Origin: Candidatus Saccharimonadota bacterium
GTDB taxonomy: Bacteria; Patescibacteriota; Saccharimonadia; Saccharimonadales; Saccharimonadaceae
Assembly: GCA_009778675.1 (NCBI GenBank)
Contig: WRFU01000003.1
Location: 1-43,559, forward strand
DNA length: 43,559 nucleotides
Direction: 5' to 3'
Part shown: positions 1 through 43,559 of the stretch, piece by piece
Layout of the letters: every line of letters begins with the position of its first letter
Position numbering within the stretch: position 1 is the first letter of the stretch
Notes under the pieces: generated by a model
What the model saw: the letters and a program-made list of their open reading frames with translations, nothing else
What the model was told of the DNA's origin: nothing
Databases searched by the model: none
Translations under genes and position numbers: made by a program

Positions 1-157
1 CCTGTCGGCTCGCACCGCTAATGCTTTGGTCAACAACAGTATCAGAACTGTGCGTGACTTAGTGATTTTGACCGATCAAGATCTTAAAGAACTAAAAGGT
101 TTTGGCAGTAAAGCTATGGACGAAGTTAAAGATAAACTATCGGAGCTAAATATTTAA
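1..157 (+). CDS. rpoA: RNA polymerase alpha subunit, C-terminal end (partial)
   Basis: The gene enters from outside the window; 51 residues remain, read from base 2. They match the alpha C-terminal domain, which contacts UP elements and activators: LSARTANAL at the start corresponds to the conserved L-x-x-R-x-x-N/A-x-L helix, and KGFGSKAMDEVKDKL to the helix-hairpin-helix-like G-x-K-x-x-x-E-(I/V)-K segment. The stop codon TAA overlaps the rplQ start codon by one base, so the two are translationally coupled. The order rpoA-rplQ-rplM-rpsI is the standard end of the alpha operon in many bacteria. Confidence 0.95.
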   Translation, partial: LSARTANALVNNSIRTVRDLVILTDQDLKELKGFGSKAMDEVKDKLSELNI

Positions 158-588
158 TGCATCGCCACGGTTACAAAGGCCGCAAATTTGGCCGCGAAAA
201 AGATCAGCGCCAGGCTCTGCGCCGCAGCTTGATGATTGCTTTGTTTACGCATGGCAAGATCGAGACAACTGAGGCCAAGGCTAAAGAAATCCGTCGTTAC
301 GCCGAAAAGCTAGTTACACGTGCCAAAAAGGGTGGTTTGGCCAATCGTCGGTTAATTATCGCTCGTTTAGATAACTTGCAAGTTGCTAATAAGTTAGTCG
401 ACGAAATTGCACCAAAGATTAAACGTGATAGCGGCTACTTACGGATTACTCGCACTAAATTACGGGTTGGTGATAACACCCAGATGGCCATAATCGAATT
501 TGTAGATGATTTAACTACTAAACCAGCCGTTAAAAAGACCGAAGAACCAGCTAAAGTTACGAAGGAGACCAAAAATGCCGATAAATAG
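157..588 (+). CDS. rplQ: 50S ribosomal protein L17
   Basis: 143 residues beginning MHRHGYKGRKFGREKDQR, the typical L17 start (M-R-H-x-x-x-x-x-K-L-x-R). The family core RRSLMIALFTHGKIETTEAKAKE is present, followed by the C-terminal alpha/beta part. A Lys/Glu-rich tail of about 25 residues extends past the usual 115-125 residue length. L17 is a large-subunit protein near the peptide exit tunnel. The ATG overlaps the rpoA stop, and its 3' end overlaps rplM by 14 bases. Confidence 0.97.
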   Translation: MHRHGYKGRKFGREKDQRQALRRSLMIALFTHGKIETTEAKAKEIRRYAEKLVTRAKKGGLANRRLIIARLDNLQVANKLVDEIAPKIKRDSGYLRITRTKLRVGDNTQMAIIEFVDDLTTKPAVKKTEEPAKVTKETKNADK

Positions 589-1024
589 TCATAAAAAAAC
601 TTATAGCCACAAACCAGCCGATATCAACCGTGCTTGGTGGCTGGTTGATGCCTCTACCGCTCCGCTGGGACACCTTAGCACCATGATTGCCGATAAGTTA
701 ATGGGTAAATCTAAAGTAACCTTTACGCCGCATGTGGACGATGGTGACTACGTGGTGGTTATCAACGCCAGTAAAGTTATCGCGACTGGTAATAAAGATC
801 TAGACAAAAAGTATTACCGGCACACCGGTTACCCGGGCGGTATCAAAGAAACCAGTTTAGGCAAGTTACGTGCTGAAAAACCCGAGTTTATTATTGAAAA
901 TGCCGTAAAGGGTATGTTACCAAAGAATAAACTACAGGCAGAACGCCTAAAGCGTTTACGTGTGTTTGCTGGCGAAGAACATTCACATACCGCCCAGACA
1001 CCTGTGAAATTGGAGGTTAAGTAA
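575..1024 (+). CDS. rplM: 50S ribosomal protein L13
   Basis: 149 residues. The L13 signatures are clear: AWWLVDASTAPLGHLSTMIA near the N-terminus, then GDYVVVINASKV, YYRHTGYPGG and the ENAVKGMLPKN motif. L13 is an early-assembly large-subunit protein. The chosen ATG follows an AAGGAG Shine-Dalgarno sequence lying inside the 3' end of rplQ. Its stop overlaps the rpsI ATG by one base, so L13 and S9 are coupled, as in most bacteria. Confidence 0.97.
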   Translation: MPINSHKKTYSHKPADINRAWWLVDASTAPLGHLSTMIADKLMGKSKVTFTPHVDDGDYVVVINASKVIATGNKDLDKKYYRHTGYPGGIKETSLGKLRAEKPEFIIENAVKGMLPKNKLQAERLKRLRVFAGEEHSHTAQTPVKLEVK

Positions 1025-1422
1025 TGGCAACTGCAAAATATGATTATGGTTTAGGTAGGCGTAAAAGCTCAACTGCCCGTGCCAGGTTGTTTAAAGGCAA
1101 AGGCAATATAACTATTAACGACAAATCGGCACTAGATTATTTTTGCCAAAACAAAGCCCTAGTCGCAGAACTGTCTGACCCACTAGCACTAGCTAATAAA
1201 CAAAAAGAGTTTGATGTTAGCGTCAAAGTCAGTGGTGGCGGGTTAAGCAGCCAGGTAGATGCTATCAAGTTGGCTATTAGCAAAGCGCTGTTAATTTCAG
1301 CACCAGATCTACGCCCTGTACTTAAAAAGGCTGGTTTTGTAAAACGTGATCCACGCGAAAAAGAACGCAAAAAATATGGTTTGCGCAGCGCTCGCAAGCG
1401 CGAACAGTTCAGCAAACGTTAG
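1024..1422 (+). CDS. rpsI: 30S ribosomal protein S9
   Basis: 132 residues. It starts with YGLGRRKSSTARARL, matching the S9 motif G-x-G-R-R-K-x-A-x-A-R. It ends with the basic tail KKYGLRSARKREQFSKR, whose last residues reach the P-site tRNA in known ribosomes (family consensus G-x-x-x-A-R-R-x-x-Q-F-S-K-R). Length is normal. It is the last ribosomal gene of this operon, and a P-loop kinase gene follows 6 bases later. Confidence 0.97.
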   Translation: MATAKYDYGLGRRKSSTARARLFKGKGNITINDKSALDYFCQNKALVAELSDPLALANKQKEFDVSVKVSGGGLSSQVDAIKLAISKALLISAPDLRPVLKKAGFVKRDPREKERKKYGLRSARKREQFSKR

Positions 1423-1428
1423 GATAGT

Positions 1429-1962
1429 ATGAAGGCAGGCAAGTACCGCATAGTTGGTTTGCAAGCTACTGGTAAAACTACGCTTGGCAAATTATTAAAA
1501 GAGCGTGGATACGTTGTCTATGATGTTGATCATACTGATGGTTTGACGGTGCTAAAAGATAGAGAAACTGGTCTTTATTATACCTTTGATGATGTAGATT
1601 ACGAACCAGATGGAACTATCAATTGGGAGAAATATAGGTATGAAATGGTGGAAGGACGGCTTAAGGAACTATTAAAGCCAAACGAGCCAGTGTTTATTGT
1701 AGGTAGTACAAGAAATGCTGCAGAATCTTATTCGCTATTTGATAAGATATTTGTTTTAACTATCGACGCTGATACTATGCGTAAACGATTAAAAACTCAT
1801 GAAATTATTACTCATCATTTAGATAATGAGATAGAACGCATGACAGAGAATTTTGACGAGAAACAACGAAAGCTATTATTGGACAGTGGTAAGAATTCAG
1901 TTGTAATTGACTCTACAAAATCCGTAGAACAAGTTTTGAATGATATTTTAAGCAAGATTTAA
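1429..1962 (+). CDS. P-loop kinase-like protein (adenylate kinase/shikimate kinase fold)
   Basis: 177 residues. A Walker A loop, G-L-Q-A-T-G-K-T-T, sits at residues 10-18. An acidic substrate-binding region (YDVDHTDG) and a second-strand segment VFIVGSTRN follow. An Arg-containing lid-like helix (TMRKRLKTHE) comes next, in the order typical of small nucleoside/nucleotide kinases. The substrate cannot be told from sequence. The gene begins 6 bases after rpsI with a weak GGA upstream, so it is probably read from the ribosomal operon. Codon use looks less biased than in the ribosomal genes, which suggests lower expression. Confidence 0.7.
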   Translation: MKAGKYRIVGLQATGKTTLGKLLKERGYVVYDVDHTDGLTVLKDRETGLYYTFDDVDYEPDGTINWEKYRYEMVEGRLKELLKPNEPVFIVGSTRNAAESYSLFDKIFVLTIDADTMRKRLKTHEIITHHLDNEIERMTENFDEKQRKLLLDSGKNSVVIDSTKSVEQVLNDILSKI

Positions 1963-2002
1963 CTATATTCTAGCGTCACATTATCATACCGATAAAACAT
2001 GC

Positions 2003-2008
2003 TACAAT
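2003..2008 (+). promoter_or_regulatory. extended -10 promoter of tRNA-Ala(CGC)
   Basis: TGC-TACAAT; the first tRNA base is 10 bases past the box. No good -35 is visible. The TGn extension is shared with many promoters in this window. Confidence 0.6.
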
Positions 2009-2017
2009 AAATTGTAC

Positions 2018-2094
2018 GGGGTATTAGCTCAGTTGGCTAGAGCGCTTGGTTCGCAATCAAGAGGTCCGGGGTTCGAATCCCCGATACTCCACCA
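2018..2094 (+). tRNA. tRNA-Ala (anticodon CGC)
   Basis: A 77-nt cloverleaf with encoded CCA. The acceptor GGGGTAT pairs with ATACTCC and contains the G3-U70 wobble, the alanine identity element. The anticodon loop is TTCGCAA, giving CGC for GCG codons. The D-arm (GCTC...GAGC) and T-loop (TTCGAAT) are normal. The acceptor and D-arm are the same as in the second tRNA-Ala at 6468. Confidence 0.95.
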
Positions 2095-2103
2095 TGATAT
2101 AAT
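2095..2103 (+). promoter_or_regulatory. extended -10 promoter giving a leaderless trpS mRNA
   Basis: TGA-TATAAT begins at the base after the tRNA-Ala CCA end. Six bases separate the box from the trpS ATG at 2110, so transcription should start on the start codon. No Shine-Dalgarno sequence is present. Confidence 0.7.
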
Positions 2104-2109
2104 GATATT

Positions 2110-3126
2110 ATGAAAGATACGATTTTAACTGGTGTACGAGTAAATGAAACCCCGACTTTAGGTAATTTTTTAGGTGCGTATATGCCAATGGTGCAGCTAG
2201 CCCAAAAATATGCTAATACACACAACATTAATATGTTTATACCCGATTTACATAGCATAACTACCCCGATAAATTATAGCGAATTGCAGCAAAATATTAT
2301 TGATGGTGTAAGGTACTATATTGCCGCCGGTTTGGATACCAGCCAGGTAAATATGTATCGTCAGAGCTATATACCGGCGCATAGCGAACTGACCTGGATT
2401 TTAGATTGTTTCAGTTACACCGGTGAGCTTGGCCGTATGATACAGTTTAAAGAAAAATCAGCTGAGCATCCAGATGGCGTCACGATGGGTTTATTCAATT
2501 ACCCGGTGCTAATGGCGGTAGATATTTTGCTCTACGGCGCTAAATATGTACCAGTTGGCGAAGATCAGTATCAACATTTAGAAATTACGCGTGATATTGC
2601 CATACGGTTTAATAATAAGTTTGGTGAGATTTTTGTAATTCCTGTGCCGACAAAGGAGCAATCCAAGTTCATGAACCGCAGTGAGGGCTTACGTGTCCGC
2701 AGTTTAACTGATCCGGAAAAGAAAATGAGTAAAAGCAGCAGAAGCGAAAACTCTAAGATTTCATTAGATGATAACCCAGAAACAGCTGCCAAGAAAATCA
2801 TGAGCGCTACTACTGATAGCGTTGGTTTAATCCAGTTTGATATGTTTAATCAGCCAGGTGTGAGTAATTTGTTGCAAATTTTAGCACTTTTGCAGGCCCG
2901 ATCCCTGCAAGAGGTGGTTGGTGAATGGGCTGGACAGACCAATTACGGCGAGCTAAAAACAACCGTGGCAGCTGAAGTTGAAAATTTCTTGGCTGATTTT
3001 CAAGCAAAAGTAGCCAAAATTAGCGACCAAGACGTGCTAAAAGCCCTAGAAGCCGGCGAAAAACGTGTTACGCCAATAGCTAACGCCAAGTTGCTAGAAG
3101 TGCAAAAAGCCGTCGGCTTGCGCTAG
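2110..3126 (+). CDS. trpS: tryptophan-tRNA ligase
   Basis: 338 residues, normal length for bacterial TrpRS. This class I synthetase charges tRNA-Trp. The HIGH-equivalent TLGNF lies near residue 16 within GVRVNETPTLGNFLGAY. GEDQYQHLEITRDIA contributes to substrate binding, and KMSKS is at about 205-209. A long loop precedes KMSKS, in the region where the bacterial enzyme varies. The gene has no Shine-Dalgarno site and appears leaderless from the promoter at 2095. It follows a tRNA-Ala and is followed by an acetyltransferase 7 bases later. Confidence 0.95.
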   Translation: MKDTILTGVRVNETPTLGNFLGAYMPMVQLAQKYANTHNINMFIPDLHSITTPINYSELQQNIIDGVRYYIAAGLDTSQVNMYRQSYIPAHSELTWILDCFSYTGELGRMIQFKEKSAEHPDGVTMGLFNYPVLMAVDILLYGAKYVPVGEDQYQHLEITRDIAIRFNNKFGEIFVIPVPTKEQSKFMNRSEGLRVRSLTDPEKKMSKSSRSENSKISLDDNPETAAKKIMSATTDSVGLIQFDMFNQPGVSNLLQILALLQARSLQEVVGEWAGQTNYGELKTTVAAEVENFLADFQAKVAKISDQDVLKALEAGEKRVTPIANAKLLEVQKAVGLR

Positions 3127-3133
3127 AACAATT

Positions 3134-3673
3134 ATGGCAAATAGCGACATAGCCTTTCGAAAGTTAGCCTTTAAAGATATCAACCTTTTGCACAAATGGC
3201 TAAATACTGATTTTGTACAAAAATGGTATGGCAAAGAAGACCGAACTTACACACAAATTCGTGATAAATACAGTAAGTATATAACAGGCGAAAAGCCGAC
3301 TAGTGCCTATATAATTCAAATCGATAGCCATGATATCGGGTATATCCAAACCTATTTAGTTGCTGATTACCCCAAGTTTTTACAGGGCATTCAGGCAGAC
3401 AAACATTCGGCCGGCTTAGACCTATACATCGGTGAGAATGAATATATACATAAAGGCTACGGCAAATACATAATTTCTAAGTTTTTAGACAAAATTGTGT
3501 TTAATAATTCAAAAGTAGATAACTGCATGCTAGTGCCCGAAACAGCCAACACGGCTGCTGTTAAGACTTATGAAAGTGTAGGTTTTAAACGTCTTAGGAC
3601 TGTTAGGTCACCCGATGGCGATTGGTTTGAATATATTATGCGGCTTGATAAATCAGACTTCAAGCCATTGTAG
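3134..3673 (+). CDS. GNAT family N-acetyltransferase, AAC(6')-like
   Basis: 179 residues. The layout resembles the AAC(6')/Acetyltransf_8 branch of GNAT enzymes: FRKLAFKDINLLHKWLNTDFVQKWYG at the start, the acidic LDLYIGE strand, then the acetyl-CoA site HKGYGKYIISKF at about residues 105-116. A late N-T-A-A-V-K-T-Y-E-S-V-G-F motif is typical of the fold. Family members acetylate aminoglycosides, other amines or protein N-termini; the substrate here is unknown. The gene lies 7 bases after trpS, probably in the same transcript. Confidence 0.8.
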   Translation: MANSDIAFRKLAFKDINLLHKWLNTDFVQKWYGKEDRTYTQIRDKYSKYITGEKPTSAYIIQIDSHDIGYIQTYLVADYPKFLQGIQADKHSAGLDLYIGENEYIHKGYGKYIISKFLDKIVFNNSKVDNCMLVPETANTAAVKTYESVGFKRLRTVRSPDGDWFEYIMRLDKSDFKPL

Positions 3674-3688
3674 TCATGAGCCTCGTGC

Positions 3689-3694
3689 TAAAAT
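3689..3694 (+). promoter_or_regulatory. extended -10 promoter, leaderless pseudouridine synthase gene
   Basis: TGC-TAAAAT followed by exactly 6 bases and the ATG at 3701. No -35 with good spacing is seen. Confidence 0.6.
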
Positions 3695-3700
3695 AGAGGT

Positions 3701-4825
3701 ATGCGAGTTGGTAAAAAGTTTAGCAAGCCGGATCTGTCCAGGGTTATTAATGGTGATATTAGCCCAGCCGAGCTACCAGAGGTAGCTAAAGAGGCAAAAT
3801 TTCGCATAGATGCGTGGGTTGCAGACCATTATAGCGGCATAAATCGTTCACAGGCGCAAAAATTAGTGAAAGATGGTAAAGTAACCGTCAATGGTGCTAA
3901 AAACGTGCGTAGCAGCCTATTAGTGGGCTCAAACGACAAAATTGACGTCGATACCACCCCAGATCCTACTAAAACCGGCGAAATGCCGACAATTTACGAA
4001 GATGACGATGTTTTGGTATTAGATAAGCCCATCGGTGTGTTGACGCATGCTAAAGGTGCTAAATGTGATGAATTTACAGTGGCAGATTTTGTGAAACAAC
4101 GGCTGGCTAACAACCCTACCACTTGTCATCCTGAACTTGTTTCAGGATCTAACGCGACGATTCCGAAACAAGTTCGAAGTAAACCTGAACCGAAGTTGTT
4201 GGAGCATATTGCCCCCAACCTCATAGCGGGGGAATGCTCCGAACAACTTGATTCAGGTTTACATGCCATAAACAACCGCACTGGCATAGTCCACCGGTTA
4301 GATCGTGGCACTAGTGGCGTAATTATAACCGCCAAAAACGAAGCGACGCAAAAGTTCTTGCAAAAACAGTTCGCTAACCGTAGGGTCAAGAAAACCTATT
4401 ATGCGCTGGTTGAAGGCCATTTAAAACAGCCGGCGGCTTTAATCGATCTACCGATTGCTCGTAACCTAAAAAAACCGACAACTTTTATGGTGGATTCTAA
4501 TGGCCGGACGGCTCAAACTAAGTACGAAGTGTTACAAGTAGGCAAAAAGTATTCATTAATTAAGCTAACGCCAACTACTGGGCGTACTCATCAACTACGA
4601 GTGCATCTGGCCTACCTAGGCCACCCAATTGTTGGCGACAGGGTGTACAACTCCGTTTGCAAGGGTTTACCTTGCAAAACTGAATCTTTCAAGGAATGGC
4701 CTTGTAAAGGTCGGCTGTACCTGCACGCTGGTGAACTTGAAATCACACTGCCAGGCGGCAAACGTACTACTTTTACGTCGCCATTACCACCAGAGTTTAA
4801 GGAGAAGTTAGATGTACCTGAATGA
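3701..4825 (+). CDS. RluA-family pseudouridine synthase with S4 domain and in-frame palindromic insertions
   Basis: 374 residues. An S4 RNA-binding domain lies at about 30-85 (RIDAWVADHYSGINRSQAQKLV). The RluA catalytic motif HRLDRGTSG is at 198-206, with the catalytic Asp at about 201. The conserved GRTHQLRVHLAYLGHPIVGD follows. The family makes pseudouridine in rRNA or tRNA, RluD-like by domain order. Residues about 141-186, just before the catalytic motif, are encoded by two palindromic repeats inserted in frame (4124-4180 and 4181-4260) and have no counterpart in the family. The reading frame stays open, so the enzyme is probably functional. The 3' end overlaps the next gene by 14 bases. 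Confidence 0.92.
   Translation: MRVGKKFSKPDLSRVINGDISPAELPEVAKEAKFRIDAWVADHYSGINRSQAQKLVKDGKVTVNGAKNVRSSLLVGSNDKIDVDTTPDPTKTGEMPTIYEDDDVLVLDKPIGVLTHAKGAKCDEFTVADFVKQRLANNPTTCHPELVSGSNATIPKQVRSKPEPKLLEHIAPNLIAGECSEQLDSGLHAINNRTGIVHRLDRGTSGVIITAKNEATQKFLQKQFANRRVKKTYYALVEGHLKQPAALIDLPIARNLKKPTTFMVDSNGRTAQTKYEVLQVGKKYSLIKLTPTTGRTHQLRVHLAYLGHPIVGDRVYNSVCKGLPCKTESFKEWPCKGRLYLHAGELEITLPGGKRTTFTSPLPPEFKEKLDVPE
4124..4180 (+). repeat. composite REP-like element A, inside a coding region
   Basis: Two palindromic half-sites, TCCTGAAC-TTG-TTTCAGGA and a degenerate TTCCGAAACAAGTTCGAA, are separated by about 12 bases. The element is translated in frame as HPELVSGS...PKQV in the pseudouridine synthase. 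Other copies are at 10059, 18102, 25900, 30926 and 33208. Confidence 0.9.
4181..4260 (+). repeat. 80-bp palindromic element B, in frame
   Basis: An imperfect inverted repeat. The outer arms are AAACCTGAA...TTCAGGTTT, then AAGTTGTT...AACAACTT, then GGAGCAT...ATGCTCC, around a core with GCCCCCAACC and GGGGG. The core sequence and spacing match the element at 34760, but the outer arms differ in sequence while still pairing. Confidence 0.85.
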
Positions 4826-5597
4826 TCTTGAACAGTTAGCTACCATAATGGCTAATAACCAGTTTTCGCTGCTGGTGTTACCTAGGAATTATGGCACTAA
4901 TCGTGTATATAGCGCTCTGCCGCTTAAAAATACTTTTCCGGTGGCGCCGAACGACAAGGGTATAATCGGGATAGACCAAATCCGGCTGCTACAAAGTCTG
5001 TGCAAAAGCAAACAGTCAGCCAGGCAGTATTATGTGTTATTCGGCGCCGAAAACTTAACTGAAGCCGCCGAAAATGCCTTTTTAAAGCTATTGGAAGAGC
5101 CTAGTGATAATACGGCGTTTTTGCTGGTGACCGAAGATCTATCAAAATTAATACCTACGGTGCAATCTAGGGCGCAGATTTTTCATGTTAATAAGTTAAG
5201 TAAAACTGATAGTCTGCGCATGATTAACGCGCTAAACGACGATTTAGATAACAAAACCAAGCAGCAGATCATGTTTTTGGCCAGTGGTTTGCCAGATGAA
5301 ATTGAAAAATTATCAACCGATGCCGATTACCTAAAAAAGCAAGCAAAATTGGTTGAAACCGCTAAAAAGCTGGTTGCTGGCACGCCTGATGATATTCTGC
5401 TTATCGCTTATCAGTTAAAAGATAAACGCGACCAAGCCCTAAAAGTGCTAGAACTGGCAATTACCGTAACTAACAATATCGTTTCGAGCAAAAATCATAA
5501 GCTATTGGCGCGTCTGACGGATCTTGAAACGACCTACAATCAGCTACTGGCTAACGCCAATATTCGGCTTGCCATAACGGCGAATATGATACAATAG
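4812..5597 (+). CDS. holB: DNA polymerase III delta'-like clamp-loader subunit
   Basis: 261 residues. It contains the DnaX/delta' signature LTEAAENAFLKLLEEPSDNTAFLLVTEDLSKLIPTVQSRAQIF, in which SRA replaces the SRC sensor motif. No Walker A loop is visible, as expected for a non-ATPase delta' subunit. The N-terminus is short, and the C-terminal helical region is poorly conserved. It would join DnaX (24922) in the sliding-clamp loader. Its start overlaps the pseudouridine synthase gene by 14 bases, so the two are coupled. Its last codons contain the promoter of the next gene. Confidence 0.8.
   Translation: MYLNDLEQLATIMANNQFSLLVLPRNYGTNRVYSALPLKNTFPVAPNDKGIIGIDQIRLLQSLCKSKQSARQYYVLFGAENLTEAAENAFLKLLEEPSDNTAFLLVTEDLSKLIPTVQSRAQIFHVNKLSKTDSLRMINALNDDLDNKTKQQIMFLASGLPDEIEKLSTDADYLKKQAKLVETAKKLVAGTPDDILLIAYQLKDKRDQALKVLELAITVTNNIVSSKNHKLLARLTDLETTYNQLLANANIRLAITANMIQ
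5590..5595 (+). promoter_or_regulatory. extended -10 promoter, leaderless TPR gene
   Basis: TGA-TACAAT lies at the end of the delta' gene; 6 bases later is the GTG start at 5602. The spacing supports GTG as the true start. Confidence 0.6.
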
Positions 5598-5601
5598 ACC
5601 G

Positions 5602-6267
5602 GTGATAAGTATATTGTTAATTATTGCGCTGTGTGTATTTATTGGGTTTTATGCCTATAAAGAACATAACCAGCCGCAAGAAGTCAAATTATCGGATAAG
5701 TTGAATGACCAACTAGATAAACTATGGCAAGTAGCGCAAGTTTCACTTAAAGAAAACAAATTATTACGTGCCGAAAAGGCGTTGTTGACTATTTTAAGAG
5801 TCGATGAAGAAAACGCTCAGGCCTACAATCGTTTGGGCATTTTGTATGTTAAGCAACATCAATTTAAAGAGGCGATTGAATGCTTCGAAATAGCTCAAAG
5901 TTTAGACAATAACGCTTCGAGTGTGCATAATGTGGGGCTGATTTACCTAGAAACTGGTGAATTTGCCAAAGCTGCCCTAGCGTTTGAACAGGCGTTAGAA
6001 TTAGAAAACACTAATCCGGGGCGTCATGTAGCCTACAGTAAGGCTCTAAAAGGTACTGGCAATCATAAAAAAGCCGCCGAAGCACTTGAAACTGGTTGGG
6101 AAATCACTAAATCGCCACTAATTTTACGCGAATTATTACATATTTATACCGAGCTAGAAGATGACGAAAACTTAGAAAAGACCAAAAAGCGTATTCAAAA
6201 GCTGCTAGATACCAAAAAACGCAAAATGCCAAAATTGGTATCCAAAAAACGCAAAGTTGTAATGTAG
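5602..6267 (+). CDS. membrane-anchored TPR protein
   Basis: 221 residues starting at GTG. A single hydrophobic segment (ISILLIIALCVFIGFYAY) at residues 2-19 anchors it. A helical linker and at least three TPR-like repeats follow between about 45 and 165 (for example NAQAYNRLGILYVKQHQFKEAIECF and SVHNVGLIYLETGEFAKAALAFEQAL). The C-terminus is very basic (KKRKMPKLVSKKRK). TPR domains mediate protein-protein contacts; the partner is unknown. No Shine-Dalgarno site is present, and the GTG fits the leaderless spacing. A tRNA cluster follows. Confidence 0.8.
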   Translation: MISILLIIALCVFIGFYAYKEHNQPQEVKLSDKLNDQLDKLWQVAQVSLKENKLLRAEKALLTILRVDEENAQAYNRLGILYVKQHQFKEAIECFEIAQSLDNNASSVHNVGLIYLETGEFAKAALAFEQALELENTNPGRHVAYSKALKGTGNHKKAAEALETGWEITKSPLILRELLHIYTELEDDENLEKTKKRIQKLLDTKKRKMPKLVSKKRKVVM

Positions 6268-6294
6268 CTGCTATCTGTAGTAATATAGCTATGC

Positions 6295-6370
6295 GCCGTT
6301 GTAACTCAGTTGGTAGAGTGTCGCCATGGTAAGGCGGAAGTCACCGGTTCGAACCCGGTCAACGGCTCCA
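6295..6370 (+). tRNA. tRNA-Thr (anticodon GGT)
   Basis: Acceptor GCCGTTG pairs with CAACGGC. The anticodon loop ATGGTAA gives GGT. Discriminator T and CCA are encoded. First of four tRNAs in a row. Confidence 0.95.
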
Positions 6371-6377
6371 TTAACAA

Positions 6378-6465
6378 GCTGGGATAGCGAAGTGGTTCAA
6401 ACGCACCGGTCTGTAAAACCGGCGGCTTTATGCCTACGTAGGTTCAAATCCTACTCCCAGCACCA
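6378..6465 (+). tRNA. tRNA-Tyr (anticodon GTA)
   Basis: A class II tRNA of 88 nt with a long variable arm. Acceptor GCTGGGA pairs with TCCCAGC. The anticodon loop CTGTAAA gives GTA. CCA is encoded. The G34 in GTA is a queuosine target, which fits the tgt and queA genes in this window. Confidence 0.95.
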
Positions 6466-6467
6466 AA

Positions 6468-6544
6468 GGGGTATTAGCTCAGTTGGCTAGAGCGCTTCGC
6501 TGGCAGCGAAGAGGTCACGCGTTCGAGTCGCGTATACTCCACCA
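6468..6544 (+). tRNA. tRNA-Ala (anticodon GGC)
   Basis: Acceptor GGGGTAT pairs with ATACTCC and has the G3-U70 alanine wobble. The anticodon loop CTGGCAG gives GGC. CCA is encoded. Confidence 0.95.
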
Positions 6545-6545
6545 A

Positions 6546-6622
6546 GCCATGTTAGCTCAGTTGGTTAGAGCGCCTCTCTTGTAAAGAGGAGGTCCTCGGT
6601 TCGAATCCGAGACATGGCTCCA
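6546..6622 (+). tRNA. tRNA-Thr (anticodon TGT)
   Basis: Acceptor GCCATGT pairs with ACATGGC. The anticodon loop CTTGTAA gives TGT. Discriminator T and CCA are encoded. Confidence 0.95.
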
Positions 6623-6627
6623 AGAAA

Positions 6628-7173
6628 TTATTTTGCAGAATAAATCGTAGCTAAAACAAACAAAATCAACATTATAATAAAAATCCAGTTGACGACTTTA
6701 TGGCCAAGCTGTTTGAGTAGCTTTTCGCACCAGGGGTGGATGGATATTATAAATAAGGTAGCAATCAACCCAAATGTTAGGGTATTTTTTAGGCAAATGT
6801 AGCCATTCAGGTTGAATGGTACATTGCTGTAATCCCAATACAGGTTATGTCCAAAACGCATGACTATTAAAGCGGCCGATGTGTATTCAACTAAAGCGCA
6901 AGCTACGGTATTAATCAAGAATAGCCAGCCGAAATTATGGCGAATTTTATTGGGTAAAAACGTGGCTATTAAAACGCACACTACTGCCCCTAAACCATAA
7001 ATTGTATAGGGTTCTATGGGGTTATCAAAAATGCCAAACTGTGGTGAAACGCCCCAAAATAAGCGTATTAATAGCGCAATGACTATTTCGAACCAGTGTC
7101 CCACAAACGAAAAAACTATATAGTAAAGCGCTAAATTACGCCAAAATGCTAAAGATTTTGGTTTGGCTGACAT
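6628..7173 (-). CDS. CmpB-like (PF06541 type) membrane protein
   Basis: 181 residues from the ATG at 7173. Five or so hydrophobic segments are present. The motifs YTIYGLGAV, ALVEYTSA and WDYSNVPFNLNGYICLKN match the family annotated 'putative ABC-transporter type IV'. The transport role of that family is not well proven. An ATG at 7182 is also in frame, but it directly abuts a TATAAT box (7183-7188). Starting at 7173 leaves 9 bases after the box and a near-leaderless mRNA. The gene converges on the tRNA cluster. Confidence 0.75.
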   Translation of the reverse strand: MSAKPKSLAFWRNLALYYIVFSFVGHWFEIVIALLIRLFWGVSPQFGIFDNPIEPYTIYGLGAVVCVLIATFLPNKIRHNFGWLFLINTVACALVEYTSAALIVMRFGHNLYWDYSNVPFNLNGYICLKNTLTFGLIATLFIISIHPWCEKLLKQLGHKVVNWIFIIMLILFVLATIYSAK

Positions 7174-7182
7174 AATATGCAT

Positions 7183-7188
7183 ATTATA
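7183..7188 (-). promoter_or_regulatory. -10 promoter of the CmpB-like gene
   Basis: TATAAT on the minus strand, 9 bases before the ATG at 7173. It overlaps the alternative ATG region and argues for the shorter protein. Confidence 0.5.
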
Positions 7189-7225
7189 CCGTACTTTTAG
7201 TCTTTCCTTCTTATAAGATCTATGC

Positions 7226-7231
7226 TAGAAT
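7226..7231 (+). promoter_or_regulatory. extended -10 promoter of rpmG
   Basis: TGC-TAGAAT, 9 bases before the rpmG ATG. No Shine-Dalgarno site lies between. Confidence 0.5.
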
Positions 7232-7240
7232 CTAGCAAGT

Positions 7241-7447
7241 ATGGTGAAAAAGACAACTAAACGTAAATTAGTGGGTTTGGTAAGCGAAGAAAGCGGCCAG
7301 CGCACTTATTATACGACTAAAAACACACAGAATACCCCAGATAAGCTGGTGCTACGTAAATACGATCCTAAACTAAAAAAACATGTTACTTTTGCTGAAA
7401 CCAAAAAAAGTTTAGGCCGCAACGAAGTTAAAGCCAAGAAACACTAG
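7241..7447 (+). CDS. rpmG: 50S ribosomal protein L33
   Basis: 68 residues, a little longer than the usual 49-55 because of extra basic residues at the C-terminus. [44 protein letters not shown] matches the bL33 fold. All four zinc-ribbon cysteines are absent, as in the zinc-independent paralogues. It appears to be transcribed alone from the TGC-TAGAAT box upstream. Confidence 0.9.
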
Positions 7448-7474
7448 GATTAGAAGTTATTTTAAGTGAAAGTA

Positions 7475-7503
7475 TTGACTTTTTAGGTACAGTGTGCTAT
7501 ACT
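7475..7503 (+). promoter_or_regulatory. sigma70-type promoter of the 7560 gene
   Basis: TTGACT, 17-bp spacer, TATACT. The spacer ends AGTGTGC, giving an extended -10; the same spacer ending occurs at 13940 and 31611. Confidence 0.85.
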
Positions 7504-7559
7504 GGGGGTATGGCATGGGATGTGCCGTTTTTGTACATTAGAAGAGAAAGGTGACTAAT

Positions 7560-8000
7560 ATGACTACCTTTACTGAAGCTGCAGAGTCGATAAAGAACGA
7601 TTTAGCTTTTGGCCTGGTTTCTTGTGCTTTTATGCTGGTCGCGATAGTTATCGCGATGTTCTACATTAGTCTTGCCCAGACTAAAGTGTTTCTCATTTTG
7701 GTATGTGGCATCCTATCAATTCTTGTCATGATTGCCATAATCAGGTCTTTAGTCAGGTCAAAAGATTTGGCAAGGCCATTGCACCATTGCACGATTACGC
7801 GCATCTGGACAAGAGAGGACGCAAAAACTGTTCTGTTGATAGACTTCGGCAATATGCGCTATGAAACACTAACTGTTAGTGCGAGTAGCGGGCAATTCGA
7901 AGTTGATCAGCCCATTGACGTACTTGAAGACAGCGGTAATATTATATTGTTGCAAGAAAACTCAATTTTATTAGTTGCTAAACCTAGTTTAGATCGCTAA
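7560..8000 (+). CDS. small membrane protein of unknown function
   Basis: 146 residues from the ATG at 7560, which is spaced well from AAAGGTG (7548). An in-frame GTG at 7551 would overlap that site and is rejected. Two transmembrane segments lie at about residues 18-40 (LVSCAFMLVAIVIAMFYISL) and 44-64. A soluble C-terminal part of about 80 residues (TRIWTREDAKTVLLIDFGN...) follows and looks beta-rich. I do not recognise a family. It has its own strong promoter (7475) and terminator (8019), so it is a single-gene unit. Confidence 0.7.
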   Translation: MTTFTEAAESIKNDLAFGLVSCAFMLVAIVIAMFYISLAQTKVFLILVCGILSILVMIAIIRSLVRSKDLARPLHHCTITRIWTREDAKTVLLIDFGNMRYETLTVSASSGQFEVDQPIDVLEDSGNIILLQENSILLVAKPSLDR

Positions 8001-8018
8001 TAGTACATCCCATAGCTA

Positions 8019-8059
8019 GAGCCTAGACCATGAAAAAATGGTGTAGGCTCAGTTTTTTT
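8019..8059 (+). terminator. Rho-independent terminator
   Basis: GAGCCTA pairs with TAGGCTC, with an inner ACCAT/ATGGT pair and a loop of six bases, followed by seven T. Confidence 0.92.
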
Positions 8060-8061
8060 GG

Positions 8062-8067
8062 TACAAT
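8062..8067 (+). promoter_or_regulatory. extended -10 promoter of tRNA-Trp
   Basis: TGG-TACAAT directly after the terminator; the tRNA starts 19 bases past the box. Confidence 0.55.
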
Positions 8068-8085
8068 TATTAGCGTAGCCGCTAA

Positions 8086-8162
8086 AGGGGCGTAGCTCAG
8101 TTGGCTAGAGTGTCGGTCTCCAAAACCGAAGGTCGTAGGTTCGAGCCCTACCGCCCCTGCCA
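8086..8162 (+). tRNA. tRNA-Trp (anticodon CCA)
   Basis: Acceptor AGGGGCG pairs with CGCCCCT. The anticodon loop CTCCAAA gives CCA. Discriminator G and CCA are encoded. The anticodon cannot read UGA by normal pairing, in keeping with UGA as a stop here. Confidence 0.95.
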
Positions 8163-8177
8163 AATTGGTATAATTAT

Positions 8178-8720
8178 ATGATTATTGAGGATCAGGATTT
8201 AGGTAAGATTACCGTACGGCGTAATTCATCGACAGCGCAGATTAAATTCTCGCTTAGCACAAAAGGCAATATTAATATGTCGGTACCACGTTATTTGCCA
8301 GGGTTTTATTTACAGCGTTTAATTCGTAATTCTAAGCCCGAATTAATTCGCATGAAAAGCAAATATACGCCGCAAAACAGACTAACGGCGGCAGAAGTTA
8401 AAGCCGCCGATAAAAAAGCTCGCCAGTTATTACCAATACGTTTAGACAGTTTGGCTAAACAGTACGGCTACAAGTACAATAAAGTGCGTTTGTCGCACGC
8501 TACAACGCGTTGGGGTAGCTACAGCAGCCGCGGCACAGTTAGTTTGAATGTTGGCTTAATCCGTTTACCAGATGAGTTAATTGATTATGTATTAATTCAT
8601 GAACTGGTGCATAGTAAACATATGAACCATAGCGCTGCTTTTTGGCAAGAAGTGGCTAGCCATGTGCCTGATTACAAAAATAAGCGCAAGCAAATTGCAA
8701 AATATCGACCTTTAGCGTAA
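8178..8720 (+). CDS. YgjP/DUF45 family metal-dependent hydrolase
   Basis: 180 residues. The zinc-binding motif is HELVHSKHMNHSAAFW (HExxH plus a downstream H), preceded by TTRWGSYSSRGTVSLNVGLIRLP, the hallmark of the YgjP-like (WLM/SprT-related) family. Characterised relatives include a UTP pyrophosphatase in E. coli; others are presumed peptidases. The function here is open. TGG-TATAAT (8169-8174) is only 3 bases before the ATG, closer than in the leaderless genes, so the transcript start is unclear. A histidine kinase follows 10 bases after its stop. Confidence 0.85.
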   Translation: MIIEDQDLGKITVRRNSSTAQIKFSLSTKGNINMSVPRYLPGFYLQRLIRNSKPELIRMKSKYTPQNRLTAAEVKAADKKARQLLPIRLDSLAKQYGYKYNKVRLSHATTRWGSYSSRGTVSLNVGLIRLPDELIDYVLIHELVHSKHMNHSAAFWQEVASHVPDYKNKRKQIAKYRPLA

Positions 8721-8730
8721 TCTAGTAGTA

Positions 8731-10065
8731 ATGACAAGGGGTGGCAATAAACGCAGACATAACGAAGATATTTTAAAGGTTTTCTTGTGGTGCTGTTTAG
8801 GCTTAGCAATTGTTATAGTAGCTTACGATGGTCTGCTAGCGATTGGTTTTGGCACGCGACCAGCCTGGTTTAACAGCTGGATGGCTTTTGCCGGATCGGG
8901 CGTGTTAACACTATGTGCTGTGGGCACTTTAGCCTGGTTATATGCAGTTAACCAAAGGCAATTTAATGCCCATGAACAACTAAAAAGCCGCGAACGTTTA
9001 CAAAGTGAGCGGCTGCTAACCGTTATTAATAATATAAATTACGCTGTTTTAAACATTACACCACGCGGTACTATCAAAATGTATAATTCTGCCACGCTGA
9101 TACTTTTGGATACAAACGATAATTTAAATAATAAAAATATCGATGCTGTGCTTAAATTGGTTGATTCTACTGGTAAGCTCGTGAGATTGTCGAATATTGT
9201 GGTTGGTCATAAAATGATCGATCGTGATGATTTAATTTACGTTTTGTCGGATGGTCAAAAAATTAATATACATTTAACTTGTGTGCCCGTACGTGGTTCG
9301 TATGGGGCGACCGAAAAAGCACTAGGTGGTGTAATTATGACCTTGCGCGATATTACCAAAGCTAAAACTCTAGATGATGAAAAAGACGAGTTTATAAGTG
9401 TGGTTAGCCATGAATTACGTACACCTGTAACTATCGCCGAAGGTTCACTTAGCAATTTGCAGGCTTATATCGAGCGCGGTATAAGCGATAGCGCTCAATT
9501 TAAAGCGGCTGTTGATACCGCCCACGAACAAGTGATCTTTTTGGCAAAAATGATTAATGATTTAAGCACACTTAGCCGGGCGGAACGTGATGTTGGCGCT
9601 GATTTAGAAACTATTAAAATTACAGAGCTACTAGCAGACTTGTACCGAAAATACCAGCCCGAGGCTAAAGCAAAAGGTTTAGCGCTCGACTTAGATCTGA
9701 ACAATGCCGCTGGTAGTATAAAAGTTAGCCGACTATATATAGAAGAGCTGTTACAAAACTTAGTCACTAATGCTATAAAATATACCGCACATGGTAGTGT
9801 CACGCTAAGTGCCAAAACGACTGCGGCGGTGACGGAATTTGCGGTGACTGATACTGGTATCGGTATTAGTAAGCCGGATCAAAAACGTATTTTTGATAAG
9901 TTTTATCGTAGTGAAGATTATCGTACCCGTGAAACGAGTGGCTCCGGGTTAGGTTTATACGTATCTAATCAGCTAGCTAATAAAATGGGCGGCGAATTGA
10001 CTTTGGATAGCAGATTGAACCATGGCTCGACGTTTACGTTTGTTTTGCCTAAAAATAAATCCTGA
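8731..10065 (+). CDS. sensor histidine kinase with PAS domain
   Basis: 444 residues. Two transmembrane segments (about 15-37 and 48-70) have almost no external loop, so it probably senses within the membrane or cytoplasm. A PAS-like domain lies at about 90-210. The HisKA box FISVVSHELRTPVTIAE has its phospho-accepting His at about 227. The ATPase N-box NLVTNAIKYT, G1 DTGIGI, F-box and G2 GSGLGLY are all present. No response regulator is adjacent. The stop codon TGA lies inside a REP-like palindrome (10059), so the repeat sets the C-terminus (KNKS). Confidence 0.93.
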   Translation: MTRGGNKRRHNEDILKVFLWCCLGLAIVIVAYDGLLAIGFGTRPAWFNSWMAFAGSGVLTLCAVGTLAWLYAVNQRQFNAHEQLKSRERLQSERLLTVINNINYAVLNITPRGTIKMYNSATLILLDTNDNLNNKNIDAVLKLVDSTGKLVRLSNIVVGHKMIDRDDLIYVLSDGQKINIHLTCVPVRGSYGATEKALGGVIMTLRDITKAKTLDDEKDEFISVVSHELRTPVTIAEGSLSNLQAYIERGISDSAQFKAAVDTAHEQVIFLAKMINDLSTLSRAERDVGADLETIKITELLADLYRKYQPEAKAKGLALDLDLNNAAGSIKVSRLYIEELLQNLVTNAIKYTAHGSVTLSAKTTAAVTEFAVTDTGIGISKPDQKRIFDKFYRSEDYRTRETSGSGLGLYVSNQLANKMGGELTLDSRLNHGSTFTFVLPKNKS

Positions 10066-10155
10066 AACAAGTTCAGGATGACTAGGGTAGTGTTCAGGAT
10101 GACGAGGGTAGGGTTTAGGATGACGAGTATGAGGGATCAGAATGACGTGGCTAGC
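10059..10155 (+). repeat. REP-like element A with a 21-bp tandem tail
   Basis: The palindrome TCCTGAAA-CAAG-TTCAGGA (10060-10078) overlaps the histidine kinase stop codon. Four copies of a 21-bp unit of the form GTTCAGGATGACnAGGGTAGn start at 10071, 10092, 10113 and, one base out of step, 10135. The tail reaches into the last bases of the convergent glycosyltransferase gene. Confidence 0.85.
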
Positions 10156-11272
10156 GCTTATAGATAGTGCGGCCTTTCCAGCTCAATGTGCCCCGCCAGC
10201 GTTTGAATAACGATGCTATTAATATAATAAGTTCTTGTGCGGCAATAACTGGCCAAAGCAGCGCACCTAACAGCGTGCCTTTAGACCAAGCTAGCCGCAG
10301 ATACATAAAATAAAGTAACATAAGTATTAATATGAACGAGGCAGTTGCCCAGATTAAAATATTGCTCGTGGGCATAACGATAATGTGGAGCAATGCCAGT
10401 AGTGGTGTATTAATAATTATTAGAATAAGTAGGGCGTAGCAGAATTTGAATATATTACTACAGACCGTTAAGCCGTAAGTGCGGGTAGCGGCTTCTACCT
10501 GGCTAGACCATTTCTTTTCGAAGCTAACACCAGTCTTGCGGCCGACTAGCAGGCAATAATCGTTACTTTTGGCTGTTATTTGCGCCATATGGCGTTCGGC
10601 TAGAATATCGTTCTTAAAATCTGTAAAACCACCAATTTCGTGTAATAATAGCTGACGGTTAATCATCCATGCGCCTGTTATCGCCCCTGGGGCATGTTTA
10701 TTATTAAAAATAACTTCTTGCAAAAAGCGTAATGGCGCAAATAGTACACTTAGGCGATAATTATCGGTTCTAACTGGTAAAATACTTAACATTTCGGCGT
10801 GTTTTTGTGATAGGTAAGCCACTAATTGCGAAATTGTATCTGGTGCAATGTGGGTATCAACACTAATGTAAAAAACATACTTACCGCTGGCTTGTTCGAG
10901 TAGACGCTGATAGGCATAATTACGACCCATCCAGCCTTCGGGCAGCGCGCCACCTTCGACGAACCGAATGCCGCTAGCCGCAAAGGATTTGATTAAAACC
11001 GATGTGTTGTCAACCGATTCGTCATCTAGCACGATAACTTCTAATTTGGGATAATCACTGGCGATTACGGCCTCTAGGCAGCTATCTAAGGCGTGTTCTT
11101 CGTTACGGGCAGCAATGCAAATGCTAACACTCGGCCGCTCTTCTAGCGCAGGCTGCTTTAATTTTTTGGGCTGAAAATAGAAATGTTTGTAAGCATAGAT
11201 TAGTTTTGTCAATATATAAATCGTAAGTATTGTGCAACTAATAATCAAAAATATCCATAAAAAATCTAGCAT
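10151..11272 (-). CDS. membrane glycosyltransferase, family 2
   Basis: 373 residues. An N-terminal transmembrane anchor (residues 3-26) is followed by the GT2 nucleotide-sugar fold. VSICIAARNEE, IVLDDESVDNT and the D-x-D-like SVDTH are visible, then several C-terminal membrane segments (about 270-355). This layout resembles CrtQ- and hopanoid-type GT2 enzymes that act on lipid or polyisoprenoid acceptors. Acceptor and sugar are unknown. It overlaps no gene but starts 2 bases after the DMT transporter stop, so the two form an operon. Confidence 0.85.
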   Translation of the reverse strand: MLDFLWIFLIISCTILTIYILTKLIYAYKHFYFQPKKLKQPALEERPSVSICIAARNEEHALDSCLEAVIASDYPKLEVIVLDDESVDNTSVLIKSFAASGIRFVEGGALPEGWMGRNYAYQRLLEQASGKYVFYISVDTHIAPDTISQLVAYLSQKHAEMLSILPVRTDNYRLSVLFAPLRFLQEVIFNNKHAPGAITGAWMINRQLLLHEIGGFTDFKNDILAERHMAQITAKSNDYCLLVGRKTGVSFEKKWSSQVEAATRTYGLTVCSNIFKFCYALLILIIINTPLLALLHIIVMPTSNILIWATASFILILMLLYFMYLRLAWSKGTLLGALLWPVIAAQELIILIASLFKRWRGTLSWKGRTIYKR

Positions 11273-11274
11273 AC

Positions 11275-12303
11275 TTATTCTACCATCAACTCAGGCTCGG
11301 GGTCTTTATTTTTATAACGAATACCAAAACGATGTCGGTGCATATGTTTGTGACCTTCGGCGACGTAAATTCCAATTAGCATTAATAATCCACCACCAAT
11401 AAGTTCTGGCGATAGTTTTTCGCCTAAAACAACCAATGGCAGCATAATTCCAAGAATAGTGTTTAGATATTCAATGCCTCCGGCTACAGCTGCGTCAATG
11501 TGACGATAACTGCTGACGCTCAATATGCGGCTTAATATCCCCACGATTAATCCGTTGAATAGCACAATTAGCCACCCTGTCCAATTAAGTGATCGGATTT
11601 GTTCCAGCATTGGCACTTTGCTGAATGCTAGACCACCCATGATTGCTAGTATGATTGTTACGAAACCAGATAGTATAACGACTACAAAAATTGGTACACC
11701 TTGTTCGCGGCTTCGGCGTAAATAAACCAGCGCCAATGCATATAGCACACTGTTGGCAAGAGCAAAGAGTATTTGTAAAACATTAAAACTAGAACTCATG
11801 GCTTTACCAGCTATCGCTGGCAGAGCTACGGCCAAGAGCCCGCCAATGGCAGCTACCACTATGCCTAATTTGGCGCGTCGCTTAATTTTTTCATGGATGA
11901 TTTTTGCCACAAATACGACCAAAAGTATAGGGGTGAGCAAAGCTACAATTTGCACATGACTAGCTGGGCCTAAGTAAATAGCAATAGCAAAAGCAACCGT
12001 GCAGGATCCTAAACAAACAGCCGCAATTAAAATATCTTTTTTAGCTTTTTTAATTTGTTTACGATATCGCACAGAAGCAACAGTGACTGTTGGTAGTAAC
12101 GCTATTACAAGCACGATACTTCTAAGCAGTGGCATAGTAAAACCATCAATTTGGCTAGTAGCAATTTTTAGAAATAAAGCATTAGGCGAAGTAATCAAGG
12201 CCGAAAACAGGCCAACAAACAACCACCACGCATAACGACGATTTTTAGATTTTTGTCTACTCACTCTACATGCGATAATACTCCGCTTATAATTATTTTG
12301 CAA
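11275..12303 (-). CDS. EamA/DMT-superfamily transporter
   Basis: About 342 residues from a TTG; a later GTG at residue 14 is possible. Roughly ten hydrophobic segments form two EamA repeats. GLFSALITSPNALFLKIA opens the first, and NSVLYALALVYLRRS starts the second. The family exports metabolites or takes up small solutes; the substrate is unknown. It is upstream of the GT2 gene and could supply a precursor, but that is guesswork. The start is uncertain because there is no Shine-Dalgarno site. Confidence 0.8.
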   Translation of the reverse strand: MQNNYKRSIIACRVSRQKSKNRRYAWWLFVGLFSALITSPNALFLKIATSQIDGFTMPLLRSIVLVIALLPTVTVASVRYRKQIKKAKKDILIAAVCLGSCTVAFAIAIYLGPASHVQIVALLTPILLVVFVAKIIHEKIKRRAKLGIVVAAIGGLLAVALPAIAGKAMSSSFNVLQILFALANSVLYALALVYLRRSREQGVPIFVVVILSGFVTIILAIMGGLAFSKVPMLEQIRSLNWTGWLIVLFNGLIVGILSRILSVSSYRHIDAAVAGGIEYLNTILGIMLPLVVLGEKLSPELIGGGLLMLIGIYVAEGHKHMHRHRFGIRYKNKDPEPELMVE

Positions 12304-12337
12304 TTGACATATTGTGCCAGGTGGCTTACACTAGCTA

Positions 12338-12360
12338 TTGACAATCTGCGTATGCAGATT
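12338..12360 (+). promoter_or_regulatory. secE promoter region with inverted repeat
   Basis: TTGACA (12338-12343) is followed by a perfect 7-bp inverted repeat AATCTGC-GTAT-GCAGATT (12343-12360) filling the spacer. The -10 is weak (TGTTTA or TTTAAT). It could be an operator or the start of a leader hairpin. Confidence 0.45.
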
Positions 12361-12380
12361 TGTTTAATTTAAGGAGCAAG

Positions 12381-12689
12381 ATGGCTAACGATAAAACCAA
12401 AGTCAAAGTTCTAAAATCGGGTGAAGATAAGCCTAAAAAAGTGGTCAAAAAAGCGCCAAACGTCGAAAAAAAGCCCGTAAAAGGGTTAAAAGTGCTACTT
12501 ATACCGCTGTTTGCTGTTGGGCGTTATCTTCGGGACTCTTGGGCAGAAATCCGTTTAGTCCGTTGGCCAAACCGTCGCGCTACCTGGAGCATGACATTAT
12601 CAGTTGTTATTTACACCTTGATTTTCTTTGTAATCATCATGATACTCGATGCGATATTTACATTTATATTTAATAAGGCTCTAGGCTAG
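12381..12689 (+). CDS. secE: preprotein translocase subunit SecE
   Basis: 102 residues from the ATG at 12381, which follows AAGGAG by 4 bases; an upstream in-frame TTG at 12360 is rejected because it precedes that site. The basic N-terminus leads into the conserved amphipathic segment YLRDSWAEIRLVRWPNRRATW and a single transmembrane helix (VVIYTLIFFVIIMILDAIF). SecE clamps SecY in the translocon. The pairing with nusG, 7 bases downstream, is universal in bacteria and confirms the call. Confidence 0.95.
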   Translation: MANDKTKVKVLKSGEDKPKKVVKKAPNVEKKPVKGLKVLLIPLFAVGRYLRDSWAEIRLVRWPNRRATWSMTLSVVIYTLIFFVIIMILDAIFTFIFNKALG

Positions 12690-12696
12690 GAGGCAT

Positions 12697-13242
12697 ATGG
12701 CAAAAGATCGATACGATTCAACTCGCGCATGGTACGCAATTAACACTTACAGTGGCCACGAAGATAAGGTAGCGGACAGTATTAAACAACGGACTCGCGG
12801 TGTAGATATGGCTGATAAAATCTTTGACGCTATTGTGCCAAAAGAAAAACAAATTGAAATTAAAAACGGCAAGCGTAAGGTCGTCGAGCGTAAGATTTTT
12901 CAGGGGTATGTGTTAGTAGAAATGAAGTTAACCGATGAAACTTGGTATATTATTCGCAACACGCCAGGGGTAACCGGTTTTGTTGGCAGTGGTGTTAGCC
13001 CCACACCAGTTAGTGAAAAAGAAATCGCCAAAATTAAAAAGCGCATGGGTGTAGAAGATCCGAAATATAGCATTAATTACGCGATTGGTGAAATTGTTAA
13101 TATTACTGACGGACCTTTTAAGGGCTTTGATGGCTCAATTAGCGAAATTGACCCTGTTAAAGGCAAGATTCGCGTAATGGTCAGCATGTTCGGCCGTGAC
13201 ACACCAGTAGAATTAGACGCGCTGCAAGTCAAAAAGTTGTAA
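12697..13242 (+). CDS. nusG: transcription termination/antitermination protein NusG
   Basis: 181 residues. The NGN domain begins WYAINTYSGHEDKVADSI and contains FQGYVLVEM and NTPGVTGFVG. The KOW domain lies at about 128-181 (GEIVNITDGPFKGFDGSISEID). NusG binds RNA polymerase and links it to Rho or the ribosome. A GGAGG site sits 4 bases before the ATG, at the end of secE. Normal length. Confidence 0.97.
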   Translation: MAKDRYDSTRAWYAINTYSGHEDKVADSIKQRTRGVDMADKIFDAIVPKEKQIEIKNGKRKVVERKIFQGYVLVEMKLTDETWYIIRNTPGVTGFVGSGVSPTPVSEKEIAKIKKRMGVEDPKYSINYAIGEIVNITDGPFKGFDGSISEIDPVKGKIRVMVSMFGRDTPVELDALQVKKL

Positions 13243-13279
13243 AATCTATAACTAATCTAAAAAATAGTATTAACGAAAA

Positions 13280-13319
13280 AACGACGCTCCCCTAACTATC
13301 CAGTATGGGGTTCGTCGTT
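13280..13319 (-). terminator. bidirectional terminator between nusG and the toxin-antitoxin pair
   Basis: AACGACG-CT-CCCC pairs with GGGG-TT-CGTCGTT. On the minus strand the stem is followed by a run of six T, so it best serves the relBE-like genes. For nusG the tail is poorer. Confidence 0.7.
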
Positions 13320-13349
13320 CTTCATTGATGGAATAGCAAATCTATCATT

Positions 13350-13556
13350 TTAAATCAGGCATCTTTTTAGGGTATTTTGTGATGATAATCGGCGAAAGAG
13401 TGATAGACTGCCCTTTAGTTGGTGATTGCGAAGTGATTTTTGACGAGGATCTTCCCGAAAAGAGACAATGGTATCGCGGACTTTCAATTGTACGGATTTT
13501 GGCAGCCTTTTTAGGTGCTTAAGAAAAACTTTGTCTTCATGGTAAGTAATTTGCAT
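13350..13556 (-). pseudogene. RelE/YafQ-type toxin, truncated or frameshifted
   Basis: 68 residues remain. The N-terminal part ITYHEDKVFLKHLKRLPKSVQLKVRDTIVSFREDPRQKSLRNHQLKG matches the RelE/YafQ mRNA-interferase fold. After LKG the reading changes to a sequence without the expected core strands (the usual G-x-R-S-I-x-I...Y-R-V/I-I-F). Full-length relatives have about 85-95 residues. A neighbouring frame gives a plausible but also degenerate ending, so a frameshift or small deletion is likely. It lies 22 bases after the antitoxin gene. Confidence 0.6.
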
Positions 13557-13578
13557 GGATTAGATTATGGCATAAGTG

Positions 13579-13866
13579 CTATTCTTTACCGGCAATAATG
13601 TTATCGAGGTGCTCTATAAACTCATCCCCGGTATAAGACTTTAACTTGCCAGCCTTATAGTCCGCCAAAGCTTCTTCGCGAACGGCCAGCAGTTCATTTA
13701 TATAGTCTTCGGAATAGTTATCGTCGTAAACGATATCCTCGCCACTGGCAAAGCGGCGCAAAGAATTATTTATAACGTCACTTAGACTAAGCCCTAGCTC
13801 TTTAGCGCGAGTCTGAGCGATTTTTTTGATTTTCGCATTAGTACGAATAGTAATTGTTGTATCCAT
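13579..13866 (-). CDS. RelB/DinJ family antitoxin
   Basis: 95 residues from the ATG at 13866. The ribbon-helix-helix part (MDTTITIRTNAKIKKIAQTRAKELGLSLSDVINNSLRRF) matches RelB/DinJ and binds DNA. The C-terminal part (ELLAVREEALADYKAGK) would wrap the toxin. An in-frame ATG at 13887 lies inside the promoter and is rejected. The -10 box at 13873-13878 is 6 bases from the chosen ATG, so the mRNA is leaderless. Such pairs usually repress their own promoter. The partner toxin looks damaged. Confidence 0.85.
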   Translation of the reverse strand: MDTTITIRTNAKIKKIAQTRAKELGLSLSDVINNSLRRFASGEDIVYDDNYSEDYINELLAVREEALADYKAGKLKSYTGDEFIEHLDNIIAGKE

Positions 13867-13872
13867 AACCTT

Positions 13873-13901
13873 AGTATAGTGCTGCATAGTAGCTATGTCA
13901 A
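13873..13901 (-). promoter_or_regulatory. consensus promoter of the antitoxin gene
   Basis: On the minus strand: TTGACA (13896-13901), 17-bp spacer, TATACT (13873-13878), then 6 bases and the ATG. Confidence 0.85.
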
Positions 13902-13939
13902 TACATTGTTATTACATAAATAATTAGGTTGTATAGCTA

Positions 13940-13968
13940 TTGCATTATATAGCTCAGTGTGCTATACT
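13940..13968 (+). promoter_or_regulatory. sortase gene promoter
   Basis: TTGCAT, 17-bp spacer ending AGTGTGC, TATACT. It is divergent from the antitoxin promoter, about 38 bp away. Confidence 0.75.
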
Positions 13969-14016
13969 GATAGTAATAAGGGCGGGTGTATTAGATAGTT
14001 AACAGGGAGGAGTCCT

Positions 14017-14745
14017 GTGGTTATTAATTATGCCAAAAAATTTGGTGGGCTAATAAGATCACTTATTTTAACTGTGTTAATTGTAACAGCGCCTATTTAT
14101 TTGGCTGTTAATATACTAGGTAACCATAATGCGCAAGCCGAAACCGATAAATCTGGTATAGAAACAATCATTAAGATTGACGCCACAGCTACAGTCGCCA
14201 AACTATCCGAAGTCGCTAAGCCAACACCTAAACAAACTGAAACGCCAACTGCTGGTACAACTAGCCAAACTAGCACTGCTTATTACGCTCCGACCCGCGT
14301 ATCGACTCCTACACCAGCACCTGGCCGTTATATTTCAATCCCAGCTATTGGTGTTAGCGCTCACTTAATTAACTTAGGTTTAACAGCCAGTGGTGCAGTT
14401 GATGCTCCGACTAATTTATATGATGCTGGCTGGTACACGGGCAGTGTAGCGCCAGGTAACCCTGGGGCAAGTTTTATTGATGGCCACAGTCCAGGTGTAT
14501 TCGGCAGGTTAAGTGCATTGGGCGCGGGTAGCATTATTACCGTGGGCTGGGACGGCCAAATATACAATTACCGAGTAACATCGGTACAAATTGTAGCGTT
14601 AGATCAAGTTAATATGGGTATGGCGGTGTACGGAATAGTCGGTGGTGGCAACCAAGGGTTGAACATTATGACATGTTACGGCACGTATTTGCCGGCTAAA
14701 GGTACTTACAGCCACCGCGTGATTGTTTATAGCGTACGCGTATAG
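14017..14745 (+). CDS. sortase
   Basis: 242 residues from a GTG spaced 5 bases after a GGGAGGAG Shine-Dalgarno region. A transmembrane anchor lies at about 13-33, then a Thr/Pro-rich linker to about 105. The sortase barrel starts at YISIPAIGVSAHLINLGL. Catalytic residues are visible: His at 157 (DGHSPG), Cys at 220 (IMTCYG) and Arg at 234 (SHRVIVYS). The compact form resembles class E/F-like enzymes. Sortases attach or polymerise surface proteins with a C-terminal sorting signal; no substrate gene is seen nearby. The stop codon lies inside an inverted repeat. Confidence 0.9.
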   Translation: MVINYAKKFGGLIRSLILTVLIVTAPIYLAVNILGNHNAQAETDKSGIETIIKIDATATVAKLSEVAKPTPKQTETPTAGTTSQTSTAYYAPTRVSTPTPAPGRYISIPAIGVSAHLINLGLTASGAVDAPTNLYDAGWYTGSVAPGNPGASFIDGHSPGVFGRLSALGAGSIITVGWDGQIYNYRVTSVQIVALDQVNMGMAVYGIVGGGNQGLNIMTCYGTYLPAKGTYSHRVIVYSVRV

Positions 14746-14844
14746 CTTGACGTTTGCTATTTGCCATTTTGGGCAGTCGGCTTTGGCCGAAGGCCAAAAC
14801 GCTCGGTCTGGAGGGCGAAAATGGTAAATAGTAAACGTCAAGCT
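14744..14844 (+). repeat. 101-bp inverted repeat C
   Basis: The left arm starts AGCTTGACGTTTGCTATTT and the right arm ends AAATAGTAAACGTCAAGCT; about 30 bp pair with three or four mismatches. The middle has a small hairpin (GGCTTTGGCCGAAGGCC). The left end overlaps the sortase stop codon. It is MITE-like in shape; no second copy is seen in the window. Confidence 0.85.
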
Positions 14845-14855
14845 TAAATGGCACC

Positions 14856-14938
14856 AATAATCTCAAACCAACCAGTCCAAGCAAATTTGCCCCAACCCCT
14901 AAAGGGGTATTGCTTGGCCCGGTCGGTTTAAAATTATT
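14856..14938 (+). repeat. palindromic element B between convergent genes
   Basis: The arms AATAAT...ATTATT, AAACC...GGTTT and CCAAGCAA...TTGCTTGG surround the core GCCCCAACCCCTAAAGGGG. It has the same core as the elements at 4181 and 34760 but different arms. It covers the stop codon of the minus-strand gene at 14937 and may act as a terminator in both directions. Confidence 0.85.
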
Positions 14939-16616
14939 ATTGCGTGATAAAAAAGTATTTTTCGATTTGTTTGATGTGATATTTGTTAGCTAGACTTTTT
15001 ATTAGTGTAGCGTCGGTTGTCATGTACAAATTAGCCCATACATCGGCTTTACCAGTCTTTAGGTTTTGTATTTGTTGATGCTGGAAATCCTCTAAACCAC
15101 TCGGGTAGCGAGCAAAATGACCGGTGTTGAGCGTTAAATTATAGTATAGCGCCGTTAAAGCCATCCGCGGAAATTCTTCCATATTACCAGTGAACTTGCC
15201 ATCTAAAATAACCAAGTGTTTTTGGGTAGTCACTATAGGCGAAAGTGCTAAAACTTTGGGGGTGTTTGACTCCTGTTGCATAGCCATAATAGCGTTATGG
15301 CGATCACGCGCTCGCGGTGACAGTGTAATGTCGGCTAGTTGTATGCCGGCAAAGATCAATAGGATTATAACTCCCCAAATACGCCATTTGCTACTTAGAC
15401 GAATATAAGCTACCAATATGCCCAACATTAATAGATAGTAGACTGGCCACACCAAACGACCGCAGGCGCGAAAGATATTCCAAATACTTATTACAAATTG
15501 CGGCCAAGGTACTGTAAATAGTGTTTTGTCGCCAAATTGGATAGACGGACTAAGGGCGAATAGCAAAAAACCGGCTAGCACTATTGTGACCGGTAACCAT
15601 ACTTTACGTTTTATGGGCTTGAATAAATGCTTTTTTTGTACTAATGCCACTATGGCCGTAAAAATAGCTAGCGCTAAAATACCCAAGCCCAAATAGGCCA
15701 GGCCTTCGGTATAAATTGGATAATTTGAATGTGAAAAGATTGAAAAACCTTGTGGATTCCAGAATCCATCTAGGTGAAAGGCTTTTGATTCTAAACCGCC
15801 GCCAAAGGCGTTGTCGGGCACAGCTAAACCGCCGGCTAAATAAAAAGCCAAAAAGGCCGTGACGATTGGCACTGCCAAACCTAATAAAGTTTTGCGCCAG
15901 TTTTTGTGGTCAATCGCTAGTGCTATCACTAGTAGGCCGCCAGTGATAGGCAAGAAGTAGGGGTGGATTAAGGTAGTTACTACCATTAATATAGTCCAAT
16001 AAGTTATGAACTTTTTTAGGTTTCTACTTAGTAGACGATGTTTTAACAGTAAAAATATGCCGGCTAATACTATCCACTGGCCGGCCAACGCCGGATGCCA
16101 AAAACTACGAAAGATTAGTAGTGGTGTGCTAACAAAAAAGATAGCGCCAATGGTGGTAATTAGTGGATTCTTTGTAAAATGTCGAATGCATAGTGCGCTT
16201 AGGCCGCCCATTAACATGTAGCAAGCCAGTGTCCAAAGTCCAAAATACTGGAAAGTTGTTGGCAAAATTGGTGATAATACTTTAAAGATTATGGCCAGTA
16301 GCGGGATACTGTCCATAAAGATGATAGCTTGGCCAAAGGGGTAAGCCAACCCTTTAATCGCACCGGGCGGCCAGGTCCAACCTTCGGCTTTAAAAAAGGC
16401 CCAACCAAAATAGTGTTGGGCGCTGTCGTGGGCTGGAGTTGAAAAAATCCAGTCTATAAAAGTTGGATTGAGTGTTTTGACACCGTAAAATAGTACAAAA
16501 AAGACCAAACCAACCAAACAACCCATCAGGGCTGCAAATTGCCAGGTTTTGGTAAATTGTTTAATTTTTGGAAATCTTTTCATAAGGCACACTATAGGTG
16601 TATTTTTTTTCGACAT
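14937..16616 (-). CDS. large polytopic membrane protein, DUF6311-like / GT-C fold
   Basis: 559 residues with about 12 membrane segments. An early extracytoplasmic loop holds HDSAQHYFGWAFFKAEGWTWPPG and AYPFGQAIIFMDSIPLLAIIFK. This pattern is typical of DUF6311-type proteins, which resemble GT-C glycosyltransferases of the PMT/ArnT kind. The acidic D-S-A-Q-H loop could be the catalytic site. A soluble C-terminal part of about 120 residues follows. The start at 16616 overlaps the small upstream gene by 56 bases; an ATG at 16583 is an alternative. Likely role: envelope sugar transfer (inference). Confidence 0.7.
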   Translation of the reverse strand: MSKKNTPIVCLMKRFPKIKQFTKTWQFAALMGCLVGLVFFVLFYGVKTLNPTFIDWIFSTPAHDSAQHYFGWAFFKAEGWTWPPGAIKGLAYPFGQAIIFMDSIPLLAIIFKVLSPILPTTFQYFGLWTLACYMLMGGLSALCIRHFTKNPLITTIGAIFFVSTPLLIFRSFWHPALAGQWIVLAGIFLLLKHRLLSRNLKKFITYWTILMVVTTLIHPYFLPITGGLLVIALAIDHKNWRKTLLGLAVPIVTAFLAFYLAGGLAVPDNAFGGGLESKAFHLDGFWNPQGFSIFSHSNYPIYTEGLAYLGLGILALAIFTAIVALVQKKHLFKPIKRKVWLPVTIVLAGFLLFALSPSIQFGDKTLFTVPWPQFVISIWNIFRACGRLVWPVYYLLMLGILVAYIRLSSKWRIWGVIILLIFAGIQLADITLSPRARDRHNAIMAMQQESNTPKVLALSPIVTTQKHLVILDGKFTGNMEEFPRMALTALYYNLTLNTGHFARYPSGLEDFQHQQIQNLKTGKADVWANLYMTTDATLIKSLANKYHIKQIEKYFFITQ

Positions 16617-16734
16617 TTTTCACTCGCTGCATGGCGTTATTAACACCGTTGACTATTAACATAAGGGCTGAAATTACAACTATAATAACACCACATATCA
16701 CCAAAATATAGGCGTTATCCTTCACATCCCTCAT
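16561..16734 (-). CDS. small single-pass membrane protein
   Basis: 57 residues from the ATG at 16734. One transmembrane helix (AYILVICGVIIVVISALMLI) is followed by a basic cytoplasmic-looking tail (MQRVKNVEKKYTYSVPYEKISKN). TATACT (16742-16747) is 7 bases before this ATG, which argues against the longer version starting at 16761. It overlaps the DUF6311-like gene and is probably in the same transcript. No family recognised. Confidence 0.55.
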   Translation of the reverse strand: MRDVKDNAYILVICGVIIVVISALMLIVNGVNNAMQRVKNVEKKYTYSVPYEKISKN

Positions 16735-16752
16735 GCTTACCAGTATACACCA

Positions 16753-16781
16753 TTGTTTCAAACTGTTATATGTGCTAAAAT
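16753..16781 (+). promoter_or_regulatory. rplK promoter
   Basis: TTGTTT, 17-bp spacer ending TGTGC, TAAAAT (extended -10). The transcript would carry about 125 nt of leader. Confidence 0.7.
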
Positions 16782-16818
16782 ACGCTAGTTACGCACTTGA
16801 TTAACAGAATTTTAACTT

Positions 16819-16921
16819 AGGAAAGGAAAAGAGCAGCCGGACAGATCTGGCTTTGCCAGTCGTCCGCGCGATGAGAAAAACCATGGGTTTGTCTCATAAG
16901 CTCTGCGCATGTTATGGCTAA
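16819..16921 (+). promoter_or_regulatory. structured rplK leader with displaced Shine-Dalgarno and small overlapping ORF
   Basis: A purine-rich AGGAAAGGAAAA (16819-16830) is followed by AGAGC (16830-16834), which pairs with GCTCT (16900-16904). Inside are a hairpin GGAC/GTCC with CTGGC/GCCAG, and a second hairpin ATGAGA/TCTCAT with AAACC/GGGTT. Folding would bring the purine tract to within about 9 bases of the rplK ATG, which otherwise lacks a Shine-Dalgarno site. A 16-codon ORF (16871-16921) overlaps the rplK start and could be an alternative coupling device. Confidence 0.55.
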
Positions 16922-17339
16922 AAAAGTCATTGGAAATTTGAAATTACGTATTCCAGCCGGCCGGGCAACCGCTGGGCCACCAGTAGGTAGCACACTAGGC
17001 CAGTGGGGTTTAAATATGATGGATTTTATCAATCCGTTTAACGAAGCTACTAAAGATATGCAAGGTAAAGATGTAATCGTGCACATGAAAGTTCATGATG
17101 ATCGTACGTTTACCTGGGAATGTTTAGGCCAACCAGTGGATGATTTGATTCGCGAAAAAATCGGTCTTAAAAAAGGTAGCGGCAAACCAAATACCGAAAA
17201 AGTTGGTAAAATTACCCATAAGCAATTAGAAGAAATCGCTGAAGCCAAAAAAGACCAGTTGAACGCCATCGATTTAGAGGGCGCGGTAAAAGTTGTCGCT
17301 GGCACCGCTCGCAGTATGGGCGTTGAAATTGTTGACTAA
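16914..17339 (+). CDS. rplK: 50S ribosomal protein L11
   Basis: 141 residues, normal length. The N-terminal domain contains LRIPAGRATAGPPVGSTLGQWGLNMMDFINPFN. The RNA-binding C-terminal domain contains GKITHKQLEEIAEAKKDQLNA and the last conserved stretch VAGTARSMGVEIV. L11 forms the GTPase-associated stalk base. The start is fixed by homology (MAKKVIGNLKLRIPAG). No Shine-Dalgarno sequence lies just upstream; see the leader entry. Unusually, it is separated from rplA by a minus-strand gene and a terminator. Confidence 0.97.
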   Translation: MAKKVIGNLKLRIPAGRATAGPPVGSTLGQWGLNMMDFINPFNEATKDMQGKDVIVHMKVHDDRTFTWECLGQPVDDLIREKIGLKKGSGKPNTEKVGKITHKQLEEIAEAKKDQLNAIDLEGAVKVVAGTARSMGVEIVD

Positions 17340-17371
17340 TCGTTTAATCAGTGATTTGAAATTAATATAAT

Positions 17372-17405
17372 TTTAATAGGGGCACCGAGTTGTACCCCTA
17401 TTAAA
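17372..17405 (+). terminator. terminator after rplK, probably bidirectional
   Basis: A perfect 11-bp stem TTTAATAGGGG / CCCCTATTAAA with a 12-base loop. The T tracts are weak on both strands. It lies between convergent rplK and the 17426 gene. Confidence 0.7.
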
Positions 17406-17425
17406 TGTGCATTGTGAAATTGCAG

Positions 17426-17791
17426 CTAGGCGGCCTTTTGTAGATATAGAATTGCCCAATATTGTTCCACTGCAAAACCAAGTTGCGCTGCCACACTTTT
17501 TAGGCGTTTAAGTGCTGCTTGGCGGTATCTGATGGTCTTTTTTGGCTGGGGGCAGTGGGTAATCAAATCCGCTAAGGCACTGGAAGCTGGGCCTAATGTG
17601 TCAAGGATTATCCTATCACCACTAATCTCCCAAGGATCCATTCCTTTTGCAACTTCTCCTGTCAGCGGTAATGGAGCAGTAGCTCTATCCCTGATTTCGG
17701 AACTTGCTGCATCTAGCGCCTGTTTAAACAGCGCCGGATCAATCTTGGTTGGACAATCTTCTAAAACTGCGTATACATTATCTGTGCTCAT
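17426..17791 (-). CDS. hypothetical protein between rplK and rplA
   Basis: 121 residues from the ATG at 17791, which follows a GAGGTG site by 5 bases; the longer open frame to 17842 has no such site. The protein is soluble and mostly helical, with a basic helix near the end (KKTIRYRQAALKRLKSVAAQLGF) and one closing aromatic segment. No motif or family is recognised. It interrupts the otherwise standard rplK-rplA pair on the opposite strand. Confidence 0.6.
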   Translation of the reverse strand: MSTDNVYAVLEDCPTKIDPALFKQALDAASSEIRDRATAPLPLTGEVAKGMDPWEISGDRIILDTLGPASSALADLITHCPQPKKTIRYRQAALKRLKSVAAQLGFAVEQYWAILYLQKAA

Positions 17792-17872
17792 TTTGTCACC
17801 TCTTTCAATTCGTATGTCCACAACAACATATAACTTATACAAATAATGCGTATATCTAAAATATGCTACGTA

Positions 17873-17901
17873 TTGACTAAAAAGTCAATGTGCGATAAAC
17901 T
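17873..17901 (+). promoter_or_regulatory. rplA promoter
   Basis: TTGACT, 17-bp spacer, TAAACT. It gives rplA its own transcript, as expected given the separation from rplK. Confidence 0.7.
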
Positions 17902-17920
17902 TTACAGAGATAAATTTAAC

Positions 17921-17952
17921 CGTTGGGAGGGTTCGTAGCCCGTTAGGACCAC
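17921..17952 (+). promoter_or_regulatory. L1 autoregulatory mRNA site
   Basis: GTTGGGAGG ... CCCGTTAGGACCAC directly before the rplA Shine-Dalgarno (AAGGAG, 17953-17958). From memory, this closely follows the GTGGGAGG...CCGnTAnnACCAC pattern found before rplA in many bacteria and attributed to L1 binding. Bound L1 would block its own translation. Confidence 0.7.
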
Positions 17953-17963
17953 AAGGAGTAAAG

Positions 17964-19049
17964 ATGGCCAAGAAAGCCGAACTGCTAGAAGAGCTAAAAA
18001 CGCTCGATAAGAAAACTAAACTAAATTTAAGAAATACGATTGCCGAAATAGAAGCAGCAATTGCTGATCATTCCAAGCCCGTTACGGAATCTAAGCCAGA
18101 GATCCTGAAACAAGTTCAGGATGACGGTGGCGATGTAGTTAAAGATGACAAGGGTGTAGCTTATGATGATGGTGAGAGTAAACCCCTGGATGATGCCGAT
18201 GAAACTCCAGCAGAATCTGACGCAACTGATGCGCGCTATGCTAAATCTGGCAAGCGTAGCAAAAAACACGAAGATGAAGTACTTGCTGAACAAACCAAGG
18301 CTGAAACCGCAGAAACTGCACCAGAGATTAAAAAGGGTCCTAAACCAATTGCTCGGCCAAAAATCGAGCGTCGTGGTAAAAAATATCAAACCGCTAGCAA
18401 AAAGTTAGAGCCAGGCAAAATATATAGTCTAGCAGATGCTTTAAAATTAGCGACCGAAACGAATCCGACTAAATTTGATGCCACAGTCGAAGCCCACGTA
18501 CGCTTAAACGTTGATCCACGCCAAGCCGATCAGAATATTCGTGCTACGGTTAACCTGCCAAATGGTAATGGTAAAACCGTCCGCGTGGCTGTATTTGCAC
18601 CAGAAACTGAAAGCAAGGCAGCCCTAGAAGCTGGTGCCGACAAAGCGGGTGACGAAGACTTTTTGCGTCAGTTAGATAAGGGCGTGATTGATTTTGATGT
18701 ATTAATTAGCACCCCAGCTTATATGCCAAAACTTGGTAAATATGCTAGAACCTTGGGACCAAAAGGCCTAATGCCTAACCCTAAAGCAGGTACAGTCTCC
18801 GCAAACGTGCTAAAAGCCGTCAAAGAAGCTAAGGCCGGCAAAGTAGAATACCGTGTTGATAAACAATCAATTGTACACCTAGGCATCGGCAAAGTTAGTT
18901 TTGGCGCCGATAAACTACTAGCTAACGCTAGAATATTTATGGACAGCCTAATGGCCAATAAACCAGCCACCATTAAAGGTAGCTACGTGCAATCTGTCAA
19001 CATCAGCACCACCATGGGGCCAGGGATTAAAGTCGATCCTAATCTGTAA
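17964..19049 (+). CDS. rplA: 50S ribosomal protein L1 with long N-terminal extension
   Basis: 361 residues against the usual ~230. The L1 core begins near residue 130 ([21 protein letters not shown]). It includes [19 protein letters not shown] and the signature [22 protein letters not shown]. The extension starts with a predicted helical pair (residues 3-36), then an acidic, low-complexity linker. Part of that linker is a translated REP-like palindrome plus three 21-bp units read as [27 protein letters not shown] sits 5 bases before the ATG. L1 binds the mobile L1 stalk of 23S rRNA. It overlaps the HIT gene by one base. Confidence 0.95.
18102..18176 (+). repeat. REP-like element A with three 21-bp units, in frame in rplA
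   Basis: The palindrome TCCTGAAACAAGTTCAGGA is followed by units at 18114, 18135 and 18156. The reading phase gives ILKQVQDD, and heptads continue into the L1 linker. Confidence 0.85.
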
Positions 19050-19498
19050 TGAAAAATCGAGTTAGTATTTATGATACACGCCGGGTGCAGCGGCAAAAAG
19101 ATAAATACTACGCGCTGCATCAAGCGGATAGTTGTGCTTTTTGTGATTATACCACCAACAGTGATCAGATAATCAAACTTACAGATCACTTTTATGTAAT
19201 TCGTAATAAATTTCCGTATGATTGGTTCGATCTACAAGGTGTAAAAACACACTATTTGTTGATTCCCAAGCGCCATGTAGTATCATTCAACGAGCTAAAT
19301 AACGCCGAACGGGCTGAATATATGGATATCATTGGCGATTATGAGGCTAAGGGTTTTACGGTATTTACGCGAGCTAGTAACAACCATGTACGGAGTGTGG
19401 CGCACCTGCACACGCACCTGATTAAAACCGATGGCAAACGCCGTGGTACAAATATCGTGTTAATACTTGGCAAGTTGGGGATTAGAATCGTAAAATAA
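19049..19498 (+). CDS. HIT family hydrolase
   Basis: 149 residues. The histidine triad H-L-H-T-H is at 119-123 (VAHLHTHLIK), preceded by the nucleotide-binding strand region NKFPYDWFDLQGVKTHYLLIPKRHV. A C-A-F-C pair at about 29-32 may bind zinc, as in some HIT proteins. HIT enzymes hydrolyse or transfer nucleoside phosphates. The substrate is not predictable. It overlaps the rplA stop by one base, so it is coupled to a ribosomal gene. Confidence 0.88.
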   Translation: MKNRVSIYDTRRVQRQKDKYYALHQADSCAFCDYTTNSDQIIKLTDHFYVIRNKFPYDWFDLQGVKTHYLLIPKRHVVSFNELNNAERAEYMDIIGDYEAKGFTVFTRASNNHVRSVAHLHTHLIKTDGKRRGTNIVLILGKLGIRIVK

Positions 19499-19551
19499 CT
19501 AATTAGGTAAGTTTTTAACACCGAACTCAACCAATTTGTTATTGTAGCATG

Positions 19552-19597
19552 AAAAAGATCTACTGATGATGCGAAATTACAAAATTGTCAGCAGATC
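19552..19597 (-). terminator. terminator of the nucleoside phosphorylase gene
   Basis: On the minus strand, GATCTGCTGA pairs with TCAGTAGATC and is followed by five T. The stop codon of the gene is within the loop. Confidence 0.75.
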
Positions 19598-20266
19598 CAT
19601 CGCGGCGGCAAAGAGCTTAGCTGGGTCTCGATCAAGTTTGTGAGTAAATTTGCCAACTACGTTATCTTGAATAATTAAAAACTGGGCAAATTTTACCTTG
19701 CGGAACTGAGCTACGGCTAGCATAGCCGATAGCTCCATGTCGACAGCGATACAGCCTTTTTGCTGCATCATTTTAACTTTATCAGCAGTTTCGCGAAAAA
19801 CTGCGTCGGTAGTCCAGACTTTGCCTGTAGCAGTTTCTAATCCATATTTTTTAAACAATTCTATCGGTAATGATGGTGCTGTTACTTCGTCACCAGGTGG
19901 TAAATAGTGGTAACTTACGCCTTCTTCTCTGATTGCTGCGGCTGGTATGATAATAATATTTTGGGCTAAATCTAGTTTTAATGAACCGCAAGTGCCAAAT
20001 GCCACAAACTTTTTGACACCACTTGCTATTAAAATCTCAAAGTCTTGTACACTCATTGCCGCACCACCAGCAGTATTAGCAGGTGCGACTAGTAAAGTAT
20101 CTTTATAGACAAGAAAATTCTTGTTAGCACTAGACGACTCAGTCGGCAAAGTAGGCACATAGTCTTCCCAAGCCTCATCATCAAATATTAATAAAGCTTG
20201 TTTTTGTTTAATACCGATGCCAAAAGGGTTAAATAGAGCTTGGGGGCTTGGATCGAATTGAATCAT
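19577..20266 (-). CDS. nucleoside phosphorylase (PNP/UDP family)
   Basis: 229 residues. The phosphate and nucleoside sites are recognisable: FVAFGTCGSLKLDL, then TTDAVFRE, and VDMELSAMLAVAQFR carrying the ribose-contact M-E. This is the PNP_UDP_1 (uridine phosphorylase/MTA phosphorylase-like) fold, which splits nucleosides with phosphate for salvage. The substrate is open; the family layout is closest to uridine phosphorylases. Salvage would suit a small genome. The mRNA appears leaderless from 20273-20278. Confidence 0.85.
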   Translation of the reverse strand: MIQFDPSPQALFNPFGIGIKQKQALLIFDDEAWEDYVPTLPTESSSANKNFLVYKDTLLVAPANTAGGAAMSVQDFEILIASGVKKFVAFGTCGSLKLDLAQNIIIIPAAAIREEGVSYHYLPPGDEVTAPSLPIELFKKYGLETATGKVWTTDAVFRETADKVKMMQQKGCIAVDMELSAMLAVAQFRKVKFAQFLIIQDNVVGKFTHKLDRDPAKLFAAAMDLLTIL

Positions 20267-20272
20267 AGATAA

Positions 20273-20278
20273 ATTGTA
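20273..20278 (-). promoter_or_regulatory. extended -10 promoter, leaderless nucleoside phosphorylase gene
   Basis: TGA-TACAAT on the minus strand, 6 bases before the ATG at 20266. It is divergent from the radical SAM promoter, with which it nearly overlaps. Confidence 0.65.
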
Positions 20279-20285
20279 TCATGCG

Positions 20286-20314
20286 TTGACAAGGATTGGA
20301 ACATAGTGTATAAA
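20286..20314 (+). promoter_or_regulatory. promoter of the radical SAM/peptide operon
   Basis: TTGACA, 17-bp spacer, TATAAA. It is followed by a ~47-nt leader and a strong GGAGG site. Confidence 0.75.
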
Positions 20315-20367
20315 CAAATGGTAATTTCTTATTTGTACATTACAATCGATCGATTTAGGAGGATATC

Positions 20368-21687
20368 ATGAAGTTTTCCCATTACAATTTAAAGGTCCGG
20401 CATGAAGGTAAGTTGATCCTATACAATACCATGTATAAGAATATCGCCGAGTTCGACCCTGAGCATGCTCGTTATTTAGAGGAGTTAACACAAAATGGGC
20501 TAATACCAAAGGATATAAAGCAGCAAGAAGTGTTAGGTTTCTTAGTTGAGCAACTATTTGTAGTAGAAGATTACGTAAATGAGTTGGCGAGTTTTCAACT
20601 TGGATATAATCGTAGTCTATTTGGCTCCGGTGTTCTACATCACACTATCCTAACTAATCTGTCGTGTAATCTGGACTGCCCGTATTGTTTTGAGGATAAA
20701 ACAGGTGATTTTATGTCTATAGAAACGGCAGATGCGTACATAGAGTGGCTAAAACCACAATTACGCAATGCGTCAAAACTCTATGTGACTTGGTATGGTG
20801 GAGAGCCTCTACTCAACAAGCGGGTAATCCATTGCATCACAAAAAAGATTTTACCACTACAGACAGAGTACGGCTTTGAGTATTCAGCTGGGATCGTAAC
20901 TAACGGTGTGTTATTGACAAAAACTTTTACTGACTTAGCAAGTCAATTGCACATCTGCGGTGTTCAGATAACGCTAGATGGTGACCATGATGACCATAAT
21001 CGGTATCGTTGTCTCCGTAAGGATCACGCTGGTACATTTGATACGATATTAGACAACCTGGCTTATTTTTGCCAAAATGTTTATTCAGATACCGCTAATA
21101 TACTAAGAGTAAATATTACAGACCAGAACTACGACGGGATTCCTGATTTATTAGGCAGGATACCGCAAGTCGTGAAAGAGAAGAGTATGTTATTACTACG
21201 GTGGATATACTCTAGCAAAAACGGTAGAACACCGAATACTGAGTTTTCAGCCGAAAAACGTGGCAAGTCACCATATACAAACTTGGCTCCATTGTATGAG
21301 CTAGCTGATTCACTTGGATTTGTTACTAATTCTATGGACGAAGGACGAACCTATAATTTTTGTGAGTGCGACTTTGATGGAGAATTTCTGATTGACCAAG
21401 ATGGTGATCTATTTATGTGCACTCACTGTATGGATAAATCAGAATCAGTGGGTAATGTCCGGGGAGGCTTTAGCACACAGAGAGATGCGTTGAGATATGC
21501 TAACTTCATAAGTCAAAATCCGTTTGATGATAGGGAATGTCTTGCTTGCAAGTTGCTGCCGCTCTGCAAAGGTGGGTGTCGTAAAGCTCGCTTCCTTGGC
21601 AAGAAAGCTTGTACGGATGCAAAAAGTGACACTAAGAGTTACGTGCTGCAAAAATACTACAAAGCCCTTGAGGGAGTTGTCGTGTAA
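20368..21687 (+). CDS. radical SAM/SPASM peptide-modifying enzyme (putative RiPP maturase)
   Basis: 439 residues. The radical SAM cluster motif C-x3-C-x2-C is at Cys100, Cys104 and Cys107 (LSCNLDCPYCFE), and TWYGGEPLL carries the SAM-binding GGE. The C-terminal SPASM region has a Cys series: FCECDFDG, FMCTHCM and ECLACKLLPLCKGGC, enough for two auxiliary Fe-S clusters. The N-terminal ~90 residues (HYNLKVRHEGKLILYNTMYKNIAEFD) resemble the leader domain of SPASM peptide maturases. AGGAGG precedes the ATG by 6 bases. The 48-residue gene just downstream is the likely substrate. Such enzymes install thioether or C-C/C-X crosslinks. No transporter or protease is adjacent. Codon use looks unlike its neighbours, so transfer is possible. 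Confidence 0.88.
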   Translation: MKFSHYNLKVRHEGKLILYNTMYKNIAEFDPEHARYLEELTQNGLIPKDIKQQEVLGFLVEQLFVVEDYVNELASFQLGYNRSLFGSGVLHHTILTNLSCNLDCPYCFEDKTGDFMSIETADAYIEWLKPQLRNASKLYVTWYGGEPLLNKRVIHCITKKILPLQTEYGFEYSAGIVTNGVLLTKTFTDLASQLHICGVQITLDGDHDDHNRYRCLRKDHAGTFDTILDNLAYFCQNVYSDTANILRVNITDQNYDGIPDLLGRIPQVVKEKSMLLLRWIYSSKNGRTPNTEFSAEKRGKSPYTNLAPLYELADSLGFVTNSMDEGRTYNFCECDFDGEFLIDQDGDLFMCTHCMDKSESVGNVRGGFSTQRDALRYANFISQNPFDDRECLACKLLPLCKGGCRKARFLGKKACTDAKSDTKSYVLQKYYKALEGVVV

Positions 21688-21730
21688 AGGCTAATAGTTA
21701 TAGCTCCAATGAAAGGAGGTGATGACGATT

Positions 21731-21877
21731 ATGAGAGCAATTCAAACTGTCACAACTAGAGACAACGTAACAGCGTATAGCGAAGAAAGAATGCCGAATG
21801 GCACTTCAATCTCAAAGGCTATACAGATGTCCGGGAAAGGTTGCTGTGGGAGCGCTTATGTAGAGCGCGCGCACTAG
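21731..21877 (+). CDS. candidate RiPP precursor peptide with C-terminal Cys-Cys core
   Basis: 48 residues, MRAIQTVTTRDNVTAYSEER at the start and GKGCCGSAYVERAH at the end. A near-perfect anti-SD match (AAAGGAGGTGAT, from 21712) precedes it. ATG at 21731 fits that site best; ATG at 21722 (three residues longer) is in frame. It begins 43 bases after the radical SAM stop and ends before a strong terminator. The hydrophilic N-terminal two thirds would be the leader, and the Gly/Cys/Ser/Tyr-rich end the core with Cys38-Cys39. I do not recognise a named precursor family. C-G-x-x-Y is faintly like the C-terminal C-G-V-Y of mycofactocin precursors, which may be chance. Confidence 0.7.
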   Translation: MRAIQTVTTRDNVTAYSEERMPNGTSISKAIQMSGKGCCGSAYVERAH

Positions 21878-21903
21878 CATCAACAGGACAATCGATACGA
21901 CAT

Positions 21904-21927
21904 AAGCCCCCGCAATAGCGGGGGCTT
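21904..21927 (+). terminator. terminator of the radical SAM/peptide operon
   Basis: A perfect 10-bp GC-rich stem AAGCCCCCGC-AATA-GCGGGGGCTT; the following tract is ACTCTTATAATTT. Confidence 0.8.
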
Positions 21928-21938
21928 ACTCTTATAAT

Positions 21939-21967
21939 TTGTATAGTTTTAATAAACACGCTATAAT
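21939..21967 (+). promoter_or_regulatory. rplJ promoter
   Basis: TTGTAT, 17-bp spacer, TATAAT. It starts a ~150-nt structured leader. Confidence 0.75.
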
Positions 21968-21972
21968 ATCAT

Positions 21973-22035
21973 CAGTTACCAAAGACAGTAGCCGTGTTTG
22001 ATTACGCTTAATCTGCTACCGAGGCAAAATTACTT
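21973..22035 (+). promoter_or_regulatory. ribosomal L10 leader
   Basis: TTACCAAAGACAGTAGCC ... AATCTGCTACCGAGGC matches the L10(L12)4-binding leader found before rplJ in many bacteria: the ACCnAAGACAGTAG and CTGCnnCCGAGG strands with their kink-turn. Binding of the L10-L12 complex feeds back on rplJL expression. Confidence 0.75.
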
Positions 22036-22044
22036 TGATTTTTG

Positions 22045-22064
22045 GTGACGATCGTCACTTTTTT
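22045..22064 (+). terminator. attenuator-like hairpin in the rplJ leader
   Basis: GTGAC-GATC-GTCAC followed by six T, 60 bases before the rplJ ATG. A further hairpin GTTTGAC...GTCAAAC (22066-22102) follows. L10-dependent attenuation is plausible, though the stem is short. Confidence 0.5.
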
Positions 22065-22125
22065 AGTTTGACGAAACTCGAAACTTAACAATTCGGTCAA
22101 ACAACATTAACCAAAGGAGAATAAC

Positions 22126-22647
22126 ATGGCAATTAGTCGTGATAAAAAACAATCTTTGGTTGCTGATATGAGCGAAGCGCTAAAAGGCTCTAAAATGGTC
22201 GTATTTGCGGCCTACACAGGCCTTTCTGTAGCTGACATGCAAGATTTGCGTAAAGCGGCTCGCGAAGCAAACGTGGCTATTAAGGTTATCAAAAACCGTC
22301 TAGTGCGTGTTGCCATGCAGGGCAGCGATACCTACAAAAGCACCGATACATCGGCCTTGAATGGGCAGCTAGTTTACGCGTTAAGTAGCGAAGACGAAGT
22401 CGCACCTGCCCAGGTATTAGATAAATTTGCTAAAACTCACCCCCAATTAACACTTGTCGGTGCATTTAGTAACGAAGGTGCGAATTTGGATACCGACGCG
22501 GTTAAAGCCTTGGCTGGCTTACCGAGTAAGAACCAGCTTATTGCCCAAACGGTGGCACAACTACTTTCACCGGTGCACGATATTACAAATGGCCTTTCTG
22601 GCAACCTACATGGCTTGCTAGATGCAATAGCCGCCAAAGCAGCTTAA
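22126..22647 (+). CDS. rplJ: 50S ribosomal protein L10
   Basis: 173 residues, normal length. The N-terminal RNA-binding domain starts MAISRDKKQSLVADMSEALKGS and contains YTGLSVADMQDLRKAAREANVAIKVIKNRL. The C-terminal helix that docks L7/L12 dimers is in the last 35 residues (LLSPVHDITNGLSGNLHGLLDAIAAKAA). AAAGGAGA sits 6 bases before the ATG. It is followed by rplL after an unusually long, structured spacer. Confidence 0.96.
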   Translation: MAISRDKKQSLVADMSEALKGSKMVVFAAYTGLSVADMQDLRKAAREANVAIKVIKNRLVRVAMQGSDTYKSTDTSALNGQLVYALSSEDEVAPAQVLDKFAKTHPQLTLVGAFSNEGANLDTDAVKALAGLPSKNQLIAQTVAQLLSPVHDITNGLSGNLHGLLDAIAAKAA

Positions 22648-22665
22648 ACAGCAATCAAATGACAC

Positions 22666-22836
22666 GCTGAATAGTTATTACTACTTTCGACCCGTAAGCC
22701 ATAAATTTCATAAACGTCATACATTGGTGAGCCGACACCGTCTTAAAAGACGAACTTGTCGGTCACGTCAAGAATATATGTTTATGACAATTTAAGGTAC
22801 AGGTATTACTCTCGAAAGCAGCAACAACTATTCAGC
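22666..22836 (+). ncRNA. highly structured RNA between rplJ and rplL
   Basis: Nested perfect or near-perfect helices: GCTGAATAGTT (22666-22676) with AACTATTCAGC (22826-22836); CTTTCGA (22684-22690) with TCGAAAG (22812-22818); CATAAAC (22709-22715) with GTTTATG (22780-22786); GTGA-g-CCGACA (22727-22737) with TGTCGGTCAC (22757-22766); and the apical CGTCTT with AAGACG. No ORF of note lies inside. It may tune the L7/L12 to L10 ratio or be processed from the mRNA. Not a family I know. Confidence 0.65.
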
Positions 22837-22868
22837 CGTGAATTATTAAAACGAAATGGAGAACAATT

Positions 22869-23249
22869 ATGGCAGACATTAAAAAGCTAGCCGAAGAGCT
22901 AACTAAATTAACAGTTTTAGAGGTCAATGACCTTAAAAACATACTAAAAGATGAATACGGTATTGAACCAGCCGCCGCAGCCGTTGCCGTTGCTGGCCCA
23001 GCCGCCGCTGGTGACACCCCAGCCGCCGATGAAGGCAAAAGCGAATATAACATCAGCCTGAAAGATGCCGGTGCGCAAAAAATTGCGGTGATTAAAGCTG
23101 TTAAAGAAGTTACCGGTTTAGGCCTAGGCGAAGCCAAGGCTATCGTCGATGGCGCCCCAGCCACTGTTAAAGAAAACGTGCCAAAAGACGACGCCGAAGC
23201 TATCAAAAAGCAATTAGAAGAAGCCGGCGCAACCGTCGAGTTGGTCTAG
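22869..23249 (+). CDS. rplL: 50S ribosomal protein L7/L12
   Basis: 126 residues, normal length. The N-terminal dimerisation helices ([33 protein letters not shown]) are followed by an Ala/Pro/Gly hinge. The C-terminal factor-binding domain contains [27 protein letters not shown]. It is the multicopy stalk protein that recruits GTPase factors. TGGAGA lies 7 bases before the ATG. A strong bidirectional terminator follows. Confidence 0.97.
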
Positions 23250-23277
23250 CACTACAATTTGACCGAATGTTAAAAGC

Positions 23278-23308
23278 AAATAACCCTGGTATTGTACCAG
23301 GGTTATTT
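23278..23308 (+). terminator. bidirectional terminator after rplL
   Basis: A 14-bp perfect stem AAATAACCCTGGTA / TACCAGGGTTATTT with a three-base loop TTG. It separates rplL from convergent small minus-strand genes. Confidence 0.88.
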
Positions 23309-23316
23309 GAGATGAA

Positions 23317-23427
23317 TTATGGATATAAACGCCACGCTAAGAATAACCATACATAAACTCCTATGACAATTACAATCATAGCGATATTGAGTATGACATC
23401 CAACTTTGTATGATGTACAGATGCCAT
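23317..23427 (-). CDS. tiny membrane protein, 36 residues
   Basis: MASVHHTKLDVILNIAMI at the start, then one transmembrane helix and a short WRLYP end. The ATG follows an AGGAGG Shine-Dalgarno (CTTTAGGAGGTG) at good spacing; that site overlaps the stop of the preceding tiny gene. Too short for homology from sequence alone. The twin layout with strong ribosome sites argues for real translation. Confidence 0.55.
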   Translation of the reverse strand: MASVHHTKLDVILNIAMIVIVIGVYVWLFLAWRLYP

Positions 23428-23439
23428 TTTGAACACCTC

Positions 23440-23541
23440 CTAAAGCGTAATCAAAAATAAACCAACCCCGACTATTAAAGCCAAGCATACCATACCTATT
23501 ACGGCATCAAGTAGAAAATTATCCATTCCACTCTTATCCAT
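23440..23541 (-). CDS. tiny membrane protein, 33 residues
   Basis: MDKSGMDNFLLDAVIGMVCL then LALIVGVGLFLITL: an acidic N-terminus and one transmembrane helix. The ATG is preceded by AGGAGG (CTTTAGGAGGTG) at about 7 bases. A promoter-like TTGACA plus AATAAT lies upstream at 23589-23617. It is probably co-transcribed with the 36-residue gene that starts 12 bases after its stop. Possibilities are small regulators of a membrane complex or type I toxin-like peptides; nothing in the sequence decides. Confidence 0.55.
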   Translation of the reverse strand: MDKSGMDNFLLDAVIGMVCLALIVGVGLFLITL

Positions 23542-23588
23542 TTGCTACACCTCCTAAAGTTCTAGAATCGCCACCATTCTCCACATTT

Positions 23589-23617
23589 ATTATTATAAAG
23601 CGCTAGAATTCTGTCAA
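23589..23617 (-). promoter_or_regulatory. promoter of the tiny membrane protein operon
   Basis: On the minus strand, TTGACA (23612-23617), 17-bp spacer, AATAAT (23589-23594); a TATAAT register with a 14-bp spacer overlaps it. Confidence 0.5.
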
Positions 23618-23676
23618 ATTGCCTTATTTTTTACAACGCTTTTAGCCTTGTATTCGGTGCTGCTGTGGAAAACCGA

Positions 23677-23705
23677 TTGACAAAAATGTTTGTGGTTGAT
23701 ACAAC
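23677..23705 (+). promoter_or_regulatory. promoter of the 23743 gene
   Basis: TTGACA, 17-bp spacer, TACAAC. It places the transcript start near 23712, excluding upstream in-frame starts. Confidence 0.55.
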
Positions 23706-23742
23706 TATAGTAGTTATTTTAAAACAGACAAGGATGCGAGGT

Positions 23743-24258
23743 ATGTCTGAATTACCAGAAAAACAAGTTAAGCGTTTAAAAACGTTGATCCAAGAGGCAG
23801 AAACTAATCTAGCTGCCGCCAAGGAGTTATTAGTGAGTGTGGTCGGTGCCGACGAAGTCGTAGCACCAACCAAAAATGAACCGGTAGAACCTGGTGGTAA
23901 GATTATTGAAGGCATTTTTGATGGCCAAAGTATGATTGGACCTGATGGTAAAAGTTACCCAGTACCAGTCAATTATGCCAGTAAATCCAAATTAATCGAA
24001 GGCGATATTCTAAAGCTGACTATTACCGAAGAAGGTGGATTTATCTACAAGCAAATTGGCCCAGCGGCGCGTAAACAACTAATCGGCACGCTAATTAATC
24101 ACGACGGTTCATACTTTGTAGAGGCCAACGGCCGTGAATATAAAATTTTACTAGCTACCGTGACCTACTTTAAACTAGCCCCCGGCGATCAAGTCACGAT
24201 CCAGATACCAGAAGACAACCCAGACGCCAGTTGGGCGGCCGTAGAAGCAAGTTTGTAA
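23743..24258 (+). CDS. hypothetical protein, coiled coil plus beta-rich domain
   Basis: 171 residues from the ATG at 23743; longer readings from 23665 start inside or before the promoter and are rejected. An AAGGA site is 7 bases upstream. Residues 4-38 form a coiled coil (ELPEKQVKRLKTLIQEAETNL). A beta-rich domain from about 55 (GKIIEGIFDGQSMIGPDGKSYPVPVNYASKSKLIEGD) follows, with two similar halves: IIEGIFDGQ...LKLTITEEG and LIGTLINHDG...VTIQIPED. The duplicated beta unit resembles small OB/barrel folds. Family not identified. A terminator follows. Confidence 0.7.
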   Translation: MSELPEKQVKRLKTLIQEAETNLAAAKELLVSVVGADEVVAPTKNEPVEPGGKIIEGIFDGQSMIGPDGKSYPVPVNYASKSKLIEGDILKLTITEEGGFIYKQIGPAARKQLIGTLINHDGSYFVEANGREYKILLATVTYFKLAPGDQVTIQIPEDNPDASWAAVEASL

Positions 24259-24274
24259 AACACTAAGACATCAG

Positions 24275-24300
24275 AAGAGGGAGCAATTTGCTCCCTCTTT
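24275..24300 (+). terminator. bidirectional terminator
   Basis: AAGAGGGAGCAA-T-TTGCTCCCTCTT followed by TTGTGTTCT; 12-bp stem. It lies between convergent genes. Confidence 0.85.
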
Positions 24301-24318
24301 GTGTTCTAGAACACAGGT

Positions 24319-24537
24319 TTATTCTCCAGCACCTACTATCAGATCGATATTTTGCTCAAGCTCAACGTAACTTTCATAATCAACATCGTTGATAGTAGTG
24401 ATAGGCAGCCCTACGATACTGTCATCTGGGTATTCCAGATAGCTAATCCTGTATTCGTCAAAGAGCTGGATGATGTCGTCGATACCCTTAGGGTCTGCAT
24501 TTGGATTATAACGAATCTCCGCCTTAATTTTTGCCAT
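24319..24537 (-). CDS. small hypothetical protein (second of a pair)
   Basis: 72 residues, acidic. It begins MAKIKAEIRYNPNADPKGID and contains IIQLFDEYRISYLEYPDDSI. A GAGGAG site lies 5 bases before the ATG. It follows the 78-residue gene by 9 bases in the same operon. Both proteins share a helix followed by a short strand ending in an acidic turn (LFDEYRISYLEYPDDS here, VLDDEGIEYRDEPNGS in the partner), so they may be distant paralogues. Function unknown. Confidence 0.6.
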   Translation of the reverse strand: MAKIKAEIRYNPNADPKGIDDIIQLFDEYRISYLEYPDDSIVGLPITTINDVDYESYVELEQNIDLIVGAGE

Positions 24538-24546
24538 AATTCCTCC

Positions 24547-24783
24547 TCAGTCATCTGACCAAAGTGCTTTTTTTATAGCACCAAGGTGTTTGTAGAGTTC
24601 TCCAACGGTATAGATGGAGCAGACTCGTTGACCATTGACATATAGGCGTATGTACTGGCCAGAGCCGTTTGGCTCATCCCTATACTCGATGCCCTCATCA
24701 TCCAAGACACCGAGTATTTCCGCCAATCTGTTTTGATCCCCAGATAATTCTAAATCAGGATGCTTGACTACTAAGACTGACAT
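24547..24783 (-). CDS. small hypothetical protein (first of a pair)
   Basis: 78 residues: MSVLVVKHPDLELSGDQNRL start, a central LAEILGVLDDEGIEYRDEPNG, then RLYVNGQRVCSIYTVGELYKHLGAI. The last part resembles a glutaredoxin-like 'xYTVxxL' strand-helix, but no CxxC is present, so this is not a firm link. It has its own consensus promoter (24852-24880) and heads a two-gene operon. Unknown function. Confidence 0.6.
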   Translation of the reverse strand: MSVLVVKHPDLELSGDQNRLAEILGVLDDEGIEYRDEPNGSGQYIRLYVNGQRVCSIYTVGELYKHLGAIKKALWSDD

Positions 24784-24851
24784 AATTACCGCCCTTCTTT
24801 CTGTGTTCGAGTAAGACTACAAAAAGGGTACAAAAAACCCTATTCTATAAC

Positions 24852-24880
24852 AGTATAGCACACATGGTCAACAATGTCAA
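24852..24880 (-). promoter_or_regulatory. consensus promoter of the small hypothetical pair
   Basis: On the minus strand, TTGACA (24875-24880), 17-bp spacer ending TGTGTGC, TATACT (24852-24857). The leader is about 60 nt. Confidence 0.85.
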
Positions 24881-24906
24881 TAGTTTTTAGAATCAGCTAA
24901 AAATAG

Positions 24907-24912
24907 TACAAT
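24907..24912 (+). promoter_or_regulatory. -10 promoter of dnaX, near-leaderless
   Basis: TACAAT, 9 bases before the dnaX ATG; no Shine-Dalgarno site between. Confidence 0.45.
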
Positions 24913-24921
24913 AGAACTAAT

Positions 24922-26454
24922 ATGGGAAGAGCGTTATACCGCAAGTACCGCAGTAAAAAGCTGTCGGAAATTATTGGTCAAGAGCATGTGACTGATATTT
25001 TAGAGGCGGCCATAAAACAAGATCGTATTAGCCATGCTTATTTGTTTACTGGTCCACGTGGGGTAGGTAAAACTAGTGTGGCGCGGATTTTGGCGCACGA
25101 AATCAACGGCTTGCCCTACAGCGATGAAGATTCCTACCTAGATATTATCGAAATTGATGCTGCCAGTAATAATGGTGTTGATGATATTCGAGCGTTACGC
25201 GAACGGGTACAAATCGCGCCAACTAGTGCCAAAAAGAAAGTTTACATTATTGACGAAGTCCACATGCTAAGTAAGCCAGCTTTTAACGCTCTGCTTAAAA
25301 CCCTAGAAGAGCCGCCTGAGCACATTGTATTTATTCTGGCTACCACTGATGCTCATAAGTTGCCAGCTACGATCATTAGTCGTAGTCAGCAGTTTGTGTT
25401 TAGGCTAATCCCAACCGATAAAGTCGCAGCTCACCTAAAATATATTGCCGACCAAGAGGGGATTAAAATTACCGATGAAGCGCTAGAGCTGATTGCCAAA
25501 AAAGGCGGCGGTAGTTTGCGCGATAGTATTAGTTTGCTAGATCAGATTTCTAGCATGAACGACAAACGCGCTAAAATTACGTTAGAAATGGTTGAAAAAT
25601 CGCTCGGGCTGGCCAGCGACGATGCTGTTAAACAGATTCTGGAAGCGGCCAAAAATTATTCGATTGACGACGTGGTAAAAAGCATTAACCGTTTAAGCGA
25701 GATTGGGGTGCGTGCCGAGACAATCGCCGAGCAGCTGATTAGTTACGTGTTGGCGAACATTAGCAATAACCCAGCTAATTTAGTGCTATTAGATAAATTG
25801 ACCGACGTGGTACGATCATCACATCCAGAAGTTAAACTGCTGACTAGCCTAACGGCTGATTTTGGGACTGAAAACCTTCAGCCAAGGTCTAACCCTAAGA
25901 TCCTGAAACAAGTTCAGGATGACGACGGGGGTATAGTTCAGGATAACAATGTAGCAGGTCAGGATGATGATAGGGCGAGCCAGAGCAATGATAAAGTGAG
26001 CCAGGATGATGATAGGGCGAGCCAGAGCAACGATAAAGTGAGCCAGGATGACGACAGAGCAAGCCAGACTGACGGCAAGGTTGATCCTATGAAAGAGTCA
26101 AAACCAAAAACCACTGAGCCGCCAAAAAAGCCCAAACTAACCAACGTAAAATTGGATTGGAATAAAATGCTAGAAGATATCAAGCAAGAACATATGTCGT
26201 ACTACACGTTGCTGACTAAGTGTACGCACGAAATGATCGATGGTGGGCTGACGATTTACGCTCGCACGGCATTTAATAAAAAACGTTTCGAAAGTACAAC
26301 TTTTCGCGATTTACTGCATAAAGCTTTGACTAAACAAGGTGTTGAAGATGTGGCTGTAACTGTTAAAGCCGAAGCGCCCAAGCCAAAAGATGCCATGACA
26401 GCCGCCATAGCTGATATAATGGGTGGAGGAGAAGAGATCGATGTCGACGACTAA
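24922..26454 (+). CDS. dnaX: DNA polymerase III gamma/tau clamp-loader subunit, lacking the zinc module
   Basis: 510 residues. Walker A G-P-R-G-V-G-K-T-S is at 44-52, Walker B KKVYIIDEVHML at about 107-118, and the sensor/arginine-finger region IISRSQQF follows. Between Walker A and IEIDAASNNGVDDIRALRE, the usual four-Cys zinc module is missing; only about 15 residues (HEINGLPYSDEDSYLD) remain. Domain III and a variable linker follow. The linker carries a REP-like palindrome and eight heptads (VQDDDGG...ASQTDGK). A C-terminal domain from about 410 is conserved-looking. It loads the sliding clamp with the delta' protein at 4812. It overlaps dnaB by 14 bases. Confidence 0.95.
   Translation: MGRALYRKYRSKKLSEIIGQEHVTDILEAAIKQDRISHAYLFTGPRGVGKTSVARILAHEINGLPYSDEDSYLDIIEIDAASNNGVDDIRALRERVQIAPTSAKKKVYIIDEVHMLSKPAFNALLKTLEEPPEHIVFILATTDAHKLPATIISRSQQFVFRLIPTDKVAAHLKYIADQEGIKITDEALELIAKKGGGSLRDSISLLDQISSMNDKRAKITLEMVEKSLGLASDDAVKQILEAAKNYSIDDVVKSINRLSEIGVRAETIAEQLISYVLANISNNPANLVLLDKLTDVVRSSHPEVKLLTSLTADFGTENLQPRSNPKILKQVQDDDGGIVQDNNVAGQDDDRASQSNDKVSQDDDRASQSNDKVSQDDDRASQTDGKVDPMKESKPKTTEPPKKPKLTNVKLDWNKMLEDIKQEHMSYYTLLTKCTHEMIDGGLTIYARTAFNKKRFESTTFRDLLHKALTKQGVEDVAVTVKAEAPKPKDAMTAAIADIMGGGEEIDVDD
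25900..26079 (+). repeat. REP-like element A with eight 21-bp units, in frame in dnaX
   Basis: A palindrome (25900-25920), then units from 25912 every 21 bases to 26079. The later ones are paired into a 42-bp repeat (25960, 26002, 26044). Translation gives VQDDDGG, IVQDNNV, AGQDDDR, ASQSNDK, VSQDDDR, ASQSNDK, VSQDDDR, ASQTDGK. Confidence 0.9.
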
Positions 26455-27787
26455 AGACGCGGGAAGAGTTCCCCCACAGAATATAGATGCCGAAAAAAGC
26501 TTGCTGGGGGCAATTTTGCTAGACGAAGATGTGTTGCCTAGCGCCACCGAAATCGTCAAAGCTGGTGATTTTTATGACAAAGCCCATCAGGTGATCTTTG
26601 ACGGTATGGTGGATTTATACGAACGTCATAAACCAGTTGACTTGTTGACTTTAACCGACGTTCTAAAAAGCAAAAAACAGTTGCAAAGTATTGGCGGCGC
26701 TAGCTACTTAACAGAGTTAACCAACTATGTGCCAAGCAGTGCTCATGCCGATGCTTACGCTGGAATTATTAGTAAATGCGCCATCCGCCGCCGGTTAATC
26801 AAAGCCAGTGCCGATATTACCGAAATGAGTTTTAACGAAGACGGTGAGGTTAACGAGCTACTAAGCAAGGCCGAGGCCGTAGTTTTTAATGCTTCGGATC
26901 AAACCCTAACCCAAGATTTGCAGAGTATGGCCAGTATATTGGATGATAGTTTTGATCGTTTAGAAGAATTACACAAAAATAAAGGACAACTGCGTGGTTT
27001 AAAAACTGGCTTTCGTGATTTAGATAACAAAACGGCTGGGCTGCAAAAGTCTGATTTAATAGTGATTGCTGCTAGGCCAGCCATGGGTAAAACGACTTTA
27101 TTGACAAATTTAGCCTACAACGTGGCAACGATCAGCAAAAAGGCTGTGCTGTTTTTTAGCTTAGAAATGAGTAAAGAACAACTAGTCGATCGTATGCTAG
27201 CTGATGCTTCGGGTGTCAATAGCTGGAATATTCGCACCGGTAACTTAACCGATGAAGATTTTAGCAAGATTAGCGATGCCATGGGCGAAATGGCCGAGGC
27301 GCCGATTTTTATTGATGATACACCCGGTATGACAGTGCTAGAAATGCGTACCAAAGCCCGGCGCGCTGCGCATGATCAAGACTTAGGGCTGGTGGTAGTT
27401 GATTATCTGCAGTTAATGCAAGGCAGTGGCCGTGGCGATGGTAACCGCGTGCAAGAAGTTAGCGAAATCAGTCGCGGATTAAAGTTAATCGCTCGTGAAT
27501 TAGATGTGCCGGTTATAGCCATTAGCCAGCTAAGTCGTTTGGTAGAAAACCGCAACCCACAAATCCCACAGCTGGCGGATCTACGTGAATCGGGTTCAAT
27601 TGAACAAGATGCCGACATAGTCATGTTTATTTACCGCGAAGATTACTATAATCCCGAAACTGAACGCCAGCATATTACCGATCTTATTATCGCTAAGCAT
27701 CGTAATGGTCCAACTGGGCAAATCGAACTTTACTTCCACCCTGATTCGCTACGATTTATGTCGTTAGACAAGGATCGCAAGGCGTGA
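26441..27787 (+). CDS. dnaB: replicative DNA helicase
   Basis: 448 residues from the ATG at 26441, which has GGAGGAG upstream; an in-frame GTG at 26423 overlaps that site. The N-terminal domain starts VPPQNIDAEKSLLGAILLDED. The RecA-like domain has Walker A ARPAMGKTT at about 209-217, ALFFSLEMSKEQL, VVDYLQLM (Walker B) and SRGLKLIARELDVPVIAISQLSR. The C-terminus carries ADIVMFIYREDYY and the KHRNGPTG arginine-finger region. It unwinds DNA at the fork as a hexamer. It overlaps dnaX by 14 bases and the next gene by 4. Confidence 0.96.
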   Translation: MSTTKDAGRVPPQNIDAEKSLLGAILLDEDVLPSATEIVKAGDFYDKAHQVIFDGMVDLYERHKPVDLLTLTDVLKSKKQLQSIGGASYLTELTNYVPSSAHADAYAGIISKCAIRRRLIKASADITEMSFNEDGEVNELLSKAEAVVFNASDQTLTQDLQSMASILDDSFDRLEELHKNKGQLRGLKTGFRDLDNKTAGLQKSDLIVIAARPAMGKTTLLTNLAYNVATISKKAVLFFSLEMSKEQLVDRMLADASGVNSWNIRTGNLTDEDFSKISDAMGEMAEAPIFIDDTPGMTVLEMRTKARRAAHDQDLGLVVVDYLQLMQGSGRGDGNRVQEVSEISRGLKLIARELDVPVIAISQLSRLVENRNPQIPQLADLRESGSIEQDADIVMFIYREDYYNPETERQHITDLIIAKHRNGPTGQIELYFHPDSLRFMSLDKDRKA

Positions 27788-29211
27788 AACGCAGAGTAGA
27801 CCAACTGTTTTTTTATAAATATCGCTACGTAATTGGCTATAGCTTGGTGATTTTGTTACTCGGTTTAGTGATCTTTGGGGCTCGGTTTGCAACTCGTGGT
27901 TTAAGTAGCGGCGAAATTGATAGCACCATAACTAGTCATGCTTTAAATTCTGGCAATTTTTTAAGCAGCGCAATTATTAACTGGCCGTTTAAGCTGTTAC
28001 AGCAGAACAGTCTCGCGCTACTGGGTTTATCGGTGTTTAGCGTTAAATTACCAGCCATGGTGTTGGCCTTTGCCGCCGGTTTGGCCTTGCTATGGTTGCT
28101 ACTTAAGTGGTTCAAACCAGGTATTACAATCTTAACTTTGGCTATTGCTGTAACAGCCGGGCAGTTTTTGTACTGCGCCCAAAGTGGCACACCGAATATT
28201 CTATACATTTTATACCCATTGCTAATATTGTTGTTCGGGCTATTAATCACCACCGGCAAGCATCTTTATTACATATTGGTGCCTTTGCTAGCTATTACCA
28301 TCGGTTTAAGCCTGTACACGCCATTGATGATTTATTTGGTGGCAGTGTTACTAATCGTCTGCGTTAGCCAGCCACATTTACGGTTTTTTATAAAAAATCT
28401 ACCCGTGATTAGCTTAGTTTTGGGCATATTAACGTTCGCTATAACAATTCTGCCGCTAATTTTAGCAACTATGCACGATGTTGGCACTGTCGGATTACTG
28501 CTAGGTAAAGATTTAATCAGTTTTAATATCTTCGCTAATTTGCACAGTGTCGCAACATCGTTCTTGACATTTAATACGGTTGAAGATAGCTCGATTTTGA
28601 CACCAATCTTTGCCATGCCGGCTCTAGCGTTAATAATTTATGGAGTGTACGTTTGCACCAAAAATCGCTACAGTGCCCGCAGCTATGCCACATTAGCGCT
28701 AGGTACAGTCGCAGCCGCTATTTTGGTATTTGTGCCAGATCAATTTTACCTAATAACTATACCGGCCTTTATCTTTTTGGCAGTCGGTATCGAGACCCTA
28801 CTGCAAAATTGGTATTCGCTGTTTCCGCATAACCCCTATGCTCGGATTGCTGGGCTAGTGCCAATATTATTCTTGGTCATAACGATGGGCTGGGCAAGTG
28901 TTGAGCACTTTGTGTATGGCTACTGGAACACACCACAGGTAGCTAAACATTACAGCAATGATATTACTTTAGTCCAGCGTAACCTAAAGCCAACTTCGGT
29001 AATTGTGACACCCAAGGGTGTTAAGTACGACTTTTACAAAATTATCGAAGACCAATACCCTAAAGTGCAAGTTACGGCTAGCATGCCAACTAATTTACAG
29101 TCTAATTTATTAGTGGTGGGTAGTAGTGAGGTTAAAACTAAACTACCACTTACCCGCATTGTAACATCTGCCATGGCCGAAGACGCCGATCGAGTGTATA
29201 TTTACGAATAA
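27784..29211 (+). CDS. polytopic membrane protein, GT-C glycosyltransferase-like
   Basis: 475 residues starting at a GTG that overlaps the dnaB stop (GTGA). About 10-11 membrane segments. The first external loop after helix 1 has RGLSSGEIDSTITSHALNS, the place where PMT/ArnT-family enzymes keep their acidic catalytic residue. A soluble C-terminal domain of about 80 residues follows (STPKG-like region, VIVTPKGVKYDFYKII). It probably transfers a lipid-linked sugar onto an envelope acceptor (inference). The link to dnaB is positional only. Confidence 0.65.
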   Translation: MKRRVDQLFFYKYRYVIGYSLVILLLGLVIFGARFATRGLSSGEIDSTITSHALNSGNFLSSAIINWPFKLLQQNSLALLGLSVFSVKLPAMVLAFAAGLALLWLLLKWFKPGITILTLAIAVTAGQFLYCAQSGTPNILYILYPLLILLFGLLITTGKHLYYILVPLLAITIGLSLYTPLMIYLVAVLLIVCVSQPHLRFFIKNLPVISLVLGILTFAITILPLILATMHDVGTVGLLLGKDLISFNIFANLHSVATSFLTFNTVEDSSILTPIFAMPALALIIYGVYVCTKNRYSARSYATLALGTVAAAILVFVPDQFYLITIPAFIFLAVGIETLLQNWYSLFPHNPYARIAGLVPILFLVITMGWASVEHFVYGYWNTPQVAKHYSNDITLVQRNLKPTSVIVTPKGVKYDFYKIIEDQYPKVQVTASMPTNLQSNLLVVGSSEVKTKLPLTRIVTSAMAEDADRVYIYE

Positions 29212-29297
29212 TACTATTTGTGATATAATCTAAATGGAAGAGGCGGTCACCGGCCGCCATTTATCGTACCTTGAAATAGAGATTGGAAGTGATATGC

Positions 29298-30206
29298 ATG
29301 AGCAAAGATGCAGAGCTGGAAAGGTTGAAAACAGAACAAAGCGCAACATTCAATAAACAGCAAAACGCGTTTCAAACCATGAAAGCAGCAGGTGACAGGC
29401 GTTCGGCTATAAAGCGAGAGCTAGATGCAAGTTGGGAAAGAGTTTGTGCGGCTCGCGAAACCATGAACAACGCTTACGAAAGCAATCAACAGGCCTGGAA
29501 CTACTACAAACAGCAGATGGATAGCCTGTCTAGTCAGATCGAGCAAGCTAAAAGTCGTGCCGATGACGCGCATCGCAGTATGGGCAACGCCTTTGACCGA
29601 GCTTCATATGCCTATGAGCACGACGAGAAGGCATCTGCACCAGGTTACGCAGCTGAGGGCCGCAGTTACCAGGCTCGCCGTGACGAATATAACATAGAAG
29701 TCAAACGCTTGATTGAACAGTCAAAATCACTACAAAAACCCAGTAATACCGACTTTGATATCTATAAACGAGCCTACAACGAAGTTAAAGCCAGCCATAG
29801 CCAAGTACAAAGCCAATACGGCGGTGCTAAGCAAGAGCACGAAAGTGCCAAAGCAGTATTTGAAGCGGCCAGACAGGCGCATCGGCAAGCCAAGGAAGCA
29901 TTCCAAAGACGATTGAATGAAGTGAAAGCACAAAAAGCCAGTTACGAAGATAAAAATCGTGGCATGTTGATGGTCATTGCGCCCGATATTGGGTATATGG
30001 ATGGCAAGCAAGTCAAATTCGAATATCGTAAAGATGGCAAGATTAATGTATTCTTCGATGGTATCGGTGATCCTGTGGGATACGGACATGGTCATATAGT
30101 TATCGACGAGCACTCAGATGTTATCTATATGCGACAGCCGTTCAAGGATAAGAAGAAAGCCGGAGATATCGACATTGACGACAACCGCGGTATCGTCAAC
30201 ATCTAA
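29298..30206 (+). CDS. coiled-coil protein with conserved-looking C-terminal domain
   Basis: 302 residues from the ATG at 29298. Residues 1-220 are almost wholly alpha-helical coiled coil, rich in Ala/Gln/Lys/Ser, with breaks near 115 and 150. The last ~80 residues form a globular part (MLMVIAPDIGYMDGKQVKFEYRKDGKINVFFDG) with an amphipathic strand pattern and a GYGHGH stretch. No signal peptide. Family not recognised; similar helical rods with a small C-terminal domain occur in phage and in cell-surface proteins. An extended -10 (TGA-TATAAT, 29223-29228 region) lies about 70 bases upstream. A terminator follows. Confidence 0.65.
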   Translation: MSKDAELERLKTEQSATFNKQQNAFQTMKAAGDRRSAIKRELDASWERVCAARETMNNAYESNQQAWNYYKQQMDSLSSQIEQAKSRADDAHRSMGNAFDRASYAYEHDEKASAPGYAAEGRSYQARRDEYNIEVKRLIEQSKSLQKPSNTDFDIYKRAYNEVKASHSQVQSQYGGAKQEHESAKAVFEAARQAHRQAKEAFQRRLNEVKAQKASYEDKNRGMLMVIAPDIGYMDGKQVKFEYRKDGKINVFFDGIGDPVGYGHGHIVIDEHSDVIYMRQPFKDKKKAGDIDIDDNRGIVNI

Positions 30207-30215
30207 CTCTATTTG

Positions 30216-30243
30216 AAAAGGCCAGTTTTTACTGGCTTTTTCT
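30216..30243 (+). terminator. terminator after the coiled-coil gene
   Basis: GCCAGT-TTTT-ACTGGC with flanking AAAAG and CTTTTT, then more T. Convergent with the next minus-strand gene. Confidence 0.8.
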
Positions 30244-30564
30244 TTTTCTATAGACCGCTATATTTTTGGCTATATTCTTTTTGAGTTCTTTAACGTATTC
30301 TTTAGAGTTTGGAGCATCAAGAGTCCCAAGATCCGATTTTATTTCAGCAAGAATATTATCATTATAAAAACCAGATCGCGACACAAAAAGCATATCAGCC
30401 AGCTCTTGTCCATCTGGTGTTTCATCAATTTGCGGTAAAAAATATTCAACTAGCTCGATAAATTGATCGTCGCTAGAATGTGTATTAATCAAAGTTATGC
30501 TGCCATCATTAATCTCTCGGATCTTATCCCAAACCATGTTTTGTATATCTTCGCGTGTTTTCAT
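30229..30564 (-). CDS. hypothetical protein
   Basis: 111 residues, helical and charged. The start is MKTREDIQNMVWDKIREIND; the central FIELVEYFLPQIDETPDGQELAD and a final basic helix (YVKELKKNIAKNIAVYRKRK) follow. No motif recognised. The mRNA looks leaderless: TGC-TATAAT on the minus strand (30572-30577) is 7 bases before the ATG. It is divergent from ybaB. Its 3' end overlaps the terminator of the coiled-coil gene. Confidence 0.6.
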   Translation of the reverse strand: MKTREDIQNMVWDKIREINDGSITLINTHSSDDQFIELVEYFLPQIDETPDGQELADMLFVSRSGFYNDNILAEIKSDLGTLDAPNSKEYVKELKKNIAKNIAVYRKRKSQ

Positions 30565-30571
30565 ATTGACA

Positions 30572-30577
30572 ATTATA
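30572..30577 (-). promoter_or_regulatory. extended -10 promoter, leaderless hypothetical gene
   Basis: TGC-TATAAT on the minus strand, 7 bases before the ATG at 30564. Confidence 0.6.
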
Positions 30578-30598
30578 GCAAACTTGTATGATTAATTT

Positions 30599-30607
30599 GC
30601 TATAATA
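30599..30607 (+). promoter_or_regulatory. extended -10 promoter of ybaB-recR
   Basis: TGC-TATAAT followed by a ~23-base leader with AAGGAGA before the ybaB ATG. Divergent from the promoter at 30572. Confidence 0.6.
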
Positions 30608-30629
30608 AATAGGAACAAAAGGAGAGATT

Positions 30630-30920
30630 ATGGCGTTTGACCAAGTAAAAATGATTAATCAGCTACGTAAGGCTCAAAAAGAACTGGCTAAAGAAGTCGT
30701 AGAAGTAGAGGCCGGGGACGGTGCCGTTACAGTGCAGATTAATGGTGAACTAAAGATAAAAAGTGTTAAATTAGATCGCGAAAAGATTGATTTTGACGAT
30801 ATCACCGAACTAGAACACTGGATCGAAATCGCCATGCGCGACGGTTACGCTAAAGCTCAAGAAATCGCCAGCGACAAAATGAAACCGTTAATGGGCGGGT
30901 TGGGCAGCTTAGGACTCTGA
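30630..30920 (+). CDS. YbaB/EbfC nucleoid-associated protein
   Basis: 96 residues. The family pattern is clear: a first helix QVKMINQLRKAQKELAKEVVEVEAGDGAV, strands VTVQINGELKIKSVKLD, and a last helix DGYAKAQEIASDKMKPLMGGLG. EbfC proteins bind DNA as tweezer-like dimers. The gene almost always sits between dnaX and recR; here dnaX is 4 kb upstream and recR directly follows. A 59-bp palindromic element fills the gap to recR. Confidence 0.93.
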   Translation: MAFDQVKMINQLRKAQKELAKEVVEVEAGDGAVTVQINGELKIKSVKLDREKIDFDDITELEHWIEIAMRDGYAKAQEIASDKMKPLMGGLGSLGL

Positions 30921-30925
30921 CCTCT

Positions 30926-30984
30926 GTCGTCCTGAACTTGTTTCAGGATCTTGGGGTCAGATTCCGAAACAAGTTCGGAATGAC
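30926..30984 (+). repeat. composite REP-like element A (59 bp)
   Basis: TCCTGAAC-TTG-TTTCAGGA, a 12-base joiner, then TTCCGAAACAAGTTCGGAA. It matches the reverse complement of 33208-33266 at 58 of 59 positions. It ends next to AGGAG, which serves as the recR ribosome site. Confidence 0.92.
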
Positions 30985-30996
30985 AGGAGAACAGTA

Positions 30997-31602
30997 TTGT
31001 TACCAAAAGCATTAGAAAAAGCCATAGAAGACCTGGGCAAATTACCAGGGGTTGGGGCGCGTACTGCCGAACGCTATGGCTATTTCTTGCTAAAAAGTGA
31101 CAGCGAAATCGCTAAAAGTATTGCCAAAAGTCTAGCCCAGTTACACGATGGCGTGGCAATTTGCCCGGTAACATTTGCGTTAATTAGCCCAAACGATAAA
31201 GTTTCGCCGTTATATAGCAGCCCAGATCGCGACAAAACCACCGTAATGGTGGTCGAAGAACCACTAGATATCATGGCTATGGAACGCACCCACCAGTACC
31301 AGGGCACTTACCACGTGCTAGGTGGTACAATTTCGCCGATAGACGGCGTTGGACCAGATCAATTGCATATTAACGAGTTAATCGAACGCATTAAACAAGA
31401 TAAAGTAAAAGAGATAATTGTGGCCACTAACGCCAGCGTAGAAGGCGAAAGTACCGCTATTTTTTTGCAAAAACGCCTAAAAGAACTATACCCCAAACTT
31501 AAAATTAGCCGTTTAGCCCGTGGTTTGCCAGTAGGGGTAGATTTAGAATATGCCGATCAAGTCACCCTAACCCACGCCCTAGAAGGCCGGCAAGAAATCT
31601 AA
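30997..31602 (+). CDS. recR: recombination protein RecR, zinc finger degenerated
   Basis: 201 residues from a TTG start with AGGAG upstream. The helix-hairpin-helix LGKLPGVGARTAERYGYFLL is intact. The Toprim domain VMVVEEPLDIMAMERT and the YHVLGGTISPIDGVGPDQL signature are present. The four-Cys zinc finger expected between about 55 and 80 is gone: only Cys56 remains in AICPVTFALISPNDKVSPLYSS. RecR acts with RecO/RecF to load RecA. Loss of the finger parallels DnaX in this genome. Confidence 0.93.
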   Translation: MLPKALEKAIEDLGKLPGVGARTAERYGYFLLKSDSEIAKSIAKSLAQLHDGVAICPVTFALISPNDKVSPLYSSPDRDKTTVMVVEEPLDIMAMERTHQYQGTYHVLGGTISPIDGVGPDQLHINELIERIKQDKVKEIIVATNASVEGESTAIFLQKRLKELYPKLKISRLARGLPVGVDLEYADQVTLTHALEGRQEI

Positions 31603-31610
31603 TTTTTATA

Positions 31611-31639
31611 TTGACAAAACTGTACCAGTGTGCTACAAT
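31611..31639 (+). promoter_or_regulatory. promoter of the small membrane protein operon
   Basis: TTGACA, 17-bp spacer ending AGTGTGC, TACAAT; nearly consensus with an extended -10. Confidence 0.85.
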
Positions 31640-31713
31640 GGAGGTATACCTATAAATTAGGTCGTATTAAGCGTGTATACGCTAATAACAATTTGTGGAC
31701 GGAAGGTAGTAAT

Positions 31714-31737
31714 ATGCTCATATTCTATGATGCTTAG
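31714..31737 (+). CDS. 7-codon upstream ORF
   Basis: MLIFYDA with GGAAGG seven bases before its ATG. Its TAG lies 8 bases past the start of the next, overlapping gene, which has no ribosome site of its own. It may serve translational coupling. Confidence 0.4.
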   Translation: MLIFYDA

Positions 31738-31888
31738 CGCTGCAATACTTTTATTCTCGGGTAAGTTTTTGTCATTACTATACACAAAGAGTGACGGTGA
31801 TGACCTGATGTGGGCTATTTTTGCAAGTATATTTTACGGATGCTGTTTGTTCTTTTTGTTGCTAACGTTGAGCCAGATTTTCGGATAG
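31727..31888 (+). CDS. small membrane protein
   Basis: 53 residues from the ATG at 31727. Two transmembrane helices (LSAAILLFSGKFLSLLY and MWAIFASIFYGCCLFFLLL) flank a short acidic loop (TKSDGDD). A GTG at 31673 would give 71 residues but has no Shine-Dalgarno site. The start is uncertain. It is the first full gene after the 31611 promoter and is followed by a second two-helix protein after 9 bases. No family recognised. Confidence 0.5.
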   Translation: MMLSAAILLFSGKFLSLLYTKSDGDDLMWAIFASIFYGCCLFFLLLTLSQIFG

Positions 31889-31897
31889 GAGGTTACG

Positions 31898-32131
31898 ATG
31901 GTGTGGGTGAAAATCTTTATTGCTGTTGTATTGGTATGTGGACTACTTGGCCTAGGGTCATTGGCATTAAGCGAATTAGCCGACAGTTATGGCTCTGGTT
32001 GTAACTTACCGATGCCCAAATACTTCCGAAAAAGTGATGTAGCTATCGTACAATTTTATTTTTTGCTAGGCGGTTGTGGTACTTTTGTTGGACTCATTGC
32101 TATTGTATTTGTAATTATCATTTTACTTTAG
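31898..32131 (+). CDS. small two-helix membrane protein
   Basis: 77 residues. An AGGAGG site is 7 bases before the ATG. Two transmembrane segments (VKIFIAVVLVCGLLGLGSLAL and FYFLLGGCGTFVGLIAIVFVIIILL) flank a 25-residue loop with SYGSGCNLPMPKYFRKSD. It forms an operon with the 31727 gene; the pair may work as one complex. Function unknown. Confidence 0.6.
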   Translation: MVWVKIFIAVVLVCGLLGLGSLALSELADSYGSGCNLPMPKYFRKSDVAIVQFYFLLGGCGTFVGLIAIVFVIIILL

Positions 32132-32141
32132 CATCAACAAC

Positions 32142-32213
32142 GAAGTGGGCAACGCTGAATACTTTCCGTCCCACTTCCTAGAGTGATTAATATTTTGATC
32201 ATTGTAGGAAGTG
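32142..32213 (+). promoter_or_regulatory. mutually exclusive hairpins before the DHH gene
   Basis: CCCACTTC (32170-32177) can pair with GAAGTGGG (32142-32149). The overlapping CACTTCCTA (32172-32180) can instead pair with TAGGAAGTG (32205-32213). Both stems are perfect (8 and 9 bp), so only one can form. Confidence 0.5.
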
Positions 32214-32228
32214 AAGTAAACTATATAT

Positions 32229-33305
32229 ATGGAATATAGAAATTTTGATAAATTACTGGCAGATTACCAGAATTTTTTGGTGATTCAAGCCGAAAATCCA
32301 GATGGTGATAGCCTTGGGAGCGCCTTGGCATTAGAAGATGTTTTAACAGAATTAGGCAAAGACGTAATTTTATATTGCCCGGTCGACATCCCAAAATACT
32401 TGCGTTATTTTAAGGGTTGGGATAGGGTGACGAATGAGTTTAACTATAAAGCTGATGCAACTATTATTGTTGATACGGCGAGTGAAGTATTACTTTCTAA
32501 GGTGTTAAAAGATCCGGCTGCTAAAGATTGGCTAAACAAAAATCCAGTGTTGGTGATCGATCATCATCATGATGTGACCGATGATTTGAGTTTTAGGCAT
32601 GATAAGATTATTGAACCGGCGGTAGCAACTAGCGCCATGCTGTATAAGATTTTTGTGGATAGTAAGTTAAAAATTAGCAGCGAAGCCGCCAACAACCTGC
32701 TGGCTGGTATGTTCAGCGACACTTTGGGGCTGACCACACCGAACGTCACAGCTGATACTTACCAGACTGCGACCAATTTGATCAAACTTGGTGCTAGCCC
32801 TAGTGGCATAGAAGATGCACGGCGGGAACTAATGAAAAAATCGCCGGAGATTTTGGAATACAAAGGTAAATTAATTGAACGAATTGAATATTATTTGGAC
32901 GGCCGATTGTCGCTGGTACATATTCCATGGGAAGATATCAAGAAATATTCCGACCAATATAACCCAAATGTGCTGATTCTAGAAGAAATGCGCATGGTTA
33001 CAAACGTCGAAGTTAGTATCGCTATAAAAACCTACCCCGATGGTAAATTAACCGGCAAGGTTCGCACTAATTTGCCACTTGCCAACCAAGTGGCTGGCTA
33101 TTTTGGCGGTGGCGGACACGAATATGCGGCTGGTTTTAGGGTGTATGATGATTATGATAAAGTGGTAAACGAAATAATCAATGTAGTAGGTAAACTGCTC
33201 TCTTCCCGTCATTCCGAACTTGTTTCGGAATCTGACCCCAAGATCCTGAAACAAGTTCAGGATGACAAGATCGTAGTTCAGGATGACAGTTGGGATGATC
33301 AATAA
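32229..33305 (+). CDS. DHH/DHHA1 phosphoesterase, NrnA-like
   Basis: 358 residues. DHH domain motifs are N-P-D-G-D-S-L-G-S near residue 23, IIVDTAS near 77, and VIDHHHD at about 108-114. The DHHA1 domain ends in GGGGHEYAAGF. This is the bifunctional oligoribonuclease/pAp-phosphatase (NrnA) layout: it degrades nanoRNA or cyclic dinucleotide products. The last ~33 residues are translated from a palindromic element and two 21-bp units (RHSELVSES...KQVQDDKIVVQDDSWD), so the native C-terminus was replaced or extended. The stop overlaps the cysS ATG by one base. Confidence 0.88.
   Translation: MEYRNFDKLLADYQNFLVIQAENPDGDSLGSALALEDVLTELGKDVILYCPVDIPKYLRYFKGWDRVTNEFNYKADATIIVDTASEVLLSKVLKDPAAKDWLNKNPVLVIDHHHDVTDDLSFRHDKIIEPAVATSAMLYKIFVDSKLKISSEAANNLLAGMFSDTLGLTTPNVTADTYQTATNLIKLGASPSGIEDARRELMKKSPEILEYKGKLIERIEYYLDGRLSLVHIPWEDIKKYSDQYNPNVLILEEMRMVTNVEVSIAIKTYPDGKLTGKVRTNLPLANQVAGYFGGGGHEYAAGFRVYDDYDKVVNEIINVVGKLLSSRHSELVSESDPKILKQVQDDKIVVQDDSWDDQ
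33208..33299 (+). repeat. composite REP-like element A (59 bp) plus two 21-bp units
   Basis: Positions 33208-33266 are the inverse of 30926-30984 with one mismatch. Units start at 33255 and 33276. In frame at the C-terminus of the DHH gene. Confidence 0.92.
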
Positions 33306-34747
33306 TGAAACTGTATAATACACCAACCAAAAAGGTAGAAGAATTCAAACCCATAAAATCTGGCCAAGTTTTAATGTACACTTGTGGCCCGACGGTTTAT
33401 TCCAAACAACACTTGGGTAACTACACGGCCTTTATTTACTGGGATACTTTGATCCGGGCATTAATGTTAGGTGGCTATAACGTACAGCGAGTACTTAATA
33501 TAACTGACGTCGGGCATCTAACTAGTGATGCTGACACCGGTGAAGATAAAATGCAAAAAGGCGCTAAAAAAGAAGGTAAAACCGCTTGGCAGGTAGCCGA
33601 GGAATGGGGCAACGACTTTTTAAAGAACTTTAACGAGCTTAATTTAACTGAGCCCTATAAAATCTCAAAAGCGACCGATTATATCGATGAAGATTTAGAA
33701 TTGATCCGAACACTAAAAAAGAAAGGCTATACCTACCAAATTGATGATGGCATTTATTATGATACGGCTAAGTTCCCGCAATATGCTAAGTTTGCGCACC
33801 TAGATATTAAAGCGCTAAAAGCCGGGGCAAGAGTCGAGCATAATCCGCAAAAACGTAATATTTCGGATTTTGCGCTATGGAAGTTTGTGCAGCTTGGAGT
33901 AGCGCATGACATGCAGTGGCCAACACCAGTTGATTTATTAGACAAACCAGGTGAAGTGGCTGGTTTTCCCGGCTGGCACTTAGAATGTAGTACGATTATT
34001 AAAAAAGAACTAGGTGATACGATTGATATCCACACTGGTGGTATTGAACATATTCCGGTACATCACACCAATGAAATTGCCCAAAGTGAAGCTGCAACTG
34101 GCAAGCCACTGGCAAACTATTGGTTACACGCCCACCACATAACAGCTGATGGGCAAAAAATGAGTAAAAGCCTAAATAACGGCTATACCTTAGATGATAT
34201 TAAAGAGCGTGGTTTTAAGCCAGTTGATTTTAAAATGTGGGTGCTGCAAGGTCAATTTATGACGAATCGTAATTTTACCTTTAAAGATTTAGAGGCCGCC
34301 AGGCAGCGTTTAAATAATTGGCGAGCCATAGCGGCGCTAAGACATCAACTAACTGAGCCCGAGGATACGAAAGAAAGTATTAAAATGCTAAATCAACTAG
34401 AAAACGACGTGACTCAAAGTGTGAACGATAATTTAAATACGCCGCAAGCTTTGGCTTATGTCGATAGTATTTTTAGTAAACTCGAGCAACTTAAACTTAG
34501 CGAAATCGATCGAGAAGCTTTGGCAAATTTTATAAAGTTTTTGGATGATCTACTGGGATTGGGGCTAGACAAATCAACACCTGATATCAACGAAGATACC
34601 AAACAATTAATTATTGCCCGGCAACTGGCGCGTGATAATAAAGATTGGCAGGCGGCCGATGAATTGCGCGATGAAATCGAACAAAATAATGATATTGTGT
34701 TAAACGATCGGCCGAATGGTGGCGCTACCTGGCGATATATTGATTAG
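33305..34747 (+). CDS. cysS: cysteine-tRNA ligase
   Basis: 480 residues, normal length. The zinc and HIGH-equivalent region is YTCGPTVYSKQHLGNY. Further zinc ligands are in GWHLECS and GGIEHIPVHHTNEIAQ. KMSKS lies in ADGQKMSKSLNNGYTLDD. The anticodon-side C-terminal domain ends LARDNKDWQAADELRDEI and DRPNGGATW. The zinc site is complete, unlike those of DnaX and RecR. It is coupled to the DHH gene by a one-base overlap. An 80-bp palindrome follows. Confidence 0.96.
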   Translation: MKLYNTPTKKVEEFKPIKSGQVLMYTCGPTVYSKQHLGNYTAFIYWDTLIRALMLGGYNVQRVLNITDVGHLTSDADTGEDKMQKGAKKEGKTAWQVAEEWGNDFLKNFNELNLTEPYKISKATDYIDEDLELIRTLKKKGYTYQIDDGIYYDTAKFPQYAKFAHLDIKALKAGARVEHNPQKRNISDFALWKFVQLGVAHDMQWPTPVDLLDKPGEVAGFPGWHLECSTIIKKELGDTIDIHTGGIEHIPVHHTNEIAQSEAATGKPLANYWLHAHHITADGQKMSKSLNNGYTLDDIKERGFKPVDFKMWVLQGQFMTNRNFTFKDLEAARQRLNNWRAIAALRHQLTEPEDTKESIKMLNQLENDVTQSVNDNLNTPQALAYVDSIFSKLEQLKLSEIDREALANFIKFLDDLLGLGLDKSTPDINEDTKQLIIARQLARDNKDWQAADELRDEIEQNNDIVLNDRPNGGATWRYID

Positions 34748-34759
34748 GTTTTGCGTAAC

Positions 34760-34839
34760 GGGTCTAAAACTAAGCCGCTAGAGCATGCTGCCCCCAACCC
34801 CCTAAAGGGGGAATGCTCTATCAACTCAGTTTTAGACCC
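34760..34839 (+). repeat. 80-bp palindromic element B between convergent genes
   Basis: Arms GGGTCTAAAACT and AGTTTTAGACCC, inner GAGCAT/ATGCTC and CCCCCTAAAGGGGG. It fills the gap between cysS and the AI-2E family gene. It probably ends transcription from both sides. Confidence 0.88.
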
Positions 34840-34840
34840 A

Positions 34841-35944
34841 TCACGATGGTTTGTTCACACTGTGAGCAGCTCGTTTACTCAGCCGGATATCGGCATATTC
34901 TTCGACCCAAACTCGGATGAAACCGGCAATTGGGATAGCAATAATGCCACCGATTAGTCCAAAAGTGTAAATACCAATAATAACCGACATCAACACCACC
35001 ACCGCTGGTAGGCGGCTAGCTTTGGACTGCACGGTTGGCACAATCAGGTTATTTTCGATTTGCTGATAAATTATAAAGTAAACTACAAATACAATGGCCG
35101 CTCCAACACTGTTTAGAGCAATCAGTATGGCCGCAATAACGGCACCAATTGTGGCGCCAAACACGGGGATTAGGCTAAGCACCGATACTAATACACCAAC
35201 TGGTATAGCTAGTGAGGCCGAAATATTGAATATCAGGCAGATCAAAAACATTACCAGCGAAGTAACTACGCCACTGATCAACGCTACCAATAATTGGCCG
35301 GTGACAAAGCTAGTAACAACTTTGTACATGCGTTTTATCACATTGCGAGCCCGTCTAGTTTGCTTGTTCTTATCTAATCGGGTTAAGATGTTCTCGACTA
35401 ACCCTGGGCCTTCGATAAGCATCAAGAAAGTTAAAAACAGGGTTAAAAGGGTATTGGTAAAAATGGCGATTAATGAACCAGCACCAACCATAACATTGCT
35501 GCCTAAATTGCGGGCAAAGGTGGTCGATAGACCTTCGAGCGAATTAAAGAATTCATTTAGATATTTGCCTAACCCATAATCGCTAGCAAAGCGCGTTAAA
35601 CCCGACCATTGGTTGACCGAACCTTCGATTAGGCTTGGTAAGCTTTGAGCAAATTTTGTGACTTGCGATACTATGGTTGGTAGTACCAGGAATAAAATTA
35701 GCCCAAGCACTAATATTACAAACAAATAGGCAATAGTGGTAGCTAGTGTGCGACTTTTGCCGGGGAGTTTTTTAGCTATTAGACTTACAATTGGGTTTAA
35801 GGCAACCGATAAGAATATAGAAGTTAGGACTATCGCGATGCCAGTGCGGGCATGGTAAACCAACAAGCCTACTAGCGCGAAGCCGATGACCACTAGCCAA
35901 AAGCGGATGAATGTTTTTGTGTCTATTCCTATATTTACCTTCAT
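34841..35944 (-). CDS. AI-2E family membrane transporter
   Basis: 367 residues with about 8 membrane segments. The order is typical of the AI-2E/YdiK/YhhQ-like permease family: LTSIFLSVALNPIVSLIAKKLP near the start, then FLTFLMLIEGPGLVENIL, and the conserved VLSLIPVFGATIGAVIA plus YFIIYQQIENNLIVPTVQ late. Members include autoinducer exporters and Na+/H+ antiporters, so the substrate is uncertain. GAGGTACT lies just before the ATG. Convergent with cysS. Confidence 0.88.
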   Translation of the reverse strand: MKVNIGIDTKTFIRFWLVVIGFALVGLLVYHARTGIAIVLTSIFLSVALNPIVSLIAKKLPGKSRTLATTIAYLFVILVLGLILFLVLPTIVSQVTKFAQSLPSLIEGSVNQWSGLTRFASDYGLGKYLNEFFNSLEGLSTTFARNLGSNVMVGAGSLIAIFTNTLLTLFLTFLMLIEGPGLVENILTRLDKNKQTRRARNVIKRMYKVVTSFVTGQLLVALISGVVTSLVMFLICLIFNISASLAIPVGVLVSVLSLIPVFGATIGAVIAAILIALNSVGAAIVFVVYFIIYQQIENNLIVPTVQSKASRLPAVVVLMSVIIGIYTFGLIGGIIAIPIAGFIRVWVEEYADIRLSKRAAHSVNKPS

Positions 35945-35992
35945 AGTACCTCTACTAAACTTTGGTTTTATTGTACCACAAAAATAAAAAGC

Positions 35993-37144
<1,152 letters not shown>

Positions 37145-37146
37145 TC

Positions 37147-37164
37147 ATTCTAACATGTTAAAAT
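37147..37164. promoter_or_regulatory. face-to-face -10 boxes of tgt and ung
   Basis: Plus strand: TGT-TAAAAT (37156-37164), 6 bases before the ung ATG. Minus strand: TGT-TAGAAT (37147-37155), 8 bases before the tgt ATG. The two share the palindrome TAACATGTTA. Confidence 0.65.
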
Positions 37165-37170
37165 ATATAC

Positions 37171-37818
37171 ATGCATCCTTCGTGGAAACCTTATTTAGAT
37201 GCGGAATTTGATAAACCGTATTTTAAAAACCTAAGCAAGTTCTTAAAAGATGCCTATGCCAGCGCTACGATTTATCCGCCAAAGTCGCAGGTATTTAGTG
37301 CTTTTACAACTGATTTAGATAATGTAAAAGTGGTCATAATTGGCCAAGACCCGTACCATGGCACAAACCAGGCACACGGTTTAGCATTTTCGGTTAATCC
37401 GCAAGTACCAATTCCACCCAGTTTAGTCAATATTTTTAAAGAAATCCACGACGATGTTGGTAGCCCCATGCCGACTAATGGTGATTTGCGCCGCTGGGCA
37501 AAACAGGGTGTGCTGCTACTAAACAACACCCTAACCGTCGAGGCTCACCAGGCTGGCAGTCACCGTGGCAAGGGTTGGGAAGAATTTACCGACGCTATGA
37601 TAAAAATGTTAAGTGACACCCGCGAGAACTTAGTCTTTATGCTATGGGGTAAAGATGCCAAAAGTAAAAAGAGCTTAATCGATACCAGTAAGCACTTGGT
37701 GCTCGAAGCCGCCCACCCATCACCATTTTCGGCCAACTATGGATTTTTTGGCTGCAAACATTTTAGCAAAGCTAACTTTTATTTAGAAAATCATGGCAAA
37801 ACGCCAATTAATTGGTAA
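37171..37818 (+). CDS. ung: uracil-DNA glycosylase, family 1
   Basis: 215 residues. The water-activating loop GQDPYHG has Asp at about 60. AHGLAFSV, LLNNTLTVE and the DNA-intercalation loop HPSPFSANYGFFGCKHFSKAN are all family 1 signatures. It removes uracil from DNA, the first step of base-excision repair. No Shine-Dalgarno site; the mRNA should begin at the ATG. A membrane protein gene follows 12 bases later. Confidence 0.96.
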   Translation: MHPSWKPYLDAEFDKPYFKNLSKFLKDAYASATIYPPKSQVFSAFTTDLDNVKVVIIGQDPYHGTNQAHGLAFSVNPQVPIPPSLVNIFKEIHDDVGSPMPTNGDLRRWAKQGVLLLNNTLTVEAHQAGSHRGKGWEEFTDAMIKMLSDTRENLVFMLWGKDAKSKKSLIDTSKHLVLEAAHPSPFSANYGFFGCKHFSKANFYLENHGKTPINW

Positions 37819-37830
37819 AGGAGGGTAAAA

Positions 37831-38403
37831 ATGAAAAGAAAATTAATCATAGTATGGGTACTATTAATGATAGCCGGCGTGTTTACGGCTGGTTGCACTT
37901 TTGTGGCTTTCCAGCAATCACAACGGTTAAACGCTTACCAGCCGGCCGTTACGGCTGCCAAGCAAACGGTGTTCGGGCTGAAACATGGTCAAAAACCCAA
38001 ACATGCCTTGCCAATTATCACAGATGTATCGACCAACACGCCGTTTGTGCTAATCTATGACAATAACAAAAAGTTTGTGGTGTCGTCTGCTAATGTGACC
38101 GATATGGAGTTTAAATATCCGGACGCTAGTCTTACTTATATTAATAAACACAGCCAAAACCGCATGACCTGGCAGCCAAAAACTGGTTATCGTTATGCCA
38201 CGGTTGGGATTAAGTACAAAAACTATTATGTAATTGGCGCCTACTCACTAAAAGAGGCCGAAAATACGACGGCTACTTTTGCGACTTTTCTATTTGTGGG
38301 TTGTGTCGCCTATGCAGCCGGTAGCTGGATATTACTGTTAATTTTAGGTACGGTGCTATTAGTATCAAAAGACAAAGTTAAACGCAAAAAAGCGACTAAA
38401 TAA
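37831..38403 (+). CDS. membrane protein with two transmembrane helices and an external domain
   Basis: 190 residues. AAAGGAGG lies 7 bases before the ATG. An N-terminal helix (LIIVWVLLMIAGVFTAGCTF) could also be read as a lipobox (TAGC). The ~110-residue extracytoplasmic part has beta-like strands (FVLIYDNNKKFVVSSANVTDMEF and RYATVGIKYKNYYVIGAYSLK). A second helix (FLFVGCVAYAAGSWILLLIL) and a basic tail follow. This resembles a sensor-domain layout without the kinase. Family not recognised. Confidence 0.65.
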   Translation: MKRKLIIVWVLLMIAGVFTAGCTFVAFQQSQRLNAYQPAVTAAKQTVFGLKHGQKPKHALPIITDVSTNTPFVLIYDNNKKFVVSSANVTDMEFKYPDASLTYINKHSQNRMTWQPKTGYRYATVGIKYKNYYVIGAYSLKEAENTTATFATFLFVGCVAYAAGSWILLLILGTVLLVSKDKVKRKKATK

Positions 38404-39010
38404 CCAGCACGCCAGTTTGGTTGGGCGAATAGTCAAACCAATTTTGATTTGGTGTTTGAATGTCTAGACCAGATTGCTTGGCCAGGGTAATAAAATCGTC
38501 AACAGTAGCAATGTTGTAATTACCGGCATCTTTTTGTACCTTAGCTGGCCGGTAGTGCATAGGGATAATAATTTGTGGTTCTAACTGATTAATAACTTCT
38601 AAAGCCTGGGCAGCATCAATAGTATAAAAACCGCCAACCGGAATCATCAGCACATTTACTTTACCAATAGCGGCAACTTGTTCAGGGCTCAGCAAATGGC
38701 CTAAATCGCCCAAGTGACAAACTTTAACATCATCGACATTAATTACATGAATAATATTATTGCCCCGCTTAGCACCTTGTTCATCGTCGTGAAAACTAGC
38801 AATAGTTTTGACGTTGGCTGGCGTGTCAGTCTTTGTGACTGTTACGGCCGCACGGTTGTTATGATCACCATGCTCATGGCTAATTAGTAAATAGTCGGCC
38901 GTTAAATGTGGCATTGGCGCGACAGTTTCGTCGTACGGATCAACAACATAACTAATATCTTTGCCTTCGATTTGAAAGCAGGCGCGGCCAATGTGAGTGA
39001 TTTTTACCAT
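38396..39010 (-). CDS. MBL-fold metal-dependent hydrolase (UlaG-like)
   Basis: 204 residues. The metal motif H-x-H-x-D-H is in SHEHGDHNN. A further site aspartate and histidines are in CHLGDLGHLL, PVGGFYTIDAAQA and IIPMHYR. This short UlaG-type branch is widespread and mostly uncharacterised; lactonase or phosphodiesterase activity is possible. The mRNA appears leaderless: TGC-TAATAT is 6 bases before the ATG. Its 3' end overlaps the membrane protein gene by 8 bases, tail to tail. Confidence 0.88.
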   Translation of the reverse strand: MVKITHIGRACFQIEGKDISYVVDPYDETVAPMPHLTADYLLISHEHGDHNNRAAVTVTKTDTPANVKTIASFHDDEQGAKRGNNIIHVINVDDVKVCHLGDLGHLLSPEQVAAIGKVNVLMIPVGGFYTIDAAQALEVINQLEPQIIIPMHYRPAKVQKDAGNYNIATVDDFITLAKQSGLDIQTPNQNWFDYSPNQTGVLVI

Positions 39011-39016
39011 ATATTT

Positions 39017-39022
39017 ATATTA
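39017..39022 (-). promoter_or_regulatory. extended -10 promoter, leaderless MBL gene
   Basis: TGC-TAATAT on the minus strand, 6 bases before the ATG at 39010. Confidence 0.55.
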
Positions 39023-39038
39023 GCACCAAATAAAATGG

Positions 39039-39044
39039 TAAGAT
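39039..39044 (+). promoter_or_regulatory. extended -10 promoter, leaderless purN
   Basis: TGG-TAAGAT, 6 bases before the purN ATG at 39051. Confidence 0.55.
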
Positions 39045-39050
39045 AGTAGC

Positions 39051-39629
39051 ATGATAAATATCGCAGTTTTTGCTTCTGGCAATGGCACAACCTTGCAAAG
39101 CATTATTGATAACATCCAGCATAAAAAGTTGGATGTTAATATAAGTTTAGTCGTGTCGAACACCAAAAATGCCTATGCCTTGCAACGGGCTAAAAGAGCC
39201 GGTATAGCTACCTACGTGATTAAAACTACCACACCAGCCGAAATGGACGCCGAGTTAGTGAAAATATTAAAAGACTATAAAATTGACTTAATCTTATTGG
39301 CCGGTTATCTAAAACTGATCGGCTCAGGGCTAATCAACAGATACACAATCGTAAATACCCACCCGGCATTATTACCAAAATTTGGCGGCAAAGGCATGTA
39401 TGGTATGAACGTACACCGCGCCGTTATTGCAGTTGGTGAAAAACAAAGCGGCGTAACCCTCCATTTTGTAAACGAACATTACGACAAAGGCAATATAATA
39501 ATGCAGACAAAAGTTAAGGTCGCGCCAAATGATACGCCAGAAAGTTTAGCCGCCAGAGTGCAGGCCGCCGAAAAGATACAATTACTAAAAGCTCTACAAA
39601 AATTCGCAGCTGGTGAATTAAAAGCTTAA
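39051..39629 (+). CDS. purN: phosphoribosylglycinamide formyltransferase
   Basis: 192 residues, normal length. The phosphate loop ASGNGTTLQ and the catalytic set Asn-x-His in NTHPALLPKFGG and Asp in HYDKGNIIM are present. The enzyme transfers a formyl group from 10-formyl-THF to GAR in purine synthesis. No other purine gene is near. It overlaps the 3' end of queA by 4 bases, tail to tail. In a reduced genome it might act on another amine; that is speculation. Confidence 0.9.
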   Translation: MINIAVFASGNGTTLQSIIDNIQHKKLDVNISLVVSNTKNAYALQRAKRAGIATYVIKTTTPAEMDAELVKILKDYKIDLILLAGYLKLIGSGLINRYTIVNTHPALLPKFGGKGMYGMNVHRAVIAVGEKQSGVTLHFVNEHYDKGNIIMQTKVKVAPNDTPESLAARVQAAEKIQLLKALQKFAAGELKA

Positions 39630-40816
39630 ATAATCAGCATGCTGTCGCCATAGCTTAAAAAATTGTATTTTTCGGCTACAGCGTGTTTATAGGCGGCGTG
39701 TAGATTATCCCAACCCGCATATGCGGCCGCTAGCATTAACACGGTGCTTTTGGGCGCATGAAAGTTGGTCAACAGCACATCTATAACCTTGAATTTGTAG
39801 CCAGGGTAAATATAAATATCGGCTTCGCCCTCTTGAGGGAAGGACACATTCCTTCCCTCAACGCCAGTCGGCAAAGCCGAGTCGCCATGGCGACCAAGCT
39901 GGCTGCTCCCATCTTTATACGCGTACTCCAACGTACGCGTAACAGTCGTGCCGATAGCCACCACGCGGTGATCAGTGGATTTGGCCGTGTTAATGGCTTC
40001 GATTGTGTCGGCTGGGATAGTGAAATATTCGGTGTGGATGTCGTGATCTTCGACATTTTGGGTACGGATTGGTAAAAATGTACCTAAGCCAACGTGTAGG
40101 GTAAGATATTTAACGATTACACCTTTACGTTGTATCTTACACAACAGTTCTTTAGTCATATTTAAACTGGCAGTTGGGGCAGCGGCTGAACCAGGGTCGT
40201 GTGCAAAAACTGTTTGATAGCGTTTGATGTCCTCGGGTGTAGCGTCACGACGCATATATGGGGGCAGGGGTGGCATGCCATGCTGCTGAGTTAATTTAAG
40301 TAGATCGATATTACTCGACACCACCGCTATACCGTTGCCTAAAAGTTCTGTAACCTTTATATCTCCTGCGGCTGTCTGTCCACCAGCGCAATTTCTGCGC
40401 CGCTCCTCGTGCCCGTCGTTACGGGACTCGTCACTGACTACCTCGCCGTTCTTCGGGAGTCGCGCAGAAATTGGCTGGTGAACAGACAGCCTGTCACCAA
40501 CTCGAAGCGAACCACGGTACATGACATGATGCTGATACCAGTTATTATCGTGACTGTGCTTTTCTAACACGATGATTTCGCGTTCAGCACCATTTGAAAC
40601 TTTGAAAAGTTTTAGACGTGATTTCATGACTTTGGTGTCATTTAGCACCAACACATCACCGGGCTGCAAAAAATCGACAAGATTGGCGTATTTGCTGTCT
40701 AATATAGCGCCAGTTTGGCGATTTAGCACTAACAGCCGGGCATCACCACGTGTTTTTGGTGGATGGGCAGCAATCAGTTCTTGGGGTAAGTGATATGAAA
40801 ACTCTGAAACCTTCAT
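39626..40816 (-). CDS. queA: S-adenosylmethionine:tRNA ribosyltransferase-isomerase with two insertions
   Basis: 396 residues against the usual ~345. QueA turns preQ1 in tRNA into epoxyqueuosine. Family motifs are intact: FSYHLPQELIAAHPP, GDVLVLNDTKVMKSRL, TASLNMT, LHVGLGTFLPI, EYFTIP and LLTNFHAPKSTVLML. Residues ~109-149 are read from a 122-bp inverted-repeat element, and residues ~304-331 from a second palindrome-rich insertion just before IYIYPGYKF. Both keep the frame. The insertions probably form surface loops. The mRNA looks leaderless (TGG-TATACT, 6 bases). Confidence 0.93.
   Translation of the reverse strand: MKVSEFSYHLPQELIAAHPPKTRGDARLLVLNRQTGAILDSKYANLVDFLQPGDVLVLNDTKVMKSRLKLFKVSNGAEREIIVLEKHSHDNNWYQHHVMYRGSLRVGDRLSVHQPISARLPKNGEVVSDESRNDGHEERRRNCAGGQTAAGDIKVTELLGNGIAVVSSNIDLLKLTQQHGMPPLPPYMRRDATPEDIKRYQTVFAHDPGSAAAPTASLNMTKELLCKIQRKGVIVKYLTLHVGLGTFLPIRTQNVEDHDIHTEYFTIPADTIEAINTAKSTDHRVVAIGTTVTRTLEYAYKDGSSQLGRHGDSALPTGVEGRNVSFPQEGEADIYIYPGYKFKVIDVLLTNFHAPKSTVLMLAAAYAGWDNLHAAYKHAVAEKYNFLSYGDSMLII
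39833..39894 (+). repeat. hairpin-rich insertion in queA
   Basis: TTGAGGGAAGG (39833-39843) pairs with CCTTCCCTCAA (39851-39861). Then CGGC-AAA-GCCG and the palindrome GTCGCCATGGCGAC (39881-39894). These sit in a protein segment absent from typical QueA. Confidence 0.7.
40370..40491 (+). repeat. 122-bp in-frame inverted-repeat element D in queA
   Basis: Left arm 40370-40400 (starts GGCTGTCTGTCCACCAGC) and right arm 40462-40491 (ends GCTGGTGAACAGACAGCC) are complementary except for one indel and one mismatch over about 30 bp, with 61 bp between. MITE-like. Confidence 0.85.
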
Positions 40817-40822
40817 TTTGCT

Positions 40823-40828
40823 AGTATA
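40823..40828 (-). promoter_or_regulatory. extended -10 promoter, leaderless queA
   Basis: TGG-TATACT on the minus strand, 6 bases before the ATG at 40816. Confidence 0.6.
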
Positions 40829-40923
40829 CCACTTAAAAAGATTGACCTAAAAGCTTAAGCGATACCATAACTATTGACAAAAACCTTAAGTTGATTCTAA
40901 GCTTATTATGGAATAATATCGAC

Positions 40924-41598
40924 ATGAGAATTCTATTAATAGAGGACGAACACAAACTAGCCAATGCTCTAAAGCGAGCCTTAGAACGCGAGCATTACGC
41001 CGTGGACGTTAGTTATGACGGTGACGATGGTTGCGCCATGGCTATGAACGAAAAGTACGATTTAATGATTATTGATCGCATGCTACCTGGTAGTCACGAT
41101 GGCCTAGAAATTGTGAAAGCGATGCGTGATAAAAAGATCCACACCCCGGTTTTGGTGTTAACAGCCATGAATACGGTGGGGGATAGGATCACTGGCTTAG
41201 ATAGTGGTGCTGATGATTATTTAACTAAACCATTTGCTCTGCAAGAGCTGCAAGCACGAGTACGGGCTTTGCTAAGGCGACCCGAAGCCCACCTAGGCAA
41301 TATACTAACAGTGGGCGATTTAGAATTAGACACCACTACCTACGAAGCCAAACGAGCTGGTCAAATGATACAACTAACCGCTAAAGAATTTGCACTATTG
41401 GAATATTTAATGCGCAACCCCGGGCGATTGCTTAGCAAAGAATCTATCATGAACCATGTGTGGGATTATGACGCTGATATTTTACCTAATACGGTAGAAG
41501 TTTACATTAAATACCTGCGTGAAAAAATCGATAAACCATTTAAAAAGCCGCTAATTCACACTGCCCGCGGTTTTGGTTACAAAATTAGCGACGTTTAG
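40924..41598 (+). CDS. OmpR/PhoB family response regulator
   Basis: 224 residues from the ATG at 40924 (MRILLIEDEHKL); the longer frame from 40891 adds no family sequence. The receiver domain has acidic E-D near residue 8, the phospho-acceptor Asp at 51 (MIIDRMLPG), Thr in LVLTAM, and Lys in YLTKPF. The winged-helix DNA-binding domain contains LTAKEFALLEYLMRNPGRLLSKESI and TVEVYIKYLREKI. Its kinase follows 43 bases downstream. A repeated CTTAAG/CTAAG motif (40874-40897) upstream might be its own binding site. Confidence 0.93.
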   Translation: MRILLIEDEHKLANALKRALEREHYAVDVSYDGDDGCAMAMNEKYDLMIIDRMLPGSHDGLEIVKAMRDKKIHTPVLVLTAMNTVGDRITGLDSGADDYLTKPFALQELQARVRALLRRPEAHLGNILTVGDLELDTTTYEAKRAGQMIQLTAKEFALLEYLMRNPGRLLSKESIMNHVWDYDADILPNTVEVYIKYLREKIDKPFKKPLIHTARGFGYKISDV

Positions 41599-41627
41599 CT
41601 AGTTTTACATCACATATAGTATCGATG

Positions 41628-41633
41628 TAAAAT
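41628..41633 (+). promoter_or_regulatory. possible -10 promoter of the histidine kinase
   Basis: TAAAAT, 8 bases before the ATG at 41642, with TG directly upstream. It may add transcription independent of the regulator gene. Confidence 0.4.
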
Positions 41634-41641
41634 AGAAGATA

Positions 41642-42628
41642 ATGAAGTATTTAACCTTAACTCAATCGGCCACCTTTAAACTGACTACTTGGTATTTGTT
41701 ATTATTGGTTGTCATTTGCTTGGTATTTAATGTCGCCATTTATGGCGCTGCCACTAGCGATATGGCAGATATCGCATTTGTTGACCAAACTCACACAGAA
41801 TATGTAGTAACTAATTTAGATGCCGTAAAAGAACATACCCTGCAGACTATGCTAAGGTTAAACATTATTATACTAATAATCGGCAGTGTGGTTTGTTATT
41901 TTCGAGCCCGTCGAGCTCTAAAACCGATCGAAGAAGCTCAACGTAACCAAATTGATTTTATTTCGAATGCTTCACACGAACTTAATACACCGCTGGCCAC
42001 GCTAAGAGCCGAAATTGAATTTATTTTAACCGATCCAAAAGCCACTAAATCTGACCTAAAAGAAGTCCTGCAAAGCAACCTAGAAGAAGTCATATCACTT
42101 TCAACCTTAACTAGTATATTGTTAAAGTTATCACATGCCCAATCGATAAAAGTAGATTTTGAAGCAGTTGATTTATATAAAGCCTTTGTCATGCGCAAAG
42201 ATAAATTACGCTACCGCCGAATCGTGCTAAAAGGCAAACCTGGTTGTATAGCAAATGTTAACCGAGCGCTGTTTCGCGATATTGCCCGAATTTTACTGAA
42301 TAATGCCCACAAATATAGCCCGCCAGACTCAAAGATCGTGCTGGAAATAGCACGTAAGGGTCGTTTTGTGACGGTATCTTTTACGAATGAGGGCGAGGGG
42401 ATTAAAAAAGAAGATTTACCACACGTATTTGACCGGTTTTACCGCAGCGATACCGCACATTCTAGCAACGGCAAGATAGAAGGTTACGGACTAGGATTGT
42501 CGATAGCTAAACAAATGGCTGAATTAATGCGTGGCCAAATCAGTGTCAAGAGTGTACCGAATAAATACACCACCTTTACTGTCCAGATACCAGCCGCTAG
42601 AGCCCGCCGTCAAAGTTTGCTACAATAA
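41642..42628 (+). CDS. sensor histidine kinase, partner of the OmpR-type regulator
   Basis: 328 residues. Two transmembrane helices (about 15-38 and 76-94) bracket a short external loop of ~37 residues. The H box FISNASHELNTPLATL has His at 112; Asn replaces the common Arg. N-box LLNNAHKYSPP, the GEGI glycine loop, the F-box and G2 YGLGLS are present. It would phosphorylate the adjacent regulator. The P-type ATPase gene starts 5 bases after its stop, so this kinase may control ion transport (inference). Confidence 0.92.
   Translation: MKYLTLTQSATFKLTTWYLLLLVVICLVFNVAIYGAATSDMADIAFVDQTHTEYVVTNLDAVKEHTLQTMLRLNIIILIIGSVVCYFRARRALKPIEEAQRNQIDFISNASHELNTPLATLRAEIEFILTDPKATKSDLKEVLQSNLEEVISLSTLTSILLKLSHAQSIKVDFEAVDLYKAFVMRKDKLRYRRIVLKGKPGCIANVNRALFRDIARILLNNAHKYSPPDSKIVLEIARKGRFVTVSFTNEGEGIKKEDLPHVFDRFYRSDTAHSSNGKIEGYGLGLSIAKQMAELMRGQISVKSVPNKYTTFTVQIPAARARRQSLLQ
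42621..42626 (+). promoter_or_regulatory. extended -10 promoter of the P-type ATPase gene
   Basis: TGC-TACAAT across the end of the kinase gene, 7 bases before the ATG at 42634. Confidence 0.55.
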
Positions 42629-42633
42629 AGCTA

Positions 42634-43559
42634 ATGCTTGAATATAATCAGTCGGTCACTGACCTTTTAACTAAACACAGTGTTAAATTAGGGCAAGGTT
42701 TAACAACCAAAAAAGCCGCTAGCTTAGTAGAAAAGTTTGGGCTCAACAAATTAACTATTAAAACCGACGCCCTATGGCGGAAACTGTTAGAACCCTTTTT
42801 AGACGTATTTATGCTAGTGCTGATCGTAGCTGGGCTTATTAGTATAGTGCAGCACCATGTAGTAGATTTTGTAATAATTATGATAATAATTGCTATTAAC
42901 GCGGCAATTTATTATATTCAACAATTTTCTACCAGTCGTATTTTAAGATCTTTGCGCAAACAGACCCAGCAAATGGTAAAAGCGTGGCGTAACGGCCAAA
43001 AAACAACCATAGGTATTGAGCAGTTGGTGCCCGGCGATATTATAGCTCTAAACGAAGGCGATCGCGTCCCGGCCGATGGACGGGTGGTAGAACTAAGCAA
43101 CTTAAAAATTGACGAAGCTATTTTAACTGGTGAATCAGAACCGATTGTTAAATCTATCAATGCCCTGCGGGGTAGTCGAGAAGTTTATGATCGTACTAAT
43201 ATGGTATTTGCTGGAACTTTTGTGATAACCGGCACGGCCACCGTATTAGTGACCAACACTGGCAATAACACCGAATATGGCCGGATCGCTAAACTAGCTA
43301 GCAACGTAACTATTCTGAGCCCCGTGCAGGTCAAGATTAATAAATTAGTAACCCAAATCGCCATAGTGGTGGGCATAATATCGCTAGTAACTTTAGTAAT
43401 TGCAATCTATCAAGGTATTCCATTTTTAAATAGTTTGCAGTTTGTAGTTGCCATGGCAGTATCGGCCGTACCAGAAGGTATGCCAGTAGCGATTTCGATT
43501 ATTTTGGCACTAGGTATGCGCCGTATGGCTGCCAAAAAAGCCCTAGTGACCAACATGCG
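42634..43559 (+). CDS. cation-transporting P-type ATPase (partial, N-terminal 308 residues)
   Basis: Runs off the window. An N-terminal cation-ATPase segment (SVTDLLTKHSVKLGQGLTTKKAASLVEKFG) is followed by the first two membrane helices. The actuator domain has VPGDIIALNEGDRVPADGR and the dephosphorylation motif TGES. Helices 3-4 follow, with PEGMPVAISI, the P2-type ion-site motif (usually PEGL). The DKTGT phosphorylation site lies beyond the end. The layout fits P2-type Ca2+/Mg2+/H+ pumps. The ion cannot be assigned from this part. Confidence 0.9.
   Translation, partial: MLEYNQSVTDLLTKHSVKLGQGLTTKKAASLVEKFGLNKLTIKTDALWRKLLEPFLDVFMLVLIVAGLISIVQHHVVDFVIIMIIIAINAAIYYIQQFSTSRILRSLRKQTQQMVKAWRNGQKTTIGIEQLVPGDIIALNEGDRVPADGRVVELSNLKIDEAILTGESEPIVKSINALRGSREVYDRTNMVFAGTFVITGTATVLVTNTGNNTEYGRIAKLASNVTILSPVQVKINKLVTQIAIVVGIISLVTLVIAIYQGIPFLNSLQFVVAMAVSAVPEGMPVAISIILALGMRRMAAKKALVTNM

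Follow-up and report, generated by a model that had tools for sequence, protein, structure and literature searches.

The SPASM-type ranthipeptide maturases PapB and CteB make Cys thioethers in ribosomally synthesized and post-translationally modified peptides (RiPPs), and SPASM enzymes also form C-C and C-O links. In Clo7bot loci, many Cys-rich peptides (about seven Cys, in several copies) are encoded beside the enzyme, some of them beginning with MKFIKK, and are accompanied by ABC transporters. The precursors of the TIGR04463, CefB and geopeptide maturases are Cys-rich or have a Cys at every fifth position, and these systems include extra tailoring enzymes (L083), while a CX3D/E repeat marks the PapB substrate and six Cys the SCIFF peptide. 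The by-product of radical SAM chemistry, 5'-deoxyadenosine, acts as an inhibitor of radical SAM enzymes, and MtnN or MtnP cleaves it (PMC8102628).

The 43,559-nucleotide stretch of DNA analysed here (the window), which is contig 3 of an 825 kb, 96% complete Saccharibacterial genome, encodes a SPASM-type radical SAM enzyme, a 48-aa peptide and a PNP_UDP_1-family enzyme (PNP) side by side (Table 1). The best explanation of this locus is probably a compact Saccharibacterial RiPP cassette, in which the maturase would modify the peptide and the PNP would most likely clear 5'-deoxyadenosine. On one side the three genes are flanked by rplA and a HIT-domain gene, and on the other by the L10 leader, rplJ and rplL (rplA, rplJ and rplL were recognized by eye); as the L10 leader follows immediately, the cassette is located between the rplA unit and the rplJ-rplL unit. 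An earlier reading of the sequence alone (the sequence-only reading) gave coordinates, ribosome site and hairpin that proved correct when the sequence was read again, but its statement that the unit holds nothing beyond the maturase and peptide genes was wrong, since it missed the divergent nucleoside-cleaving gene that adjoins the pair and is kept in 6/6 loci, so that the unit is a three-gene neighborhood rather than a lone pair.

Table 1. Positions of the cassette genes and associated signals in the window.
Feature	Position	Strand	Basis and remarks
PNP_UDP_1-family nucleoside phosphorylase/nucleosidase, 229 aa	19577..20266	-	Pfam PF01048, E=3e-24; divergent from maturase
Promoter-like TTGACA-17-TATAAA, 5' of maturase	20286..20314	+	TTGACA 20286-20291, 17 bases, TATAAA 20309-20314; read directly
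Shine-Dalgarno AGGAGG of maturase	20357..20362	+	Read directly
Radical SAM/SPASM peptide maturase (predicted), 439 aa	20368..21687	+	Pfam PF04055, E=1e-11; SPASM TIGR04085
Near-perfect Shine-Dalgarno AAAGGAGGTGAT of precursor	21712..21723	+	Retained in 6/6 loci
Putative precursor peptide gene, 48 aa, MRAIQTVTTRDNVTAYSEERMPNGTSISKAIQMSGKGCCGSAYVERAH	21731..21877	+	ORF and homologous peptides in relatives
Codons of core motif C38-C39-G40-S41-A42-Y43	21842..21859	+	CCG invariant in 6/6; position 43 Tyr or Phe throughout
Strong GC hairpin 3' of precursor, terminator-like	21903..21928	+	-22.7 kcal/mol, z = -5.1 vs shuffles
Ribosomal protein L10 leader	21961-22074		Rfam RF00557; immediately past cassette

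The near-perfect ribosome site that had been noted before the 48-codon ORF is present, whereas the other two expression signals were borne out in part. The promoter proposed for the maturase has both boxes in fair agreement with the consensus, and TTGACA-like boxes recur at the equivalent position 5' of the maturase in relatives, but on its own the site is not above chance, as such sites are equally common in shuffles of the window and the promoter scan omits 20286-20314. Likewise, the hairpin described as a strong terminator is strong, but its U-tract is weak and the terminator scan gives it no terminator score; GC-rich hairpin-like sequences were seen by eye 3' of the peptide gene in several relatives as well.

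The maturase gene is complete, as the sequence-only reading had it, with a SPASM match of 48.8 bits against a cut-off of 27 in addition to its radical SAM domain. The CxxxCxxC motif of the latter is formed by C100/C104/C107, and the SPASM region has Cys at 332, 351, 391, 394, 400, 404 and 415 in the pattern C332, G346xxxxC351, C391xxC394xxxxxC400xxxC404, C415, as expected of a RiPP-modifying enzyme; all radical-SAM and SPASM Cys are invariant in the maturase alignment. In the tree, the maturase family is a single fully supported clade on a long stem. The best solved relative of the maturase is the radical SAM domain protein 5wgg (E=5e-28 with a profile), which we take to be the ranthipeptide maturase CteB. 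The predicted structure of the maturase itself (pLDDT 55) is too poor to reveal a leader-binding domain. No other PF04055 protein was detected in the window genome, and the same holds for a second cassette genome (G515). Elsewhere in the family, radical SAM proteins are unusually numerous in G006 (9) and G156 (10); G156 is an assembly of 270 contigs at 76% completeness, and binning may contribute to its count.

Homologues were sought in 84,980 species genomes and in about 600 additional inspections of Saccharimonadales genomes, which yielded five other close maturases with 53-59% identity, namely L002, L003, L004 (=G161), L045 (=G515) and L048/L051 (=G349). At least three of the five other cassette genomes are Saccharibacteria, with G161, G349 and G515 belonging to the family or order of the window; the MAGs of L002 and L003 are labelled only 'bacterium', and these two are not counted among the placed Saccharibacteria. 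L045 is a named Candidatus Saccharibacteria MAG of the same order as the window, and it gives the same match as genome G515. Directly downstream of all six close maturases, at a distance of 17-52 bp (43 bp in the window), lies a homologous ORF of 48-61 aa with a Shine-Dalgarno sequence, which is the conserved short gene beside a peptide-modifying enzyme that a RiPP system should have. The sequence-only reading had staked its proposal on a similar small ORF next to related enzymes and on conservation of the GKGCCG region, and it holds on both counts, with the CCG invariant in 6/6 peptides and synonymous codon changes around it. The radical SAM/SPASM and peptide gene pair is thus real.

The six peptides can be aligned over their length and share the pattern MK.[LI]QT.T ... 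E.LP.GESI[ST]KAI.MG.K.CCG[SAG][AS][YF].E, in which a leader-like block, LP.GESISKAI.MG, is followed by the tail CCG[SAG][AS][YF]; the window peptide ends in GKGCCGSAYVERAH. M1, E19, G24, C38, C39 and G40 are the invariant residues, the last three being the only ones in the C-terminal part. A profile built from the peptides of the five relatives finds the window peptide at E=4.6e-19 among all window frames, far beyond chance, and in leave-one-out searches a profile of the other five peptides recovers the omitted one from its locus every time (E 4e-16 to 2e-24) and hits nothing else. At conserved residues of the peptide gene the codons differ synonymously, and pairwise dN (0.31-0.69) is below dS (0.65-1.66 or saturated) wherever dS can be estimated. 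The leave-one-out profiles together with this pattern of synonymous change rule out a chance ORF. Where sampled genomes lack the maturase, a search with the precursor profile gave no convincing counterpart, the one hit being a fragment with E=0.007 that contains a stop.

That the 48-aa peptide is the substrate of the maturase is very probable, judging from the size, position and conservation of its gene, yet the pair is a member of none of the named families. In agreement with the earlier claim that no named precursor family has this ending, no NCBIfam maturase or precursor model reaches its cut-off for the pair. The models that score highest with the window maturase all describe maturases of Cys-containing peptides (Clo7bot, TIGR04463, CefB, geopeptide and PapB). 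Among these, the Clo7bot maturase (TIGR04334) is best, with 198.5 bits over residues 2-418 and 213.9 bits for L002 against a cut-off of 600; the likeness is full-length, with 28% identity between the Paraclostridium enzyme and the window maturase, and one cassette peptide begins with MKAIKK. The TIGR04463, CefB and geopeptide maturases are likewise similar over the full length (184.1, 183.6 and 173.9 bits; cut-offs 525, 600 and 400), and PapB follows with 114.1 bits (cut-off 340); the SCIFF cut-off of 425 is not reached either. Membership in Clo7bot, CefB, TIGR04463, geopeptide, SCIFF or PapB was rejected on these cut-offs. The precursor differs as well, as it is encoded by one gene, has two adjacent Cys in contrast to the Cys-rich Clo7bot and CefA precursors, shows neither the CX3D/E repeat nor the six Cys of SCIFF, and comes without a dedicated transporter. 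No paper on the cassette system was found in the open-access literature, a scope outside which subscription papers and preprints mostly fall. By its sequence, the cassette would work like other radical SAM RiPP systems and is outside every named one by curated cut-offs, and the best reading is a new RiPP family of a known kind, possibly thioether-forming, plus a dedicated enzyme for clearing 5'-deoxyadenosine. Another, different radical SAM/SPASM gene from Saccharibacteria, with about 30% identity, was seen in G294 (L049/L052; L049:1501-2712); its best model is TIGR04463 (186 bits, cut-off 525), a 54-aa Cys-rich ORF (MVPQKEPF...RACACECACDESCGDDGCHDDYCECYRW) lies about 28 bp 3' of it, and it has no PNP neighbor.

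The PF01048 gene adjoins the pair in 6/6 loci and does so in two arrangements, divergent and upstream in four (the window, L002, L004 and L045) and convergent and downstream in two (L003 and L048/L051). No second PF01048 gene was found in any of the four cassette genomes that were searched whole, the window genome included. A further 26 genomes were searched for PF01048, of which the seven picked for a lone PNP relative have one gene and the remaining 19 none; the latter comprise G294 and 18 sampled Saccharimonadales that do not belong to the PNP-hit set (0/18). Any relative of the PNP gene is found in 17/295 sampled family genomes (about 6%). The protein belongs to the fold family of MTA/SAH nucleosidase (MtnN/Pfs) and MTA phosphorylase, and its predicted structure (pLDDT 75) has the S. 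solfataricus MTA phosphorylase as best Foldseek match, with which the catalytic Asp201 and the ribose-binding Glu178 align. While these residues are kept, the phosphate-binding Arg of MTA phosphorylase (IRYGTTG) is replaced by Ala in the window PNP (VAFGTCG), so that hydrolysis may be favored over phosphorolysis. None of the NCBIfam equivalog models meets its cut-off (PRK07164, 17.7 of 161 bits for the window; PRK05584, 23.8 of 169 bits for L002); predicted fold and catalytic residues would be compatible with cleavage of 5'-deoxyadenosine, MTA or SAH.

Clearance of 5'-deoxyadenosine by the PNP is put at close to an even chance on this basis. The main competitor, which we regard as a serious possibility though somewhat short of even, is that the PNP serves in purine or MTA/SAH salvage, is unrelated to the pair in function and lies beside it through shared insertion history. 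At least five sampled genomes have an orthologue but not the pair, and the tree intersperses these lone copies with the cassette-linked ones, which indicates that the PNP gene is resident in Saccharibacteria and that the pair is repeatedly associated with it. The salvage reading also draws on the lack of a significant association between PNP and radical SAM genes in general (14/17 sampled family genomes with PNP vs 178/278), for which reason a role as general partner of radical SAM enzymes was rejected; one PNP-bearing genome (G123) has no radical SAM gene detected. Against an unrelated gene stand the adjacency in 6/6 loci in both arrangements, the rarity of any such gene in the sampled family and the absence of PF01048 from the other sampled relatives. 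At the G123 locus (L071), the lone PNP gene, at 4764-5504, is possibly within another biosynthetic cluster, its neighbors by eye being an S66/MccF-type peptidase, a phosphopantetheinyl transferase and a carbamoyltransferase.

For the RiPP cassette with by-product clearance, the following course of events can be proposed. The N-terminal two thirds of the peptide (M-K-x-[LI]-Q-T ... E-x-LP-x-GESISKAI) would serve as leader or recognition sequence, which the maturase would recognize first, and the modified region would be the C-terminal CCG-[SAG]-[AS]-[YF]. The radical-SAM cluster would split SAM, and the resulting 5'-deoxyadenosyl radical would abstract a hydrogen next to C38/C39 or the aromatic residue at 43, whereupon one or two oxidative cross-links would be formed with the help of the auxiliary clusters. 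The likeliest cross-link would be a thioether from Cys to a neighboring residue, as with the most similar Cys-peptide maturases. The adjacent PNP_UDP_1 enzyme would then most likely cleave the inhibitory by-product, for which these reduced genomes appear to have no other enzyme of that family.

By analogy with those maturases, thioether chemistry on the peptide is about as probable as its absence, and the invariant C38-C39 is only compatible with the ranthipeptide/sactipeptide (thioether) class; the two Cys, compared with the many of the named Cys-rich relatives, count against this explanation. Somewhat doubtful, yet deserving weight, is a RiPP cassette without thioether: the maturase would instead place a cyclophane- or ether-type cross-link on Tyr/Phe43 or change some other residue, and the two Cys would be engaged in metal binding or a disulphide. 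The aromatic residue at position 43 in all six peptides fits such a product, C-C and C-O links being within the known range of SPASM enzymes, and matches to the cyclophane maturases YhhB and DynA exist. These are weaker, however, as the Cys-peptide maturase models are far ahead of the cyclophane ones (198 and 184 vs 61-69 bits), and the invariant residues of the C-terminal part are the two Cys and G40 rather than the aromatic residue.

It is highly improbable that the small ORF encodes a small subunit with a regulatory or accessory role in the enzyme instead of its substrate: conservation does extend over the whole length, N-terminal part included, and no cleavage site is recognizable in all members, with a GG before the core in some peptides only, but the C-terminal CCG core, the variable tail, the size and the position fit RiPP precursors, and the nearest maturase families all modify such peptides. 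More improbable still is an adenosylation route, in which the maturase would add 5'-deoxyadenosyl to the peptide and the PNP-family enzyme would remove adenine. In its favor are the nucleoside-cleaving type of neighbor at every cassette locus (6/6) and a precedent in the futalosine pathway, where a radical SAM enzyme is paired with a nucleosidase (MqnE adenosylates a small-molecule substrate and MTAN/MqnB acts on aminofutalosine), but SPASM peptide maturases are not known for adenosylation, the match to the futalosine hydrolase model amounts to a mere 15.8 bits (cut-off 124.7), and simple by-product clearance accounts for the same facts.

Neither a protease nor an exporter could be linked to the cassette across loci, and leader export by a C39 peptidase was rejected, with no match over the cut-off in the four cassette genomes. 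MacB/FtsX-type ABC transporter genes are near the cassette in L002 and L004 only, where an ABC ATPase and a MacB/FtsX permease (L002:2297-4348 and L004:3130-5015) are possible exporters. A mobile or viral origin was likewise rejected, as two scans of IMG/VR turned up no precursor and, for radical SAM proteins, matches that were weak and partial only, and plasmid matches are at most 31% identical among the matches listed.

Saccharibacteria have very small genomes and are without most biosynthesis, so that a lone radical SAM enzyme kept for peptide modification implies that the product repays the expense. This product may be used in contact with a host cell or neighbor, and a secreted role toward the bacterium's host or neighbors is put forward tentatively. 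The most far-reaching version would be a natural-product system of three genes confined to epibiotic bacteria with reduced genomes. In it, the PNP would be functional in the pathway, either removing the 5'-deoxyadenosine left by the one radical SAM enzyme of the cell or processing a peptide that has been adenosylated, and the Cys-Cys-Gly product would serve host-epibiont interaction; this version is unlikely to hold in full. With precursor and enzyme outside the curated families, the pair offers a compact two-gene system for discovering new peptide chemistry and, if the PNP is confirmed to cleave 5'-deoxyadenosine, the locus would show how a reduced genome sustains radical SAM turnover.
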